A stretch of 64,000 nucleotides of DNA from Paracidovorax cattleyae (GTDB lineage: Bacteria; Pseudomonadota; Gammaproteobacteria; Burkholderiales; Burkholderiaceae_C), in assembly GCF_900104515.1 (NCBI RefSeq), contig NZ_FNJL01000001.1, positions 124,001 to 188,000 of the forward strand, in the 5' to 3' direction. Position 1 is the stretch's first letter. Each line of letters opens with the position of its first letter. The translations under genes and the position numbers were made by a program. Under the pieces are notes generated by a model. The model was given only the letters and a program-made list of their open reading frames with translations. It was not told the DNA's origin and searched no databases. This document shows, piece after piece, positions 1 through 64,000 of this stretch.

Positions 1-54
1 CAGGCCCAGCAGCAGCAGGCCGTAGCCGAAGGTGGCGAGATTCTTGTGGTGCAT
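1..54 (-). CDS. livM: Branched-chain amino acid ABC transporter permease LivM, N-terminal fragment
   Basis: Only the first 18 codons lie in the window; the gene runs off the left edge. The reading begins MHHKNLATFGYGLLLLGL, a short polar stretch leading into a hydrophobic helix, as in LivM-type inner-membrane permeases. The ATG at 54 is 20 bases after the livH stop and has a purine-rich AGGACGGGG ahead of it. LivM pairs with LivH to form the translocation path. The identification leans on operon position directly after livH, because too little protein is visible for domain evidence. Confidence 0.75.
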   Translation of the reverse strand, partial: MHHKNLATFGYGLLLLGL

Positions 55-73
55 GTGCGCGGCCCCGTCCTGG

Positions 74-958
74 TCACTTTTCCTTGCCGAACAGGCCGGC
101 GGGGCGGATGAGCAGCACCACCACCATGATGACGAACACCACGGTGGACGATGCCTCGGGATAGAACACCTTGGTGAAGCCCTCGACGATGCCCAGGCCC
201 AGGCCCGTGAGGATGGAGCCCATGATCGAGCCCATGCCGCCGATCACCACCACCGCGAACACCACGATGATGAGGTTCTGGCCCATGAGGGGGGTAACCT
301 GGTACACCGGCGCAGCCAGCACGCCCGCGAAGGCGGCAAGCGCCGCTCCAAAGGCGTAGGTGAGCGTGATCATCACCGGCACGTTGATGCCGAAGGCCTC
401 CACCAGACGCGGGTTCTCGGTGCCGGCGCGCAGGTACGCGCCGAGCTTGGTCTTCTCGATGACGTACCAGGTGCCCACGCACACGACGAGGGAAGCCACC
501 ACCACCCAGGCCCGGTAGTTGGGCAGGATCATGAAGCCGAGGTTGGTGGCGCCTTCGAGCAGCTCGGGCGTGTCGTACCCCAGGCCCGAGACGCCGTAGA
601 TGGAGCGGAACACGCCCTCGATCAGCAGCGTGAGCCCGAGGGTGAGCAGCAGGCCGTAGAGGTGGTCGAGCTTGTAGATCCAGCGCAGCAGCAGCCGCTC
701 GATCGCCACGCCGAAGAGGCCGACGACGAGCGGCGCCGCGACGAGCATCACCCAGTAGTTGATGCCGAAATACGAACCCGCCATCCAGGTGAGCAGCGCC
801 CCCAGCATGAACAGCGCGCCATGCGCGAAGTTGATGACGTTGAGCAGGCCGAAGATCACCGCCAGCCCCAGGCTGAGGATGGCGTAGAACGAGCCGTTGA
901 CCAGCCCCAGCAGGAGCTGGCTCAGCAGGGCCGGCAGGGAGACACCGAAGATTTCCAT
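74..958 (-). CDS. livH: Branched-chain amino acid ABC transporter permease LivH
   Basis: A 294-residue inner-membrane permease of the LivH (BPD_transp_2) family, of normal length. The sequence is mostly hydrophobic helices, with the family-typical N-terminal stretch GSFYAILSLGLAVIFGLLN followed by NFAHGALFMLGA around residues 22-55, and it ends in the usual short basic tail (RPAGLFGKEK). It should form the membrane channel with LivM and receive ATP-driven motion from LivF and LivG. It sits in the minus-strand order livG-livF-livK-livK-livH-livM, 48 bases after the second binding-protein gene. Substrate class (branched-chain or other amino acids, or small amides) cannot be told from sequence. 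Confidence 0.93.
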   Translation of the reverse strand: MEIFGVSLPALLSQLLLGLVNGSFYAILSLGLAVIFGLLNVINFAHGALFMLGALLTWMAGSYFGINYWVMLVAAPLVVGLFGVAIERLLLRWIYKLDHLYGLLLTLGLTLLIEGVFRSIYGVSGLGYDTPELLEGATNLGFMILPNYRAWVVVASLVVCVGTWYVIEKTKLGAYLRAGTENPRLVEAFGINVPVMITLTYAFGAALAAFAGVLAAPVYQVTPLMGQNLIIVVFAVVVIGGMGSIMGSILTGLGLGIVEGFTKVFYPEASSTVVFVIMVVVLLIRPAGLFGKEK

Positions 959-1006
959 GGGAAGGCGGATTGGGATGCGGGGTGGAGGGCGCTCAGGCGG
1001 TGCGGA

Positions 1007-2212
1007 TCATTTCCAGAGCGCGCACTTGCTCTCGGCCTTGGTGGCGAAGACCTGGTCGCCCGGCAGCTTCTTCACGAGCTTGTAGTAGTCCCAGGTGCCC
1101 CTGGATTCCGCGGGCGTCTTCACCTGCATGAGGTACATGTCGTGCACGTAGCGGCCGTCAGGGCGCAGCGTGCCGCTGTTGAAGAAGTCGTCCATCTTCA
1201 TGCCGCGCCAGGCTTCCATCACGTTGTCGGCCTCGATGCTCTTGGCGGTTTCCACGGCCTTGAGGTAGTTCATGGTGGCCGAGTAGTCGGCCGCCTGGAT
1301 CTCGGTCGGCCGGCGCTTGGTCTTCTCCATGAAGCGGTCGGCGAACTTGCGGGTCTCGTCGTTCAGGTCCCAGTACCAGCTGGTGGTGAACTGCAGGCCC
1401 TCCGTGGTCTTCAGGCCCAGGCTGTGGATGTCGCTGAAGAAGATCAGCAGGCCGGCGAGCTTCATGTTCTTGCCGATGCCGAATTCCTTGGCGGCCTTGA
1501 TCGAGTTGATCGTGTCGCCGCCCGCATTCGCCAGGCCCAGGATCTGCGCCTTGGAGTTCTGCGCCTGCAAGAGGAACGACGAGAAGTCCGACGCGTTGAG
1601 CGGGTGCCGCACGGAGCCCACCACGGTGCCGCCCTTTTCCTTCACCACGCGGGAGGTGTCGGCCTCCAGCGCATGGCCGAACGCATAGTCGGCCGTGAGG
1701 AAGAACCAGCTCTTGCCGCCCGCGTCCACGATGGCGGCGCCCGTGCCCTTGGCCAACGCCACGGTGTCGTAGGCGTAATGCACGGTGTAGGGGCTGCACT
1801 GCTCGTTGGTCAGTGCAGAGGTGGCTGCGCCGTTGTTGATGAAGACGCGCTTCTTCTCCTGCGCCACCTTGGCCATGGCCAGTGCCGTGCCCGAGTTGGT
1901 GCCGCCGAAGACCATGGTCAGGCCCTGCGTGTCGATCCATTCGCGTGCCTTGCTGGCTGCGATGTCCGCCTTGTTCTGGTGGTCCGCCGTGAGCAGCTCG
2001 ATCGGCCGGCCGAGCACCTTGCCGCCGAAGTCGTCGATCGCCATCTGGATCGCCACCGCCCCGTTCTTGCCCTCCACGTCGGCATACAGGCTCGACATGT
2101 CGGTGATGAAGCCGATCTTCACCGGGGCGTCCTGCTGCGCATGCGCGGCCGACGCCGCGAAGAGCCCTGCGGCGCCGAGCGCCATCGCCAGTTTCGTGAT
2201 TGCGTGTGCCAT
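1007..2212 (-). CDS. Periplasmic substrate-binding protein, LivK type (copy 1)
   Basis: A 401-residue type I periplasmic binding protein of a branched-chain amino acid type ABC transporter. The start is placed at 2212 rather than at an upstream in-frame codon because AAGGAGACAAGG precedes it and a clean signal peptide follows (charged start, hydrophobic core, AASAAHA cleavage site near residue 25). The mature part opens with KIGFITDMSSLYADVEGKNG, and the protein ends CALWK. It is a tandem paralogue of the gene at 2280-3497, about 80% identical in the mature part by hand alignment, with unrelated signal peptides. It probably delivers ligand to LivHM. The ligand is unknown and may differ from that of the neighbour. 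Confidence 0.92.
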   Translation of the reverse strand: MAHAITKLAMALGAAGLFAASAAHAQQDAPVKIGFITDMSSLYADVEGKNGAVAIQMAIDDFGGKVLGRPIELLTADHQNKADIAASKAREWIDTQGLTMVFGGTNSGTALAMAKVAQEKKRVFINNGAATSALTNEQCSPYTVHYAYDTVALAKGTGAAIVDAGGKSWFFLTADYAFGHALEADTSRVVKEKGGTVVGSVRHPLNASDFSSFLLQAQNSKAQILGLANAGGDTINSIKAAKEFGIGKNMKLAGLLIFFSDIHSLGLKTTEGLQFTTSWYWDLNDETRKFADRFMEKTKRRPTEIQAADYSATMNYLKAVETAKSIEADNVMEAWRGMKMDDFFNSGTLRPDGRYVHDMYLMQVKTPAESRGTWDYYKLVKKLPGDQVFATKAESKCALWK

Positions 2213-2279
2213 GGTCCTTGTCTCCTTCTGTTGTCGTTCGTCCATCGCGGGGAAAAAAGCCGGATTCAGGCTGCGCGCA

Positions 2280-3497
2280 TCACTTCCAGAGCGCGCACTT
2301 GCTCTCGGCCTTCGTGGTCCACACCTGGTCGACGGGCAGCTTGGCGACCACCTTGTAGTAGTCCCACGGCTCCTTCGACTCGGACGGCGCCTTCACCTGC
2401 ACGAGGTACATGTCGTGCGCGAAGCGGCCGTCGGGGCGGATGCTGCCCTTGGCGTAGAAGTCGTCGATGGGCGTGGACTTGAGCTTTTCCATCACCTTGT
2501 CGGCGTCCGTGCTCTTGGCGGCCTCCACCGCCTTGAGGTAGTTCATGGTGGCCGAGTAGTCGGCTGCCTGGATGTCGGTGGGCATGCGCTTGGTCTTGGC
2601 GAAGAACTTGCGGCCGAAGGCGCGCGTCTTGTCGTCGAGATTCCAGTCCCAGCTGGTGGTGAGCAGCAGGCCTTCGGTGTTCTTCAGGCCCAGGCTGTGG
2701 ATGTCGGTCAGGAACACCAGCAGGCCTGCCATCTTCATGCTCTTGTTGATGCCGAACTCGCGCGCCGCCTTGATGGCGTTGATGGTGTCGCCGCCCGCGT
2801 TCGCCAGCCCCAGGATCTGCGCCTTGGAGTTCTGCGCCTGCAGCAGGAAGGACGAGAAGTCCGACGCATTGAGGGGATGCTTCACGCTGCCCAGCACGCG
2901 GCCCCCCTTGTCCTTCACCACCTTGGCCGTATCGGCCTCCAGCGCGGCGCCGAAGGCATAGTCGGCCGTGAGGAAGAACCAGTCCTTGCCGCCCTGCTGC
3001 ACCACGGCGCTGCCGGTGCCCTTGGCGAGCGCCACGGTGTCGTAGGCATATTGCACGGTGTAGGGGCTGCACTGCTCGTTGGTGAGCGCCGAGGTGCCGG
3101 CGCCGTTCACGATGAAGACGCGCTTCTTCTCCTGCGCCACCTTGGCCATGGCCAGCGCCGTGCCCGAGTTGGTGCCGCCGAAGAGCATCGTGAGGCCCTG
3201 CGTGTCGATCCATTCGCGCGCCTTGCTGGCCGCGATGTCGGCCTTGTTCTGGTGGTCGGCGGAAACCAGCTCGATCGGCATGCCCAGCACCTTGCCGCCG
3301 AAGTCGTCGATCGCCATCTGGATGGCCACCGCGCCGTTCTTGCCTTCCACGTCCGCGTACAGGCTCGACATGTCGGTGATGAAACCGATCTTCACCTTGC
3401 CGTCCTGCGCCTGCGCGGCCGGGGCCATGCACACCCCGGCCAGGCCGAGCGCGGCGGCGAGGGTCTTGAGGATTGCCGTGCGTTGCTGCTTTTTCAT
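2280..3497 (-). CDS. Periplasmic substrate-binding protein, LivK type (copy 2)
   Basis: A 405-residue periplasmic binding protein, family and fold as its neighbour at 1007-2212. The ATG at 3497 has an AGGAGACAACG ribosome site and starts MKKQQRTAILKTL, a lysine-rich signal peptide with the cleavage motif APAAQA near residue 30. The longer open frame running back into livF is not used. Differences from copy 1 cluster in a few patches (around mature residues 115-130 and 270-290, and the segment AWRGMK versus KLKSTP), while the rest is nearly invariant. It lies 56 bases after livF, so it is cotranscribed with the importer. Confidence 0.92.
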   Translation of the reverse strand: MKKQQRTAILKTLAAALGLAGVCMAPAAQAQDGKVKIGFITDMSSLYADVEGKNGAVAIQMAIDDFGGKVLGMPIELVSADHQNKADIAASKAREWIDTQGLTMLFGGTNSGTALAMAKVAQEKKRVFIVNGAGTSALTNEQCSPYTVQYAYDTVALAKGTGSAVVQQGGKDWFFLTADYAFGAALEADTAKVVKDKGGRVLGSVKHPLNASDFSSFLLQAQNSKAQILGLANAGGDTINAIKAAREFGINKSMKMAGLLVFLTDIHSLGLKNTEGLLLTTSWDWNLDDKTRAFGRKFFAKTKRMPTDIQAADYSATMNYLKAVEAAKSTDADKVMEKLKSTPIDDFYAKGSIRPDGRFAHDMYLVQVKAPSESKEPWDYYKVVAKLPVDQVWTTKAESKCALWK

Positions 3498-3553
3498 GTC
3501 GTTGTCTCCTGAGGCGGGTATCGGATAGGGATGGGTGGATGGACCCGGGCGGG

Positions 3554-4267
3554 CTAGACGCCCAGCAACTCGTTGAGCACCGGCATGCGCTCCTGCAGCT
3601 CCGCCGCGCCGAACTGCAGCGCGATGCGGCCGTGCTCCATCACGTAGAAGCGGTCGGCGAGCGGTGCGGCGAAGCGGAAGTTCTGCTCCACCATCACCAC
3701 GGTGTAGCCCTTCTCTCGCAGCGTGGTGATCATGCGGGCAAGGGCGTGCACGATGACGGGCGCCAGCCCTTCCGAGATCTCGTCGAGCAGCAGCAGCTGG
3801 GCGCCCGTGCGCAGGATGCGCGCCACCGCCAGCATCTGCTGCTCCCCGCCCGACAGGCGCGTGCCCTGGCTGTGGCGGCGCTCCGCGAGGTTGGGGAACA
3901 TCGCGTAGATCTCGTCCACCGGCATGCCTGCGCGGCCCGTCTTGAGCACGGGCGGCAGCAGCAGGTTCTCCTCGCACGACAGGCTGGAGAAGATGCCGCG
4001 CTCTTCAGGGCAGTAGCCGACGCCCAGGTGGGCGATGCGGTGCGTGGGCATCTGGATGGTTTCCTGCCCGTTGATCTTCACCGAACCCTTGCGCGCACCG
4101 GTCAGGCCCATCGCGGCCCGCAGCGTGGAGGTCCGGCCGGCGCCGTTGCGGCCCAGCAGCGTGACCACCTCGCCGGGCTGCACGACCATGTCCACGCCGT
4201 GCAGCACGTGCGATTCGCCATACCAGGCCTCCAGGCCGCGGATTTCGAGAGCGGGGGACGATGCCAT
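3554..4267 (-). CDS. livF: Branched-chain amino acid ABC transporter ATP-binding protein LivF, Walker A Arg variant
   Basis: A 237-residue ABC ATPase of LivF length. It has the signature LSGGEQQMLAVAR, Walker B LLLLDEISEGLAP and the H-loop region VVMVEQNF. The Walker A motif reads GRNGAGRTST (residues 39-48): the usual catalytic lysine is arginine at residue 45, read directly from the DNA at about 4130. LivF pairs with LivG to power the LivHM permease. The gene is followed by livK after 56 bases and preceded by 226 bases separating it from livG that hold a hairpin repeat. The arginine may be a subfamily feature rather than a defect. Confidence 0.9.
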   Translation of the reverse strand: MASSPALEIRGLEAWYGESHVLHGVDMVVQPGEVVTLLGRNGAGRTSTLRAAMGLTGARKGSVKINGQETIQMPTHRIAHLGVGYCPEERGIFSSLSCEENLLLPPVLKTGRAGMPVDEIYAMFPNLAERRHSQGTRLSGGEQQMLAVARILRTGAQLLLLDEISEGLAPVIVHALARMITTLREKGYTVVMVEQNFRFAAPLADRFYVMEHGRIALQFGAAELQERMPVLNELLGV

Positions 4268-4390
4268 CTCAGTGATCCAATGCGCAGATTGCGGCCAGCC
4301 GCCGTTGAAAGCAGCACGGCCTTTCCGTTCCGAAGGCCGCGGAGCAGGCCGGGCCAGCAGACGCCGTGGAACGGGCTTGGCCCGGCCACT

Positions 4391-4450
4391 GGCGGCGTCC
4401 CCCTTCCCGCCGGAGAAGGGGGAAGGCGCGAAGCGCCACAGGGGGTTGGC
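4391..4450. repeat. GC-rich twin-hairpin intergenic repeat (REP-like) inside the liv operon
   Basis: Between livG and livF there are two adjacent inverted repeats: TCCCCCTTC at 4398-4406 pairs perfectly with GAAGGGGGA at 4415-4423, and GGCGC at 4425-4429 pairs with GCGCC at 4433-4437. The element ends in a G-run (CAGGGGGTTGG). The form matches dispersed GC-rich repeats found between genes in Comamonadaceae. There is no T-tract, so it is not a classical terminator, though it could modulate readthrough or mRNA stability. Confidence 0.55.
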
Positions 4451-4456
4451 GCATCA

Positions 4457-5230
4457 TCAGTGGGTCCCCTGCAATTGGCCGTCCGTGGTGCCCATGTAGG
4501 CCTCCATGACCTGCGGATTGCGCGAGACCTCCTCGTACGGTCCCTCGGCCAGCACGGCCCCGCGCTGCAGCACCGTGATGCGGTCGGCAATGGTGGAGAT
4601 GACTTTCATGTTGTGCTCCACCATGAGGATCGTGCGCCCGGCAGACACCTTCTTGATGAGCTGCGTCACGCGGTCCACGTCCTCGTGGCCCATGCCCTGC
4701 GTGGGCTCGTCGAGCAGCATCAGCTCGGGCTCCATCGCGAGCGTCGTGGCGATCTCGAGCGCGCGCTTGCGGCCGTAGGGCAGGTTGACGGTGACCTCGT
4801 CGGCCAGGTCGGCGAGGCCCACTTCCGCGAGCAGTTCACGCGCCCGGCTGTCGAGGTGCGCCAGGCTGCGTTCGCTCTTCCAGAAATGGAAGGACGTGCC
4901 AAGGCGGCGCTGCAGGCCGAGGCGCACGTTCTCGGTGAGCGTCAGGTGCGGGAACACGGCCGAGATCTGGAACGAGCGGATCACCCCGCGCCGCGCGATC
5001 TGCGCGGGCGCCTCGCGGGTGATGTCCGCGCCGTTGAAGGTGATCGTGCCGGACGTGGGTTCAAGGAACTTGGTCAGCAGGTTGAAGCAGGTGGTCTTGC
5101 CCGCGCCGTTGGGGCCGATCAACGCATGGATGGAACCGCGGCGCACCGACAGGTTCACATCGCTGACCGCGGTGAAGCCCTTGAATTCCTTGGTGAGATG
5201 GCGGGTTTCGAGGATGACGTCGTCGCTCAT
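4457..5230 (-). CDS. livG: Branched-chain amino acid ABC transporter ATP-binding protein LivG
   Basis: A 257-residue ABC ATPase. The start at 5230 (MSDDVILETRHLTKEF) is chosen over a frame opening 41 codons earlier because homologues begin there and the extension is low-complexity. Walker A is canonical, GPNGAGKTT (about residues 41-49). The region in front of Walker B reads PYGRKRALEIATTL, then LMLLDEPTQGMGHEDV, and the switch histidine is in ILMVEHNM. This is the LivG partner of LivF. It is the first gene of the minus-strand transporter operon, so the promoter should lie in 5231-5573. Confidence 0.92.
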   Translation of the reverse strand: MSDDVILETRHLTKEFKGFTAVSDVNLSVRRGSIHALIGPNGAGKTTCFNLLTKFLEPTSGTITFNGADITREAPAQIARRGVIRSFQISAVFPHLTLTENVRLGLQRRLGTSFHFWKSERSLAHLDSRARELLAEVGLADLADEVTVNLPYGRKRALEIATTLAMEPELMLLDEPTQGMGHEDVDRVTQLIKKVSAGRTILMVEHNMKVISTIADRITVLQRGAVLAEGPYEEVSRNPQVMEAYMGTTDGQLQGTH

Positions 5231-5573
5231 GGGGCAGGAGCCGCTCCGTGGTGGACCCCGCCGGCATGCCGCGCGAGGAACGGCGGCGCATGCCGGGGGG
5301 CAGGGTTGCGGTGCATCGTATGCCGCCCTGCCGAAGGCCAGGAACTGGGACAAATGCCTATGTATAAACGCCTAAGCAAACACCCCCCGCCCCGCCGGCC
5401 CGCCCCATCCAGCACGCGCACGGCGCCCGCCCCCGGCCCACGGGCTTGCCGCGCCACTGCAGCGCGGAACGCTTTTCCACGCCTTCAATCATTGCTACAC
5501 CTTCAGTAGCAAACACGCTCCTTGCCAAGAGCCCCCGGCGCGCAGGCCGCCACCTTCTTACACTGGTGCCACC
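5231..5573. other. Intergenic region between divergent livG and ABC exporter genes
   Basis: This 343-base gap separates livG (leftward) from the exporter gene (rightward) and must carry both promoters. It contains an AT-richer patch near 5350-5380, upstream of livG, and a perfect inverted repeat at 5492-5512. I could not assign convincing -35/-10 pairs, and I see no gene in it. Confidence 0.6.
5492..5512. repeat. Perfect 7-bp inverted repeat, possible operator
   Basis: TTGCTAC (5492-5498) and GTAGCAA (5506-5512) form a perfect inverted repeat with a 7-base spacer, 61 bases before the exporter start codon. It could be a regulator binding site or a short hairpin. No function is shown. Confidence 0.4.
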
Positions 5574-7409
5574 ATGCCATCCGCCTCCGCACCGACCCTC
5601 CATCCCGCCACGCCCCCGGGAAATCCCTCGCGCCCACCGACGCGCGCCCTGGCGGGCCTGTCGCCCTTCCTTCGGCCCTATGCGGGCCGCATCCTCCTGG
5701 CACTGGTGTTCCTGGTGCTGGCAGCGGCTGCCACGCTGGCCTTCCCCATGGCCCTGCGCTCGCTGATCGACGGCGGGTTGCTGCCCGGGGACCGCGGAGC
5801 CCAGGCCATGGCGCTGCAGGAACACTTCGGGCTGCTGTTCGGCGTGGCCGTGGCGCTGGGCATGTTCTCGGCGGCACGCTTCTACCTGGTCAGTTGGCTC
5901 GGCGAGCGGGTCACCGCCGACCTGCGCAACGCCGTGTACGCGCACGTGCTGCGCCAGAGCCCGGCCTTCTTCGAAAGCACGCAGACGGGCGAGGTCCTGT
6001 CGCGCCTGACCACCGACACCACGCTGGTGCAGACCGTGGTCGGCTCCTCCCTGTCCATGGGCCTGCGCAACGCGGTGATGGGACTGGGCGCGCTGGGCAT
6101 GCTGGTCTGGAGCCATCCGCGCCTGATGGCCGTCGTGCTGCTGGGCATCGTGCTCGTGGTGGCTCCCACCGCGTGGATCGGTCGCCGGGTGCGGCGGCTG
6201 TCGCGCGACAGCCAGGACCGGGTAGCGGATGCCAGCGCGCTCGCGGGAGAAGTGCTGAACGCGATTCCCGTGGTGCAGAGCCACACGGCGGAGGCCCGGG
6301 AAAGCGCACGTTTCCAGGCCGCCACCGCGCACGCCTTCGACGCCGCCGTGCGCCGCAGCCGGGCGCGCGCCGCCCTGGTGGCCTTCATCATCGTTGCCAA
6401 TGCGGGATTGCTGCTGTGGGGCCTGTACCGCGGCACACAGGCCGTGCTGGCCGGCGACATGTCGGCCGGACAGCTCGGCGAGACGGTGATCTACGTCATG
6501 CTGCTGGCCGGGGCGGTCGCGGTCCTGGGCGAGGTCTACGGCGACCTGCTGCGCGCGGCGGGTGCGACCGAACGGCTGATGGAATTGCTGGCAGCCCGCC
6601 CCGCGATCGCCTCGCCGCCGGCGCCCGAACCCCTGCCCGGGGGCAGCCAGGGCCTGCGCGTGGATTTCGAGCATGTCGGGTTCCACTATCCCTCCCGGCC
6701 CGCGCAGCCTGCGCTGCGGGACTTCGACCTGCACATCCAGCCCGGCGAGACCGTGGCGCTGGTGGGTGCGAGCGGAGCCGGCAAGACCACCGTCTTCCAG
6801 GTGCTGCAGCGCTTCTATGACGTCGATCCGGCACCGGACGGCGGCCGCATCCTGCTGGACGGGAAAGACCTGCGCAGCCTGGCGCCGGACGACTTCCGGT
6901 CCCGCATCGCCGTGGTGCCGCAGGATGCCGTGGTCTTCTCGGCCTCGGCCCGGGAGAACATCCGCTATGGCCGGCCCGAAGCCAGCGACGCCGAGGTGGA
7001 AGACGCCGCGCGCGCAGCCTTCGCGCACGATTTCATCGCCGCCCTGCCCGAAGGCTACGGCACCTTCCTGGGAGAGCGCGGCGTGCGCCTGTCGGGTGGA
7101 CAGCGCCAGCGCATCGCCATCGCCCGCGCCCTGCTCAAGGATGCCCCGCTGCTGCTGCTCGACGAGGCCACCAGCGCGCTGGACGCCGAAAGCGAACGCA
7201 TGGTGCAGGCCGCGCTGGACGCCGCGCTGCATTCGCAGGGCCGGCGCCGCACCACGCTGGTGATCGCCCACCGCCTGGCCACGGTCCAGAACGCGGACCG
7301 GATCGTCGTGATGGAACAGGGCCGGGTGGTCGAGCAGGGGCCGCACGCCGAGCTGATGCTGCGCGGGGGCACGTATGCCCGTCTCGCGGCGCTGCAGTTC
7401 ACGGCCTGA
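5574..7409 (+). CDS. ABC exporter, fused transmembrane and ATPase domains (MsbA/multidrug type)
   Basis: A 611-residue half-transporter. After a proline-rich N-terminus of about 25 residues comes an exporter transmembrane domain (about residues 30-320, including GEVLSRLTTDTTLVQTVVGSSLS), then a nucleotide-binding domain. That domain has Walker A GASGAGKTT (about residue 397), signature LSGGQRQR (about 506), Walker B LLLLDEATSALD (about 525) and H-loop AHRLAT. It should act as a homodimer in the inner membrane exporting a hydrophobic substrate such as lipid or drug. It stands alone on the plus strand, so the substrate cannot be inferred; MsbA itself is usually near 580-600 residues. Confidence 0.88.
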   Translation: MPSASAPTLHPATPPGNPSRPPTRALAGLSPFLRPYAGRILLALVFLVLAAAATLAFPMALRSLIDGGLLPGDRGAQAMALQEHFGLLFGVAVALGMFSAARFYLVSWLGERVTADLRNAVYAHVLRQSPAFFESTQTGEVLSRLTTDTTLVQTVVGSSLSMGLRNAVMGLGALGMLVWSHPRLMAVVLLGIVLVVAPTAWIGRRVRRLSRDSQDRVADASALAGEVLNAIPVVQSHTAEARESARFQAATAHAFDAAVRRSRARAALVAFIIVANAGLLLWGLYRGTQAVLAGDMSAGQLGETVIYVMLLAGAVAVLGEVYGDLLRAAGATERLMELLAARPAIASPPAPEPLPGGSQGLRVDFEHVGFHYPSRPAQPALRDFDLHIQPGETVALVGASGAGKTTVFQVLQRFYDVDPAPDGGRILLDGKDLRSLAPDDFRSRIAVVPQDAVVFSASARENIRYGRPEASDAEVEDAARAAFAHDFIAALPEGYGTFLGERGVRLSGGQRQRIAIARALLKDAPLLLLDEATSALDAESERMVQAALDAALHSQGRRRTTLVIAHRLATVQNADRIVVMEQGRVVEQGPHAELMLRGGTYARLAALQFTA

Positions 7410-7454
7410 ACGGGGCGGGCGGCCGTCCGTTGCCGCACGGTGCGGCCCTGCAGG

Positions 7455-7931
7455 CTATTGCAGGGTTTCCTTGGCGGCCGTCGGCAGGGACATCGGCAGC
7501 ACCGCGATGCCTTCCTCCAGGAGCTGCACCGTCTCCTGCACGCTGGCCTGCCCGCGGATGGGGCGGTCTTCGGCGTCGCCCTCATGGATGCGGCGCGCCT
7601 CCTGGGCGAAACGTCTTCCCACATCTTCGGTATGGGCCATCACATGGCGCGCCAGCTGCAGCCACGCAGCCTGCAGGGCCTGGGGCGTGGACCTATCCCC
7701 TCCCGGCATCGCCAGGTCCGCCTGCGCGGGAGCAGCAGGCACCGCCACGGACGCTCCGGCGGAAGACTTCAGGTTCAGGCGGGGTGCGCTGAGCACCTTG
7801 CGGATCTCCCGGCTGGCGCACAGCGGGCACTCCACCAGGCCGCGGGCGAGCTGGTCCTGGAAATCCGCTTCGGAAGCAAACCATCCCTCGAAGGCATGGT
7901 CGAGTGCGCAACGCAGGTCAAGCACCTTCAT
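7455..7931 (-). CDS. DUF1178 family protein
   Basis: A 158-residue soluble protein of the DUF1178 family. It opens MKVLDLRCALDHAFEGWF and carries SEADFQDQLARGLVECPLCAS, with the CPLC pair near residues 35-40 suggesting a small metal-binding knuckle, then a variable alanine-rich middle and the conserved segment HVMAHTEDVGRRFAQEARRIHEGDAEDRPIRG. Its function is unknown. It follows DUF2818 and the nuo genes on the same strand with a 71-base gap, and converges with the exporter gene. It may be the last gene of the nuo transcript. The start at 7931 is the first in-frame ATG that fits the family. Confidence 0.82.
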   Translation of the reverse strand: MKVLDLRCALDHAFEGWFASEADFQDQLARGLVECPLCASREIRKVLSAPRLNLKSSAGASVAVPAAPAQADLAMPGGDRSTPQALQAAWLQLARHVMAHTEDVGRRFAQEARRIHEGDAEDRPIRGQASVQETVQLLEEGIAVLPMSLPTAAKETLQ

Positions 7932-8002
7932 GATGATGCAACGAGGTCCGTGACGTAACGTCCAAATGCGCGGGCGACGGCACAGGCGCCTGTGGCCCGA
8001 CG

Positions 8003-8308
8003 TCAGCCCCTGCGGCGCAGCAGGTAGCGGTAAACGAAACCGGGAAAGGCCAGCGTCGCGAAGAGCGCGACCGTGACGGCATAGAACTCCCAGCCCTGCG
8101 GTGCGATCTGGCCGGCACGCTTTTCCAGCAGCAGGGCCAGCCCGCCCACCAGGAAATAGCACAGCAGCCACTCGCCCAGGCGCGCCGCCAGCGGCTTGGC
8201 CGGCACCGCACGGGGCCCGACCACCAGCCAGCGGTGGTTGCAGAAAGGCAGGTTGGCGGCCACGAGGGCCGCCACGATCACCAGCCAGATGGATGCGGAG
8301 GATGACAC
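8003..8308 (-). CDS. DUF2818 family membrane protein at the nuo operon tail
   Basis: A 101-residue membrane protein with three hydrophobic helices (about residues 5-22, 45-62 and 72-92) and a basic C-terminus RYLLRRRG. It is a DUF2818 member. I place the start at GTG 8308 (SSSASIWLVIVAALVAANLPF follows) because the family begins there; the open frame extends back into nuoN but that extension is not protein-like. It lies 124 bases after nuoN on the same strand. Function is unknown; constant linkage to nuo in betaproteobacteria suggests a complex I accessory role, which is inference. Confidence 0.75.
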   Translation of the reverse strand: MSSSASIWLVIVAALVAANLPFCNHRWLVVGPRAVPAKPLAARLGEWLLCYFLVGGLALLLEKRAGQIAPQGWEFYAVTVALFATLAFPGFVYRYLLRRRG

Positions 8309-8432
8309 GGGGAGCAATCTCAACAGGTCCGGAAGCAGCCGCTGCCCTTCTCTCCACCGCAGCGCCCGCGTGGTGGCGGAGCGCGATGGAGCGGGGAATC
8401 GGAAACGGCGGCCGGCCTCCGCGAACGGCCGT

Positions 8433-9926
8433 TCAGGTGGCCAGCGCTCGCACCACCGCGTCGGCACACAGTGCCATCAGGCCGCCCGGCACAAGGCCGA
8501 GGACCAGCACGAGGGCGCCGTTCACGGTGAGCACCATGCGCACGTCGAGCGGCGCGGACACGCTGGTGGCCGTCAGCGGTGCATCGAAGTACATCACCTT
8601 CACGACGCGCAGGTAGTAGAACGCGCCGATCAGCGACATCACGACGGCGAACACGGCCAGCGCGATGTACGGGGCCTGGCCGGAAGCCACCAGGGCCTGC
8701 AGCACGGCCAGCTTGGCGTAGAAGCCCACCATCGGGGGGATGCCCGCGAGCGAGAACAGGCAGATGGCCATCACGCCGGCGTAGAGCGGGCTGCGCTGGT
8801 TCAGGCCGGCCAAATCGGAGATCTCTTCGCTCTCGAAGCCTTCGCGCGCCAGCAGCAGGATGATGCCGAAGCTCGCCAGCGTGGTCAGCACGTAGGTCAG
8901 GATGTAGAACATCGCCGAGCTGTAGGCGTTCTCCACCGCGTTCGCATCCACGTTGCCGTTGATGACGCCCGACAGCAGGCCCAGCAGCACGAAGCCCATC
9001 TGCGCGATGGTCGAGTAGGCCAGCATGCGCTTGAGGTTGGTCTGCGCGATGGCCGCCAGGTTGCCCACGAGCAGCGAGCCGATCGCCAGCACGGCCAGCA
9101 TCTGCTGCCAGTCGATGGCCAGCGGCAGCAGGCCGTCCACCAGCAGGCGGATCATGATGGCGAAGGCTGCGAGCTTGGGCGCGCTGCCGATGATGATCGT
9201 CACGGCCGTCGGCGCGCCGTGGTAGACGTCCGGAATCCACATGTGGAACGGCACGGCGCCGATCTTGAACGCGAGGCCGGCCACGACGAACACGAGGCCG
9301 AACACCAGCACCTGGTGGCGGATCTGGCCCGAGTTCACGGCCTTGAACACCTGGCCGATGTCGAGCGAGCCGGTGGCGCCGTACAGCATCGAGAGGCCGT
9401 AGAGCAGGAAGCCGCTGGCCATCGCGCCGAGCACGAAGTACTTCATGGCGGCTTCCGTCGCCGTGGTGTGGTCGCGGCGCAGCGCCACCAGCGCATAGCT
9501 GGAGAGCGTGAGCAGTTCGAGGCCCAGGTAGATCACGAGGAAGTTGTTGCCCGACACCATGACGAACACGCCCAGCAGCATGAACATCGAGAGCGTGAAC
9601 AGCTCACCGCCGCGCAGCATGCCGCGGTCCGCGGCGTAGGGCCGGCCATAGACCAGCGTCACCATCACGGCGATGGTGGCGAAGCACTTGAGCCAGTTGC
9701 CCATGGCGTCGCTCACGACCATGTTGCCGAAGCCGTAGAACGTGTTGCCGCTGCTCGCGTACATGCCCTGCAGCACGGCCACCACGGCCAGGGTGAGCAT
9801 GGTGAGCACGTAGGTGCCGGTGCGACGGGGGCTCGTCACGCCCAGGTCCACCAGGGCGATCACGCAGGCCATTACCAGGAGCACGATCTCCGGGTACACC
9901 GCCAGCCAGCTGATGTTGTCAATCAT
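8433..9926 (-). CDS. nuoN: NADH-quinone oxidoreductase subunit N
   Basis: A 497-residue polytopic membrane protein, one of the three antiporter-like proton-pumping subunits of complex I (NuoL/M/N). It shows the family core around residues 120-330, including the conserved lysines within hydrophobic helices, and the segment [21 protein letters not shown]. It starts [18 protein letters not shown], 24 bases after nuoM. It is the last subunit gene of the nuoA-N operon; DUF2818 follows. Confidence 0.96.
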
Positions 9927-9950
9927 CTCGGTCTCTCGTTGTCAGTCGGT

Positions 9951-11426
9951 TCAATGGAGCTTGGTCTGCGCCACGTGCTTGAGCAGTTCGGCCACCGACA
10001 CGTCCATCACGTCGGTGAAGGGGCGCGGGTACAGGCCCATGTAGAGCACGGCCACGGCCAGCACGCCCAGCACCAGGAATTCGCGGGCGCTGATGTCCAG
10101 CAGGCCGCGCACGTTGTCGTTGGCCACGGGGCCGAGATAGACGCGCTTGAACATCCACAGCGTGTAGGCAGCGCCGAAGATCAGCGCGGTGGCTGCCAAC
10201 AGGCCGATCCAGAAGTTCGCCTTCACGGCGCCCAGGATCACCATCCACTCGCCGACGAAGCCGGCCGTGCCCGGAAGGCCGCAGTTGGCCATCGCGAACA
10301 GCAGCGCGAACGCCGCGAACTTGGGCATGGTGTTGACCACGCCGCCGTAGGCAGCGATCTCCCGCGAGTGGACGCGGTCGTACAGCACGCCGATCGAGAG
10401 GAACATCGCGCCCGACACGAAGCCGTGGGCGATCATCTGCACCAGGCCGCCCGAGACGCCCAGGTCGTTGAAGATGAAGAAGCCCAGCGTCACGAAGCCC
10501 ATGTGCGCCACGGACGAATACGCCACCAGCTTCTTCATGTCCTTCTGCACCATGGCCACGAGGCCCACGTAGATCACCGCCACCAGCGACAGCGCGATCA
10601 TCAGCCATGCCCAGTGGCGCGCCGCGTCGGGAGCAATGGGCATCGAGAAGCGCAGGAAGCCGTAGGCACCCAGCTTCAGCATGATGGCCGCCAGCACGGC
10701 GGATCCGCCCGTGGGCGCTTCCACGTGCACGTCGGGCAGCCAGGTGTGCACCGGCCACATCGGCACCTTCACGGCGAAGGCCGCGAAGAAGGCGAAGAAC
10801 AGCAGCGTCTGCGCGCGGGCCGACAGCGGCAGCTGGTGCCAGGTGGCGATGTCGAAGCTGCCACCGGACTGGTTGTACAGGTACACCAGCGCGATCAGCA
10901 TCAGCAGCGAACCGAGCAGCGTGTAGAGGAAGAACTTGAACGCCGCGTAGATCTTGTTCGGACCGCCCCAGATGCCGATGATGAGGTACATCGGGATCAG
11001 CGTGGCTTCGAAGAACACGTAGAACAGCAGGCCGTCGAGGGCGCTGAACACGCCGATCATGAGGCCCGAGAGGATCAGGAACGCGCCCATGTACTGGTTC
11101 ACGCGCTCGGTGATCGACTCCCACGACGCGATCACCACGATCACCGTGATGAAGGCCGTCAGCGGCACGAACCAGAACGAGATGCCGTCCAGACCCAGGT
11201 GGTAGTGCACGTTGAAGCGCTCGATCCAGAGCAGCTTCTCGACGAACTGCGCGGCGGCCGTACCGTTGTCGAAGCCGCTGAAGAGCGGCAGCGTCACGGC
11301 GAGGCCGATCAGCGCGCCGACCAGCGCGATCCAGCGAACGGCACGCGCCTGATCGTCGCGTCCGAAGGCCAGCAGCAGGGCACCGAAGGCGATCGGCGTC
11401 CAGATGGCAAGACTCAACAAACCCAT
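9951..11426 (-). CDS. nuoM: NADH-quinone oxidoreductase subunit M
   Basis: A 491-residue antiporter-like subunit of the complex I membrane arm, mostly transmembrane helices. It carries the diagnostic stretch AFAVKVPMWPVHTWLPDVHVEAPT, and a discontinuous-helix region around AYSSVAHMGFVTLG. Proton translocation across the inner membrane is coupled to NADH oxidation by the peripheral arm. Its start lies 13 bases after the nuoL stop, indicating coupled expression. Confidence 0.97.
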   Translation of the reverse strand: MGLLSLAIWTPIAFGALLLAFGRDDQARAVRWIALVGALIGLAVTLPLFSGFDNGTAAAQFVEKLLWIERFNVHYHLGLDGISFWFVPLTAFITVIVVIASWESITERVNQYMGAFLILSGLMIGVFSALDGLLFYVFFEATLIPMYLIIGIWGGPNKIYAAFKFFLYTLLGSLLMLIALVYLYNQSGGSFDIATWHQLPLSARAQTLLFFAFFAAFAVKVPMWPVHTWLPDVHVEAPTGGSAVLAAIMLKLGAYGFLRFSMPIAPDAARHWAWLMIALSLVAVIYVGLVAMVQKDMKKLVAYSSVAHMGFVTLGFFIFNDLGVSGGLVQMIAHGFVSGAMFLSIGVLYDRVHSREIAAYGGVVNTMPKFAAFALLFAMANCGLPGTAGFVGEWMVILGAVKANFWIGLLAATALIFGAAYTLWMFKRVYLGPVANDNVRGLLDISAREFLVLGVLAVAVLYMGLYPRPFTDVMDVSVAELLKHVAQTKLH

Positions 11427-11439
11427 TTTTCTTCTTCCT

Positions 11440-13476
11440 CTACTTGTTGAGCCACACGAAGTACGTCATGAGCCCGAACACGCCCAGGATCATGACCAGC
11501 GCATAGTGGTAGATGTAGCCCGACTGCGCCCAGCGCACGACGCCCGCGACCCAGCCCACGATCCTCCAGGAGCCGTTCACCACGGCACCGTCGATCAGGG
11601 CCTGGTCACCGCCCTTCCACAGGCCCGTACCCAGCGCGCGGGCGCCGCGGGCGATGATGTTCTCGTTGATCCAGTCGAGGTAGTACTTGTTCTCGAACAG
11701 GGTGTAGATCGGCATGCAGGCGCGCTTGATCGCGGCGGGCACGGCCGGGTTGACCATGTACATGTAGTAGGAGAGCGCGACGCCGGCCAGTGCCAGCCAG
11801 AACGGCGCCGTCTGCAGGCCGTGCAGGGCCATCGCCACCGGGCCGTGGAACATCTCGGACAGCTCGGCCATCGCGGGGTGCTTGGCGGCATCCACGAAGA
11901 TCACGTCCTTGAAGAAGTCGCCGAACAGCATCGGCTGGATGGCCAGGAAGCCGATCACCACCGAGGGAATGGCCAGCAGAACCAGGGGCACCGTCACCAC
12001 CCAGGGCGACTCGTGCGGCTTGGCGTCGTGCCCATGGCCGTGCCCTTGGTCGTCATGGGCATGGTGGTCGTCGTGGTGCGCATCCGGGTTCTGGTCGTAG
12101 CGCTCCTTGCCGTGGAAGACCAGGAAGTACATGCGGAACGAGTAGAACGCTGTGACGAACACGCCGGCCAGCACGGCGAAGTGCGCGAAGCCTGCGGCGG
12201 GCAGCGTGCTGGCGTGCACGGCCTCGATGATGCTGTCCTTGGAGTAGAAGCCCGAGAACAGCGGCGTGCCGATCAGCGCCAGGGAGCCCAGCAGCGAGGT
12301 GATCCAGGTGATGGGCATGTACTTGCGCACGGCGCCCATCCAGCGGATGTCCTGGTTATGGTGCATGCCCATGATCACCGAGCCCGCTCCGAGGAACAGC
12401 AGCGCTTTGAAGAACGCGTGCGTCATCAGGTGGAACACGGCCACCGAGTAGGCGGAAGCGCCCAGCGCCACGGTCATGTAGCCCAGCTGCGACAGCGTGG
12501 AATAGGCCACCACGCGCTTGATATCGTTCTGGATCATGCCCAGGAAGCCCATGAACAGGGCTGTGATGGCACCGATCACGAGGATGAAGTTGAGGGCCGT
12601 GTCCGACAGCTCGAACAGCGGCGACATGCGCGACACCATGAAGATGCCGGCGGTCACCATGGTGGCCGCGTGGATCAGCGCGGAGATCGGGGTCGGGCCT
12701 TCCATCGAGTCGGGCAGCCACACGTGCAACGGGAACTGCGCGCTCTTGCCCATCGCGCCGATGAACAGGCAGATGCAGATCACGGTGATGAGCATCCAGT
12801 CGGTGCCGGGGAAGCCGATGGTGCCGAGCTCTCCCGACTTGGCGAAGATCTCGCCGTAGTTCAGCGTGCCTGTGTAGGCGGCGATCAGGCCGATGCCCAG
12901 GATGAAGCCGAAGTCACCCACGCGGTTGACCAGGAACGCCTTCATGTTGGCGAAGATGGCCGTGGGCTTGTTGAACCAGAAGCCGATCAGCAGGTACGAC
13001 ACCAGGCCCACCGCCTCCCAGCCGAAGAACAGCTGCAGCAGGTTGTTGCTCATGACCAGCATGAGCATCGAGAACGTGAACAGCGAAATGTACGAGAAGA
13101 AGCGGTTGTAGCCGTCGTCCTCTTCCATGTAGCCGATGGTGTAGATGTGCACCATCAGCGACACGAAGGTCACCACGCACATCATCATGGCGGTGAGCGT
13201 GTCGATGAGGAAGCCGACCTCCATCTTGAGGCCGCCCACCACCATCCAGGTGTAGAGCGTCTCGTTGAAGCGGGCGCCGTCGAGCGCCACGCTCTTGAAC
13301 GTGAGGGCCGAGAGTACGAACGCGACGAACACGCCGAGGATCGTGAGGGTGTGGCTCGCGCGGCGTCCGATGCGGTTGCCGCCGAAGGCCGTGCCGAGGA
13401 TGCCGGCGAGCGCGGAGCCCGCCAGCGGCGCCAGCGGCACCGCGAGGAGCGTCGAAGCTGAGAGGGTTTGACTCAT
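11440..13476 (-). CDS. nuoL: NADH-quinone oxidoreductase subunit L, with histidine-rich loop
   Basis: A 678-residue, largest antiporter-like subunit. It has the core motifs AMGKSAQFPLHVWLPDSMEGPTP and HAFFKALLFLGAGSV, then a C-terminal long lateral helix. It is longer than the roughly 610-residue E. coli form. Part of the extra length is a hydrophilic loop at residues 465-490 holding nine histidines and several aspartates (DAHHDDHHAHDDQGHGHGHD), between two hydrophobic segments. Start at 13476; nuoK stops 28 bases earlier on the transcript. Confidence 0.97.
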   Translation of the reverse strand: MSQTLSASTLLAVPLAPLAGSALAGILGTAFGGNRIGRRASHTLTILGVFVAFVLSALTFKSVALDGARFNETLYTWMVVGGLKMEVGFLIDTLTAMMMCVVTFVSLMVHIYTIGYMEEDDGYNRFFSYISLFTFSMLMLVMSNNLLQLFFGWEAVGLVSYLLIGFWFNKPTAIFANMKAFLVNRVGDFGFILGIGLIAAYTGTLNYGEIFAKSGELGTIGFPGTDWMLITVICICLFIGAMGKSAQFPLHVWLPDSMEGPTPISALIHAATMVTAGIFMVSRMSPLFELSDTALNFILVIGAITALFMGFLGMIQNDIKRVVAYSTLSQLGYMTVALGASAYSVAVFHLMTHAFFKALLFLGAGSVIMGMHHNQDIRWMGAVRKYMPITWITSLLGSLALIGTPLFSGFYSKDSIIEAVHASTLPAAGFAHFAVLAGVFVTAFYSFRMYFLVFHGKERYDQNPDAHHDDHHAHDDQGHGHGHDAKPHESPWVVTVPLVLLAIPSVVIGFLAIQPMLFGDFFKDVIFVDAAKHPAMAELSEMFHGPVAMALHGLQTAPFWLALAGVALSYYMYMVNPAVPAAIKRACMPIYTLFENKYYLDWINENIIARGARALGTGLWKGGDQALIDGAVVNGSWRIVGWVAGVVRWAQSGYIYHYALVMILGVFGLMTYFVWLNK

Positions 13477-13504
13477 TCTTGAGGACCTTGCAAGTACCGG
13501 CGGA

Positions 13505-13813
13505 TCAGCCCTTGAGGGTGTTGAGATCTTCCGCGTCGATGCTGGACTTGTTGCGGAACAGCAGCACCAGGATCGCGAGGCCGATGGCGGATTCGGCCGC
13601 GGCCACCGTCAGGATGAAGAACACGAACACCTGCCCGTGCATGTCGCCCAGGTAGTGGGAGAACGCGACGAAGTTCATGTTCACGGCCAGGAGCATCAGC
13701 TCGATGGCCATGAGCAGGACGATGAGGTTCTTGCGGTTCAGGAAGATGCCGATCACCGACAGCGCGAACAGCATCGCGCCCAGCGACAGGAAATGGCCAA
13801 GGGTCAACGTCAT
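13505..13813 (-). CDS. nuoK: NADH-quinone oxidoreductase subunit K
   Basis: A 102-residue membrane subunit with three helices, the normal size. It contains the conserved glutamates in [15 protein letters not shown] and [17 protein letters not shown], which belong to the proton path between the quinone site and the antiporter-like subunits. Its ATG overlaps the nuoJ stop by four bases (ATGA), so the two should be translationally coupled. Confidence 0.97.
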
Positions 13814-14478
13814 GCCTTTTTCTCCTCGGCGGCTGCGGGTGCTGCCGCTTCTTCCGCGGGCTTCTGTGTCGCGGCGACCTTCACCAGCGCGACACGGTCG
13901 GCGGCACGCACGCGCACCTGCTCCGAGACCTTGGTCACCTTGGTGTCCTTGCGCTGGCGCAGGGTCAGGGCGATGGCGGCGATCATCGCCACCAGCAGGA
14001 TCACCGCGGCAATTTCCACCGGGTACAGGTATTCGGTGTAGAGCAGCTTGCCCAGCGCCTTGGTGTTGGAGTACTGCACCAAGTTGCCGGCCGCGTCCAC
14101 CATGGCCGGCACGGCCTTGGGTTCGTCCATGCCACGGAAGCCGCCCATCAGCACTGCCGCCATTTCGAGCGCGATCAGCGCGCCGATGAAGGCCGCGAGC
14201 GGGAAGTGCCGCCAGAAGCCCTGCCGAACGGTGTCGATGTGGATGTCCAGCATCATCACCACGAACAGGAACAGCACCATCACGGCGCCCAGGTACACCA
14301 GCACGAGCGCGATGGCCAGGAACTCCGCCTTCAGCAGCAGCCAGATGGCGGCGGCCTGCGAGAACGCGAGGATCAGATGGAGCACCGCATGCACGGGGTT
14401 GCGCGCGGTGATGACCCGGAAGGCTGCATACAGCAGCACGACCGAGAACAGATAGAAGAAACCAGTCTTGGCGTCCAT
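13810..14478 (-). CDS. nuoJ: NADH-quinone oxidoreductase subunit J
   Basis: A 222-residue membrane subunit with about five helices in the first 165 residues. These include [20 protein letters not shown] and [19 protein letters not shown], the latter holding the pi-bulge type helix of complex I. The C-terminal 50 residues are a hydrophilic tail ending in an alanine/glutamate-rich run ([14 protein letters not shown]), unlikely to be structural. It overlaps nuoK by four bases and follows nuoI after 38 bases. Confidence 0.96.
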
Positions 14479-14516
14479 GAATCGGATCTTGTGAAAAGTG
14501 GTTCAGGAGCCGCAGG

Positions 14517-15032
14517 TCAGCGGTACTTGGCGTCGGCCGCCTTGGCGCCGGCGATCTCGGCCTCGTAGCGGTCGCCGACCGCCAGGAGCATGTCCTTGGT
14601 GAAGTACAGATCGCCCCGCTTCTCGCCGTGGTATTCCAGGATCTGCGTTTCGACGATCGAATCGACCGGGCAGCTCTCTTCGCAGAAGCCGCAGAAGATG
14701 CACTTCGTGAGGTCGATGTCGTAGCGCGTCGTGCGGCGCGAGCCGTCGGCCCGCACGTCCGACTCGATCGTGATCGCGAGCGCCGGGCAGACGGCCTCGC
14801 AGAGCTTGCAGGCGATGCAGCGCTCCTCGCCGTTCTCGTAGCGGCGCAGCGCGTGCAGCCCGCGGAAGCGCGGCGACAGCGGAGTCTTCTCTTCGGGGAA
14901 CTGCACCGTCACCTTGCGGCGGAACGCGTAGCGGCCGGTCAGGGCCATGCCCTTGACCAGTTCCACGAGCATGAAGCTCTTGAAAAAGTCCTTGAAGGAA
15001 AAAGATGTCGTAGCAGCAGCAACAGCAGCCAT
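14517..15032 (-). CDS. nuoI: NADH-quinone oxidoreductase subunit I (two 4Fe-4S clusters)
   Basis: A 171-residue ferredoxin-like subunit carrying clusters N6a and N6b. Two CxxCxxCxxxCP motifs are visible: [12 protein letters not shown] and [12 protein letters not shown] (about residues 70-125). It passes electrons toward NuoB. The first 20 residues are alanine- and phenylalanine-rich. It lies between nuoH (15-base gap) and nuoJ. Confidence 0.97.
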
Positions 15033-15047
15033 GATGTCGTGTCCCGC

Positions 15048-16124
15048 TTATTTCCAGATGTTCCAGGGCGACAGCAGCCATCCGCCCACGATCAGCAGCC
15101 ACACCAGGGTGACCGGAATGAAGATCTTCCAACCCAGGCGCATGATCTGGTCGTAACGGAAGCGCGGGAAGGTCGCGCGGATCCAGATGAACATGGACAC
15201 CACGAGGAAGGTCTTGAGGCCCAGCCAGATCCAGCCCGGGATGAAGTCCAGGGCCGCCACCGGCGACAGCCAGCCGCCCAGGAACATGGTCACGCCCAGG
15301 ATGGACACGAGCCACATGCTGGCGTACTCGGCCAGAAAGAAGATCGCGAAGCCCATGCCCGAGTATTCGACCATGTGGCCGGCCACGATTTCCGCCTCGC
15401 CTTCCACCACGTCGAACGGGTGGCGGTTGGTCTCGGCAACGCCCGAGATCAGGTAGACGACGAAGATCGGCAGCAGCGGCAGCCAGTTCCACGACAGGAA
15501 GGACAGGCCGGCGTTCGCCATCGTGCCCTGCCCCTGGCTCAGCACGATCTGCGTGAGGTTCATGCTGCCCGAGACCATGATGACCACCAGGAAGCAGAAG
15601 CCCATGGCGATCTCGTAGCTCACCATCTGGGCCGATGCGCGCAGCGCGCCCAGGAAGGCGTACTTCGAGTTCGAGGCCCAGCCGGCAATGATCACACCGT
15701 ACACCTCGATCGAGGTGATCGCCATGATCAGCAGCAGGCCGGCGTTCACATTGGCCAGCGCCACGTCGGGACCGAAGGGAATCGCCACCCAGGCCGCGAG
15801 CGCGGGCATGATGGCCATCACCGGGCCCAGCACGAACAGGCCCTTACTGGCCGCCGCAGGCTGGATGATTTCCTTGGTGAGCAGCTTCAGGCCGTCGGCC
15901 AGCGGCTGCAGCAGGCCGAACGGACCCACTCGGTTGGGGCCGTGGCGCACCTGCATGAAGCCCAGCAGCTTGCGCTCCCAGAGCGTAAGGTAGGCCACCG
16001 CGCCCATGAGCGGCGCCACGATGGCGACGATCTTGAGCAGATTCCAGAGCACGGGCCACACGGCGCCCGTCCACCAGGACTGGGCGACGAGGTTCAGCCC
16101 GCCGTTGTAGAGCGCGTCGATCAT
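15048..16124 (-). CDS. nuoH: NADH-quinone oxidoreductase subunit H
   Basis: A 358-residue membrane subunit that forms the quinone-binding chamber and links the peripheral arm to the membrane arm. It includes [42 protein letters not shown] and further conserved charged loops. The ATG at 16124 overlaps the nuoG stop by four bases; the longer open frame upstream is antisense-like shadow within nuoG. Length is slightly above the 325 of E. coli and typical of Burkholderiales. Confidence 0.97.
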
Positions 16125-18286
16125 GCTGCGGCTCCTTCCACGGCGACGGTGGCGGCTGTGGCAGCCTGGCGACCATCGGCCGTCAGCTGCAGCGAGGGCG
16201 CACGGCGCACGAGGCTGTCGAGCTGGTAGATGGCGGCGACCACGGGCTCCGGCGCACCGGACGCGATGGCCGGCACGGCGGCTGCCGCGGACGTCGTGTT
16301 GGACAGGCGGGCGGCCGGCACGTGCGTCGGCAGTTCGGCGCCGGTGGCTCCCACGGCGTGGGCCAGCACTTCCTGCGAGGTCTCGAAGCCGATGCCCTGC
16401 ACGCCCAGCAGGTTGCCGAGCACGCGCAGCACTTTCCAGGCCGGACGGGCGTCGCCCAGCGGCTTGACCACGGCGTGGAAACCCTGCAGTCGGCCTTCGG
16501 CATTCACGAAGCTGCCGGAGGTTTCGGTGAACGGGGCGATGGGCAGCAGCACGTCGCTGAATTCCAGGTTGGTCTTGAACGGGCTCAGCGTCACGACCAT
16601 CTCGGCCTGCGCGAGCGCCTCTGCGGCGCGCGCGCCCGCAGCGGAATCGTGCACCGGCTCGGTACCCAGCAGCAGCGCGGCCTTCAGGCCGCCGGCCAGC
16701 ATGCGGCCCGCATCGAGCCCGCCCTGCCGGGGTTGTGCGCCCACGAACTGCGCGCCGACGGTGTTGGCGGCTTCGGTCAGGTAGCCGACCATGGCGCCGG
16801 TCTGCGCGCCGATCCACTGGGCCAGCGCCAGCAGCGACGAGGCCTGGGCATGGTGCGCCGCGGCATTGCCGAGCAGCACGGCACGGCCTTCGCCGGACGC
16901 GAGCGAACGTGCCACGGCCAGCGCCGCATCGGTCACCCGGCCGGAGGCCACGGGCGCAGCCACGCCACGCTCCCGGGCCACGGCGGCAGCGATGTCGGCC
17001 AGCGCAGCGGCCCACTCGCCGGCAGGCGCCACGATGGATTGCGCCATCGGCATGGCCCAGTCGCAGGCCACGGCGTTCAGTGCGCTCACCGCGCAGCCCT
17101 TGCGGGCCGCCTGGCGGATGCGCTGCGCGAACAGCGGGTGTTCCTTGCGCAGGTTGGAGCCCACGACCAGCACGGACTGCAGCGTGGACAGCGCCGCGAT
17201 GGGCATGCCCAGCCAGCGGACGCCTTCAGGCGCGGCGAATTCCGCGTTGCGCAGGCGGTAGTCGATGTTGTCGCTGCCCAGGCCGCGCACCAGCAGCGTC
17301 GCGAGGTGCAGCTCTTCCAGCGTGCTGTGCGGGCTGACCAGCGCGCCGATGCTCTGGGCACCGTGCTCGGACTGGATGCCGCGCAGGCCGTTGGCCACGT
17401 ATTCGAGGGCCGTCTGCCAGTCCACTTCCTTCCACTGGCCGCCCTGCTTGAGCATGGGCTTCGTGAGGCGATCGGGGCCGTTCAGTGCTTCGTACGAGAA
17501 GCGGTCGCGGTCGGCGATCCAGCACTCGTTCACATCCTCGTTCTCGAACGGGACGACGCGCATGACCTTGTGGTTCTTCACCTGGACGATCAGGTTGGCA
17601 CCGGTGGAATCATGCGGGCTGACCGACTTGCGGCGCGACAGCTCCCACGTGCGGGCGCTGTAGCGGAACGGCTTGCTCGTGAGCGCACCCACGGGGCAGA
17701 TGTCGATCATGTTGCCCGACAGCTCGGAGTCCACGGTATCGCCCACCACGGTGGTGATCTCGGAATGCTCGCCGCGGTGGATCATGCCCAGTTCCATCAC
17801 GCCGGCCACTTCCTGGCCGAAGCGCACGCAGCGGGTGCAATGGATGCATCGGCTCATCTCCTCCATGGAGATCAGCGGGCCGACGTCCTTGTGGAAGACC
17901 ACGCGCTTTTCTTCCTCGTAGCGCGAGGAGGAACCGCCGTAGCCCACGGCCAGGTCCTGCAGCTGGCACTCGCCACCCTGGTCGCAGATCGGGCAGTCCA
18001 GCGGGTGGTTGATCAGCAGGAATTCCATGACCGACTGCTGGGCCTTGATGGCCTTGTCGCTCTTGGTGCGCACGATCATGCCCTGCGTCACCGGCGTGGC
18101 GCAGGCGGGCATCGGCTTGGGAGCCTTCTCCACGTCCACCAGGCACATGCGGCAGTTGGCGGCGATGGAGAGCTTCTTGTGATAGCAGAAATGAGGGATG
18201 TAGGTGCCCGCCTTCTCGGCCGCATGCATCACCATGCAGCCTTCGGCGACTTCCACCTTCTTCCCGTCGAGTTCGATTTCAACCAT
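16121..18286 (-). CDS. nuoG: NADH-quinone oxidoreductase subunit G
   Basis: A 721-residue peripheral-arm iron-sulfur protein. The N-terminal 220 residues have the [2Fe-2S] ferredoxin pattern ([26 protein letters not shown]), a 4Fe-4S site with histidine ligand ([18 protein letters not shown]) and a second 4Fe-4S site ([17 protein letters not shown]). The remainder is a molybdopterin-oxidoreductase-like domain that is non-catalytic in complex I. It follows nuoF after 15 bases and overlaps nuoH by four. Confidence 0.97.
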
Positions 18287-18301
18287 ATGCGTTTCTCGCG
18301 A

Positions 18302-19660
18302 TCAGGCGGAGGCCGGAGCCTGGGGACTCGTCTTGTTGCGGATCAGCGCCTCGAATTCCGGACGGAAGTGCTTGATCATCGCGCGCACCGGTATGGCCGC
18401 CGCGTCGCCCAGGGCGCAGATGGTGCGCCCCTGGATGTTGTCCGCCACCGAATTGAGCAGGTCCAGGTCGCCTTCGCGGCCCTGGCCGTGCTGGATGCGG
18501 TCGATCACGCGCCACATCCAGCCCGTGCCCTCGCGGCAGGGCGTGCACTGGCCGCAGGATTCGTGCGAATAGAAGTACGACAGGCGCAGCAGGCTCTCGA
18601 CCATGCTGCGCGAATCGTCCATGACGATCACGGCGCCGGAGCCCAGCATCGAGCCGGCCTTGGCGATGGAGTCGTAGTCCATCGTGCATTCCATGATGAT
18701 GGACGCCGGCAGCACCGGGGCGGACGAGCCGCCCGGAATCACGGCCTTGAGCTGGCGGCCCTTGCGCACGCCGCCGGCAAGTTCCAGCAGTTTGGCGAAC
18801 GGCGTGCCCATGGGCACTTCGTAGTTGCCGGGCTTTTCCACGTCACCGGACACCGAGAAGATCTTGGTGCCGCCATTGTTCGGCTTGCCGCAGGCCAGGT
18901 AGGCCGCGCCGCCGTTGCGGATGATCCAGGGCACCGCCGCGAAGGTCTCGGTGTTGTTGATCGTGGTGGGCTTGCCGTAGAGGCCGAAGCTGGCCGGGAA
19001 CGGTGGCTTGAAGCGCGGCTGGCCCTTCTTGCCCTCCAGCGATTCGAGCAGCGCAGTTTCCTCGCCGCAGATGTAGGCGCCGAAGCCGTGGGCAGCGTGC
19101 AGCTGGAAGCTGAAGCTGCTGGCCAGGATGTTGTCGCCCAGGTAGCCCGCGGTGCGCGCCTCTTCCAGCGCGGCCTCGAAGCGCTCGTAGGTCTGGAAGA
19201 TCTCGCCGTGGATGTAGTTGTAGCCCACCGAGATGCCCATCGCGAAGGCCGCGATGATCATGCCCTCGATGACGATGTGCGGGTTGAACTGCAGGATGTC
19301 GCGGTCCTTGCAGGTGCCCGGCTCGCCTTCGTCGGAGTTGCAGACGAGGTACTTCTGCCCGGGGAACGAGCGGGGCATGAAGCTCCACTTCAGGCCCGTC
19401 GGGAAGCCCGCACCGCCGCGGCCGCGCAGGCCGGATTCCTTGACGGTGGCGATGACCTGGTCCTGCGTCATCGGCTCGCCGCCGTCGGTGCCCAGTATCT
19501 TGCGCAGGGCCTGGTAGCCGCCGCGCGCCTCGTAGTCCTTGAGGCTCCAGTTCGTGCCGTCGAGGCCCGCGTAGATCTGCGGCTCGATGTGGCGGTCGTG
19601 GAAGCAGGTCTGGACACCCGTGGCCTGGAACTGCGAGAGGATCTGTGCCGCGGTGGTCAT
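18302..19660 (-). CDS. nuoF: NADH-quinone oxidoreductase subunit F (NADH and FMN binding)
   Basis: A 452-residue subunit where NADH is oxidised. It has the NADH/FMN region [36 protein letters not shown], and the N3 4Fe-4S motif [15 protein letters not shown] near residues 360-375. The start at 19660 ([11 protein letters not shown]) overlaps the nuoE stop by four bases and removes a spurious N-terminal extension of the open frame. Confidence 0.97.
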
Positions 19661-20184
19661 GCCTGTCCCTCCGCCTGGCGCAGGCCGTCCACGAGCTGAT
19701 CGAGCTTCTCGTTGTCCATGAAGCTGCACATCGTGCGGTCGTTCACCAGCATCACGGGCGCATCGGCGCACGCACCCAGGCACTCGCACTGCTGCAGCGT
19801 GAACAGGCCGTCGGGCGTGGTCTCGCCCATGGCGATGCCGAGCTTCTTCTCGAGGTGGTGCAGCGCCTTCTGGCCGTCGCGCAGCTGGCACGGCAGGTTG
19901 GTGCAGACGTTCAGCTTGTACTTGCCCAGCGGCTGCTGGTTGTACATGTTGTAGAAGGTCGTGACTTCATGCACGGCGATCTGGGGCATGCCCAGGACCT
20001 CGGCGATCACGACCTCGCTCTCGGCGCTGACCCAGCCCTGCTCCTGCTGCACGATGGACAGGCAGGCCATCACGGCGGACTGCTTCTGCTCCGGCGGGTA
20101 CTTCGCCACTTCGCGGGCGAAGCGCGCGCGCGTCGCCTCGGTCACCGGCGACGTGCCGGCTGCTTGGTTCGATTCGGTACTCAT
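19657..20184 (-). CDS. nuoE: NADH-quinone oxidoreductase subunit E (2Fe-2S)
   Basis: A 175-residue thioredoxin-fold subunit holding cluster N1a. The four ligands are visible as CTNLPC and CECLGAC (about residues 93-138), in the context [12 protein letters not shown] and [14 protein letters not shown]. It works with NuoF and NuoG in the NADH dehydrogenase module. It overlaps nuoD and nuoF by four bases at either end, showing tight translational coupling. Confidence 0.97.
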
Positions 20185-21434
20185 CGGTCAATCTCTCCGA
20201 ACACGATGTCCATGGTGCCAATGATGGCCACGGCATCGGCGATCATGTGCCCGCGCGACATCTCGTCGAGCGTCGCGAGGTGGGCGAAGCCCGGGGCACG
20301 GATCTTGAGGCGGTAGGGCTTGTTGGCACCGTCGCTCACCAGGTAGATGCCGAACTCGCCCTTCGGATGCTCGACGGCGGCATAGGCCTCGCCCTCGGGC
20401 ACGCGGAAGCCTTCGGTGAAGAGCTTGAAGTGGTGGATCAGCTCTTCCATGTTCGACTTCATCGACTCGCGCGACGGCGGCGCCACCTTGTGGTTGTCGG
20501 TGATGACGGGCCCGGGGTTGGCGCGGAGCCAGTCCACGCACTGCTTGATGATGCGGTTGGACTGGCGCATCTCCTGCACGCGCACGAGGTAGCGGTCGTA
20601 GCAGTCGCCCGTCTTGCCCACGGGGATGTCGAATTCCACGCGGTCGTAGACGTCGTAGGGCTGCTTCTTGCGCAGGTCCCAGGCGATGCCCGAGCCGCGC
20701 AGCATGGGGCCGGTCATGCCGAGGTTCAGCGCACGCTCCGGCGTCACGATGCCGATGTCCACCGTCCGCTGCTTCCAGATGCGGTTGTCGGTCAGCAGCG
20801 TCTCGTACTCGTCCACGCACTTCGGGAAGCGCTGCGTGAAGTCGTCGATGAAGTCCAGCAGCGAACCCTGGCGGTTCTGGTTCAGCACCTCGATCGCCTT
20901 GGCGTTGCGCACCTTGCTCGCCTGGTACTGCGGCATGCTGTCGGGCAGGTCGCGATAGACGCCGCCCGGGCGGAAGTAGGCCGCGTGCATGCGCGCACCC
21001 GACACCGCCTCGTACATGTCGAACAGGTCCTCGCGTTCGCGGAACGTGTAGATCAGGATGGTGGAGCTGCCGCAGTCGTTGCCGTGCGAGCCCAGCCACA
21101 TCAGGTGGTTCAGCAGGCGCGTGATCTCGGAGAACATCACGCGGATGTACTGCGCGCGCAGCGGCACGTCGATGCCCAGCAGCTTCTCGATGGCCAGGCA
21201 GTAGGCGTGCTCGTTGCACATCATCGAGACGTAGTCCAGCCGGTCCATGTAGGGCAGCGACTGGATGAAGGTCTTGTGCTCGGCCAGCTTCTCGGTGGCG
21301 CGGTGCAGCAGGCCGATGTGGGGGTCGGCACGCTGCACGACTTCGCCGTCGAGCTCGAGCACCAGGCGCAGCACGCCGTGCGCGGCCGGATGCTGCGGAC
21401 CAAAGTTCAGGGAGTAGTTCTTGATTTCAGCCAT
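20181..21434 (-). CDS. nuoD: NADH-quinone oxidoreductase subunit D
   Basis: A 417-residue subunit of the quinone-reducing module, related to the large subunit of NiFe hydrogenases but without metal ligands. Conserved stretches include [21 protein letters not shown], which contains the quinone-site histidine, and the C-terminal DIVFGEIDR. NuoC and NuoD are separate genes here, unlike the fused NuoCD of E. coli. It lies 28 bases after nuoC. Confidence 0.97.
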
Positions 21435-21462
21435 CGTGGATCGCCTGAATGCGCCGGGCGCC

Positions 21463-22071
21463 TCAGTGCAGGCCTCCGTACTTTTCTTCGCGGATGATGC
21501 GGGGCGTGATCTCGCGCGGCTCGATCGTCACCGGCTCGTACACCACGCGGCGCGCCTCGGTGTCGTAGCGCATCTCGACGTGGCCCGACAGCGGGAAGTC
21601 CTTGCGGAAGGGATGGCCGATGAAGCCGTAGTCGGTCAGGATGCGGCGCAGGTCGTCATGGCCGTCGAACACGATGCCGTAGAGATCGAAGGCCTCGCGC
21701 TCGTACCAGCTGGCGGAGTTCCAGATGCCGGACACGGAAGCCACCACGGGGAAGTCGTCGTCGGGGCAGAACACCTTCACGCGCACGCGCTGGTTGAGGC
21801 TGACGGACAGCAGGTGCGACACGACGGCGTAGCGTGGGCCTTCCGTGCCCACGTCGCCGTAGGTGGAGTAGTCGATGCCGCAGAGGTCCACGAGCTGCTC
21901 GAACCGGCAGCCGGGCGCGTCGCGCAGCAGCTGCATCGCGGCCAGGCAGTCGGCGGCCGAGACGGTCACCGTGAGTTCGTCGAGCGCGAGCACGATGTCG
22001 CGCGCCTTGTCGCCGAGCGCAGCGGCGACCGCATCCCGCAGAGCCTCGGGTCGGATGGCAATGGCTGTCAT
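21463..22071 (-). CDS. nuoC: NADH-quinone oxidoreductase subunit C
   Basis: A 202-residue peripheral-arm subunit of the 30-kDa family. It contains the signature region [29 protein letters not shown] near residues 125-155, cut here into ERE(A)FDLYGI and HPFRKDFPL as the family-diagnostic parts. It stabilises the NuoB-NuoD quinone module. It lies 13 bases after nuoB and ends 28 bases before nuoD. Confidence 0.96.
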
Positions 22072-22084
22072 GCTGGAGAACCCT

Positions 22085-22564
22085 TCAGACGCGGGCGATG
22101 GTGTGGGTGCGGCGGATCTTCTGCTGGAGCTGGATGATCCCGTAGATGAGCGCCTCGGCGGTCGGGGGGCAGCCCGGCACGTACACGTCCACCGGCACGA
22201 TGCGGTCGCAGCCGCGCACCACCGAGTAGCTGTAGTGGTAGTAGCCGCCGCCGTTGGCGCAGGACCCCATGGAGATCACCCAGCGCGGCTCCGACATCTG
22301 GTCGTACACCTTGCGCAGGGCCGGGGCCATCTTGTTACAGAGCGTGCCGGCCACGATCATCAGATCGGACTGCCGGGGGCTGGCGCGGAACACCTCGGCG
22401 CCGAAGCGCCCGATGTCGTAGCGCGCCGCGGCGGCATGCATCATCTCGACGGCGCAGCAGGCCAGACCGAAGGTCATGGGCCACAGCGATCCGGTCTTGG
22501 CCCAGTTCACCACAGAGTCATAGCTCGTGGTGATGAAGCCTTCCTTCATCACGCCTTCAATCAT
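22085..22564 (-). CDS. nuoB: NADH-quinone oxidoreductase subunit B (cluster N2)
   Basis: A 159-residue subunit carrying the terminal 4Fe-4S cluster N2. The tandem cysteines are in [11 protein letters not shown] (about residues 35-45), with the remaining ligands in MGSCANGGG and [14 protein letters not shown]. The motif [18 protein letters not shown] is typical. It lies 24 bases after nuoA. Confidence 0.97.
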
Positions 22565-22588
22565 CGTGTCGTTCCTTGTGAAGCCCCG

Positions 22589-22948
22589 TCATTCCCAATC
22601 CAGGGCACCCTTTTTCCACTCGTAGGCGAAGCCCACGACCAGGATGGCCAGGAAGACGATGACGGCGACGAAACCGGTCACCCCGACCTCGTGCAGCGTG
22701 ACCGCCCACGGGAAGAGGAATGCGATTTCCAGATCGAAAAGAATGAAAAGGATGGCGACGAGGTAGTAGCGCACGTCGAACTTCATGCGCGCATCTTCGA
22801 AAGCCTCGAAGCCACACTCGTAGGGGGAGTTCTTGGCCGTGTCGGGGCGGTTCGGGCCCAGCACGTAGCCCAGGACCAGGGGCACCACCCCCACTCCGAT
22901 GCCGACCAGGATGAACAGAAGAACGGGGAGGTATTGATCGAGGTTCAT
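22589..22948 (-). CDS. nuoA: NADH-quinone oxidoreductase subunit A
   Basis: A 119-residue membrane subunit with three helices and the conserved loop [21 protein letters not shown] between helices 1 and 2, followed by [13 protein letters not shown]. This is the first gene of the nuo operon. The 76 bases between it and the upstream tRNA-Leu hold no convincing promoter, so transcription may enter through the tRNA gene. Confidence 0.97.
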
Positions 22949-23024
22949 CTGGAGGGGTACTCACCGCTGGGGCCGCACCCCCGTTCCTGCGATGAGGAAT
23001 GGCCGGGCGGGCTTGCTTGTGTGT

Positions 23025-23109
23025 TGGTGCCGTCGGCGAGACTCGAACTCGCACAGCTTTCGCCACTACCCCCTCAAGATAGCGTGTCTACCAATTTCAC
23101 CACGACGGC
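23025..23109 (-). tRNA. tRNA-Leu, anticodon GAG
   Basis: Read on the minus strand, the 85 bases including an encoded CCA fold as a class II leucine tRNA. The acceptor stem GCCGTCG pairs with CGACGGC, followed by A and CCA. The D-arm holds AATTGGTAGACAC. The anticodon arm CTATC-TTGAGGG-GGTAG gives anticodon GAG. There is a short variable arm and a T-arm with GTTCGAGTC. It sits between secG and nuoA on the same strand. Confidence 0.97.
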
Positions 23110-23173
23110 TGATGTCTGCATCTGGATGGCATGAGGAACCCGAAGGGCTATTTGGCTTTCCAGACAATCCGGG

Positions 23174-23202
23174 ATTTTACTCCGGAAAAACCCGACTCTC
23201 TA
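23174..23202 (-). promoter_or_regulatory. Candidate sigma70 promoter for tRNA-Leu (and possibly nuo)
   Basis: On the minus strand TAGAGA (23202-23197) and TAAAAT (23179-23174) are 17 bases apart, 65 bases ahead of the tRNA 5' end, in an AT-rich island between secG and the tRNA. Spacing is ideal; the -35 is a 4/6 match. Confidence 0.45.
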
Positions 23203-23225
23203 TGAATCGGTTACTTTTCCAACAA

Positions 23226-23615
23226 TTATTTTGTCGGGATCTGCGCTGCGCCAGAGGCCGGTGCCGCAGGTGCCGGCGCGGATGCGGGAATGGCGGAAGT
23301 GGACGCGGGCGCCACCGGCTGCACGGCTGCAGGGGCGGCCGCCGGGGTCTCCAGCACGCTGCCCACGCCGGCAGGACGGACGTTGCCGAAATAGGCCAGC
23401 GCGAGCGTGGCCGCGAAGAACACGCCGGCCAGCACCGCCGTCGAACGCGACAGGAAGTTCGCGCTGCCGCTGGCGCCGAACAGGCTGCCCGAGCTGCCGC
23501 TGCCGAACGCGGCCCCCATGTCGGCGCCCTTGCCGTGCTGGATGAGCACGAGGCCGATCATCGCCAGCGCGGCCAGCATCTGCACGGCCAGGATTACATT
23601 CACGAGCACATTCAT
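23226..23615 (-). CDS. secG: Preprotein translocase subunit SecG
   Basis: A 129-residue membrane protein. The first 75 residues match SecG: helix 1 MNVLVNVILAVQMLAALAMI, then LVLIQHGKGADMGAAFGSGSSGSLFG, and helix 2 around residue 55-70. The C-terminal 45 residues are an alanine/proline-rich tail, common in this group and variable. SecG supports SecYE and SecA in protein export. The start at 23615 is the only one fitting the family; upstream frame lies within tpiA. Confidence 0.95.
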   Translation of the reverse strand: MNVLVNVILAVQMLAALAMIGLVLIQHGKGADMGAAFGSGSSGSLFGASGSANFLSRSTAVLAGVFFAATLALAYFGNVRPAGVGSVLETPAAAPAAVQPVAPASTSAIPASAPAPAAPASGAAQIPTK

Positions 23616-23650
23616 TTCTTCTCTACTCCGGTTGGTTCGCGCGGTGCCGC

Positions 23651-24394
23651 TCAGGCGGCCGCTGCGATGATCTGCAAAAACTCCTGGGCCTTGAGCGATG
23701 CGCCGCCCACGAGGCCCCCGTCGATGTCGGGCTGGGCCAGCAGCGTGGCCGCGTTGGCGGCGTTCATGCTGCCGCCGTAGAGCAGGCGGATGCGGTCCGC
23801 GTGCTCGCTGGCCGCGGCCAGCTGCGCCCGCAGCACGGCATGCACCTGCTGGGCCTGCCCGGGCGTGGCGGTGCGGCCGGTGCCGATCGCCCAGACGGGC
23901 TCGTACGCCACCACGATCTCGCTGATGCAATGGCCGTTCAGGTGGATGACCGCGGCCAGCTGGCGCTTGACCACGGCCTCGGTCTGGCCGGCTTCGCGCT
24001 CGGCCAGTGTCTCGCCCACGCACACCACCGGCGTGATGCCGGCAGCCAGTGCGCGCTGCGCCTTCTCGGCCACCTGCTCGTCGGTCTCGCCGTGGTACTG
24101 GCGGCGTTCGGAATGCCCGACCAGCACGTAGCGTACGCCGAACTCCTTGAGCATCGCGGCGGAGACCTCACCCGTGTAGGCGCCGGCTTCGTGCTGCGAC
24201 ACGTCCTGCGCGGCCAGCGCGATGGCCGAGCCCTCGGTCAGTCCCTGCACCTGCGCGAGGTAGGCCGCCGGCACCGCCACGGCCACGTCGCAACCCACGC
24301 CCGTGCCGGCGCGCAGCGCCTCCACCAGCGCGGCGTTGGCGCCCAGGGCGCCGTTCATCTTCCAGTTGCCCGCGATGAGTTTCTTCTTTGTCAT
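23651..24394 (-). CDS. tpiA: Triosephosphate isomerase
   Basis: A 247-residue TIM-barrel enzyme interconverting dihydroxyacetone phosphate and glyceraldehyde 3-phosphate. Active-site elements are visible: AGNWKMNG (Asn and Lys, about residues 8-15), VGHSERR (His, about residue 95) and the catalytic glutamate in [12 protein letters not shown]. The phosphate loop LLYGGSMN and GGLVGGASL are present. Its start overlaps the stop of the upstream oxidoreductase by four bases; secG follows after 35 bases. Confidence 0.97.
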
Positions 24395-25395
24395 GCTGTC
24401 CACGTCAAAACGATCTTGCCGGCATGCTGGCTCGACTCCATGAGCGCATGGGCGGCGGAGGCCTCCGCCGCCGGGAAGGTGCTGTGCACCACGGGCCGCA
24501 CGGTGCGCGCCGCCAGCAGCGGCCACACCCGCTCGCGCAGGGCGGACGCGATGGCGCCCTTGAACGCAACCGAGCGGGGGCGCAGCGTCGAGCCGGTCAC
24601 CGTCAGGCGGCGGCGCAAGACCAGCCCCGCATCGAAGGAGGACTGCACGCCGCCCTGCACCGCGATGATCACGAGCCGGCCGTCCTCGGCCAGGCACTCG
24701 ACCTCGCGCGCCACGTAGTCGCCCGCCACCATGTCGAGCACGACATCCACGCCGCGGCCCTCGGTGATGCGCCGGACCTCGGCCACGAAGTCCTGCGTCC
24801 TGTAGTTGATGGCATGGTGCGCGCCGAGCTCCAGGCAGGTGCGGCACTTCTCGTCCGAGCCCGCCGTCACGATCACCGTGGCGCCGAAGGCACGGCCGAG
24901 CTGGATGGCCGTCACGCCGATGCCGCTGCTGCCGCCCTGCACCAGCAGGGTTTCGCCGGCCGCGAGGTGGCCGCGGTCGAACACGTTGCTCCACACCGTG
25001 AAGAAGGTCTCGGGCAGCGAGGCCGCCTCCACATCGCTCCAGCCTTCGGGCACAGGCAGGCATTGCGCGACGGGTGCGACGCACCACTCGGCATACCCGC
25101 CGCCCGCGACCAGAGCACACACGCGGTCGCCGGCCTTGAGGCCCGCAGCGGCCATCGCCTCCGCGTCACCGGACTCGATCGTGCCAGCCACTTCCAGGCC
25201 CGGCAGGTCGGATGCGCCCGGTGGAGGGGCGTAGTGTCCCTTGCGCTGCAGCACGTCGGGGCGGTTGATGCCGCTGGCCGCGACGCGGATCAGCAGTTCG
25301 CCCGCGCCCGGCCGCGGCGCGGGCCTCTCCGCGAGGCGCAGCACATCCGGGCCGCCGGGGCCCGTGATTTCCACGGCACGCATGGTGGTCGCCAT
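24391..25395 (-). CDS. NAD(P)H-quinone oxidoreductase, zinc-free MDR family (PIG3-like)
   Basis: A 334-residue medium-chain dehydrogenase/reductase of the quinone oxidoreductase type, lacking the structural zinc cysteines. It has the nucleotide-binding stretch [18 protein letters not shown] (about residues 145-162), plus [12 protein letters not shown] and [14 protein letters not shown], which resemble the TP53I3/PIG3 group. It probably reduces quinones or reactive carbonyls with NADPH in the cytosol. It overlaps tpiA by four bases and follows pnp after 91 bases. Confidence 0.88.
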
Positions 25396-25486
25396 ACAGG
25401 GTTTCCTGGGATGTCAGGTTGCAGATGCCCGGCACTGCCGCGAGGACAGGCCGGACCGGCCGCCACCGGGGTGGCGGCGGAAGTCC

Positions 25487-27739
25487 TCAGGCATCCATCT
25501 GGCCCGGCTGCGCGCCGGCATCCACGGATTGCTGTTGCTGCTGCTCGGAGCTGCCGTAGTCGCGGCGTTCGCGGCGCTCGCCACGCTCCGGACGGTCACC
25601 ACGGTCGCCACGCTCGGCGGGCGCCGGACGGCCGCTGTCGCCCGCCGGACGGTCCAGCAGCGCGCGCATGGACAGCTTCACGCGGCCCTTCTCGTCGGTC
25701 TCGAGCACCTTGACCTTCACGACCTGGCCTTCGGTCAGGTAGTCGGTCACCTTCTCCACGCGCTCGTGGGCGATCTGGCTGATGTGCAGCAGGCCATCCT
25801 TGCCGGGCAGCAGGTTGATCAGCGCGCCGAAATCCAGGATCTTGACCACGGGGCCTTCGTAGATCTTGCCGATCTCGACCTCGGCCGTGATCTGCTCGAT
25901 GCGCTTCTTGGCGACTTCGGCCTTCTCGGCATCGGTCGCGGCGATGGTGATCGTGCCGTCTTCCTCGATGTTGATCTGGCAGCCGGTCTCTTCGGTCAGC
26001 GCACGGATCACCGCGCCGCCCTTGCCGATCACGTCGCGGATCTTCTCGGGGTTGATCTTCATCGTGTAGAGCTTGGGCGCGAAGCTGGAGACCTCGGTCT
26101 TGGCCTCGCCCATCGCTTCCTGCATCTTGCCGAGGATGTGCAGGCGGGCTTCCTTGGCCTGGGCCAGGGCGACCTGCATGATTTCCTTGGTGATGCCCTG
26201 GATCTTGATGTCCATCTGCAGCGCGGTGATGCCGGCCGTGGTGCCGGCCACCTTGAAGTCCATGTCGCCCAGGTGGTCCTCGTCGCCCAGGATGTCGGTC
26301 AGCACCGCGAAGCGGTTGTCTTCCTTGATCAGGCCCATGGCGATGCCGGCCACGTGGGCCTTCATCGGCACGCCGGCGTCCATCATCGACAGGCAGCCGC
26401 CGCAGACGGAAGCCATCGAGGACGAGCCGTTGGACTCGGTGATCTCGGAGACCACACGGATGGTGTAGGGGAACTCTTCCTTCGTCGGCAGCACGGCGAC
26501 CAGCGCGCGCTTGGCCAGGCGGCCATGGCCGATCTCGCGGCGCTTCGTGGAGCCCATGCGGCCCACTTCACCGGTGGCGAAGGGAGGCATGTTGTAGTGG
26601 AACATGAAGCGGTCCTCGAACTCGCCGGCCAGCGCGTCGATGCGCTGCGCGTCGCGTTCGGTACCCAGCGTGGACACCACCAGGGCCTGCGTCTCGCCGC
26701 GCGTGAACAGCGCGGAACCGTGCGTACGGGGCAGCACGGAGTTGCGGATCTCGATGGGGCGCACGGTGCGCGTGTCGCGGCCGTCGATTCGCGGCTCGCC
26801 AGCCAGGATCTGGCTGCGCACGATCTTCGATTCGATGGCGAACAGCAGGTCGCCCACCTTGCCGGCGTCGAAGGGCTCGCCGCCGGCCTTGAGCGCTTCC
26901 ATCACGCTGGCGTTGGCTTCGCGCAGGGCCTGCGTGCGGGCCTGCTTGCTGCGGATCTGGTAGACGGCGCGCAGCTTCTCTTCGGCCAGGTCCTTGACCT
27001 TGGCGACGAAGGCTTCGTCTTCAGCGGGCGCCTGCCACTCCCACACGGGCTTGCCGGCTTCGCGCACCAGTTCGTGGATGGCGTTGATGGCGACGTTGGC
27101 CTGCTCGTGGCCGAACACCACGCCACCCAGCATGATTTCCTCGCTGAGCTGCTGGGCTTCGGACTCGACCATCAGCACGGCGGCTTCGGTGCCGGCGACG
27201 ACCAGGTCCATCTGGGAATTCTTGCGGGCGGTCTGGCCCGGGTTCAGCACGTATTCGCCGTTGATGTAGCCCACGCGGGCGGCGCCGATCGGGCCGCTGA
27301 ACGGGATGCCGGAGATGGCCAGCGCAGCGCTCACGCCGATCATGGCGGCGATGTCGGCATCGACCTCGGGGTTGAGCGACACGGTGTGGACGACCACGTG
27401 CACTTCGTTCAGGAAGCCTTCGGGAAACAGCGGGCGGATCGGGCGGTCGATCAGGCGGCTGGTCAGCGTTTCGTGCTCGCTGGGCTTGGCTTCACGCTTG
27501 AAGAAGCTGCCGGGGATCTTGCCGGCGGCGTAGGTCTTCTCGATGTAGTCCACCGTCAGGGGGAAGAAGTCCTGGCCGGGCTTGGCCGACTTGGAGGCCG
27601 CCACGGTGGCGAGGATGACAGTGCCGTCGATCTCGACCAGCACGGCGCCGTTGGCCTGGCGGGCGATTTCGCCCGTTTCCATGACGACGGTCTTGTCGCC
27701 CCACTGGAAGGACTTGGTGACTTTGTTGAAGATGGTCAT
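25487..27739 (-). CDS. pnp: Polyribonucleotide nucleotidyltransferase (PNPase)
   Basis: A 750-residue phosphorolytic exoribonuclease of the RNA degradosome. Two RNase PH domains come first ([17 protein letters not shown] in the first; [20 protein letters not shown] and the catalytic region [25 protein letters not shown] in the second). A KH domain follows ([17 protein letters not shown]), then an S1 domain ending near residue 700. The final 45 residues are an arginine/glutamate-rich tail ([11 protein letters not shown] type). It follows rpsO, as in many bacteria; its leader contains a large hairpin at 27818-27870. Confidence 0.97.
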
Positions 27740-27817
27740 GCGTGTTTCCTATGCTTCGGTGTGGAAGGCTGGCCGCGCGGGCCAGCGGGGGCCGGAGGGC
27801 AATTCAGAACACGATGC

Positions 27818-27870
27818 CATTCCAGTGGGCCTGGAGCCCCGGGCGGGGCAGCCCCAGGGCCATTGGAATG
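27818..27870 (-). promoter_or_regulatory. Large imperfect hairpin in the pnp leader
   Basis: On the minus strand CATTCCA at the 5' side pairs with TGGAATG at the 3' side, and between them CCTGGGGC-type and GCCCCAGG-type arms also pair, giving a stem of roughly 20 base pairs with small bulges. It lies between the rpsO terminator and the pnp start, where enteric bacteria have an RNase III site used in PNPase autocontrol. Confidence 0.5.
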
Positions 27871-27900
27871 ACACAGCTTCGCTCTGCTATTGCGGCTCCG

Positions 27901-27940
27901 AAGTAGAAAACGCCTGAGTCAGCACGCTAACCCAGGCGTT
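27901..27940 (-). terminator. Rho-independent terminator after rpsO
   Basis: On the minus strand AACGCCTG (27940-27933) pairs with CAGGCGTT (27916-27909), with further pairing inside, followed by TTTTC. It lies 18 bases past the rpsO stop. Confidence 0.82.
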
Positions 27941-27957
27941 CCTGCATGCGAATGCGC

Positions 27958-28224
27958 TTACTTGCGCAGGCCGAGCTTGGCGATCAGGGCCGTGTAGCGG
28001 TCGGCGTCCTTGGCCTTGAGGTAGTCCAGCAGCTTGCGGCGGCGGCTCACCATGCGCAGCAGGCCGCGGCGGCCGTGGTGGTCCTTGGCGTGCTGCTTGA
28101 AGTGGGGGGTCAGCTCGTTGATGCGGGCCGTGAGCAGGGCCACCTGCACTTCGGGGCTGCCGGTATCGTTGGCGGCGCGGGCGTTGTCCTTGATGACTTC
28201 GGCCTTGACGGAGGATGCGATCAT
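27958..28224 (-). CDS. rpsO: 30S ribosomal protein S15
   Basis: An 88-residue ribosomal protein, the normal length 88-89. Conserved stretches include [35 protein letters not shown] and [12 protein letters not shown]. It binds 16S rRNA at the platform three-way junction. The ATG at 28224 is preceded by TCAAGGAAAAACCA. A leader of more than 100 bases follows the candidate promoter and contains the palindrome TTGCATGGTGCAA, a plausible site for S15 autoregulation (inference). Confidence 0.97.
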
Positions 28225-28350
28225 TGGTTTTTCCTTGAGTGTCGGGGCCGGCGGGCATCGCGCGTGGCGAGGCTGCGGCCCCAGGTTTTGACTTGCGCCG
28301 CGGGCTGGAACGGCCGGCGGCGTGCGTCTTGCACCATGCAAAACCCCAGG

Positions 28351-28379
28351 ATTATAACGCGCCGGCCTTCTCGAGCCAT
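28351..28379 (-). promoter_or_regulatory. Candidate rpsO promoter
   Basis: A perfect TATAAT -10 hexamer reads on the minus strand at 28356-28351, with a weak -35 (ATGGCT, 3/6) 17 bases upstream. The TAA stop of the preceding aminotransferase gene lies inside the -10 element. Confidence 0.5.
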
Positions 28380-29524
28380 TTCCGCAGGCGCGCCACCCCT
28401 TCCACCAGCCGCGCGGGGTCGCGCGAGGCGAAGCACCAGCGCAGCCAGCCCGCCCCTTCCGGACCGAAGGCATTGCCGGGCGCCAGGCCCAGGCCGGCCT
28501 CCGCCACGAGGCGCTTGGCGGTGGCCATCGCGTCGCCGTGGCCGTCCATGCGGAAGAAGGCGTACATGCCGCCGCTGGCCGCGTGGGCACGCACGCCGGG
28601 CACCGCCTGCAGCAGTGGCAGCAGGGTGTCGCGGCACAGGTGCATGTGGGCGGTGACGCGCGGGACGATCTCCGCCTCGTGCTGCAGCGCCGCGATGCCG
28701 CCGCGCTGCGTGAAGACGCTCACGCACGAGGTGTTGAACTCGATCAGCTTGCCCATGTGGGCGGCGAGCGCGGGCGGCAGGACGAGCCAGCCCAGCCGCC
28801 AGCCCGTCATCAGGAAGCTCTTGGAGAAGCTGTGCACCACCACCAGGCGGTCCTCCGGCACGGCGAGGTCGAGGAAGCTCGGCGCGCAGCCGTGGGGCGT
28901 CGGTTCGTAGTACAGGCGCTCATAGACCTCGTCGGCCAGGATCCAGGTGCCCGTGGCGCGGCAGTGCGCCAGGATCTCGCGCTGCTCGGCCGCCGACAGC
29001 GTCCAGCCCGTCGGATTGTTGGGGGCGTTCACCACCAGCAGCCGCGTGGCCGGCGTCACGGCGCGCTTCAGGGCGTCCATGTCCAGCGTCCAGGCACCGT
29101 CCCCGCGCGGGCGCAGCGGCAGGCACTGCAGGCGCGCACCCAGGATGCGCGGCTGCGCCACGAGGTTGGGCCAGACGGGGGTGACGGCGACCACCTCGTC
29201 GCCCGGGTCCACCAGCGCCTGCACCGCCAGCATGAGGCCGCTGACGCCGCCGGACGTGACGGCGATGCGCCCGGCGTCGATGGCCGGACCGTGCAGGCGC
29301 GCCATGTAGGCTGCGATGGCCTCGCGCAGCGCGGGCAGGCCGAGGTTGTGGGAATAGAAGGTTTCACCCGCGCGCAGCGAGGCGATGGCGGCCTCGTTCA
29401 CCACGTCCGGGGTGGCCTCGTCGCTTTCGCCGAACCAGAACGCCAGGACATCGGGCCGTCCCATCCCGGCGTTGGCGACTTCACGGATCTTGGATTCTTC
29501 GAGGTGGGCGAGGGTGTGGCGCAT
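28352..29524 (-). CDS. PLP-dependent aminotransferase, class I/II
   Basis: A 390-residue fold-type I aminotransferase. The PLP lysine is in [18 protein letters not shown] (about residue 235), the cofactor-phosphate region includes [10 protein letters not shown], and the substrate arginine region is near the C-terminus (GWLRWCFAS). It starts [20 protein letters not shown] at the last upstream ATG; an upstream in-frame extension is not supported. It likely transaminates amino acids such as aspartate, aromatic or branched substrates; the specificity is unclear. It is divergent from the small secreted protein gene at 29575. Confidence 0.88.
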
Positions 29525-29574
29525 GGAAATGTCAGGTCGGCGAAACGGTACATTGTCCAGCCGGAGGAACCCCC

Positions 29575-29874
29575 ATGCAATCGAAAACAAATCCTGCCCG
29601 TGCCACCGTGGTGCTGCTCGCTGGCATCCTGGCCGTGGGCACCGCGGCCGCAGCCAATGGCAGCACGCCCGCGCCCCCGGGAGCCAATGCTCCGGCCACC
29701 GCGGGCCCGCACCAGACCGAAGCCCGTTCGCGGGCGCGCGGGAAGGCGCCACGCGTGCGCAGCAGCCCGGCCTCCTCGTCCGCAGAGACGCCTGCCCAGC
29801 GGGAACGCCGGCTGATCCGGGAATGCAGGGGGCTGCCCAACGCGGGCGCGTGCCTCGGCTACGCCCGCCGCTGA
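29575..29874 (+). CDS. Small secreted hypothetical protein with C-terminal cysteine pair
   Basis: A 99-residue protein of unknown function. A signal peptide is clear (residues 1-26, ending AVGTAAAA), then a proline/alanine/serine-rich linker. The C-terminus is a compact basic motif, RERRLIRECRGLPNAGACLG, with two cysteines eight residues apart that could form a disulfide in the periplasm. The ATG has a good ribosome site (CCGGAGGAACCCCC). It is transcribed divergently from the aminotransferase gene. I do not recognise a characterised family. Confidence 0.75.
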   Translation: MQSKTNPARATVVLLAGILAVGTAAAANGSTPAPPGANAPATAGPHQTEARSRARGKAPRVRSSPASSSAETPAQRERRLIRECRGLPNAGACLGYARR

Positions 29875-30007
29875 ACACCCGTCCTCCTGCCCGGGCATGC
29901 CGCGAGATGGCGGCCGGCGCCACCGCCGGGGCGTTGTCCGACAGCTCGGCGGCAGGCGCCGCGCTATACCTCGGGCACCCTCGCATTCCATGCACCGCAG
30001 GACTCCC

Positions 30008-31867
30008 ATGCCCGAAGGCTCCGCCGCCCTCCTTCCGTGCGCCCGCGCCGCCTTCGGGCGCTGGTGCGCCATCCTGGCCCTCGCCCTGGCCACCGCCGCC
30101 TGCAGCGGCCTGCCGCAGAACGTGGAGCGCCCGGAATCCAGCGCCCTGCCCGCCTCGGCCACCGCGGACACCCCGCTCGCGCGCATGGTGGACGAGCGCA
30201 GGCAGGCGGCCGGCGCCCGCCATGCCTCGGGCTTCCTGCTGCTGAGCGGGCCGCAGGACGCCTACGGCAGCCGCCTGGCACTGGTGGAGGCCGCCCGCAA
30301 GACGCTGGACCTGCAGTACTACGCCATCCACGCGGACGCCAGCAGCGAGCGGCTGCTGCGCGGCGTCGTGGCGGCGGCGCGCCGGGGCGTGCGCGTGCGG
30401 GTGCTGCTCGACGACTTCCACAGCACCGGACGCAATGCGCTGGTGATGGGGCTGGCCTTCCAGCCGAACATCGAGATGCGCATGTTCAACCCCGTCGCCG
30501 GCCCCCGCGGCTCCATGGTGGGCCGGCTGTGGGGATCGCTCACCGACTTCTCGCGCGTGCAGCAGCGCATGCACAACAAGCTCTTCATCGCCGACAACAC
30601 CATGGGGGTGACCGGCGGGCGCAACCTGGGCGACGCCTACTTCGGGCAGGCCGATTCCGGCAACTTCGTGGACCTGGACGTGCTCGCCGCCGGCCCCATC
30701 GTCGCGGAGATGTCGCGCAGCTTCGACGCCTACTGGAACAACCCGCGCGCCTACCCGGTGCAGTCGCTCATCACGCAGGAAGAACTGCGGCGCCTGCGGC
30801 AGCAGACGCTCGACCGCTATCGGGAGCGCAACGCTTCAGAAGGCGACGCCGGCACCGCGCCGGACGACCGGGTGCCTGGCGACGACAGGGCCCCTGCCGC
30901 GGATGGCGACGGCCCCCGGCCGCCCGACGGGGAGCCGCGTCCCGCGCCCGGCGGGCCTTCCGCCGAAAAGCGCGCACGCATCTGGAACGAGCAGCCGATG
31001 GACCTGGGCGCGGCGCCCTTCGTCTGGGCGCCGGCGGTCCTCCTTGCGGACCGGCCCGCGAAGATCGCGGCGGACGGAGAAGCGGCCAGCATCCGCAGCA
31101 CTCCGCCGGGCACCGCACTGGACGTGCGGGGCCCCCGGGGCGCAGTGCCTCCTGCATCCCGGGCAGCCAGTCCTTCCGCGCCCTCGGACGGGCTGCTGCA
31201 GACATCTGCCGGACGTGCCGCAGAGGGTGATACCGTCGTGGACGGCCTGCTCCACCTGCTCGGCCAGGCGCGCCAGGACCTGCTGGTCATCTCGCCCTAC
31301 TTCGTGCCTGGTGACGACATGAAGCGCGCCTTCGCCGATGCCCGCGCCCGGGGCGTGCGCATCCGCGTGCTCACCAATTCGCTGGCCTCCAACGACGCGC
31401 CGATCGCCCACGTGGGCTACGCACGGCACCGCGAAGAGCTGCTGTCGATGGGCCTGGAGCTCTACGAGCTGCGCAGCGAACAGGCCGGCGTGAAATCCGC
31501 CTTCGGCGACTCCGGCGCCAACGCCACCGGCAAATCCCGCGCGATGCTTCACTCCAAGGTGCTGGTGCTGGACGGGCGGCTCCTCGCCGTCGGCTCGATG
31601 AACCTCGACCTGCGCTCGCAACTGCAGAACACCGAGATCGCCCTGCTGATCCAGAGCCGCAGCCTGTCGCGCATGGCTTCGGCGCAGATCGAGACCGCCA
31701 TGCGCGAGGATGCCTGGCACGTCGAGCGGCTGCCGGACGGCAGCCTCGTCTGGCGGGCGCCGCAGGGCAGCGGGCTGCCGGACGCCACGCACGAACCCGA
31801 CGCCAGCCTGGGCCTGCGGATGCTGCTCCAGCTGCTGGGCCCGCTGGCACCGGACCACCTGCTGTAG
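30008..31867 (+). CDS. Phospholipase D family lipoprotein, cardiolipin synthase C-like
   Basis: A 619-residue protein with two HKD motifs: HNKLFIADN (about residue 190) and HSKVLVLDG (about residue 515), each followed by a glycine/serine and asparagine pattern (GGRN; GSMNLD). This is the arrangement of ClsC/YmdC-type cardiolipin synthases and related phospholipases D. The start at 30008 has GCAGGA before it and opens a lipoprotein signal with lipobox LATAAC. Compared with the usual length near 480-520, it carries a disordered insert, rich in Pro, Ala, Asp and Gly, between the two motifs (about residues 278-405). It may be exported to the periplasmic face and act on phosphatidylglycerol. Confidence 0.85.
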   Translation: MPEGSAALLPCARAAFGRWCAILALALATAACSGLPQNVERPESSALPASATADTPLARMVDERRQAAGARHASGFLLLSGPQDAYGSRLALVEAARKTLDLQYYAIHADASSERLLRGVVAAARRGVRVRVLLDDFHSTGRNALVMGLAFQPNIEMRMFNPVAGPRGSMVGRLWGSLTDFSRVQQRMHNKLFIADNTMGVTGGRNLGDAYFGQADSGNFVDLDVLAAGPIVAEMSRSFDAYWNNPRAYPVQSLITQEELRRLRQQTLDRYRERNASEGDAGTAPDDRVPGDDRAPAADGDGPRPPDGEPRPAPGGPSAEKRARIWNEQPMDLGAAPFVWAPAVLLADRPAKIAADGEAASIRSTPPGTALDVRGPRGAVPPASRAASPSAPSDGLLQTSAGRAAEGDTVVDGLLHLLGQARQDLLVISPYFVPGDDMKRAFADARARGVRIRVLTNSLASNDAPIAHVGYARHREELLSMGLELYELRSEQAGVKSAFGDSGANATGKSRAMLHSKVLVLDGRLLAVGSMNLDLRSQLQNTEIALLIQSRSLSRMASAQIETAMREDAWHVERLPDGSLVWRAPQGSGLPDATHEPDASLGLRMLLQLLGPLAPDHLL

Positions 31868-31894
31868 GCGGGGCCGGCGCGGGCGCTCAGGGGC

Positions 31895-32866
31895 TCATGC
31901 CCCGCCTGTATGCGCCTCCACCCAGGCGGTGATGGTGCGCTGGTCGGTCACCGTGCGCACGTGCTGGTAGGCGGCCTCCGCCTCGGGGAAGCGCCGGCGC
32001 AGCAGGTTGAGCCACTGCTTGAGCCGCCCCGCGCGCTGGCGCGGCTCCAGGTCTTCGCAGACCGTGCGCCAGAAAACGCCCAGTTGCGGCAGCAGCGCCT
32101 CCCAGGCCAGCGCCGGAGCATCGGCACGGCCCGCGTCGGTTGAGCGGATGGCCAGGCCCAGGCCCGGGTCCGCCACGATGCCGCGGCCCAGCATGAGGGC
32201 ATCGCCGCCGGAGAGCGCCCGGCAGCGCATTGCATCCGCCACCGTCCAGATCTCGCCGTTCGCGATCACGGGAATGCCCACGGCCGCGCGCAGCGGCGCA
32301 ACCAGTTCCCAGTAGGCGGGCGGGCGGTAGCCGTCGGCCTTGGTGCGGGCATGCACCACCAGTTCGCAGGCGCCGCCGGCCTCCGCGGCCTGGGCACACT
32401 CCCGGGCCAGCGACGTGTCGTCGTAGCCCAGCCGCATCTTGGCCGACACCGGCATGCCTGGAGGCACCGCACGGCGCACCGCGGCCACCACGGCGGCGAT
32501 GCGCTCGGGCTCGCGCAGCAGCGCGGCGCCGCCGCCGTGGCGATTCACCACCTTGGCCGGGCAGCCGAAATTCAGGTCGATGCCCTCGGGACCCAGTGCG
32601 GCCAGCCGCGCCGCGTTCTCGGCCATGCTGGAGGGGTCCGACCCGAGCAACTGGGCACGCACCGGCACGCCCGCCGCCGTGCGCCCGCCATTGCGCAGCT
32701 CGGGGATGTAGCGCAGGAACACCTTGTCCGGCAGCAGCGTGCCGGTCACGCGGATGAACTCGGAGACGCAGCGGTCCACGCCGCCGACGCGCGTCAGCAC
32801 GTCGCGCAGGACGAAGTCGAGGAGCCCTTCCATGGGGGCGAGCAGCAGCAGGGGAGGATGGGACAT
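31895..32866 (-). CDS. dusC: tRNA-dihydrouridine synthase, DusC-like
   Basis: A 323-residue FMN-dependent TIM-barrel enzyme reducing uridine in tRNA. It begins LLLLAPMEGLLDFVLRDVLT and contains the catalytic cysteine in DLNFGCPAKVVNRHGGG (about residue 100), the FMN contacts VHARTKADGY and VIANGEIW, and GGDALMLGRG. The order of residues closely follows E. coli DusC, which modifies U16. It converges with the phospholipase gene and is divergent from the gene at 32927. Confidence 0.92.
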   Translation of the reverse strand: MSHPPLLLLAPMEGLLDFVLRDVLTRVGGVDRCVSEFIRVTGTLLPDKVFLRYIPELRNGGRTAAGVPVRAQLLGSDPSSMAENAARLAALGPEGIDLNFGCPAKVVNRHGGGAALLREPERIAAVVAAVRRAVPPGMPVSAKMRLGYDDTSLARECAQAAEAGGACELVVHARTKADGYRPPAYWELVAPLRAAVGIPVIANGEIWTVADAMRCRALSGGDALMLGRGIVADPGLGLAIRSTDAGRADAPALAWEALLPQLGVFWRTVCEDLEPRQRAGRLKQWLNLLRRRFPEAEAAYQHVRTVTDQRTITAWVEAHTGGA

Positions 32867-32926
32867 CGGGGCAGGAGCGCCCGCACCGGAAGCCGCGTCA
32901 TCGCGGCGTCATCGGAGTGCGGTGGA

Positions 32927-33523
32927 ATGCAGCCTTCCATTGTCGCCAATGTCCCGCCCTCCCCGCACTCCATGCTGCTCTTGAAGACCGACAAGGCCCG
33001 CCTGGAACTCTCCCCCGGCGTGCGCACCCTCAGCCTGCGCGAACGCTCGCTGCTGCTGCTGGCCGACGGCCGGCCCGCAGCCGAGCTGGAAGCGCTCTAC
33101 CACGGCGCCGGCAAGGACATCGTGGCCCGCCTGCTGGCGGACGGCTACCTCGCGCAGGCCGGTGGCTCCGCAGCCCCGGTACCTGCCGCCACACCCACGG
33201 CAGCCGCCACGCCGCGCCCGGTGCCAGTCGATGCACCCGCCACGGCGCCGGCACAGCCGGCAACCCCTCCCGCACCATCCAACGCGCTGCGCTCGCTCGC
33301 GGGCGCGCGCATGTACCTGTTCGACATCTGCGAGCGCATGTTCGCGCGCCGCAATCCTGCGCTCGCCCAGAACTTCCTCGAGGCGCTGCGCGGTGCACGC
33401 GACCGCGACAGCATGATGGATGTCAGCGAAGCGCTGCTGGAAGAGATCGAACTGCTGGCCGGCCCGGAGCGGGCCGCCATCGTGCGCCAGCGCATGGAGC
33501 AACTGCTGCCCACGCCGGCCTGA
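32927..33523 (+). CDS. Hypothetical protein, proline/alanine linker between two small domains
   Basis: A 198-residue protein from ATG 32927, which has GGAG ten bases upstream. An alternative start at ATG 32972 gives 183 residues (MLLLKTDKARLEL) but has no ribosome site. The N-terminal part (LSPGVRTLSLRERSLLLLADG, then LEALYHGAGKDIVARLLADGYL) resembles a short winged-helix-like regulator segment. Then comes a low-complexity Pro/Ala/Thr linker of about 50 residues, and a helical C-terminus with RMYLFDICERMFARRNP and a terminal helix. Function is unknown; it converges with the methyltransferase gene. Confidence 0.75.
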   Translation: MQPSIVANVPPSPHSMLLLKTDKARLELSPGVRTLSLRERSLLLLADGRPAAELEALYHGAGKDIVARLLADGYLAQAGGSAAPVPAATPTAAATPRPVPVDAPATAPAQPATPPAPSNALRSLAGARMYLFDICERMFARRNPALAQNFLEALRGARDRDSMMDVSEALLEEIELLAGPERAAIVRQRMEQLLPTPA

Positions 33524-33551
33524 CACGGCGCACCGGAAGGCCCCGCGGGCG

Positions 33552-34724
33552 TCAGGCGGCGCCGAGTCGCCAGAGCGAAGTGACCTCCGCAGCACGCGCC
33601 GCATGCAGCGGATCGGACGCATCGGCGGCCTTCCCGTGGCGCGGCCGGATGTCGTGCCGGCCCAGCACCCGCAGGCCCGCAGCCTCGATCCAGCCGAGGA
33701 GCTGGGCGCGCGGGCGAAGCTCCAGGTGCTCCGCCAGGTCCGAGAGGATCAGCCAGCCCTCCCCGCCCGGCTCCAGGTGCTCGGCCAGGCCGCCGAGGAA
33801 GCCCCGCAGCATGCGACTGTCCTCGTCATAGACCGCCCGCTCGACGGGAGCGGCGGCACGCGCCGGCACCCAGGGCGGATTGCACACCACCAGGGGCGCT
33901 CGGCCCGGGGGAAAGAGATCGGCCTGCAGGATTTCCACGACTCGCATCGCGCGCAGGCGCTGCAGGTTCTCCTGCGCGCAGGCCAGCGCCCGGGGGTCCT
34001 GGTCGGTGGCGACGATACGGCGCACGCCGCGCCGCGCGAGCACGGCCGCGAGCACGCCGGTGCCGGTGCCGATGTCGAAGGCCAGCGCAGCTGCGTCCGC
34101 GGGCAACGGCGCCTGCGCCACGAGATCGATGTACTCGCCGCGCACGGGCGAAAACACCCCGTAGTGCGGATGGATGCGGTTGTCCGGCGGCGCCCCCAGG
34201 GCAGGAATCTCCACGCCCTTCTTGCGCCATTCGTGCGCGCCCACGAGACCCAGCAGCTCGCGCAGGGACGCCACGCGGGGCGTGCCGTCGGGAGCGCCCC
34301 AGGCCTCGGCCAGCGCCGGCCGCCAGTCGGGCGCCCGCCGTAGCGCGATGCCATGGTCGCCCTCCACGGGAATGAGCAGTATGCCGAGCACCCGCGCCCG
34401 CTGGGCCTGGGCCTGGCGGTGCAGGTGGAAGGCCTGGGCCTGGGCCGGTGCCGTGGCTGGTGCGGCGGCCGCCTTGCCGCGGCCCTTCGCGCCGCCGCGC
34501 GGCCGGCTGCGGCCGTCGGCCCGGCGCATCAGCGCCTGCAGCAGGTGCCGGGCATTCTGGAAATCCCCCTGCCACAGCAGCCCCGTGCCTTCGCAGGCCA
34601 TGCGATAGGCCGCATCGGCAGGCAGCGTGTCGTCCGCCACCACCACGCGGCGCGGCGCGGCAACGCCGGCCTCCGAGTGCCATTGCGCGCTGCGGTCCTG
34701 GCCGCCGTGGTTCCAGTGGATCAT
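33552..34724 (-). CDS. Class I SAM-dependent methyltransferase (N5-Gln or RsmC/HemK-like)
   Basis: A 390-residue protein. SAM motif I is FDIGTGTGVLAAVLARRG (about residue 225) and the substrate motif IV is NPPW (VVCNPPWVPA), a signature of enzymes methylating nitrogen in nucleic acid bases or glutamine side chains. The N-terminal 200 residues include a lysine/arginine/alanine-rich stretch around residues 70-100 (RGGAKGRGKAAAAPATAPA). The start at ATG 34724 is preferred over an upstream TTG. It lies 22 bases after the GNAT gene on the same strand. Exact substrate unknown. Confidence 0.83.
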   Translation of the reverse strand: MIHWNHGGQDRSAQWHSEAGVAAPRRVVVADDTLPADAAYRMACEGTGLLWQGDFQNARHLLQALMRRADGRSRPRGGAKGRGKAAAAPATAPAQAQAFHLHRQAQAQRARVLGILLIPVEGDHGIALRRAPDWRPALAEAWGAPDGTPRVASLRELLGLVGAHEWRKKGVEIPALGAPPDNRIHPHYGVFSPVRGEYIDLVAQAPLPADAAALAFDIGTGTGVLAAVLARRGVRRIVATDQDPRALACAQENLQRLRAMRVVEILQADLFPPGRAPLVVCNPPWVPARAAAPVERAVYDEDSRMLRGFLGGLAEHLEPGGEGWLILSDLAEHLELRPRAQLLGWIEAAGLRVLGRHDIRPRHGKAADASDPLHAARAAEVTSLWRLGAA

Positions 34725-34746
34725 GCCGGGCAAGGGCTCTGGCGGA

Positions 34747-35280
34747 TCAGTTGAGGGGGCGCTGCAGGCGCACTTCCTCGATCTTCACCCCGCCGATGAC
34801 GGCGGTCTTGGCGGTGGACATTTCGCGCTTGAAGCCCGCGAGCTCGTGGAAGCGCAGCGCGCGCTCGTTGCGCATGGGCACCCACGCGGTCACGTTGGTG
34901 CAGCCTTCCTGCTGCAGGCCTTCGCGCGCGGCATCCCAGAGGGCCACGCCCACGCCCTGGTCCCAGTGGGACGGCGCGGCATAGATGGCCCAGATCTCGC
35001 CGGTGGTGGGGCGGGACTTGGCATCGCGCGAACGGTCGAAACCGACGAAGCCGACGATCTTGTCGCCTTCCACCGCCACCTGCACCTGGGGCTCGCAGTA
35101 CTCGATGGCTTCACGCCAGTACGCCTGGCGCTTCTCGACCGAAGACATGGCTTTCAATTGGTCGTCGGGAACAAGGCCGCGGTACGCTTCCATCGCGGAC
35201 TGCGTATGGATCTGGGCGATGGCTTTGGCATCGCGGAGCGTGGCGGGACGGACCTGAATACTGGCCTGAATACTGGACAT
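34747..35280 (-). CDS. GNAT family N-acetyltransferase
   Basis: A 177-residue protein with the GNAT fold. Acetyl-CoA binding is indicated by the segment SHWDQGVGVALWDAAREG (Q/R-x-x-G-x-G/A region, about residues 110-127), preceded by the beta strand GEIWAIYAAP and followed by AWVPMRNERALRFHELAGFK. It probably acetylates a small molecule or a protein amine. Start at ATG 35280; no strong ribosome site is seen. It lies upstream of and cotranscribed with the methyltransferase gene. Confidence 0.87.
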   Translation of the reverse strand: MSSIQASIQVRPATLRDAKAIAQIHTQSAMEAYRGLVPDDQLKAMSSVEKRQAYWREAIEYCEPQVQVAVEGDKIVGFVGFDRSRDAKSRPTTGEIWAIYAAPSHWDQGVGVALWDAAREGLQQEGCTNVTAWVPMRNERALRFHELAGFKREMSTAKTAVIGGVKIEEVRLQRPLN

Positions 35281-35477
35281 TGGGAACGAACGGAACAGAA
35301 GAAGAAAAAAGGGGTGCGGAACGCAAAACCCGCGATTGTCGCGCAATTGGTTTTCCGGCTCCAGACCCCGGGTGATGGAAGCCCCTGCGCGCGGGTCGCG
35401 CGAGGCCTTGCGCAGCGGCCGCAAAGCCCGCCGGAAAGCGAGCGGCAGCTGCGCCGGCCGCGGGGCGGAAACAGGTT

Positions 35478-36914
35478 TCAGAGCCAGCGCCGCAGCAACT
35501 CCAGCGCCCGGTCGAAACGCGCGCCGTAGGGCGGATGCAGCAGCTTGCCGAGCGACCAGCGGGACTGCACCAGCACGGATTTCTGGTGGCAAAGGCGCAG
35601 AAATCCGTGCTCCCCGTGATAGGCCCCCCAGCCACTATCGCCGACACCGCCGAACGGCAGATTGTCGTGCGCGACGTGCAGCAGCGTGTCGTTCACCGTG
35701 ACGCCGCCGCTCACGGTGCGCCGCAGCACGTCGTCGCGCGCCGCCTCGCTGCGGCCGAACCAGTAGAGCGCCAGCGGGCGCGGCCCGGAATTGATGTGGT
35801 CGATGGCGTCCTGCAGGCGGTCGTAGCCGAGCACGGGCAGCACCGGCCCGAAGATCTCCTCCTGCATGATCTGCATCTGCAGCGTGGCATGGAAGACCAG
35901 CACCGGCGGCATCTGCCGCGCCACGCCATCGCCGATACTCTGTGGAGGCGGTGGCGGCGAACCCGGCACGGGCTCGAGCACGTGCACCTCCGCGCCCTGC
36001 GTCTGGGCCTGCTGCAGCATGGTGCGCAGGCGCGCGAGGTGCCGCGAATGGATGATGGAGGCGTAGTCGGGGTTGCCCTCGAAATACGGGAACAGCTTCG
36101 CCACGGCGGCGCGGTATGCCTCCGCAAACGCCCCCTCGCTGCCGCGCGGCAGCAGCACGTAGTCGGGCGCCACGCAGGTCTGCCCGGCGTTGAGCAACTT
36201 TCCGTGCGCGATCTTGAGCGCGGCATCCTGCAGGTCGCAGTCCGCGTCGATGATGCAGGGCGACTTGCCGCCCAGCTCCAGCGTGGTGGGCGTCAGGTGC
36301 GCGGCAGCGGCCTGCGCGACCTTGCGGCCCACGGCCGTGGAGCCCGTGAAGACGAGATGGTCGAAAGGCAGCGATGCCACCAGCGCGGCCACGGCCGCAT
36401 CACCCTGCACCACGCAGAACTCGTCGGGCGAGAAGAACTGCGCCACCAGCAATGCGAGCTGGGCGGATGTGTGCGGGGTGAGTTCGCTGGGCTTGAGCAT
36501 GACGCGGTTGCCCGCCGCGAGCGCGCAGATCGCCGGACCGAGCGCGAGCTGCACCGGGTAGTTCCAGGGAGCGATCACGCCCACTACGCCCAGCGGCTGG
36601 CGCTGGATGAAGGCGTGCGCGGGTTGCAGGTGCAGCGGCGTGTGCACGCGGCGCGGCTTGCTCCAGCGCGCCAGGTGCCGCAGCGTGTGCGCGAGCTGGG
36701 TGCGCAGCACGAACAGGTCGGCCACCTCGGTCAGCCGAGGCGAACGGATGCCGAAGTCGGCCTGCACGGCCGCCGCGAGCGCGGGCCCATGCTCGTCCAG
36801 CAGCTTGCGCATGCGCAGCAGGCGTTCCCGCCGCACCAGCAGCGGTGTCCCGGGCTGTTCCCGGCTGGCCTGCCGCTGGAGTTGGAAATGGTGGCGGATG
36901 TCGTCTGGCGTCAT
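35478..36914 (-). CDS. NAD(P)-dependent aldehyde dehydrogenase, coniferyl aldehyde dehydrogenase-like
   Basis: A 478-residue aldehyde dehydrogenase. It has the Rossmann region GVIAPWNYPVQLALGP, VFTGSTAVGRKVAQ, the general-base glutamate in TLELGGKSP (about residue 215) and the catalytic cysteine in NAGQTCVAPDYVL (about residue 247). The C-terminus has a long hydrophobic-to-basic tail (LLHPPYGARFDRALELLRRWL, shown as GARFDRALELLRRW), typical of the class 3/coniferyl-aldehyde group that may associate with membranes. It oxidises aromatic or fatty aldehydes; precise substrate not determined. A proline-rich loop (GSPPPPPQ) sits near residue 310. Confidence 0.9.
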   Translation of the reverse strand: MTPDDIRHHFQLQRQASREQPGTPLLVRRERLLRMRKLLDEHGPALAAAVQADFGIRSPRLTEVADLFVLRTQLAHTLRHLARWSKPRRVHTPLHLQPAHAFIQRQPLGVVGVIAPWNYPVQLALGPAICALAAGNRVMLKPSELTPHTSAQLALLVAQFFSPDEFCVVQGDAAVAALVASLPFDHLVFTGSTAVGRKVAQAAAAHLTPTTLELGGKSPCIIDADCDLQDAALKIAHGKLLNAGQTCVAPDYVLLPRGSEGAFAEAYRAAVAKLFPYFEGNPDYASIIHSRHLARLRTMLQQAQTQGAEVHVLEPVPGSPPPPPQSIGDGVARQMPPVLVFHATLQMQIMQEEIFGPVLPVLGYDRLQDAIDHINSGPRPLALYWFGRSEAARDDVLRRTVSGGVTVNDTLLHVAHDNLPFGGVGDSGWGAYHGEHGFLRLCHQKSVLVQSRWSLGKLLHPPYGARFDRALELLRRWL

Positions 36915-37027
36915 GCGGCAATCATAGGGAAGGCCCTCGCAACGCCTTGTAAACGGGCGTCTCCAAAAGCCAGGGAAAGCACGTGCGGGCGGGCGCCGAC
37001 ATGCCGCGGCGGAGCCCGCCGGTCACA

Positions 37028-37381
37028 TCACACCTTGCCGGGCAGGTCGCGCGGTTGCACGTCCATGACGTCGGCGCGCGCACCGGGCAGTTCGGCCGAG
37101 CGCAGCGGCCCCGGATCCCCATCGGCGGCCGGGCCCCGCCGGCCGGCGGCCGACCAGCGCGCGGTGCTGCGGTACACCGTGCTCCAGCCTTCGCGCGGAT
37201 CCATGCGCATGGCCCAGGGCGTGGCGGGTTGGCCCGTAACGCGCGCCCAGAGAGAGCGCACGCCCCACACCACGGCGAGCAGCGCCACGACGATGAGCAG
37301 GCTCAGGAAAAACACCGCCCCCACGGCCACGACCGCGAGGCGCACGATCCACCGGATCACACCGGCCAGGAAATCATTCAA
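37028..37381 (-). CDS. Small membrane hypothetical protein with TTG start
   Basis: A 117-residue protein of unknown function with a hydrophobic region spanning residues 5-42 (one long or two closely spaced helices), then a tryptophan- and arginine-rich juxtamembrane stretch and a proline/glycine-rich soluble tail ending DLPGKV. The start is taken as TTG at 37381 because AAAGGA lies eight bases upstream and no in-frame ATG precedes the hydrophobic helix. It lies 28 bases before clpB ends, on the same strand. Confidence 0.68.
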   Translation of the reverse strand: MNDFLAGVIRWIVRLAVVAVGAVFFLSLLIVVALLAVVWGVRSLWARVTGQPATPWAMRMDPREGWSTVYRSTARWSAAGRRGPAADGDPGPLRSAELPGARADVMDVQPRDLPGKV

Positions 37382-37409
37382 GGCACATCCTTTCCGTACA
37401 ACATCGAAC

Positions 37410-40019
<2,610 letters not shown>

Positions 40020-40048
40020 GGTCTGTGGTCCTCCGGAACTGCTGGGCA

Positions 40049-40076
40049 ATTGAGGGGCCCGCCCGGAGTTTTCAAG
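40049..40076 (-). promoter_or_regulatory. Sigma32-like heat-shock promoter of clpB
   Basis: On the minus strand CTTGAA (40076-40071) is followed after 13 bases by CCCCTCAAT (40057-40049). This matches the sigma32 consensus CTTGAA-N13-17-CCCCATNT at the -35 and at the CCCC of the -10. It is placed 30 bases upstream of the clpB start. Confidence 0.65.
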
Positions 40077-40203
40077 CTGCCCGCGCGGCATGTGCATCAC
40101 ACGAGCGGCACCACCGCTACCAGAAAAGGAGCATCCATCCCTGCTGCGGCGAGACAGTGCAGGGATTTTCCCGTCCGGCCGCCATGGGGCCGGTGCCGGC
40201 CGG

Positions 40204-40722
40204 TCAGCCGTGGTTGCCCGATGCGATGCCCCAGCGGGCCAGCGCCGCGTCGTCGCTGACGCGCGCATCCACCCAGCGCGCGCCCTGCGGCGTGGTTTCC
40301 TTCTTCCAGAAAGGGGCCCGGGTCTTCAGGTAGTCCATGAGGAATTCGCAGGCCTGGAAGCTCTGGCCGCGGTGGGCCGAGGTGACGGCCACCAGCACGA
40401 TCTGGTCCTGCGGAGCCAGCAGGCCCACCCGGTGCACCACGCGCGCGCCGAAGATGTCGAAGCGCAGCAGGGCCTCGTCCACCATGGCCTCGATGGATTT
40501 CTCGGTCATGCCGGGATAGTGCTCCAGCTCCATCGCTGCCACGGCATCGCCGTCGCTGCGGTCGCGCACCGTGCCGACGAAGCAGCAGACCGCTCCCACG
40601 CGCCCGTCCCGGGCGCGCAACGCGGTCAGCTCGGCCGACACATCGAAATCCTGCGGCTGGATGGCGACCCGGGCGAAGCCTGCCGCGTGGGGCGCGGAGG
40701 TGGATACCACCCGCTCGGCCAT
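40204..40722 (-). CDS. moaE: Molybdopterin synthase catalytic subunit MoaE
   Basis: A 172-residue large subunit of molybdopterin synthase, which inserts sulfur into precursor Z with MoaD as sulfur donor. Family features include [39 protein letters not shown], the HRGQSF segment and the catalytic lysine region FWKKE near residue 140. The start at 40722 is the ATG fitting the family. It follows the 78-residue gene with a five-base gap, and is separated from moaD by a block of plus-strand genes. Confidence 0.94.
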
Positions 40723-40727
40723 GGCGG

Positions 40728-40964
40728 TCACGGCGCCCGGTGCAGGCGGGGAGCGGCGAGCAGCGCGCGCTCCTCCTCGATGAACGCGTCGAGCTGGCGC
40801 CGCACGGGGGTATCGGACGGAACACCCGCCAGGAGCGTCTGCAGCCGCGCGACATCGCCTGCCGAGGGCGCGACCTTGATCTGCGCCATGGCGGCCTGCG
40901 TCTGCCCGCCCCGGATCAGGGTGACCACCTTCGCGGCCCATGCGTTCTTGTCCTGGCGTGCCAT
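40728..40964 (-). CDS. Small hypothetical protein upstream of moaE
   Basis: A 78-residue soluble, mostly helical protein (MARQDKNAWAAKVVTLIRGG, then a TPR-like QAAMAQIKVAPSAGDVARLQ and a C-terminal helix LDAFIEEERALLAAP). No characterised family is recognised. It ends five bases before moaE, so they should be cotranscribed. The start at ATG 40964 is preceded by CGAGGAAGACTG. Confidence 0.7.
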   Translation of the reverse strand: MARQDKNAWAAKVVTLIRGGQTQAAMAQIKVAPSAGDVARLQTLLAGVPSDTPVRRQLDAFIEEERALLAAPRLHRAP

Positions 40965-41055
40965 GCAGTCTTCCTCGTACTCGTGTGCGTGATGTCCAGG
41001 GCGGATTGTCCACGGGAACGGCTGCCGCGCGACCGGTTTGCTACAGTGGCCGCCC

Positions 41056-41310
41056 ATGGCCACGCAGACCATCACCACCGAACTCTACGTCCTGTTCCCC
41101 TCGCCGCGCAACCAGCACCGCGGCGTGTATGCGCACCAGGTCTTCGTCCCGCATCCCTACGCGATCATCCACCTGCCGGACTACGGCCTGGCCGGCCCGG
41201 CCAGCCTGTTTGCCGCATGCCGCCGCGAGGACAACAAGATGGGACAGCTCGTCACCTTCGAGCAGGCGGACGACGCCCGGCGCTTCGAGCGGCTCTTCAC
41301 TCCCGACTGA
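41056..41310 (+). CDS. Small hypothetical protein
   Basis: An 84-residue soluble protein of unknown function: MATQTITTELYVLFPSPRNQ, with a mixed alpha/beta pattern and the aromatic-rich stretch HRGVYAHQVFVPHPYAIIHL. No cysteine pairs, signal or membrane helix. It starts 91 bases from the divergent 78-residue gene. It is the first of three plus-strand genes that interrupt the molybdopterin cluster. Confidence 0.7.
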   Translation: MATQTITTELYVLFPSPRNQHRGVYAHQVFVPHPYAIIHLPDYGLAGPASLFAACRREDNKMGQLVTFEQADDARRFERLFTPD

Positions 41311-41341
41311 ACCGCGGCCGGCCGCCGGCCCCGTCCCGCCC

Positions 41342-41671
41342 ATGCACGACGACAACCAGATCCACGTCCCGCCCTCCTTCACTGCGCTCTACAGCGACGC
41401 GCGCCAGCGCCTGACAGCCCCGGCGGCCGAGATACGCGAGCGCTACGAACTGTGCGAAGACCTCGCCAACCACCTCGTGGAGCAGGCGCAGACGCTCTAC
41501 CATGTGCAGGCGCCCTCGGAGGCGGAGATCCTCGGGCGCATCCACGCCGGCCTGTGCACGCCGGGCTCCGGCGTATCGCCCATCGAGGCGCGGTGGACCA
41601 CGCTGCGCTTGGCAGAGCTGCTCAACTGGCGCAGCCCTGAGCTGCCCGAGGTGCCGACGGCCCCAGCCTGA
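41342..41671 (+). CDS. Hypothetical protein of a Burkholderiales family
   Basis: A 109-residue soluble helical protein: MHDDNQIHVPPSFTALYSDA, then ERYELCEDLANHLVEQAQTLY and a C-terminal helix WTTLRLAELLNW. I recall similar short Comamonadaceae proteins labelled ATPase with chaperone activity, but no ATPase motif is visible here and that label should not be trusted. The start follows the preceding gene by 31 bases; no strong ribosome site is seen. Confidence 0.68.
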   Translation: MHDDNQIHVPPSFTALYSDARQRLTAPAAEIRERYELCEDLANHLVEQAQTLYHVQAPSEAEILGRIHAGLCTPGSGVSPIEARWTTLRLAELLNWRSPELPEVPTAPA

Positions 41672-41732
41672 AGCCGGGTGCCACCAGGGCCCGGCGGTGG
41701 CGGGCGCACTTTGAAACGCGCCACGGCACTTA

Positions 41733-41763
41733 TTGACAGAGCTTTTACAGCAGCGCCGATAAA
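41733..41763 (+). promoter_or_regulatory. Candidate promoter of the DapA-family gene
   Basis: A perfect -35 TTGACA (41733-41738) is followed after 19 bases by GATAAA (41758-41763). The spacing is long. The start codon at 41773 would then be almost at the transcription start, suggesting a leaderless mRNA or use of the internal ATG at 41806. Confidence 0.33.
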
Positions 41764-41772
41764 CTGAACCGC

Positions 41773-42729
41773 ATGCCCCTCAACCCAGCGCTGTCCCCTC
41801 CCTCCATGCCGCGGCCGCAGCGCGCCCGCGGCGATTTCTCCGGCCTGTGGGTACCCCTCGTGACCCCTTTCAGCCCATCGGGAGACGCGGTGGACCATGC
41901 CGGTCTCGATGCGCTGGCCCGCAGGCTCGCGAGCGAAGGCATCGCGGGCTTCGTGGCCTGCGGATCCACCGGCGAAGCCGCAGCGCTGGACGAGCAGGAG
42001 CAGGACGCGGTGCTGGCCACCATCCTGGACGCGGCCGGCAGCCTCCCGGTGGTCATGGGCCTGTCGGGCCACCACCTGGACCACGCGGTGCAGCGCACCC
42101 GCCGCCTCGGTGCGTGGCCGCTGGCCGGGCTGCTCGTGCCCGCACCCCACTACATCCGGCCGTCCCAGCAGGGGCTGCTGCAGTGGTTCCACGCGATCGC
42201 CGACGCGAGCGCCATGCCACTCATCGTGTACGACATTCCGTACCGCACGGGGGCCACGCTGGAACTGGGCACGCTGCGCACGCTGGCGGCCCATCCCCAC
42301 ATCCGGGCTATCAAGGACTGCGGCGGCAACGCCTCCAAGACGCAGGCCCTGATCGCCGATGGGGCGCTGCAGGTGCTGGCAGGCGAGGATGCCCACATCT
42401 TCACCACGGCCGCGCTCGGCGGGGCCGGGGCCATCGCGGCCAGTGCCCACTGGCAGCCCGCGCGGCTCGTGCAATGCCTGGAAGCCATCGAGCGCGGCGA
42501 CCTCGGCCGGGCACGGGAACTCTGGCGCGCCCTCCTGCCGCTGATCGAAGCCTTCTCCGCAGAGCCCAATCCGGCGCCGGTCAAAGCCCTGCTCGCCGCG
42601 GAGGGATGGATGGACGGAACCCTGCGCGCACCCATGGCGCCGGTCTCCGCTGCGCTCGCTCTGCGCCTGCAGGAGGCCGCGCGCGCCCAGGCCCGGCAGT
42701 TGCAGGCGCTGGACCGGGCCGTGGCCTGA
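41773..42729 (+). CDS. Dihydrodipicolinate synthase family lyase
   Basis: A 318-residue class I aldolase of the DapA/NAL superfamily. It contains the substrate loop CGSTGEAAAL, the tyrosine in IVYDIPYRTG (about residue 155) and the Schiff-base lysine in AIKDCGGN (about residue 182). The first 30 residues are proline-rich and may be untranslated if translation begins at ATG 41806. It may make 4-hydroxy-tetrahydrodipicolinate for lysine synthesis or act on another keto-acid; a paralogue is expected elsewhere in the genome. It is the last of the plus-strand block and converges with moaD. Confidence 0.85.
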   Translation: MPLNPALSPPSMPRPQRARGDFSGLWVPLVTPFSPSGDAVDHAGLDALARRLASEGIAGFVACGSTGEAAALDEQEQDAVLATILDAAGSLPVVMGLSGHHLDHAVQRTRRLGAWPLAGLLVPAPHYIRPSQQGLLQWFHAIADASAMPLIVYDIPYRTGATLELGTLRTLAAHPHIRAIKDCGGNASKTQALIADGALQVLAGEDAHIFTTAALGGAGAIAASAHWQPARLVQCLEAIERGDLGRARELWRALLPLIEAFSAEPNPAPVKALLAAEGWMDGTLRAPMAPVSAALALRLQEAARAQARQLQALDRAVA

Positions 42730-42740
42730 TACGGTCAGGC

Positions 42741-43028
42741 TCATCCGCCCGTCACGGGGGGGAAGAACGCGACCTCGGCACCGTCCGGCAGCGGGGTGTC
42801 CTCGGAGCACAGCACCTGGTCCAGCGCCGTGCGCACAGCGCGTCCGCGCGCCAGGCTTTCCGCCCACGGCCCGCCGCGCGCGATCAGCGCATCGCGCAGT
42901 GCGCCCACCGTGCCGGCCTGCGTGGACAGGGTCTCGCTGCCCTGCCCCACGGCCTCGCGGATGGACGCGAAATACCGCACGATGACCCTCACGGCCGGAA
43001 AGGATGAACGGGTCGTGCCGGAGGTCAT
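42741..43028 (-). CDS. moaD: Molybdopterin synthase sulfur carrier subunit MoaD
   Basis: A 95-residue ubiquitin-like sulfur carrier ending in the essential diglycine (FFPPVTGG), which forms the thiocarboxylate used by MoaE. The start at ATG 43028 overlaps the moeA stop by four bases; an internal GTG at 42992 (VRVIVRYFASIREA) would give 83 residues, closer to typical MoaD length. Both are possible. It follows moeA and mobB in one transcript. Confidence 0.93.
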   Translation of the reverse strand: MTSGTTRSSFPAVRVIVRYFASIREAVGQGSETLSTQAGTVGALRDALIARGGPWAESLARGRAVRTALDQVLCSEDTPLPDGAEVAFFPPVTGG

Positions 43029-44284
43029 GCGAGCAGATCGGACAGGGGGATGAAGCGCACCATGTCGCCACGGGCGATGGTGCGGCCCGGCGGGTTGTCC
43101 ACCAGCCCATCGCACCAGGCCGCAGAAGTCAGCACGCCCGAGCCCTGGTTCGGGAACAGCTCCAGTCCGCCGCCGGCATCGCGGCGCACCCGCAGGAACT
43201 CGCGCCGCTTGTCGGCCCTCGGCCAGTGGAAATTCGCCCTCGCTTCCACGGCGCGCGGTACGACATCCTGCACGCCCTGCAGACGCAGCAGGAACGGCCG
43301 CACGAGGATCACGAAGGTCACGAGGCTCGACACCGGGTTGCCCGGCAGCCCCATGAAATGCACGCGCTCGCCGATGCGGCCATAGGCGAACGGCTTGCCC
43401 GGCTTGAGCGCCACCTGCCAGAGGTCGATGCGCCCGAGCGTGGCCACGGCAGCCTTCACATGGTCCTCCTCGCCCACCGACACGCCTCCGCTGGTGAGCA
43501 CCAGGTCGTGCGCCGCGGCGGCGCCGGTCAGTGCCTGTTCCGTGGCGTCGCGCCGGTCGGGCACGATGCCGAAATCCGACACATCGCAGCCCAGGCGCAG
43601 GAGCATCGCGCGCAGGAAGAAACGGTTGCTGTTGTAGATGGCGCCGGCAGGCATGTGCTCCGGCGGCACCTCGCCGGGCATCACCAGCTCGTCGCCCGTG
43701 GAAAACAGCGCCACGCGGGGCCGGCGCGCCACGCGCAACCGGGCCAGGCCGATGCTGGCCGCCAGTCCCAGCGCGGCCGGCGTGAGCCGCGAGCCGGCTG
43801 GCAGCACCGTCGCGCCGGCCTCGATGTCCTCGCCCGCACGGCGCACCCACTGGCCCGGCTGGGGCACGGCTTGGATGCGCACGCGCGCGCCGCCATCGAG
43901 CGCCTCGCAGTCCTCCTGCATGCACACGGCATCGGCACCGGGCGGCAGGGGCGCGCCCGTGAAGATGCGCGCGGCCGTGCCCGGCTGCAGCGGCTGCGGT
44001 GCGGAACCGGCCGCAATGCGTTGGGAGACCGGCAATTCGATGGCCAGGGAGGCACCCGCCGCTGCGACGTCCGCCCGGCGCACGGCATAGCCATCCATGG
44101 CACTGTTGTCGTGGGGCGGCACCCTCAGCGGCGACACCGCATCGGCCGCCAGCACACGGCCGTCGGCCTCGAAAGTGTCCACCTCGTCCGAGCCTTCAAG
44201 CGGGCTGGCCTGGGCGAGCAGTTCCGCCAGCGCATCCTCCAGCGGCTTGAGCGGCGGCCGGGAGGGTGTGGCCGCGGCGTTCAT
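43025..44284 (-). CDS. moeA: Molybdopterin molybdenumtransferase MoeA
   Basis: A 419-residue enzyme inserting molybdate into adenylated molybdopterin. It has the signature PPHDNSAMDGYAVRRADV near residue 60, GTAARIFTGAPLPPGADAVC, the catalytic domain region STGDELV, and LTSGGVSVGEEDHV, GLPGNPVSS. It starts at the ATG overlapping mobB by four bases and overlaps moaD by four bases at the other end, so mobB-moeA-moaD are a coupled unit. Confidence 0.95.
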   Translation of the reverse strand: MNAAATPSRPPLKPLEDALAELLAQASPLEGSDEVDTFEADGRVLAADAVSPLRVPPHDNSAMDGYAVRRADVAAAGASLAIELPVSQRIAAGSAPQPLQPGTAARIFTGAPLPPGADAVCMQEDCEALDGGARVRIQAVPQPGQWVRRAGEDIEAGATVLPAGSRLTPAALGLAASIGLARLRVARRPRVALFSTGDELVMPGEVPPEHMPAGAIYNSNRFFLRAMLLRLGCDVSDFGIVPDRRDATEQALTGAAAAHDLVLTSGGVSVGEEDHVKAAVATLGRIDLWQVALKPGKPFAYGRIGERVHFMGLPGNPVSSLVTFVILVRPFLLRLQGVQDVVPRAVEARANFHWPRADKRREFLRVRRDAGGGLELFPNQGSGVLTSAAWCDGLVDNPPGRTIARGDMVRFIPLSDLLA

Positions 44285-44835
44285 GCCCGGGCCTCCGGGC
44301 CGCAATACGCCCAGAGCTCGCCGCTGGCGCACAGCCAGTCGGCCAGCACAGCCGGCGCGTGCACATCGAAAACCGGAAGCGCACCGGGCGGCAGCGGCAA
44401 GCGCTCGCCCGGCACATCGGCCGCCACGGCCACGATGCGGGGATCGTGGGGGAACCGCAGGGGCTGGTCAGGATAGTCGCCGGACGGCGAACGCCACACT
44501 TCGATCTTGGGCAGGTCGCTCTCCTTGAAGCCTTCGACGAACACCCAGTCCACGGAGGCATCCAGGCGGGCGATCAGGTCGTGCACCACCGGCTCCGCCG
44601 GCTGTTCGTATTCACGCATGAGCGCCATGCGCAGGTCGGACGAGGCCACCACCTCGTAGGCGCCCGCCGTGCGGTGCCGCCACGTGTCCTTGCCAGGCCG
44701 GTCGATGTCGAACCGGTGGTGGGCATGCTTGGCCACCGACACCCGCAGCCCGTGCGCGCGCATGAGCGGAATGAGCCGCTCCACGAGCGTGGTCTTGCCA
44801 CTGTTGGAGAAACCGGCGAAACCGACGACTTTCAT
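44281..44835 (-). CDS. mobB: Molybdopterin-guanine dinucleotide biosynthesis protein B
   Basis: A 184-residue P-loop GTPase that aids conversion of molybdopterin to its guanine dinucleotide form. Walker A is GFSNSGKTTL (residues 8-17), with AKHAHHRFDIDRPGKDTWRH downstream and the conserved aspartate in VDWVFVEGFKESDLPKIEV. The ATG at 44835 lies 40 bases after thrC. It is the first gene of the mobB-moeA-moaD set. Confidence 0.93.
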   Translation of the reverse strand: MKVVGFAGFSNSGKTTLVERLIPLMRAHGLRVSVAKHAHHRFDIDRPGKDTWRHRTAGAYEVVASSDLRMALMREYEQPAEPVVHDLIARLDASVDWVFVEGFKESDLPKIEVWRSPSGDYPDQPLRFPHDPRIVAVAADVPGERLPLPPGALPVFDVHAPAVLADWLCASGELWAYCGPEARA

Positions 44836-44875
44836 GCAAGCCCTTCGTGGATGTGCCGCGGGCCGGGCCCGGGCG

Positions 44876-46405
44876 TCAGGCCGCCGCGGCCGTCCCGTCG
44901 CAATGGCGCGTGATGTAGGCTTTGACCAGATCGACGTCGGCCGGCATCACCTGCACGCGCTTGGGCAGGCGCTCGATGCCGTCGAACTTCGCGGGGCGCT
45001 CGGGGGCATGGCCCAGCGCCTCCTGGATCGTCTCGGCGAACTTGATCGGCAGGGCGGTTTCCAGCACCAGCATCGGCACGCCCGGCTCGGTGTGCTCGCG
45101 CGCCACCTTCACGCCGTCGGCGGTGTGCGTGTCGATCGTGATGCCGAAGCGCTGGAAGGTGTCGCGGATGGTCGCGATGCGGTCCGCATGCGTGCTGCGC
45201 CCGCTCACGAAGCCGTAGCGCGATGCGGCCTCGGCGAAGCGCGGATCACTGCTCAGGTCGAAACGGCCTTCGCGCACCACGGCCTCGCCGAACAGCCGGC
45301 GCGTGGCCTCCGCGTCGCGGCCCAGCAGATCGAACACGAAGCGCTCGAAATTGCTGGCCTTGCTGATGTCCATCGACGGGCTGGACGTCTCGTGCGTATC
45401 GGCGCTGCCGCGCACGCGGTAGATGCCGGTGCGGAAGAACTCGTCGAGCACGTCGTTCTCGTTGGTCGCCACCACGAGCCTGTCGATGGGCAGGCCCATC
45501 ATGCGCGCCACGTGGCCCGCGCAAACGTTGCCGAAATTGCCCGAGGGCACCGTGAAGCTGACCTTCTGGTCGTTGCGGTTCGCCGCCGGGCCGTCCCCAG
45601 GTGAACCAGCCCCCTCGGGGGGCAGCGAGGACACGCCAGTGCCGAGCGTGGGGGCCATGTTCTCGGTGGCCTGGAAGTAGCCCGCGAAGTAGTACACCAC
45701 CTGGGCGAGCAGCCGCGCCCAATTGATCGAGTTCACCGTGCCGATCTTGAAACGGCGCTTGAACTCCAGGTCGTTGCTCACGGCCTTGACGATATCCTGG
45801 CAGTCGTCGAACACGCCCTCGATGGCGATGTTGAAGATGTTCGCATCCTGCAGGCTGAACATCTGCGCCTGCTGGAATGCGCTCATGCGGCCGTGGGGGC
45901 TCGTCATGAACACGCGGATGCCGCGCTTGCCGCGCATCGCGTACTCGGCCGCGCTGCCGGTGTCGCCGCTGGTCGCGCCCAGGATGTTCAGCTCCTCGCC
46001 GCGCCGGCCCAGTTCGTACTCGAACAGGTTGCCCAGCAGTTGCATCGCCATATCCTTGAACGCCAGCGTGGGGCCGTTGGACAGCGCCTCCAGCCACAGG
46101 CTGTTCTCCAGGTGGCGCAGCGGCACGATTTCGCCCGTGCCGAACACCTCGGCCGTGTACGTCTTCTCGCACAGGCGCTTCAGGTCGGCCGCCGGGATGT
46201 CGTCGATGTACAGCGACAGGATCTGGAACGCCAGCTCCGCATAGCCCTGCTCGTGGTAGGCCGCGCGCAGCCGCGTGAGCGCCGCGCCGTCGATCTGCGG
46301 ATAGTGCTCGGGCAGGTACAGCCCGCCGTCGGGCGCGAGGCCTTCGAGCAGGATCTCGCAGAAGCTCTTGCGGTCCGCGTGGCCGCGGGTGGAGAGGTAT
46401 CGCAT
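44876..46405 (-). CDS. thrC: Threonine synthase with in-frame repeat-derived insertion
   Basis: A 509-residue PLP enzyme making threonine from O-phosphohomoserine. The PLP lysine is K117 in NGPTLAFKDMAMQL, and ILGATSGDTGSAAEYA and FTVPSGNFGNVCAGH are conserved. Betaproteobacterial ThrC is usually about 470-480 residues; here residues 248-277 (ENMAPTLGTGVSSLPPEGAG onward to ANR) have no counterpart in the family and fall exactly between GYFQAT and NDQKVSFTVPSG. Their DNA (45575-45664) has a GC-rich hairpin (CCCCCTCGGGGGG) like dispersed intergenic repeats. The reading frame stays open, so the enzyme is probably functional. The start overlaps the hom stop by one base. Confidence 0.95.
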   Translation of the reverse strand: MRYLSTRGHADRKSFCEILLEGLAPDGGLYLPEHYPQIDGAALTRLRAAYHEQGYAELAFQILSLYIDDIPAADLKRLCEKTYTAEVFGTGEIVPLRHLENSLWLEALSNGPTLAFKDMAMQLLGNLFEYELGRRGEELNILGATSGDTGSAAEYAMRGKRGIRVFMTSPHGRMSAFQQAQMFSLQDANIFNIAIEGVFDDCQDIVKAVSNDLEFKRRFKIGTVNSINWARLLAQVVYYFAGYFQATENMAPTLGTGVSSLPPEGAGSPGDGPAANRNDQKVSFTVPSGNFGNVCAGHVARMMGLPIDRLVVATNENDVLDEFFRTGIYRVRGSADTHETSSPSMDISKASNFERFVFDLLGRDAEATRRLFGEAVVREGRFDLSSDPRFAEAASRYGFVSGRSTHADRIATIRDTFQRFGITIDTHTADGVKVAREHTEPGVPMLVLETALPIKFAETIQEALGHAPERPAKFDGIERLPKRVQVMPADVDLVKAYITRHCDGTAAAA

Positions 46406-47739
46406 CAGTTCAGCTCCTCCTTGCGGACACGCACGATCGACCCCAGCACCGTGGGCAGGGCCTGCATCTGCGCGATCGCTTCGTTCATCGTACCCTCGCG
46501 CGTGTCGTGCGTGAGGATGATCAGGTCGGTGTGCGTGGCGCCCTCGCCGCCCACCTCGTCGGCCTCGCGCTGCAGCACGGCATCGATGCTGATGCCTGCG
46601 CCGGCCAGCAGGCCCGTCACCTTGGCGAGCACGCCGGCCTCGTCGGCCACGCGCAGGCGCAGGTAGTAGCTCGTGACCACCTCGGCCATGGGCAGCACGG
46701 GCAGCGCGTCGCGCGCCTCGTCGAGCGTGTTCGGCTGGAAGGCCAGGTGCGGCACGCGGTGTCCGGGGTCGGCGGAAGCCAGGCGGGCGATGTCCACTAG
46801 GTCGGCGATCACGGCACTGGCCGTGGGCTCGCTGCCCGCGCCCTTGCCGTAGTAGAGCGTGGTGCCCACCGCATCGGCCTGCACCACGACGGCATTCATC
46901 GCGCCCTCCACGTTGGCGATCAGGCGCTTGGACGGCACCAGGCTCGGGTGCACGCGCAGTTCCACACCGCCCTCGCGCCGCTTGGCGATGCCCAGCAGCT
47001 TGATGCGGTAGCCGAGCTGCTCGGCATAGCGGATGTCCGCCGCGGCGAGCTTGGTGATGCCTTCCACGTACGCCTTGTCGAACTGCACCGGAATGCCGAA
47101 CGCGATGGCGCTCATGATCGTGGCCTTGTGCGCCGCATCCACGCCTTCGATGTCGAAGGTCGGGTCGGCCTCGGCGTACCCCAGGCGCTGCGCCTCCTTG
47201 AGCACCGCGTCGAAGTCGAGTCCCTTGTCGCGCATCTCCGAGAGGATGAAGTTCGTCGTGCCGTTGATGATGCCGGCGATCCACTGGATGCGGTTGGCCG
47301 TCAGGCCCTCGCGCAGCGCCTTGATGATCGGGATGCCGCCGGCCACCGCGGCCTCGAAGGCCACCATCACGCCCTTGGCGGACGCGGCCGCGAAGATCTC
47401 GGTGCCATGCACCGCCAGCAGTGCCTTGTTGGCCGTGACCACGTGCTTGCCGGCCGCAATGGCTTCCATCACGAGCGCCTTGGCCACGCCGTAGCCGCCA
47501 ATCAGCTCCACGACGATGTCGATGTCCGGATTGGCGATCACGGCGCGCGCGTCGTCCACCACCTGCACGCTGCTGCCGGCGACGGCGCGGGCGCGCTCCA
47601 CATCGAGGTCCGCCACCATGGCGATCTCGATGCCGCGGCCCGCACGGCGGCGGATCTCCTCCTGGTTGCGTCGCAGCACGTTGAACACGCCGCTGCCGAC
47701 GGTGCCAATGCCCAGCAGGCCCACTTGGATCGGTTTCAT
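46405..47739 (-). CDS. hom: Homoserine dehydrogenase
   Basis: A 444-residue enzyme reducing aspartate semialdehyde to homoserine. It has the NAD(P) site GLLGIGTVGSGVFNVLRR (residues 8-25), the catalytic domain with IAGIINGTTNFILSEM and YAEADPTFDIEGVDAAHKATI, and a C-terminal ACT domain (about residues 355-430, SYYLRLRVADEAGVLAKVTG) for threonine feedback. The gene follows alaA after 95 bases and is coupled to thrC by an overlapping TGATG. Confidence 0.97.
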   Translation of the reverse strand: MKPIQVGLLGIGTVGSGVFNVLRRNQEEIRRRAGRGIEIAMVADLDVERARAVAGSSVQVVDDARAVIANPDIDIVVELIGGYGVAKALVMEAIAAGKHVVTANKALLAVHGTEIFAAASAKGVMVAFEAAVAGGIPIIKALREGLTANRIQWIAGIINGTTNFILSEMRDKGLDFDAVLKEAQRLGYAEADPTFDIEGVDAAHKATIMSAIAFGIPVQFDKAYVEGITKLAAADIRYAEQLGYRIKLLGIAKRREGGVELRVHPSLVPSKRLIANVEGAMNAVVVQADAVGTTLYYGKGAGSEPTASAVIADLVDIARLASADPGHRVPHLAFQPNTLDEARDALPVLPMAEVVTSYYLRLRVADEAGVLAKVTGLLAGAGISIDAVLQREADEVGGEGATHTDLIILTHDTREGTMNEAIAQMQALPTVLGSIVRVRKEELN

Positions 47740-47834
47740 GGTCGAAAATCTCAGTCAGAAGGTGCCGCAACGCGGGGATGTGGTGCGCTGCCGGCGATGG
47801 TTGGAACTCGGTAGGGACGGGGCGCCGCTGCGCA

Positions 47835-49067
47835 TCACGCGGCCGCGTGCTTCTGGCGGTAGAGCGCCAGGAAATCCGCCAGGCGGCCGACGGCCTCGCG
47901 CAGGTCGTCCTCGTGCGGGAGGAACACGATGCGGAAATGCTGCTGGTCGGGATAGTTGAAGCCCGAGCCCTGCACTAGCATCACGCGGGTGGCGCGCAGC
48001 ACTTCCATGAAGAACTGGCGGTCGTCGGCGATGGGGTACATGGCCGGGTCGAGGCGCGGGAACATGTACAGCGCCGCCTTGGGCTTCACGCAGCTCACGC
48101 CCGGAATCGCCGAGATCAGTTCGTAGGCCAGGTCGCGCTGCCGGCACAGGCGCCCACCTTCGCGGACCAGGTCGTTGATGCTCTGGTAGCCGCCCAGGGC
48201 GGTCTGGATCGCCCACTGCCCGGGCACGTTGGAGCCCAGCTTGATGTTGGCGAGCATGTTGATGCCCTCGATGTAGTCGCGGGCCACGGCCTTGTTGCCC
48301 GAGACCACCATCCATCCGGCGCGGTAGCCGCAGGAGCGGTAGGCCTTGGAGAGCGAATTGAAGGTGAGCGTGAGCACGTCGGTCGATAGGCTCGCCATCG
48401 CGGTATGGCGCTCGCCATCGTAGAGCACCTTGTCGTACACCTCGTCGGCCAGCAGCACGAGGCCATGGTCGCGCGCGATCTGCACGAGCTCGCGCAGCAG
48501 CTCGTCGGAATAGAGCGCGCCCGTGGGATTGTTCGGGTTGATGACCACCAGGCCCTTGGTACGCGGCGTGATCTTGGCGCGGATGTCCTCGAGGTTCGGC
48601 ATCCAGCCGTTCGCCTCGTCGCAGAGGTAGTGCACCGGCCGCCCCCCGGACAGGCTCGCCGCCGCGGTCCACAGCGGATAGTCGGGCGCGGGCACCAGCA
48701 GCTCGTCGCCGTCGTCGAGCAGCGCGTTGGTGGCCATGGTGATCAGGTCGCTCGCGCCGTTGCCCAGGTAGATGTCGTCGAGCGTGACGCCCTTCACGCC
48801 CTGCTGCTGGCTGTAGTGCATCACGGCCTTGCGCGCGGCAAAGATGCCCTTGCTGTCCGAATAGCCTGCGGAATTGGGCAGGTTGCGGATCATGTCCTGC
48901 TGGATCTCTTCGGGGGCATCGAAGCCGAACGGCGCGAGGTTGCCGATGTTGAGCTTGATGATCTTCTGGCCCTCGTCCTCCATCTGCTTGGCCGCATCCA
49001 CGATCGGGCCCCGCACATCGTAGAGAACGTTATTCAGCTTCGCGGACTTGTGGATCGTCTTCATCAT
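47835..49067 (-). CDS. alaA: Glutamate-pyruvate aminotransferase AlaA
   Basis: A 410-residue PLP aminotransferase making alanine from pyruvate and glutamate. It matches E. coli AlaA closely through IKLNIGNLAPFGFDAPEEI, SDSKGIFAARKAVMHY, VPAPDYPLWTAAASLSGG, INPNNPTGA and the PLP lysine in TFNSLSKAYRSCGYRAGW (about residue 240). The first of two adjacent ATG codons (49067) is taken as start; the second loses one residue. Operon order alaA-hom-thrC links alanine and threonine synthesis. A CCCGGG-CCCGGG hairpin lies within 30 bases upstream (49077-49094). Confidence 0.94.
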   Translation of the reverse strand: MMKTIHKSAKLNNVLYDVRGPIVDAAKQMEDEGQKIIKLNIGNLAPFGFDAPEEIQQDMIRNLPNSAGYSDSKGIFAARKAVMHYSQQQGVKGVTLDDIYLGNGASDLITMATNALLDDGDELLVPAPDYPLWTAAASLSGGRPVHYLCDEANGWMPNLEDIRAKITPRTKGLVVINPNNPTGALYSDELLRELVQIARDHGLVLLADEVYDKVLYDGERHTAMASLSTDVLTLTFNSLSKAYRSCGYRAGWMVVSGNKAVARDYIEGINMLANIKLGSNVPGQWAIQTALGGYQSINDLVREGGRLCRQRDLAYELISAIPGVSCVKPKAALYMFPRLDPAMYPIADDRQFFMEVLRATRVMLVQGSGFNYPDQQHFRIVFLPHEDDLREAVGRLADFLALYRQKHAAA

Positions 49068-49171
49068 GCGAAAGGCCCCGGGCGCACACCCGGGACCAGG
49101 AAGAGTGAACGGGAAGGCGCCGGGGAACGCTCCCCGATACCCCGCCAGGCGGCGCAGCCTCTGGCGAAACC

Positions 49172-49177
49172 TATAAT
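49172..49177 (+). promoter_or_regulatory. Candidate -10 hexamer for the Mth938-domain gene
   Basis: TATAAT is present on the plus strand 87 bases before the start at 49264, in the divergent region shared with alaA. No good -35 is seen at 16-18 bases, and the leftward gene could also use the AT-rich patch. Confidence 0.3.
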
Positions 49178-49263
49178 TTGACCACAGTTCCACGGTGGAT
49201 CCCCGCCCTGTTCCGCCGGGCGCCGTATCGGCCCACACCGCATTCCCGAAGGCGCTCCTCCCC

Positions 49264-49641
49264 ATGAAATTCCAGCCCGACCGCTCCGAAACCCAGACCA
49301 TCAGCGCCTATGGCCCGGACTGGGTCGCGGTCGATGGGGAAAAGCTCACCGGCAGCGTGGTGATCGGCTCACGGGGCGAACGGCGGGAATGGCATTGCAA
49401 CCGCTTCGAGGACCTCACGGCCGAGCATTTCGCGCTGCTCGCGGAGCTCGACGCCGAAGTGATCATCTTCGGCAGCGGACAGCGCAACCGGTTCCCGCCG
49501 CCGGCCTGGCTGCGGCCCCTCATGGCCCGGCGCATCGGCCTGGAGACCATGGACACCCAGGCGGCCTGCCGCACCTACAACATCCTGGCCGGTGAAGGCC
49601 GCCACGTGGTCGCCGCGCTGCTGCTGGAATCCAAGGCGTGA
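49264..49641 (+). CDS. Mth938-like/NDUFAF3-family (DUF498) protein
   Basis: A 125-residue soluble protein of the Mth938/Xcc1710 (DUF498) family. It has ISAYGPDWVAVDGEKLTGSVV, VIIFGSGQRNRFPPPAWLRPL and the C-terminal GIGLETMDTQAACRTYNIL pattern (here IGLETMDTQAACRTYNILAG). In mitochondria the related NDUFAF3 assists complex I assembly; in bacteria the role is undefined. Start at ATG 49264, where homologues begin; an in-frame start 23 codons upstream is rejected. It is followed by bcp on the same strand after 147 bases. Confidence 0.85.
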   Translation: MKFQPDRSETQTISAYGPDWVAVDGEKLTGSVVIGSRGERREWHCNRFEDLTAEHFALLAELDAEVIIFGSGQRNRFPPPAWLRPLMARRIGLETMDTQAACRTYNILAGEGRHVVAALLLESKA

Positions 49642-49697
49642 AACGCGCGTGGATCTTGGTTACAGACCTGCGATTCGCGAAAGAGTCCGTTTCAAGG

Positions 49698-49703
49698 TAA
49701 AAT
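49698..49703 (+). promoter_or_regulatory. Candidate -10 hexamer for bcp
   Basis: TAAAAT stands out as AT-rich 86 bases before the bcp start, within the 147-base gap after the DUF498 gene. The -35 region is not convincing. Confidence 0.35.
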
Positions 49704-49788
49704 TACGGGTTGCGGTCGGGGGCCTTCCAAGAGCAATAAAACACAACTCCTCCGGCTTTTCAACGACTACATCAAAGATTGAAGTGCC

Positions 49789-50274
49789 ATGGCGATCGTT
49801 GTCAACAAACCCCTTCCCGAATTCGAAGCCAACGCGACCGGTGGCATCAAGGTCTCCAACACATCGCACCTCGGCCAGATTCTGATCCTGTACTTCTACC
49901 CCAAGGACAATACCCCCGGCTGCACCACCGAGGCCATGCAGTTCCGCGACAAGTACGAGGATTTCGCCCAGGCCGGCGCTGCCGTGTTCGGCGTGTCGCG
50001 CGACAACATGAAGTCCCACGACGACTTCAAGGAAAAGCTGGAACTGCCCTTCGAACTCATCGCCGACACCGAAGAGAAGATGTGCCACATGTTCGGCGTG
50101 GTCAAGAACAAGATCATGTACGGCAAGAAGGTCAAGGGCATCGAGCGCAGCACCTTCCTGATCGGTCCCGATGGCGTACTGGTCCAGGAATGGCGCGGCC
50201 TCAAGGTGCCCGGCCACGTGGACGAGGTGCTCAAGGCCGTGAAATCCATCAAGGCCCTCAAGAAGGCGGCATAA
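49789..50274 (+). CDS. bcp: Thioredoxin-dependent thiol peroxidase Bcp (PrxQ type)
   Basis: A 161-residue peroxiredoxin reducing hydrogen and organic peroxides in the cytosol. The peroxidatic cysteine is C45 in YPKDNTPGCTTEAMQF. The usual vicinal resolving cysteine five residues later (C50 in E. coli Bcp) is methionine. Another cysteine, C99 in EEKMCHMFGVV, is available, as in atypical two-cysteine members. Start at ATG 49789 (MAIVVNKPLPEFEANATGG). Confidence 0.94.
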   Translation: MAIVVNKPLPEFEANATGGIKVSNTSHLGQILILYFYPKDNTPGCTTEAMQFRDKYEDFAQAGAAVFGVSRDNMKSHDDFKEKLELPFELIADTEEKMCHMFGVVKNKIMYGKKVKGIERSTFLIGPDGVLVQEWRGLKVPGHVDEVLKAVKSIKALKKAA

Positions 50275-50375
50275 GCGCCTACAGCCGCGTCGCGCGCGGC
50301 ATGCCGGGAGTGCCACGGCAACCGTGCATAATGGTTTCAATGCTGCTGCACGACGCAACGCTCCCACACCCCTAC

Positions 50376-50407
50376 AAAGCCGCCTCGGTCTCCAGGCGGC
50401 TTTTTGC
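50376..50407 (+). terminator. Rho-independent terminator between bcp and phoH
   Basis: GCCGCCT (50379-50385) pairs with AGGCGGC (50394-50400) with an eight-base loop, followed by five T residues. It lies about 105 bases after the bcp stop and could end either bcp or a short RNA encoded in between. Confidence 0.8.
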
Positions 50408-50444
50408 TTTCTGACCCCTGTCCCGTCTTCCCGAGGCCCGCACC

Positions 50445-52271
50445 ATGCCCCTGCCCCCCGCACCGACGAAACGCGCCGCCCTGCTATCTCCGGATGCCTT
50501 TCGCGCCACCGCCAAATCCCGCATGGAAGACCCGCAGACCGAGGACCCCCTCGAGGAAGCCAGCCTGACAGCGCTGCCGGCCGATGGCGTCCCCACACCG
50601 CGCAAGACCGCCAGGAGCACCGCCCGCGACGCTGCCGGCAGTACCGGCCGCAAGCGTTCCGCATCCACTCCCGCCGCGGAACCGGCCCCGGCACCCGTAG
50701 CCCCCGCGCCCGCCGCAACGGACAGCACCTCCCGCCGAGGCGCAAAGCGCCCCGCTCCAGCCACGGCGGCGCCCCCCGTCCAGCCACCCGTGCCACAGAC
50801 GCTGCGCGAGACGGCCCCTGCACGCGCCGTCGCTCCGGCACCCGAGGCGGCTGCCCGGCCGCGCAAGGGCCGGGGCACCGGCCCCACGAAGATGTTCGTG
50901 CTGGACACCAACGTCCTGCTGCACGATCCGACCAGCCTCTTCCGCTTCGAAGAGCACGACATCTTCCTGCCCATGATCGTGCTGGAGGAGCTCGACGGCC
51001 ACAAGAAGGGCATGACCGAGGTCGCCCGCAACGGTCGGCAGGCAAGCCGCACGCTCGACCAGCTTGCCGCCACCCAGGGCGCGGACATCGCGCGCGGCCT
51101 GAAGCTCGACGCCACGGGCCAGCGTGCCGCCGGCGGCAACCTGTACTTCCAGACCGAGCCGCTGGACTATCGGCTGCCCACGAGCCTGCCGCCCGGCAAG
51201 GCCGACAACCAGATACTGGGCGTGGTGGAAGCCCTGCGCAACAAATACGCGCCGCGCGAGGTCGTGCTGGTGTCCAAGGACATCAACATGCGCGTCAAGG
51301 CGCGCGCACTCGGCCTCACCGCCGAGGATTACCAGAACGACAAGGCACTGGAAGACGGCGACCTGCTGTACTCCGGCGTTCTGGCGCTGCCGACCGATTT
51401 CTGGACGAAGACCGGCAAGAACGTCGAGAGCTGGCAAAACGGAGCGCACACGTACTACCGCATCGGCGGGCCCATCGTGCCGCAGCTCATGATCAACCAG
51501 TTCGTCTATTTCGAGGCCCCGGGCGAGCCCAGCCTGTTCGCGCGGGTGACCGAGATCCGCGACAAGACCGCCGTGCTGCAGACCCTCAAGGACTACGGCT
51601 CGGCAAAGAACACCGTCTGGGGCGTGAACACGCGCAACCGCGAGCAGAACTTCGCGATGAACCTGCTGATGGACCCGGAGGTCGATTTCGTCACGCTCAC
51701 CGGCACGGCCGGCACGGGCAAGACCCTGATGGCCCTCGCCGCGGGCCTCACGCAGGTGCTGGACGAGCGCCGCTACACCGAGATCATCATGACCCGCGCC
51801 ACCGTGAGCGTGGGCGAGGACATCGGCTTCCTGCCCGGCACCGAGGAGGAGAAGATGGGCCCCTGGATGGGCGCCCTTGACGACAACCTCGAATTCCTGG
51901 CCAAGGGCGACGGCGGCAACGCCGGCGAATGGGGCCGCGCCGCCACCAACGAGCTCATCCGCAGCCGCATCAAGATCAAGAGCATGAACTTCATGCGCGG
52001 CCGCACCTTCCTGAACAAGTACGTCATCATCGACGAGGCACAGAACCTGACGCCCAAGCAGATGAAGACCCTGATTACACGCGCGGGCCCGGGCACCAAG
52101 ATCATCTGCATGGGCAACCTCGCGCAGATCGACACGCCCTACCTGACCGAAGGCTCCTCCGGCCTTACCTACGCGGTGGACCGCTTCAAGGGCTGGCCGC
52201 ACAGCGGGCACATCACCCTGGCACGCGGCGAGCGCTCGCGCCTTGCGGACTTCGCCAGCGAGGTGCTCTGA
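50445..52271 (+). CDS. PhoH2-type PIN domain and PhoH ATPase
   Basis: A 608-residue two-domain protein. The N-terminal 145 residues are Ala/Pro/Thr-rich and disordered. A PIN (VapC-type) nuclease domain follows (KMFVLDTNVLLHDPTSLFRF; acidic residues in VLEELDGHKK, VSKDINMRVKA), then the PhoH P-loop ATPase with Walker A LTGTAGTGKTLMALAA (about residue 420), Walker B-like YVIIDEAQNLTPKQMKTL, and GNLAQIDTPYL near the C-terminus. PhoH2 proteins are RNA helicase/ribonucleases. Start at ATG 50445 after a GAGGCCCGC region. It is followed by the membrane-anchored gene after three bases. Confidence 0.88.
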   Translation: MPLPPAPTKRAALLSPDAFRATAKSRMEDPQTEDPLEEASLTALPADGVPTPRKTARSTARDAAGSTGRKRSASTPAAEPAPAPVAPAPAATDSTSRRGAKRPAPATAAPPVQPPVPQTLRETAPARAVAPAPEAAARPRKGRGTGPTKMFVLDTNVLLHDPTSLFRFEEHDIFLPMIVLEELDGHKKGMTEVARNGRQASRTLDQLAATQGADIARGLKLDATGQRAAGGNLYFQTEPLDYRLPTSLPPGKADNQILGVVEALRNKYAPREVVLVSKDINMRVKARALGLTAEDYQNDKALEDGDLLYSGVLALPTDFWTKTGKNVESWQNGAHTYYRIGGPIVPQLMINQFVYFEAPGEPSLFARVTEIRDKTAVLQTLKDYGSAKNTVWGVNTRNREQNFAMNLLMDPEVDFVTLTGTAGTGKTLMALAAGLTQVLDERRYTEIIMTRATVSVGEDIGFLPGTEEEKMGPWMGALDDNLEFLAKGDGGNAGEWGRAATNELIRSRIKIKSMNFMRGRTFLNKYVIIDEAQNLTPKQMKTLITRAGPGTKIICMGNLAQIDTPYLTEGSSGLTYAVDRFKGWPHSGHITLARGERSRLADFASEVL

Positions 52272-52274
52272 CGC

Positions 52275-52682
52275 ATGGCCATCAGCTGGATCACCGCCCT
52301 GCAGCTCGTCCCGTGGGACAAGGTGATCGAGGCCTCCCCGCAGCTCATCAAGGCGGCGAAGGGGCTGCTGCGCAGCAGGGGAGCCCGGGAGGCCGAACAG
52401 GCACAGGCGGACGAGGAAGCCGCACGCCTGGCGGCATCCGGCGCCCCGTCGCCACAGGAACTGGCCCTGCAGCGCATCGGCGCCCTGGAGGACCAGGTGC
52501 AGGCGCTGGAGCAGTCGCAGCGCCAGGCCCTGGAGGTCATCGAGCAACTGGCCCAGCAGAACGCCCAGCTCGTCGCCACTGTGAGCGCGCTGCGCACCGG
52601 CGCGCAGCGGCTGGCGGTGGCCTGCGGGGTGCTGGGCGTGGTGCTGCTGGGGACGTTGGTCTATACCGTCGCCAGGGCGTAG
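52275..52682 (+). CDS. Tail-anchored coiled-coil hypothetical protein
   Basis: A 135-residue protein of unknown function. It has an N-terminal amphipathic stretch (residues 1-30), a basic/acidic helix, a glutamine/glutamate/leucine-rich coiled coil (about residues 65-100, ALEDQVQALEQSQRQALEVI), and one C-terminal transmembrane helix (LAVACGVLGVVLLGTLVYTV), leaving a very short tail. It starts three bases after the PhoH2 stop, so the two are coupled. It converges with dnaB. Confidence 0.72.
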   Translation: MAISWITALQLVPWDKVIEASPQLIKAAKGLLRSRGAREAEQAQADEEAARLAASGAPSPQELALQRIGALEDQVQALEQSQRQALEVIEQLAQQNAQLVATVSALRTGAQRLAVACGVLGVVLLGTLVYTVARA

Positions 52683-52709
52683 GGCGGGGCGGCCCGGCCC
52701 GGGCCGGCG

Positions 52710-54131
52710 TCAGAAATCGTCGCCCGCCCCCATGGCGAGGTTCTCGAACCGCGTCTGGTTCTTCTGGAAGAACAGTTTCACCGTGCCGGTGGGGCCGTTC
52801 CGCTGCTTGCCGATGATGACCTCGGCCACGTTGGGCTCCTTGGAGTCCTTGTTGTAGTAGTCGTCGCGGTAGATGAACATGATGATGTCCGCATCCTGCT
52901 CGATGGCGCCGGATTCGCGCAGGTCGGACATCATGGGGCGCTTGTCGGTACGCTGCTCCACCGATCGGTTGAGCTGCGAGAGCGCGATCACCGGGCACTG
53001 CAGTTCCTTGGCCAGCATCTTGAGCCCCCGCGAGATCTCGCCCAGCTCCGTCGCCCGGTTGTCGGCGCTGGCGGAACCGGAGCCGCTCATGAGCTGCAGG
53101 TAGTCCACCACGATCAGGCCGAGCTTGCCGCACTGGCGGGCCAGGCGGCGGGCATTGGCCCGCAATTCCCCCGGGGTGAGGCCCGGCGTTTCGTCGATGT
53201 GCAGCGACACGGTGCGCAGGCGCTCGATGGCCTCGGTCAGGCGCGGCCATTCCTCGTCGGTCAGCTTGCCGGTCCGCAGGTTGCCCTGGTTCACGCGGCC
53301 GATCGAGCCCACGATACGCACGGCCAGCTGGGCGGCGCCCATTTCCATCGAGAAGATGGCCACGGGAAGCCCTTCGTTCAGCGCCACGTGCTCGGCAATG
53401 TTCACGGCGAACGAGGTCTTGCCCATGGAAGGGCGGGCAGCCAGCACGATCATGTCGCCCGCCTGCAGGCCCGAGGTCATGCGGTCCAGGTCGGCGAAGC
53501 CCGTCGGCACGCCGGTCACGTCCATCGGGTTGTCCGCCATCTCCTGCACCTGGTCCAGCAGGTCCACCACGAGGGTGTCCAGCGACTGGAAGCCCTGCTT
53601 GTTGCGCGAGCCCTCCTCCCCGATGGCGAAGATCTTGGATTCGGCCTCGTCCAGGATCTTTTCGACCGTCTTTCCCTTGGGGTTGAAGGCCGTCGTGGAA
53701 ATCTCGTCGCTCGCCGTGACCAGCTTGCGCAGGATGGAGCGCTCGCGCACGATCTCCGCGTAGCGCCGGATGTTGGTGGCGCTGGGAACGTATTGCGCCA
53801 GGTTGTTGAGATAGGCCAGCCCGCCCACCTCCTCGGCCTTGCCCAGGGTCTGCAGTTCCCCGAAGACCGTGATCACGTCCGCCGGCTTGCTCGCATTGAC
53901 GAGCTTGCCGATGGCCGAATAGATCAGCTGGTGCTCGTGCCGGTAGAAGTCGCCATCCACCAGCAGGTCACCTACCCGGTCCCAGGCCATGTTGTCGAGC
54001 AGCAGGCCGCCGAGCACGCTGGATTCGGCTTCCAGGGAATGCGGCGGCACGCGCAGCCGGGCCACCTCCTGGTCGACCGGGGCCGCGGGTGCGAAATCGG
54101 ACTCAAGGATGGGGGGGAAGTCGGAACTCAT
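52710..54131 (-). CDS. dnaB: Replicative DNA helicase DnaB
   Basis: A 473-residue RecA-fold hexameric helicase. It has the N-terminal DnaB domain (PPHSLEAESSVLGGLLLDN), linker helix, and a C-terminal ATPase with Walker A AARPSMGKTSFAVNIA (about residue 225), DETPGLTPGELRANARRL and the arginine-finger region ESGAIEQDADIIMFIYRDDYYN. It is the replication fork helicase loaded by the initiator system. Upstream DNA holds DnaA-box-like repeats at 54199-54219; the gene converges with the 135-residue gene. Confidence 0.97.
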   Translation of the reverse strand: MSSDFPPILESDFAPAAPVDQEVARLRVPPHSLEAESSVLGGLLLDNMAWDRVGDLLVDGDFYRHEHQLIYSAIGKLVNASKPADVITVFGELQTLGKAEEVGGLAYLNNLAQYVPSATNIRRYAEIVRERSILRKLVTASDEISTTAFNPKGKTVEKILDEAESKIFAIGEEGSRNKQGFQSLDTLVVDLLDQVQEMADNPMDVTGVPTGFADLDRMTSGLQAGDMIVLAARPSMGKTSFAVNIAEHVALNEGLPVAIFSMEMGAAQLAVRIVGSIGRVNQGNLRTGKLTDEEWPRLTEAIERLRTVSLHIDETPGLTPGELRANARRLARQCGKLGLIVVDYLQLMSGSGSASADNRATELGEISRGLKMLAKELQCPVIALSQLNRSVEQRTDKRPMMSDLRESGAIEQDADIIMFIYRDDYYNKDSKEPNVAEVIIGKQRNGPTGTVKLFFQKNQTRFENLAMGAGDDF

Positions 54132-54198
54132 GGCAATCGATCCTTGGGGCAGCCCACGCGCCGCAACGCACGGGAAGGCTATCGGTCAGGGGACAAGT

Positions 54199-54219
54199 CT
54201 GTGGACAAGCCGTTCACAG
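54199..54219. repeat. Inverted repeat with DnaA-box-like sequences upstream of dnaB
   Basis: CTGTGGACAAGCCGTTCACAG has 7-bp complementary arms (one G-T pair). The left half contains TGTGGACAA, whose complement TTGTCCACA is one base from the DnaA-box consensus TTATCCACA, and the right arm contains TTCACA. It lies 68 bases upstream of the dnaB start. Confidence 0.4.
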
Positions 54220-54259
54220 CCGGTGGACGGGCGGTGCATGGAATGCCGCGCCAGAAACG

Positions 54260-54283
54260 CAAAAGCCGCCCGGAAGGCGGCCT
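54260..54283 (-). terminator. Rho-independent terminator after rplI
   Basis: On the minus strand GGCCGCC and GGGCGGC form a GC-rich stem with a TTCC-type loop, then TTTT (complement of 54261-54264). It lies 52 bases after the rplI stop and separates the ribosomal operon from dnaB. Confidence 0.75.
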
Positions 54284-54334
54284 TTGCCAGCTTGCGCCGG
54301 CGGCAGGAGACAAACCCTTGCGCGCTGCGTCGCG

Positions 54335-54787
54335 TCAGGCGGTTTCGCCGTACACGGACACGGTGACTTCCACCACCACGTCGGTGTGCAGGGCCACGCT
54401 CACCGTGGAGTCGCCCACGGTCTTGATCGGGCCGTTGGGCAGGCGGACCTGTGACTTGGCGACCTGGTAGCCTTGCTTGTTCAGCTCTTCGGCGATGTCA
54501 TGGTTGGTGACGGAACCGAACAGGCGGCCGTCCACGCCGGCCTTCTGCGTCAGCTTGACGTTCGTGCCGCCGAGCTTCTCGCCCTGGCCCTGGGCTTCCG
54601 CCAGCTTGGCGGCTGCAGCCTTTTCGAGTTCGGCGCGCTTGGCTTCGAACTCGGCCTTGTTGGCTTCGGTGGCGCGGCGTGCGCGGCCCGAGGGGATCAG
54701 GAAGTTGCGTGCGTAGCCGTCCTTGACCTTGACGATTTCGCCGAGGTTGCCGAGGTTGACGACTTTGTCGAGCAGGATGATTTGCAT
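54335..54787 (-). CDS. rplI: 50S ribosomal protein L9
   Basis: A 150-residue ribosomal protein with the N-terminal domain [20 protein letters not shown], the long connecting helix (residues 40-75, alanine/lysine/glutamate-rich), and the C-terminal domain with [14 protein letters not shown]. It binds 23S rRNA near the L1 stalk. It is the last gene of the rpsF-priB-rpsR-rplI operon and starts 12 bases after rpsR. Confidence 0.97.
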
Positions 54788-54799
54788 GGCTCTTGCTCC

Positions 54800-55081
54800 T
54801 CAGATCTTGTGCTGGTCGCTGTAGGGCACCAGGGCCAGGAAGCGCGCACGCTTGATGGCGGTGTTCAGCTGACGCTGGTAGATGGCGCGCGTGCCGGTCA
54901 GGCGCGCGGGGATGATCTTGCCGTTTTCGGCGATGAAGTCACGCAGCGTGTCGACATCCTTGTAGTCGATCTCTTCGACGCCGGCGACCGTGAAGCGGCA
55001 GAAACGCTTGCGCTTGAACAGCAGCGACTGGGTGTTGCGCTTCGGACGCTTGTCCTTGTTGAACTTCTTGAACGTGGCCAT
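54800..55081 (-). CDS. rpsR: 30S ribosomal protein S18
   Basis: A 93-residue protein. The first 25 residues are a basic extension; the conserved part includes [40 protein letters not shown] and [16 protein letters not shown]. It forms a heterodimer with S6 on 16S rRNA. It starts 19 bases after priB. Confidence 0.97.
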
Positions 55082-55100
55082 TTGGGAAGCCTCTTGAAAA

Positions 55101-55397
55101 TTAATCTTGTTGAATGTCCTGGACGTGGAACACCAGACCCTTGGCGTTGCGCGGCGTGGCGAGGAAGCCCTGGAAGGTCCAGAGGCTGCCCAGTGCCTGC
55201 CGGGCGAGGCGTTCGGCCAATGCGCCGAAAGCCACCGCTTTCACAACTGCCGCGACATCACGCTGCACGCCTGCCTCGGACTGCTTCGAGCCGTGCTCGA
55301 GCTTCAGGTCCAGGGCGGGCAGGCCGGCCGGTGTGTACCGCAGAGGTTTGGTCTCCGCGATGCAGGCCGTCAGCGTCACGCTGTTGCGGGGTTCCAC
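55101..55397 (-). CDS. priB: Primosomal replication protein N (PriB)
   Basis: A 98-residue single-stranded DNA-binding OB-fold protein that helps PriA restart stalled forks. It has the SSB-like pattern [33 protein letters not shown] and the C-terminal strand [10 protein letters not shown]. The start is GTG at 55397. It sits between rpsF (22-base gap) and rpsR, the normal betaproteobacterial order. Confidence 0.93.
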
Positions 55398-55419
55398 AGC
55401 TCCCGGGGAAGCGGTCGGA

Positions 55420-55797
55420 TCAGCGCTCGTTGGCAGCGGCGAACTCGGCCTGGCTGGCCTTGCGGGCCTCTTCGCGCTCGACAGTCTTCATCATCGAGGA
55501 AGCGCCGGTCTCGGCCTTCTTCTTCACGACGGTCAGATGGCGCAGCACGGCGTCGTTGAACTTGAAGGCATGCTCCAGTTCAGCCATCACGGCCTGGTCG
55601 GCCTCGATGTTCACGCACAGGTAGTGGGCCTTGGCGAGCTTGTTGATCATGTAGGCCAGCTGGCGGCGGCCCCAGTCTTCCACGCGGTGGATCTTGCCGC
55701 CGCCGGCGGTGATCATGCCCTTGTAGCGCTCCAGCATGGCTGGGACCTGTTCGCTTTGATCCGGGTGGATCAGCAAGATGATTTCGTAGTGACGCAT
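55420..55797 (-). CDS. rpsF: 30S ribosomal protein S6
   Basis: A 125-residue protein with the conserved [20 protein letters not shown] start, [19 protein letters not shown] and the segment [16 protein letters not shown]. The C-terminal 25 residues form a charged tail. The ATG at 55797 follows AGAAGGAGAAATG. It is the first gene of the rpsF-priB-rpsR-rplI operon; the leader ahead of it contains GCCAC/GTGGC complementary arms that could be a S6:S18 autoregulatory element (inference). Confidence 0.97.
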
Positions 55798-55865
55798 GCA
55801 TTTCTCCTTCTGGGATGAGCCACCCGCCGCGTCAGGTGAAGCAGTGTGGCAAGGCAAAGCCGGCG

Positions 55866-55895
55866 ATTATAGCGCCACCCTCGCCGGCTTGTACA
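55866..55895 (-). promoter_or_regulatory. Sigma70-like promoter of the rpsF operon
   Basis: On the minus strand TGTACA (55895-55890, 4/6) and a perfect TATAAT (55871-55866) are separated by 18 bases, 69 bases upstream of rpsF. It lies in the divergent region shared with grpE. Confidence 0.68.
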
Positions 55896-55964
55896 CTCCT
55901 GGCGCCAGCATGTGCGCTCCGCCCCCGGTCCGGGAGGCAGATGCCGGAATTTGGCGGGACTTCG

Positions 55965-55992
55965 CTTGAAATCCCTCTCTTTGCACCCAGGT
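55965..55992 (+). promoter_or_regulatory. Sigma32-like heat-shock promoter of grpE
   Basis: CTTGAA (55965-55970) is followed after 14 bases by ACCCAGGT (55985-55992), which matches five of eight positions of CCCCATNT. It lies 43 bases upstream of the grpE start and parallels the element in front of clpB. Confidence 0.58.
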
Positions 55993-56034
55993 GCCGTGCG
56001 TCATCGTTCATTCACCTACACCAGAACAACCGAC

Positions 56035-56604
56035 ATGTCCGATCAACAGCATTCAGCCCCCCAGAACGCCGCAGCGCCGGCGTCCCCGTCCGACAGCCCC
56101 GAAGCCGTGGAGGCGGCCATGGCCGCGCATGCGGCGGACGAGCTGGGCCGCCTGCAGAACGAGCTGGCCGAGCTCAAAGCCAAGAGCGCCGAGCTCGCCG
56201 ACCAGTTCCTGCGCGCCAAGGCCGAGGCCGAGAACGCCCGCCGCCGCGCGGACGAGGAAGTCTCCAAGGCCCGCAAGTTCGGCATCGAGAGCTTCGCCGA
56301 AAGCCTGCTGCCGGTGGCCGACAGCCTGACGGCGGCGCTCGCCATCAAGGACGCCACGATCGAGCAGTTGCGCGAGGGCACCGACGCCACGCTTCGCCAG
56401 CTCACCTCCGCCCTCGAGCGCAACAAGGTGCTGGCGATCCATCCGGGCGCCGGCGAGAAGTTCGACCCCCACCAGCACCAGGCCATCAGCATGGTGCCCG
56501 CCGAGCAGGAACCCAACACCATCGTGGCCGTGCTGCAGCGCGGCTACGTCATCTCCGACCGCGTGCTGCGCCCGGCCCTCGTCACGGTGGCGGCACCGAA
56601 GTGA
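56035..56604 (+). CDS. grpE: Nucleotide exchange factor GrpE
   Basis: A 189-residue cochaperone that releases ADP from DnaK. It has a disordered alanine/serine-rich start, a long helix (residues 40-90, [20 protein letters not shown]), and the beta domain with [20 protein letters not shown] and [19 protein letters not shown]. The start at ATG 56035 is used rather than an upstream in-frame one, since homologues begin there and the candidate heat-shock promoter would otherwise lie in the coding region. Genes dnaK and dnaJ follow. Confidence 0.95.
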
Positions 56605-56664
56605 CGCCCTCTTCCGGCCCTCGCCCCCCGGCACGCCGCGGAAACAAATTCCCCGGGCCGACGG

Positions 56665-56694
56665 CTTGAAGCCGGACAAGTTATCCACAAGTTA
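56665..56694 (+). promoter_or_regulatory. dnaK upstream element: CTTGAA, direct repeat and DnaA-box-like sequence
   Basis: CTTGAA (56665-56670) is followed by two copies of ACAAGTTA (56676-56683 and 56687-56694) exactly 11 bases apart, one DNA turn. The junction creates TTATCCACA (56681-56689), a perfect match to the DnaA-box consensus. It lies 40-70 bases upstream of dnaK. The -10 of a sigma32 promoter is not convincing here. Confidence 0.4.
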
Positions 56695-56732
56695 CTGGCT
56701 ATCCAAATCCTTCAAGAATCGCGGAGAAAAAC

Positions 56733-58700
<1,968 letters not shown>

Positions 58701-58740
58701 CGACGCCGCGCGCACCCACCGGGCGCGTGCCTTCCCTAGC

Positions 58741-58779
58741 CGCCGCGCCGGGCCCTTTCCCCCAAGGGCCTGCGCGGCG
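58741..58779 (+). promoter_or_regulatory. Strong hairpin between dnaK and dnaJ
   Basis: CGCCGCGC (58741-58748) pairs with GCGCGGCG (58772-58779), and further in GG-CCCTT pairs with AAGGGCC with one bulged base, giving a stem of about 15 pairs. No T-run follows, so it is unlikely to be a terminator. A weaker GC hairpin (around 58708-58730) precedes it. Confidence 0.6.
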
Positions 58780-58808
58780 TTCGTGTTCCCAAAGGACCCG
58801 GAAACACC

Positions 58809-59945
58809 ATGTCCAAACGAGACTTTTACGAAGTCCTGGGCGTTCCGAAGAACGCCTCGGACGAAGAGATCAAGAAGGCCTATCGCAAGCTGGCGATGAA
58901 GCACCACCCCGACCGCAACCAGGGTGATGCCGCCAAGCCGGCCGAGGAGAAGTTCAAGGAGGCCAAGGAGGCCTACGAGATGCTCTCCGATCCGCAGAAG
59001 CGCGCGGCCTACGACCAGTTCGGGCACGCCGGCGTGGATCCCAACATGCGCGGCCCCGGCGGCGCGGGCGCGGAAGGCTTCGGCGGTTTCGCGGAAGCGT
59101 TCGGCGACATCTTCGGCGACATGTTCGGCGGCCGGCGGGGCGCCGGCGGCGGGCGGCAGGTCTATCGCGGCAACGACCTCAGCTACGCGATGGACATCAC
59201 GCTGGAGGAAGCCGCCAAGGGCAAGGAAGCGCAGATCCGCATTCCCACCTGGGAGAACTGCGAGACCTGCCACGGCAGCGGCGCCAAGCCCGGCACCAGT
59301 GCCAAGACCTGCACGACCTGCTCCGGCACGGGTACGGTGCAGATGCGCCAGGGCTTCTTCAGCGTGCAGCAGACCTGCCCGCACTGCCGCGGCACGGGCA
59401 AGATCATTCCCGAGCCATGCGTTACCTGCCACGGCCAGGGCAAGGTCAAGAAGCAGAAGACGCTGGAAGTGAAGATTCCCGCCGGCATCGACGACGGCAT
59501 GCGCATCCGCAGCGTCGGCAACGGCGAGCCGGGCACCAACGGCGGGCCTCCGGGCGACCTCTACATCGAGATCCGCCTGAAGAAGCACGAGATCTTCGAG
59601 CGCGACGGCGACGACCTGCACTGCCAGGTGCCTGTGAGCTTCATCACCGCAGCCCTGGGCGGCGAGATCGAAGTACCCACGCTGCAGGGCAAGGCGGCCA
59701 TCGACATCCCGGAAGGCACCCAGGCCGGCAAGCAGTTCCGGCTGCGCGGCAAGGGGATCAAGGGCGTGCGCTCCAGCTACCCCGGCGACCTGTACTGCCA
59801 CATCGTGGTCGAGACGCCGGTCAAGCTGACGGAACACCAGCGCAAGCTGCTGCGCGAGCTGGACGAATCCCTCAAGAAGGGGGGAGCGAAGCACTCGCCC
59901 AGCGGCGAGAGCTGGACCGACCGGCTGAAGAACCTCTTCACCTGA
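58809..59945 (+). CDS. dnaJ: Chaperone protein DnaJ (Hsp40)
   Basis: A 378-residue cochaperone of the type I Hsp40 class. It has a J-domain with HPD (in [10 protein letters not shown], about residue 33), a glycine/phenylalanine-rich segment (residues 75-110), and four zinc motifs, [24 protein letters not shown] and CVTCHGQG (about residues 145-220), then the C-terminal substrate domain with [14 protein letters not shown]. It stimulates DnaK ATPase and delivers substrates. It follows dnaK by 108 bases. Confidence 0.98.
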
Positions 59946-59966
59946 TCGCTGCCCTATCCACTGCAG

Positions 59967-60000
59967 GCCGCCCCGCGCACCGCGCCGGGCGGCTTTTTTT
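59967..60000 (+). terminator. Rho-independent terminator after dnaJ
   Basis: GCCGCCC (59967-59973) pairs with GGGCGGC (59987-59993) and is followed by seven T residues. It lies 21 bases past the dnaJ stop. Confidence 0.88.
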
Positions 60001-60018
60001 GCGCCCCGGTGTCCCCCA

Positions 60019-60046
60019 TCGCGATGTGCGACGTCGCGTTTCGCGA
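60019..60046. promoter_or_regulatory. Symmetric palindromic operator candidate upstream of LysR
   Basis: TCGCGA (60019-60024), CGACGTCG (60029-60036) and TCGCGA (60041-60046) are placed with perfect symmetry about 60032.5; the whole 28-base element is palindromic at 22 positions. The two outer TCGCGA copies are 22 bases (two turns) apart. It lies 71 bases upstream of the LysR start and could be the regulator's own binding site. Confidence 0.45.
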
Positions 60047-60117
60047 TGACTGGGCACAAGCATCCAGAGGACAATCCCTTCAAGGCTTCTCTTTCGAAGA
60101 AGCCATATGCCCTACCC

Positions 60118-61053
60118 ATGAAAAACCCCGACCGCCACTTCGCGCGCCGCATCGACCTGACCTCGCTGCAGCTGTTCGTGGCCGTCTGCGAACTGGGCAG
60201 CATCGGGCGGGCCGCAGAGCGCGAATTCATCGCCGCGTCCGCGGTCAGCAAGCGCCTCTCGGATCTCGAAGCGGCCGTGGGCTCCGCGCTGCTGTACCGG
60301 CACAGCCGGGGCGTGACACTGACGCCCGCCGGCGAAAGCCTGCTGCACCACGCGCGCACCGTGCTCTTCGGGCTGGAGCGCATGCAGGGCGAACTGAGCG
60401 AATACGCCGATGGCGTGCGCGGCCACGTGCGGGTGCACGCGAACATTTCCGCCATCGTGCAGTTCCTGCCCGAGGACCTCGGGGCCTTTGCCAGGGAGCA
60501 TGCCCAGGTCAAGATCGATCTGCAGGAGCATCTGAGCCCCGACGTCCTGCATGCCGTGCGCGAAGGCGCGGCCGACCTGGGCCTGTGCCACACCGGCGAC
60601 GGTTCCGAGCCGCAGGAACTGCAGAGCCGCCCCTACCGCAGCGACCGGCTGGCGCTCGTGGTGCCCGAGGGGCATCCGCTGGCCGGGCGGCCTGCGGTCC
60701 GGTTCGAGGATGTGCTCGACTGGGACATCGTCGGCCTGCAGGCCAACAGCAGCATCAGCCTGGCCATGCGCCGCGGCGCCGCGCGTGCCGGGCGCCCCCT
60801 GCGCCAGCGCATCCAGGTCACGGGCCTGGACGCCATGTGCCGAATGATCGACAACGGCCTGGGCATCGGGCTGCTTCCCGACCGGGCCTTCGCGCTGATG
60901 CGCGGCGTGGGACGGCTGCAGCCGGTCCTGCTGGACGAACCCTGGGCGGAGCGCTCGCTCCGTCTCGTCGCGCGCGACTTCGGCAGCCTGCCCGTGACGG
61001 CGCGGCTGCTGGCCGACCATCTGGCGCCGCCGGAACGCAGGACCTCTTCCTAG
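60118..61053 (+). CDS. LysR-family transcriptional regulator
   Basis: A 311-residue LysR regulator from ATG 60118; an in-frame start at 60046 would add 24 residues without homology. The N-terminal winged helix is RRIDLTSLQLFVAVCELGSI, then ASAVSKRLSDLEAAVGSALLYRH. The C-terminal ligand-binding domain has the pattern VRVHANISAIVQFLPEDLGA and GLDAMCRMIDNGLGIGLLP. It is 45 bases before leuC on the same strand and possibly controls it; the ligand is unknown. The upstream palindrome at 60019-60046 may mediate autoregulation. Confidence 0.88.
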   Translation: MKNPDRHFARRIDLTSLQLFVAVCELGSIGRAAEREFIAASAVSKRLSDLEAAVGSALLYRHSRGVTLTPAGESLLHHARTVLFGLERMQGELSEYADGVRGHVRVHANISAIVQFLPEDLGAFAREHAQVKIDLQEHLSPDVLHAVREGAADLGLCHTGDGSEPQELQSRPYRSDRLALVVPEGHPLAGRPAVRFEDVLDWDIVGLQANSSISLAMRRGAARAGRPLRQRIQVTGLDAMCRMIDNGLGIGLLPDRAFALMRGVGRLQPVLLDEPWAERSLRLVARDFGSLPVTARLLADHLAPPERRTSS

Positions 61054-61098
61054 AATCCACCCATCCCCACCCTGAACCAGCCCACGAGAGAACACACC

Positions 61099-62520
61099 AT
61101 GGGACGCACCCTCTACGACAAGATCTGGGACGAGCACGTCGTCCATACCGAAGATGACGGCACGGCCATCCTCTACATCGACCGCCACCTCGTGCACGAA
61201 GTGACCAGCCCGCAGGCGTTCGAGGGCATCCGCCAGGCCGGACGCAAAGTCTGGCGCGTCAGCTCCATCGTCGCCACGGCCGACCACAACACGCCCACCA
61301 ACGGCTGGGAGCGCGGCTACGACGGCATCGAGGATCCGATCAGCAAGGAGCAGATCACCACGCTGGACAAGAACATCGCCGAAGTGGGCGCCGCCGCCTT
61401 CTTCCCGTTCATGAGCAAGCGGCAGGGCATCGTGCACGTCATCGGCCCCGAGAACGGTGCGACCCTGCCCGGCATGACCGTGGTCTGCGGCGACAGCCAC
61501 ACCAGCACGCACGGCGCGTTTGGCGCCCTGGCGCACGGCATCGGCACCAGCGAGGTCGAGCACGTCATGGCCACGCAGACCCTGCTGGCCAAGAAGGCGA
61601 AGAACATGCTGATCCGCGTGGAGGGCCAGGTCGCCCCCGGCGTGACGGCCAAGGACATCGTGCTGGCCATCATCGGCAGGATCGGCACGGCCGGCGGCAC
61701 GGGCTACACCATCGAGTTCGCGGGCCCCGCCATCCGCGCACTCAGCATGGAAGGCCGCATGACCGTGTGCAACATGGCCATCGAGGCCGGCGCCCGTGCG
61801 GGCCTGGTGGCGGTGGACGACAAGACCATCGAGTACGTGAAGAACCGGCCGCTCTCCCCCACCGGCGTCGAATGGGACCAGGCCGTCGCCTACTGGAAGA
61901 CGCTGCACTCGGATGCCGATGCGCACTTCGACACCGTGGTCACGCTCAACGGTGCCGACATCGTTCCGCAGGTCACCTGGGGCACCTCGCCCGAGATGGT
62001 GCTGGGCGTGGACGCCAGCGTGCCCGATCCCGACAGGGAAAAGGACCCGAACAAGCGCAGCGCCATGGAGCGCGCGCTGACCTACATGGCGCTGGAGCCC
62101 GGCAAGCCGCTGAACGACATCTTCGTGGACAAGGTGTTCATCGGCAGTTGCACCAACAGCCGCATCGAGGATATGCGCGAAGCCGCTGCCGTGGTGAAGA
62201 AGCTGGGCCGCAAGGTGGCAGGGAACATCAAGGTGGCCATGGTGGTGCCCGGCTCGGGCCTGGTGAAGGAGCAGGCCGAGCGCGAGGGCCTGGACCAGGT
62301 CTTCAAGGCCGCGGGCTTCGAGTGGCGTGAGCCTGGCTGCTCCATGTGCCTGGCCATGAACGCCGACCGCCTGGAGCCGGGCGAGCGCTGTGCCTCCACC
62401 AGCAACCGCAACTTCGAAGGCCGCCAGGGCGCGGGCGGGCGCACCCACCTGGTCAGCCCCGCCATGGCCGCCGCCGCCGCGGTGCACGGGCACTTCGTGG
62501 ACATCCGCAGGTTCGCCTGA
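61099..62520 (+). CDS. leuC: 3-isopropylmalate dehydratase large subunit
   Basis: A 473-residue aconitase-family enzyme isomerising 2- to 3-isopropylmalate in leucine synthesis. The 4Fe-4S ligands are in [18 protein letters not shown] (about residue 350) and [13 protein letters not shown] (about residue 412). Other conserved parts are [20 protein letters not shown] and [20 protein letters not shown]. Start at ATG 61099 after GAGAGAACACACC. It is followed two bases later by the entericidin-like gene, then leuD and leuB. Confidence 0.97.
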
Positions 62521-62522
62521 CC

Positions 62523-62648
62523 ATGAAAACCCTCACCGCCCTGTCCGCGCTGGCCCTGGGCCTGCTGCTGGCCGGCTGCAACACCGTCAAGGGCATGGGC
62601 CAGGACGTGCAGCGCGCCGGCAGCGCCATCGAGCGCGCCGCCAAGTAA
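62523..62648 (+). CDS. Entericidin A/B-family small lipoprotein
   Basis: A 41-residue lipoprotein precursor. The signal [19 protein letters not shown] has a textbook lipobox (LLAGC, cysteine 19), and the mature part [20 protein letters not shown] matches entericidin peptides (G-x-G-x-D-x-x-x-A-G). It begins two bases after the leuC stop and ends 34 bases before leuD, so it is inside the leucine operon. Function in this context is unknown. Confidence 0.87.
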
Positions 62649-62682
62649 TCCGATCCGAACCGAAACGCAACGGACACCTGCC

Positions 62683-63336
62683 ATGCAGAAATTCACCCTC
62701 CACAAAGGCCTCGTGGCCCCCATGGACCGCGAGAACGTCGATACCGACGCCATCATCCCCAAGCAGTTCCTGAAGTCGATCAAGAAGACCGGCTTCGGCC
62801 CCAACCTGTTCGATGAATGGCGCTACCTGGACCAGCCGGGCCAGCCCGGCGTTCCGGAATCGGCCCGCAAGCCCAATCCCGACTTCGTGCTGAACCAGCC
62901 GCGCTACGCGGGCGCTTCCATCTTGCTGGCCCGCAGGAACTTCGGCTGCGGATCGAGCCGCGAGCACGCCCCCTGGGCGCTGGACCAGTACGGCTTCCGC
63001 GCGATCATCGCGCCCAGCTTCGCCGACATCTTCTTCAACAACAGCTTCAAGAACGGCCTGCTGCCCATCGTGCTGCCCGAGGCCACGGTCTCCCGCCTGT
63101 TCGACGAGGTACATGCCTTCCCGGGCTACGAGCTGACCGTCGATCTGGAGCGCCAGGTCATCGTGCACAACCAGGGCGAGGAGATCCCGTTCGAGGTGAA
63201 CGCCTTCCGCAAGTACTGCCTGCTCAACGGCTTCGACGACATCGGCCTCACGCTGCGCCAGGCCGACAAGATCCGCGCCTTCGAGGCGGAGCGGCTGGCC
63301 ACCAAGCCCTGGCTCGCCCACACCATGCCGGCCTGA
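62683..63336 (+). CDS. leuD: 3-isopropylmalate dehydratase small subunit
   Basis: A 217-residue small subunit that completes the LeuC active site. It includes [41 protein letters not shown] and [18 protein letters not shown]. Start at ATG 62683 after GGACACCTGCC. Length is normal (200-220). The next gene, leuB, starts 44 bases later. Confidence 0.97.
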
Positions 63337-63379
63337 TGCCCCGAGACCTTCTTCGCAACCGCACCCAAGAGAACTACCA

Positions 63380-64000
63380 ATGAAAATCGCAGTACTGCCC
63401 GGCGACGGCATCGGCCCCGAAATCGTGGCCGAGGCCGTGAGGGTGCTCGAAATGCTCGACCTTCCCTTCGAGATGGAGTCCGCCCTGGTCGGCGGCGCCG
63501 CCTACGAGGCGCACGGCCACCCCCTGCCCGAGGCCACGCTCAAGCTGTCCCAGGAGGCCGACGCAGTGCTGTTCGGTGCCGTTGGCGACTGGAAGTACGA
63601 CAAGCTCGACCGCCCGCTGCGCCCCGAGCAGGCCATCCTGGGCCTGCGCAAGAACCTGGGCCTGTTCGCCAACTTCCGCCCGGCCATCTGCTACGAACAG
63701 CTCACGCACGCTTCCAGCCTCAAGCCCGAACTCGTCGCGGGCCTGGACATCCTCATCATCCGCGAGCTGACGGGCGACATCTACTTCGGCCAGCCGCGCG
63801 GCCGCCGCACGGCCACCGACGGGCACTTCCCCGGCGCCGAGGAGGCCTTCGACACCATGCGCTACAGCCGTCCGGAGGTCGAGCGCATCGCGCACGTCGC
63901 CTTCCAGGCCGCGCGCAGGCGCAGCAGGAAGGTCACGAGCGTGGACAAGGCCAACGTGCTGGAGACCTTCCAGTTCTGGAAGGACGTGGTCACCGACGTG
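63380..64000 (+). CDS. leuB: 3-isopropylmalate dehydrogenase, N-terminal part (cut by window edge)
   Basis: The first 207 codons of LeuB, the NAD-dependent decarboxylating dehydrogenase of leucine synthesis; the rest lies beyond the window. The start [20 protein letters not shown] is typical, followed by [31 protein letters not shown], and the substrate-binding arginine region [16 protein letters not shown], then [14 protein letters not shown]. The reading frame is open to the edge. The ATG at 63380 has GAGAACTACCA upstream. Confidence 0.96.

Follow-up and report, generated by a model that had tools for sequence, protein, structure and literature searches.

What is known of entericidins concerns mainly enterobacteria, in which they form a putative toxin pair. 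What, then, is a gene of this kind doing between the genes for the two subunits of 3-isopropylmalate dehydratase? We examined this question in a 64,000-nucleotide stretch of the Paracidovorax cattleyae genome (hereafter the window), in which the first-pass annotation had recorded a 41-residue entericidin-like lipoprotein in the leuC–leuD interval. That identification holds. The gene, here called ecn, occupies 62523–62648 on the plus strand; its residues 21–40 align with the whole of the PF08085 Entericidin profile (positions 1–20 of 20; 41.1 bits, cut-off 23.3), and a lipobox, LAGC, was read by eye at residues 16–19. The signal peptide comprises residues 1–18 (62523–62576, +; likewise read by eye). 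The mature lipopeptide of 23 residues (62577–62645, +) begins with the cysteine for lipidation, carries asparagine at position +2 and has the hydrophobic moment of an amphipathic helix.

Upstream of the leu genes lies a LysR-family regulator gene (60046–61053, +; Pfam HTH_1 and LysR_substrate matches), which reached the cut-off of none of the 25 NCBIfam models listed out of 56. It ends 45 bases before leuC (61099–62520, +), the gene for the large dehydratase subunit (NCBIfam TIGR00170, 782.5 bits, cut-off 560.25), and two bases (CC, 62521–62522, +) lie between the leuC stop and the ecn start. A spacer (62649–62682, +) follows ecn, and leuD (62683–63336, +), the gene for the small subunit (NCBIfam TIGR00171, 272.1 bits, cut-off 116.25), begins with an ATG 34 bases past the ecn end. 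Translation signals were scored as anti-Shine-Dalgarno (anti-SD) duplex energies, with values at or below −4.5 kcal/mol counted as a strong SD; by this measure the spacer pairs weakly before leuD (−3.2 kcal/mol). A further ORF, which we take to be leuB, starts at 63380 (+) and is still open at the window end (64000). All four genes, leuC, ecn, leuD and the presumed leuB, share the plus strand. A scan of 61000–63450 limited to sigma-70-like promoters and terminator-like sites found neither, and an Rfam scan of 58000–64000 (E up to 0.5) gave no RNA leader, with one irrelevant sub-threshold match.

ecn is more than a chance ORF, because it is intact in the 14 parsed genomes of the genus and its mature part, judged from substitution patterns, is under purifying selection. 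Among 46 related sequences, the mature part (22 residues) gave a pN of 0.28 and a pS of 0.50, a pN/pS ratio of 0.56 over 878 of 1,035 pairs, the other 157 being excluded by pS limits and the pairs not being independent of one another. In the same 46 sequences the signal peptide gave a pN of 0.51, a pS of 0.56 and a ratio of 0.92, that is, near-neutral drift. The NCBIfam equivalog cut-offs for EcnB (36.4 of 94 bits) and EcnA (35.5 of 86) were both missed by ecn, as was that of the entericidin_domain model (23.6 bits, cut-off 40), and a PDB sequence search returned two chance-level matches only (E 0.58 and 0.94).

A search of the genus gave 17 genomes, counting the window's own; each of them matches the window DNA through the ecn stretch, and the gene is intact in each of the 14 that were parsed (the unparsed ones are L334, L346 and L347). 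For the first-pass annotation, absence or loss of coding in most relatives would have spoken against its reading; in the genus, the reverse was found. It had also drawn attention to the two-base gap after leuC, which is present in this assembly but peculiar to this genome, the 13 other parsed congeners having 11–43 bases at the same junction. In a pairwise alignment with Paracidovorax citrulli DSM 17060 (L245), 26 bases including CCAGGA are absent before the window's ecn start. By these comparisons the change that left only two bases is confined to the window's genome, and the missing 26 bases may be an assembly error. The associated loss in ecn duplex energy is small (−3.8 kcal/mol in the window versus −4.3 kcal/mol in congeners that keep CCAGGA), and the signal is weak in the genus, reaching −4.5 kcal/mol or below in 3 of the 14 parsed genomes. 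With its usual leader missing, the window's ecn may be reached by ribosomes arriving from leuC. The gap had hinted at tight leuC–ecn coupling, but it is peculiar to this genome, and in relatives it is ecn and leuD that repeatedly lie close together; the window's own leuD, 34 bases past ecn, is less tightly placed than usual. Separately, four congeners (L341 (G534) and L348 (G536), and by coordinates G531 and G532) have an ecn–leuD spacing that is longer by 450–485 bases. The extra ORF read in L341 and L348 encodes a cysteine-containing protein ending GGTWSNGQ, and in L341 its start is export-like.

How far does the arrangement extend? In a sample of 250 genomes of the order Burkholderiales, each at least 90% complete, 137 had a PF08085 match. 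Coordinates were listed for 124 of these, and in 100 of the 124 the match lay no more than 600 bases upstream of leuD. For the 145 leuD-bearing genomes without such a coordinate link we fetched the regions upstream of leuD, together with those of further linked genomes, so that 219 regions were read, counting loci from the searches. An entericidin-like ORF occupied the leuC–leuD gap in 124 of the 245 order genomes with leuD (98 read, 26 by coordinates only), and the leuC–ecn–leuD order occurred in 38 of the 50 families sampled. The gap was shorter than 80 bases and free of ecn, leuC and leuD nearly touching, in 102 of the 250 genomes, while 14 had a longer gap without a match to the ORF pattern. 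Five genomes without leuD at threshold and five without leuC upstream (one of them a contig end) were dropped from the count. Two ORFs that are entericidin-like by eye (G168, G204) were passed over by the pattern; they would bring the count to 126 and were scored as ecn only in the trees. Both belong to the 14 longer-gap genomes, as do a decayed remnant (G020) and G023, G145 and G176. The conservation in Burkholderiales that the first-pass annotation had proposed to check is thus real across families, yet no more than about one genome in two of the order sample shows it.

A single ecn copy fills the gap in 94 of the 98 read genomes, and of the 100 genomes linked by coordinates at least 15 have a further PF08085 match elsewhere. 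Tandem entericidin-like pairs, reminiscent of EcnA/EcnB, were seen in the gap of G124, G128, G203 and G218. Other kinds of gene were also observed in this slot. In three genomes of family f24 (G023 (L080), G145 (L140) and G176 (L159)) it holds Sec-exported-looking repeat proteins without a lipobox, which are possibly derived from ecn. A HicB-like antitoxin gene replaces ecn in L284, ~500 bases upstream of leuD (PF15919, 30.6 bits, cut-off 27), and, by resemblance only, in L291.

A set of named genomes whose LeuD is related to that of the window gave 80 loci, 79 of them with leuC upstream. Of these 79, 41 fit the ecn pattern after one letter had been added to it (40 before) and 30 had short gaps; two more, L251 and L315, carried ecn by eye. 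Rhodoferax antarcticus (L305) and Caenimonas koreensis (L282) are examples with the leuC–ecn–leuD order. PF08085 matches were present in 97 of 200 genomes of the window's family (presence only) and in 42 of 276 genomes of a class sample. Once two genomes of the window's own family were set aside, 40 genomes from other orders of the class carried an entericidin gene; in 8 of them it preceded leuD and shared its strand, as assessed by eye, genome by genome, in a comparison that covered ecn and leuD only. The distance was at most 50 bases in seven (G313, G323, G358, G377, G381, G434 and G479) and 334 bases in G362. The presence or absence of ecn changes at least 35–36 times on single-gene LeuC trees, which may overstate the number of changes; because its status changes so often, ecn is dispensable over time. 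A frameshift in L314 and stop codons in G020 look like losses under way.

Among the literature matches listed, mostly titles and the starts of abstracts, no published description of an entericidin between leuC and leuD was found. In the accessible text of PMC10781756, leuC and leuD of Comamonas testosteroni have adjacent locus tags, consistent with the ORF-free gap of L248; that of PMC6971185 has entericidin, leuC and leuD at separate places. The leuC–ecn–leuD arrangement is real and conserved. A lipoprotein of a familiar kind has long kept a puzzling place in the operon, and the whole is ordinary in its parts and moderately surprising as an arrangement.

The mature peptide keeps the motif C-N-T-x-x-G-x-G-(K/Q)-D-(V/I) and a later G across 102 copies from 98 loci, with N2, T3, G6, G8, D10 and G15 at 89–96%, values to which the search pattern for gap ORFs contributed by already requiring part of the motif. 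Over mature residues 4–23, the helical hydrophobic moment has a mean z of 3.4 and exceeds 1.64 in 97% of the 98 relatives; for the window's peptide, z is 3.7 against shuffled peptides. We read these features as those of a lipidated surface helix. Under the sorting rule of E. coli, Asn rather than Asp at position +2 favours the outer membrane. By analogy, the Asn at +2 would destine the ecn lipopeptide for the outer membrane. Longer, repeat-bearing versions occur in some lineages. In L088 (G043), L184 (G215) and L207 (G243) an ecn-like lipoprotein with KTKETAE-type repeats lies in a gap of ~0.9 kb; the longest, in G043, gives weak matches to synuclein and apolipoprotein models, both under cut-off. 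In L083 (G032) and L105 (G076) the entericidin motif is doubled in-frame inside one lipoprotein.

Translation signals differed between ecn and the leuD that follows it. Across the order, ecn starts had a mean duplex energy of −6.43 kcal/mol versus −2.85 kcal/mol for shuffled sequences, with 80% at or below −4.5 kcal/mol (n = 98). Behind ecn, leuD starts had a mean of −3.02 kcal/mol (shuffled, −3.49 kcal/mol) and 27% had a strong SD (n = 98), whereas leuD directly behind leuC reached a mean of −5.59 kcal/mol (shuffled, −2.94 kcal/mol) and 64% (n = 102). In 69 of 98 relatives leuD starts at −5 to +10 from the stop of ecn, with peaks at −1, −4 and +2. In the named set, 80% of ecn starts had a strong SD (n = 40), and the proportion for leuD was 12% with ecn (n = 41) versus 53% without it (n = 30). 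The strong SD of leuC hardly varied with ecn status in the same set (37% of 38 and 41% of 27), and that of leuB was low in both groups (12% of 40 and 19% of 27).

Synonymous shuffles qualify this pattern. Behind ecn, leuD pairing was slightly stronger than expected (−3.21 versus −2.48 kcal/mol, p = 0.03, n = 69), and behind leuC it exceeded expectation by more (−6.27 versus −4.20 kcal/mol). Because the shuffles expect weaker pairing still, the low leuD pairing behind ecn is partly a matter of coding constraint. Of the 51 leuD starts that overlap the end of ecn or follow it by up to 3 bases, 39% were at or below −4.5 kcal/mol, and where ecn lies more than 13 bases from leuD (28 of 98), leuD mostly lacks a strong SD too. 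Independent lineage comparisons yielded 10–12 supported pairs, of which 4–5 differed as predicted, 0.2–0.3 in the opposite direction and the rest not at all; a sign test on these pairs was not significant (median p 0.06–0.13). Stop–start proximity with a weak leuD SD is common in relatives, yet not significant on independent pairs, and the spacer in the window measures 34 bases. Taken from the sequence signals, leuD translation is likely coupled to that of ecn in many relatives.

The explanation towards which we lean, tentatively, is that ecn is a resident cistron of the leu operon, co-translated with leuD, whose product acts in the envelope as a lipid-anchored helix rather than as a toxin. 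Ribosomes would start at ecn, terminate there and reinitiate at leuD, and the lipoprotein and the small subunit of the isomerase would thereby be made together. At the outer membrane, the peptide would form a lipid-anchored surface helix that takes part in envelope or vesicle interactions, as reported for the Agrobacterium protein Atu8019; such an envelope role is our best inference, drawn by analogy. A bolder proposal, which we consider unlikely, is that leuD largely gave up its ribosome-binding site to the inserted ecn in about half of the sampled order, locking lipopeptide output to that of isopropylmalate isomerase. If this were true, the resulting ratchet would explain why dozens of families keep an apparently unrelated gene among biosynthetic ones, and simple ecn deletions would resemble leucine auxotrophs.

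Alternatively, the leuC–leuD junction might simply tolerate small genes, ecn being lodged there for steady expression with no translational or leucine link. We take this possibility seriously while doubting it. It would account for the 102 of 250 genomes with a short gap free of ecn, for the use of the same slot by a HicB-like gene (L284, L291) and by the Sec-exported repeat proteins (G023, G145, G176), for the four genus genomes with 450–485 extra bases between ecn and leuD (an ORF having been read in two) and for the weak ecn SD in the window's genus. Yet one fixed place in 38 of 50 families exceeds what neutrality would lead one to expect, and the leuD SD is lower exactly where ecn is present, though not significantly so on independent pairs.

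Nutritional coupling, whereby leucine or general starvation would induce leuCD, hence more ecn, and the envelope would be adjusted, appears improbable. The absence of an RNA leader from 58000–64000 in the Rfam scan argues against it. In its favour are the same-strand run of genes, free of internal sigma-70-like and terminator-like sites in the region scanned, the LysR gene just upstream of leuC, and the listing of a Caulobacter EcnB homologue in the carbon-starvation SigT regulon (PMC3073932, in its accessible part).

We give very little credence to a bacteriolytic toxin–antitoxin module of the type proposed for E. coli EcnA/EcnB. Membership of PF08085, the tandem pairs in four gaps (G124, G128, G203, G218) and the second PF08085 match elsewhere in at least 15 of 100 linked genomes all recall such a module, but a profile search of the window's genome matched ecn only, and the EcnA and EcnB equivalog cut-offs were widely missed. 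Because 94 of the 98 genomes read have just one ecn in the gap, a toxin–antitoxin pair is unlikely, and the homologue Atu8019 lysed neither cells nor liposomes in the accessible account (PMC7296081). Equally hard to credit is a translational spacer in which only the translating ORF matters and the peptide is functionless: the strong ecn SD, the stop–start junction with leuD in many genomes and the drifting signal peptide would fit, but the mature peptide is under purifying selection and keeps N2, T3, G6, G8, D10 and G15 at high frequency, even if the search pattern required part of that motif.

An entericidin settled in a housekeeping operon across much of an order points to a general envelope role. 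The leuC–ecn–leuD arrangement is also a case, provided by nature, for testing how translation of its neighbour can make a small insertion difficult to lose. Transposon or deletion phenotypes ascribed to ecn may, moreover, be polar effects on leuD.

The window's ecn resembles E. coli EcnA and EcnB in its PF08085 match, lipobox and small size; those genes form a tandem pair, whereas here one gene stands between leuC and leuD. The E. coli module has its own stationary-phase promoter. In the E. coli model, EcnB is the bacteriolytic toxin, against which EcnA serves as antidote (Bishop 1998, as cited in the accessible parts of PMC7296081 and PMC3735583), and the latter source describes somewhat lower adherence of Moraxella ecnAB mutants. 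Caulobacter CC_3473 is an entericidin B homologue according to its authors and is listed in a carbon-starvation sigma-factor regulon (PMC3073932, accessible part). Agrobacterium tumefaciens Atu8019 is, like ecn, a small entericidin-like lipoprotein without an EcnA partner. In the accessible part of that report (PMC7296081), its overproduction caused a slight growth delay and more aggregation of E. coli without lysis, most tests showed no difference between the deletion strain and wild type, and a role in vesicle docking is put forward by the authors. Its mature part has 32 residues against 23 in the window's ecn, and vesicle docking was tested for Atu8019 only. The remaining comparison is with leuCD operons that lack the insert. 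There, too, leuC and leuD are adjacent on one strand, but leuD abuts leuC, and of 102 such genomes 64% give it a strong SD, as against 27% of 98 behind ecn.
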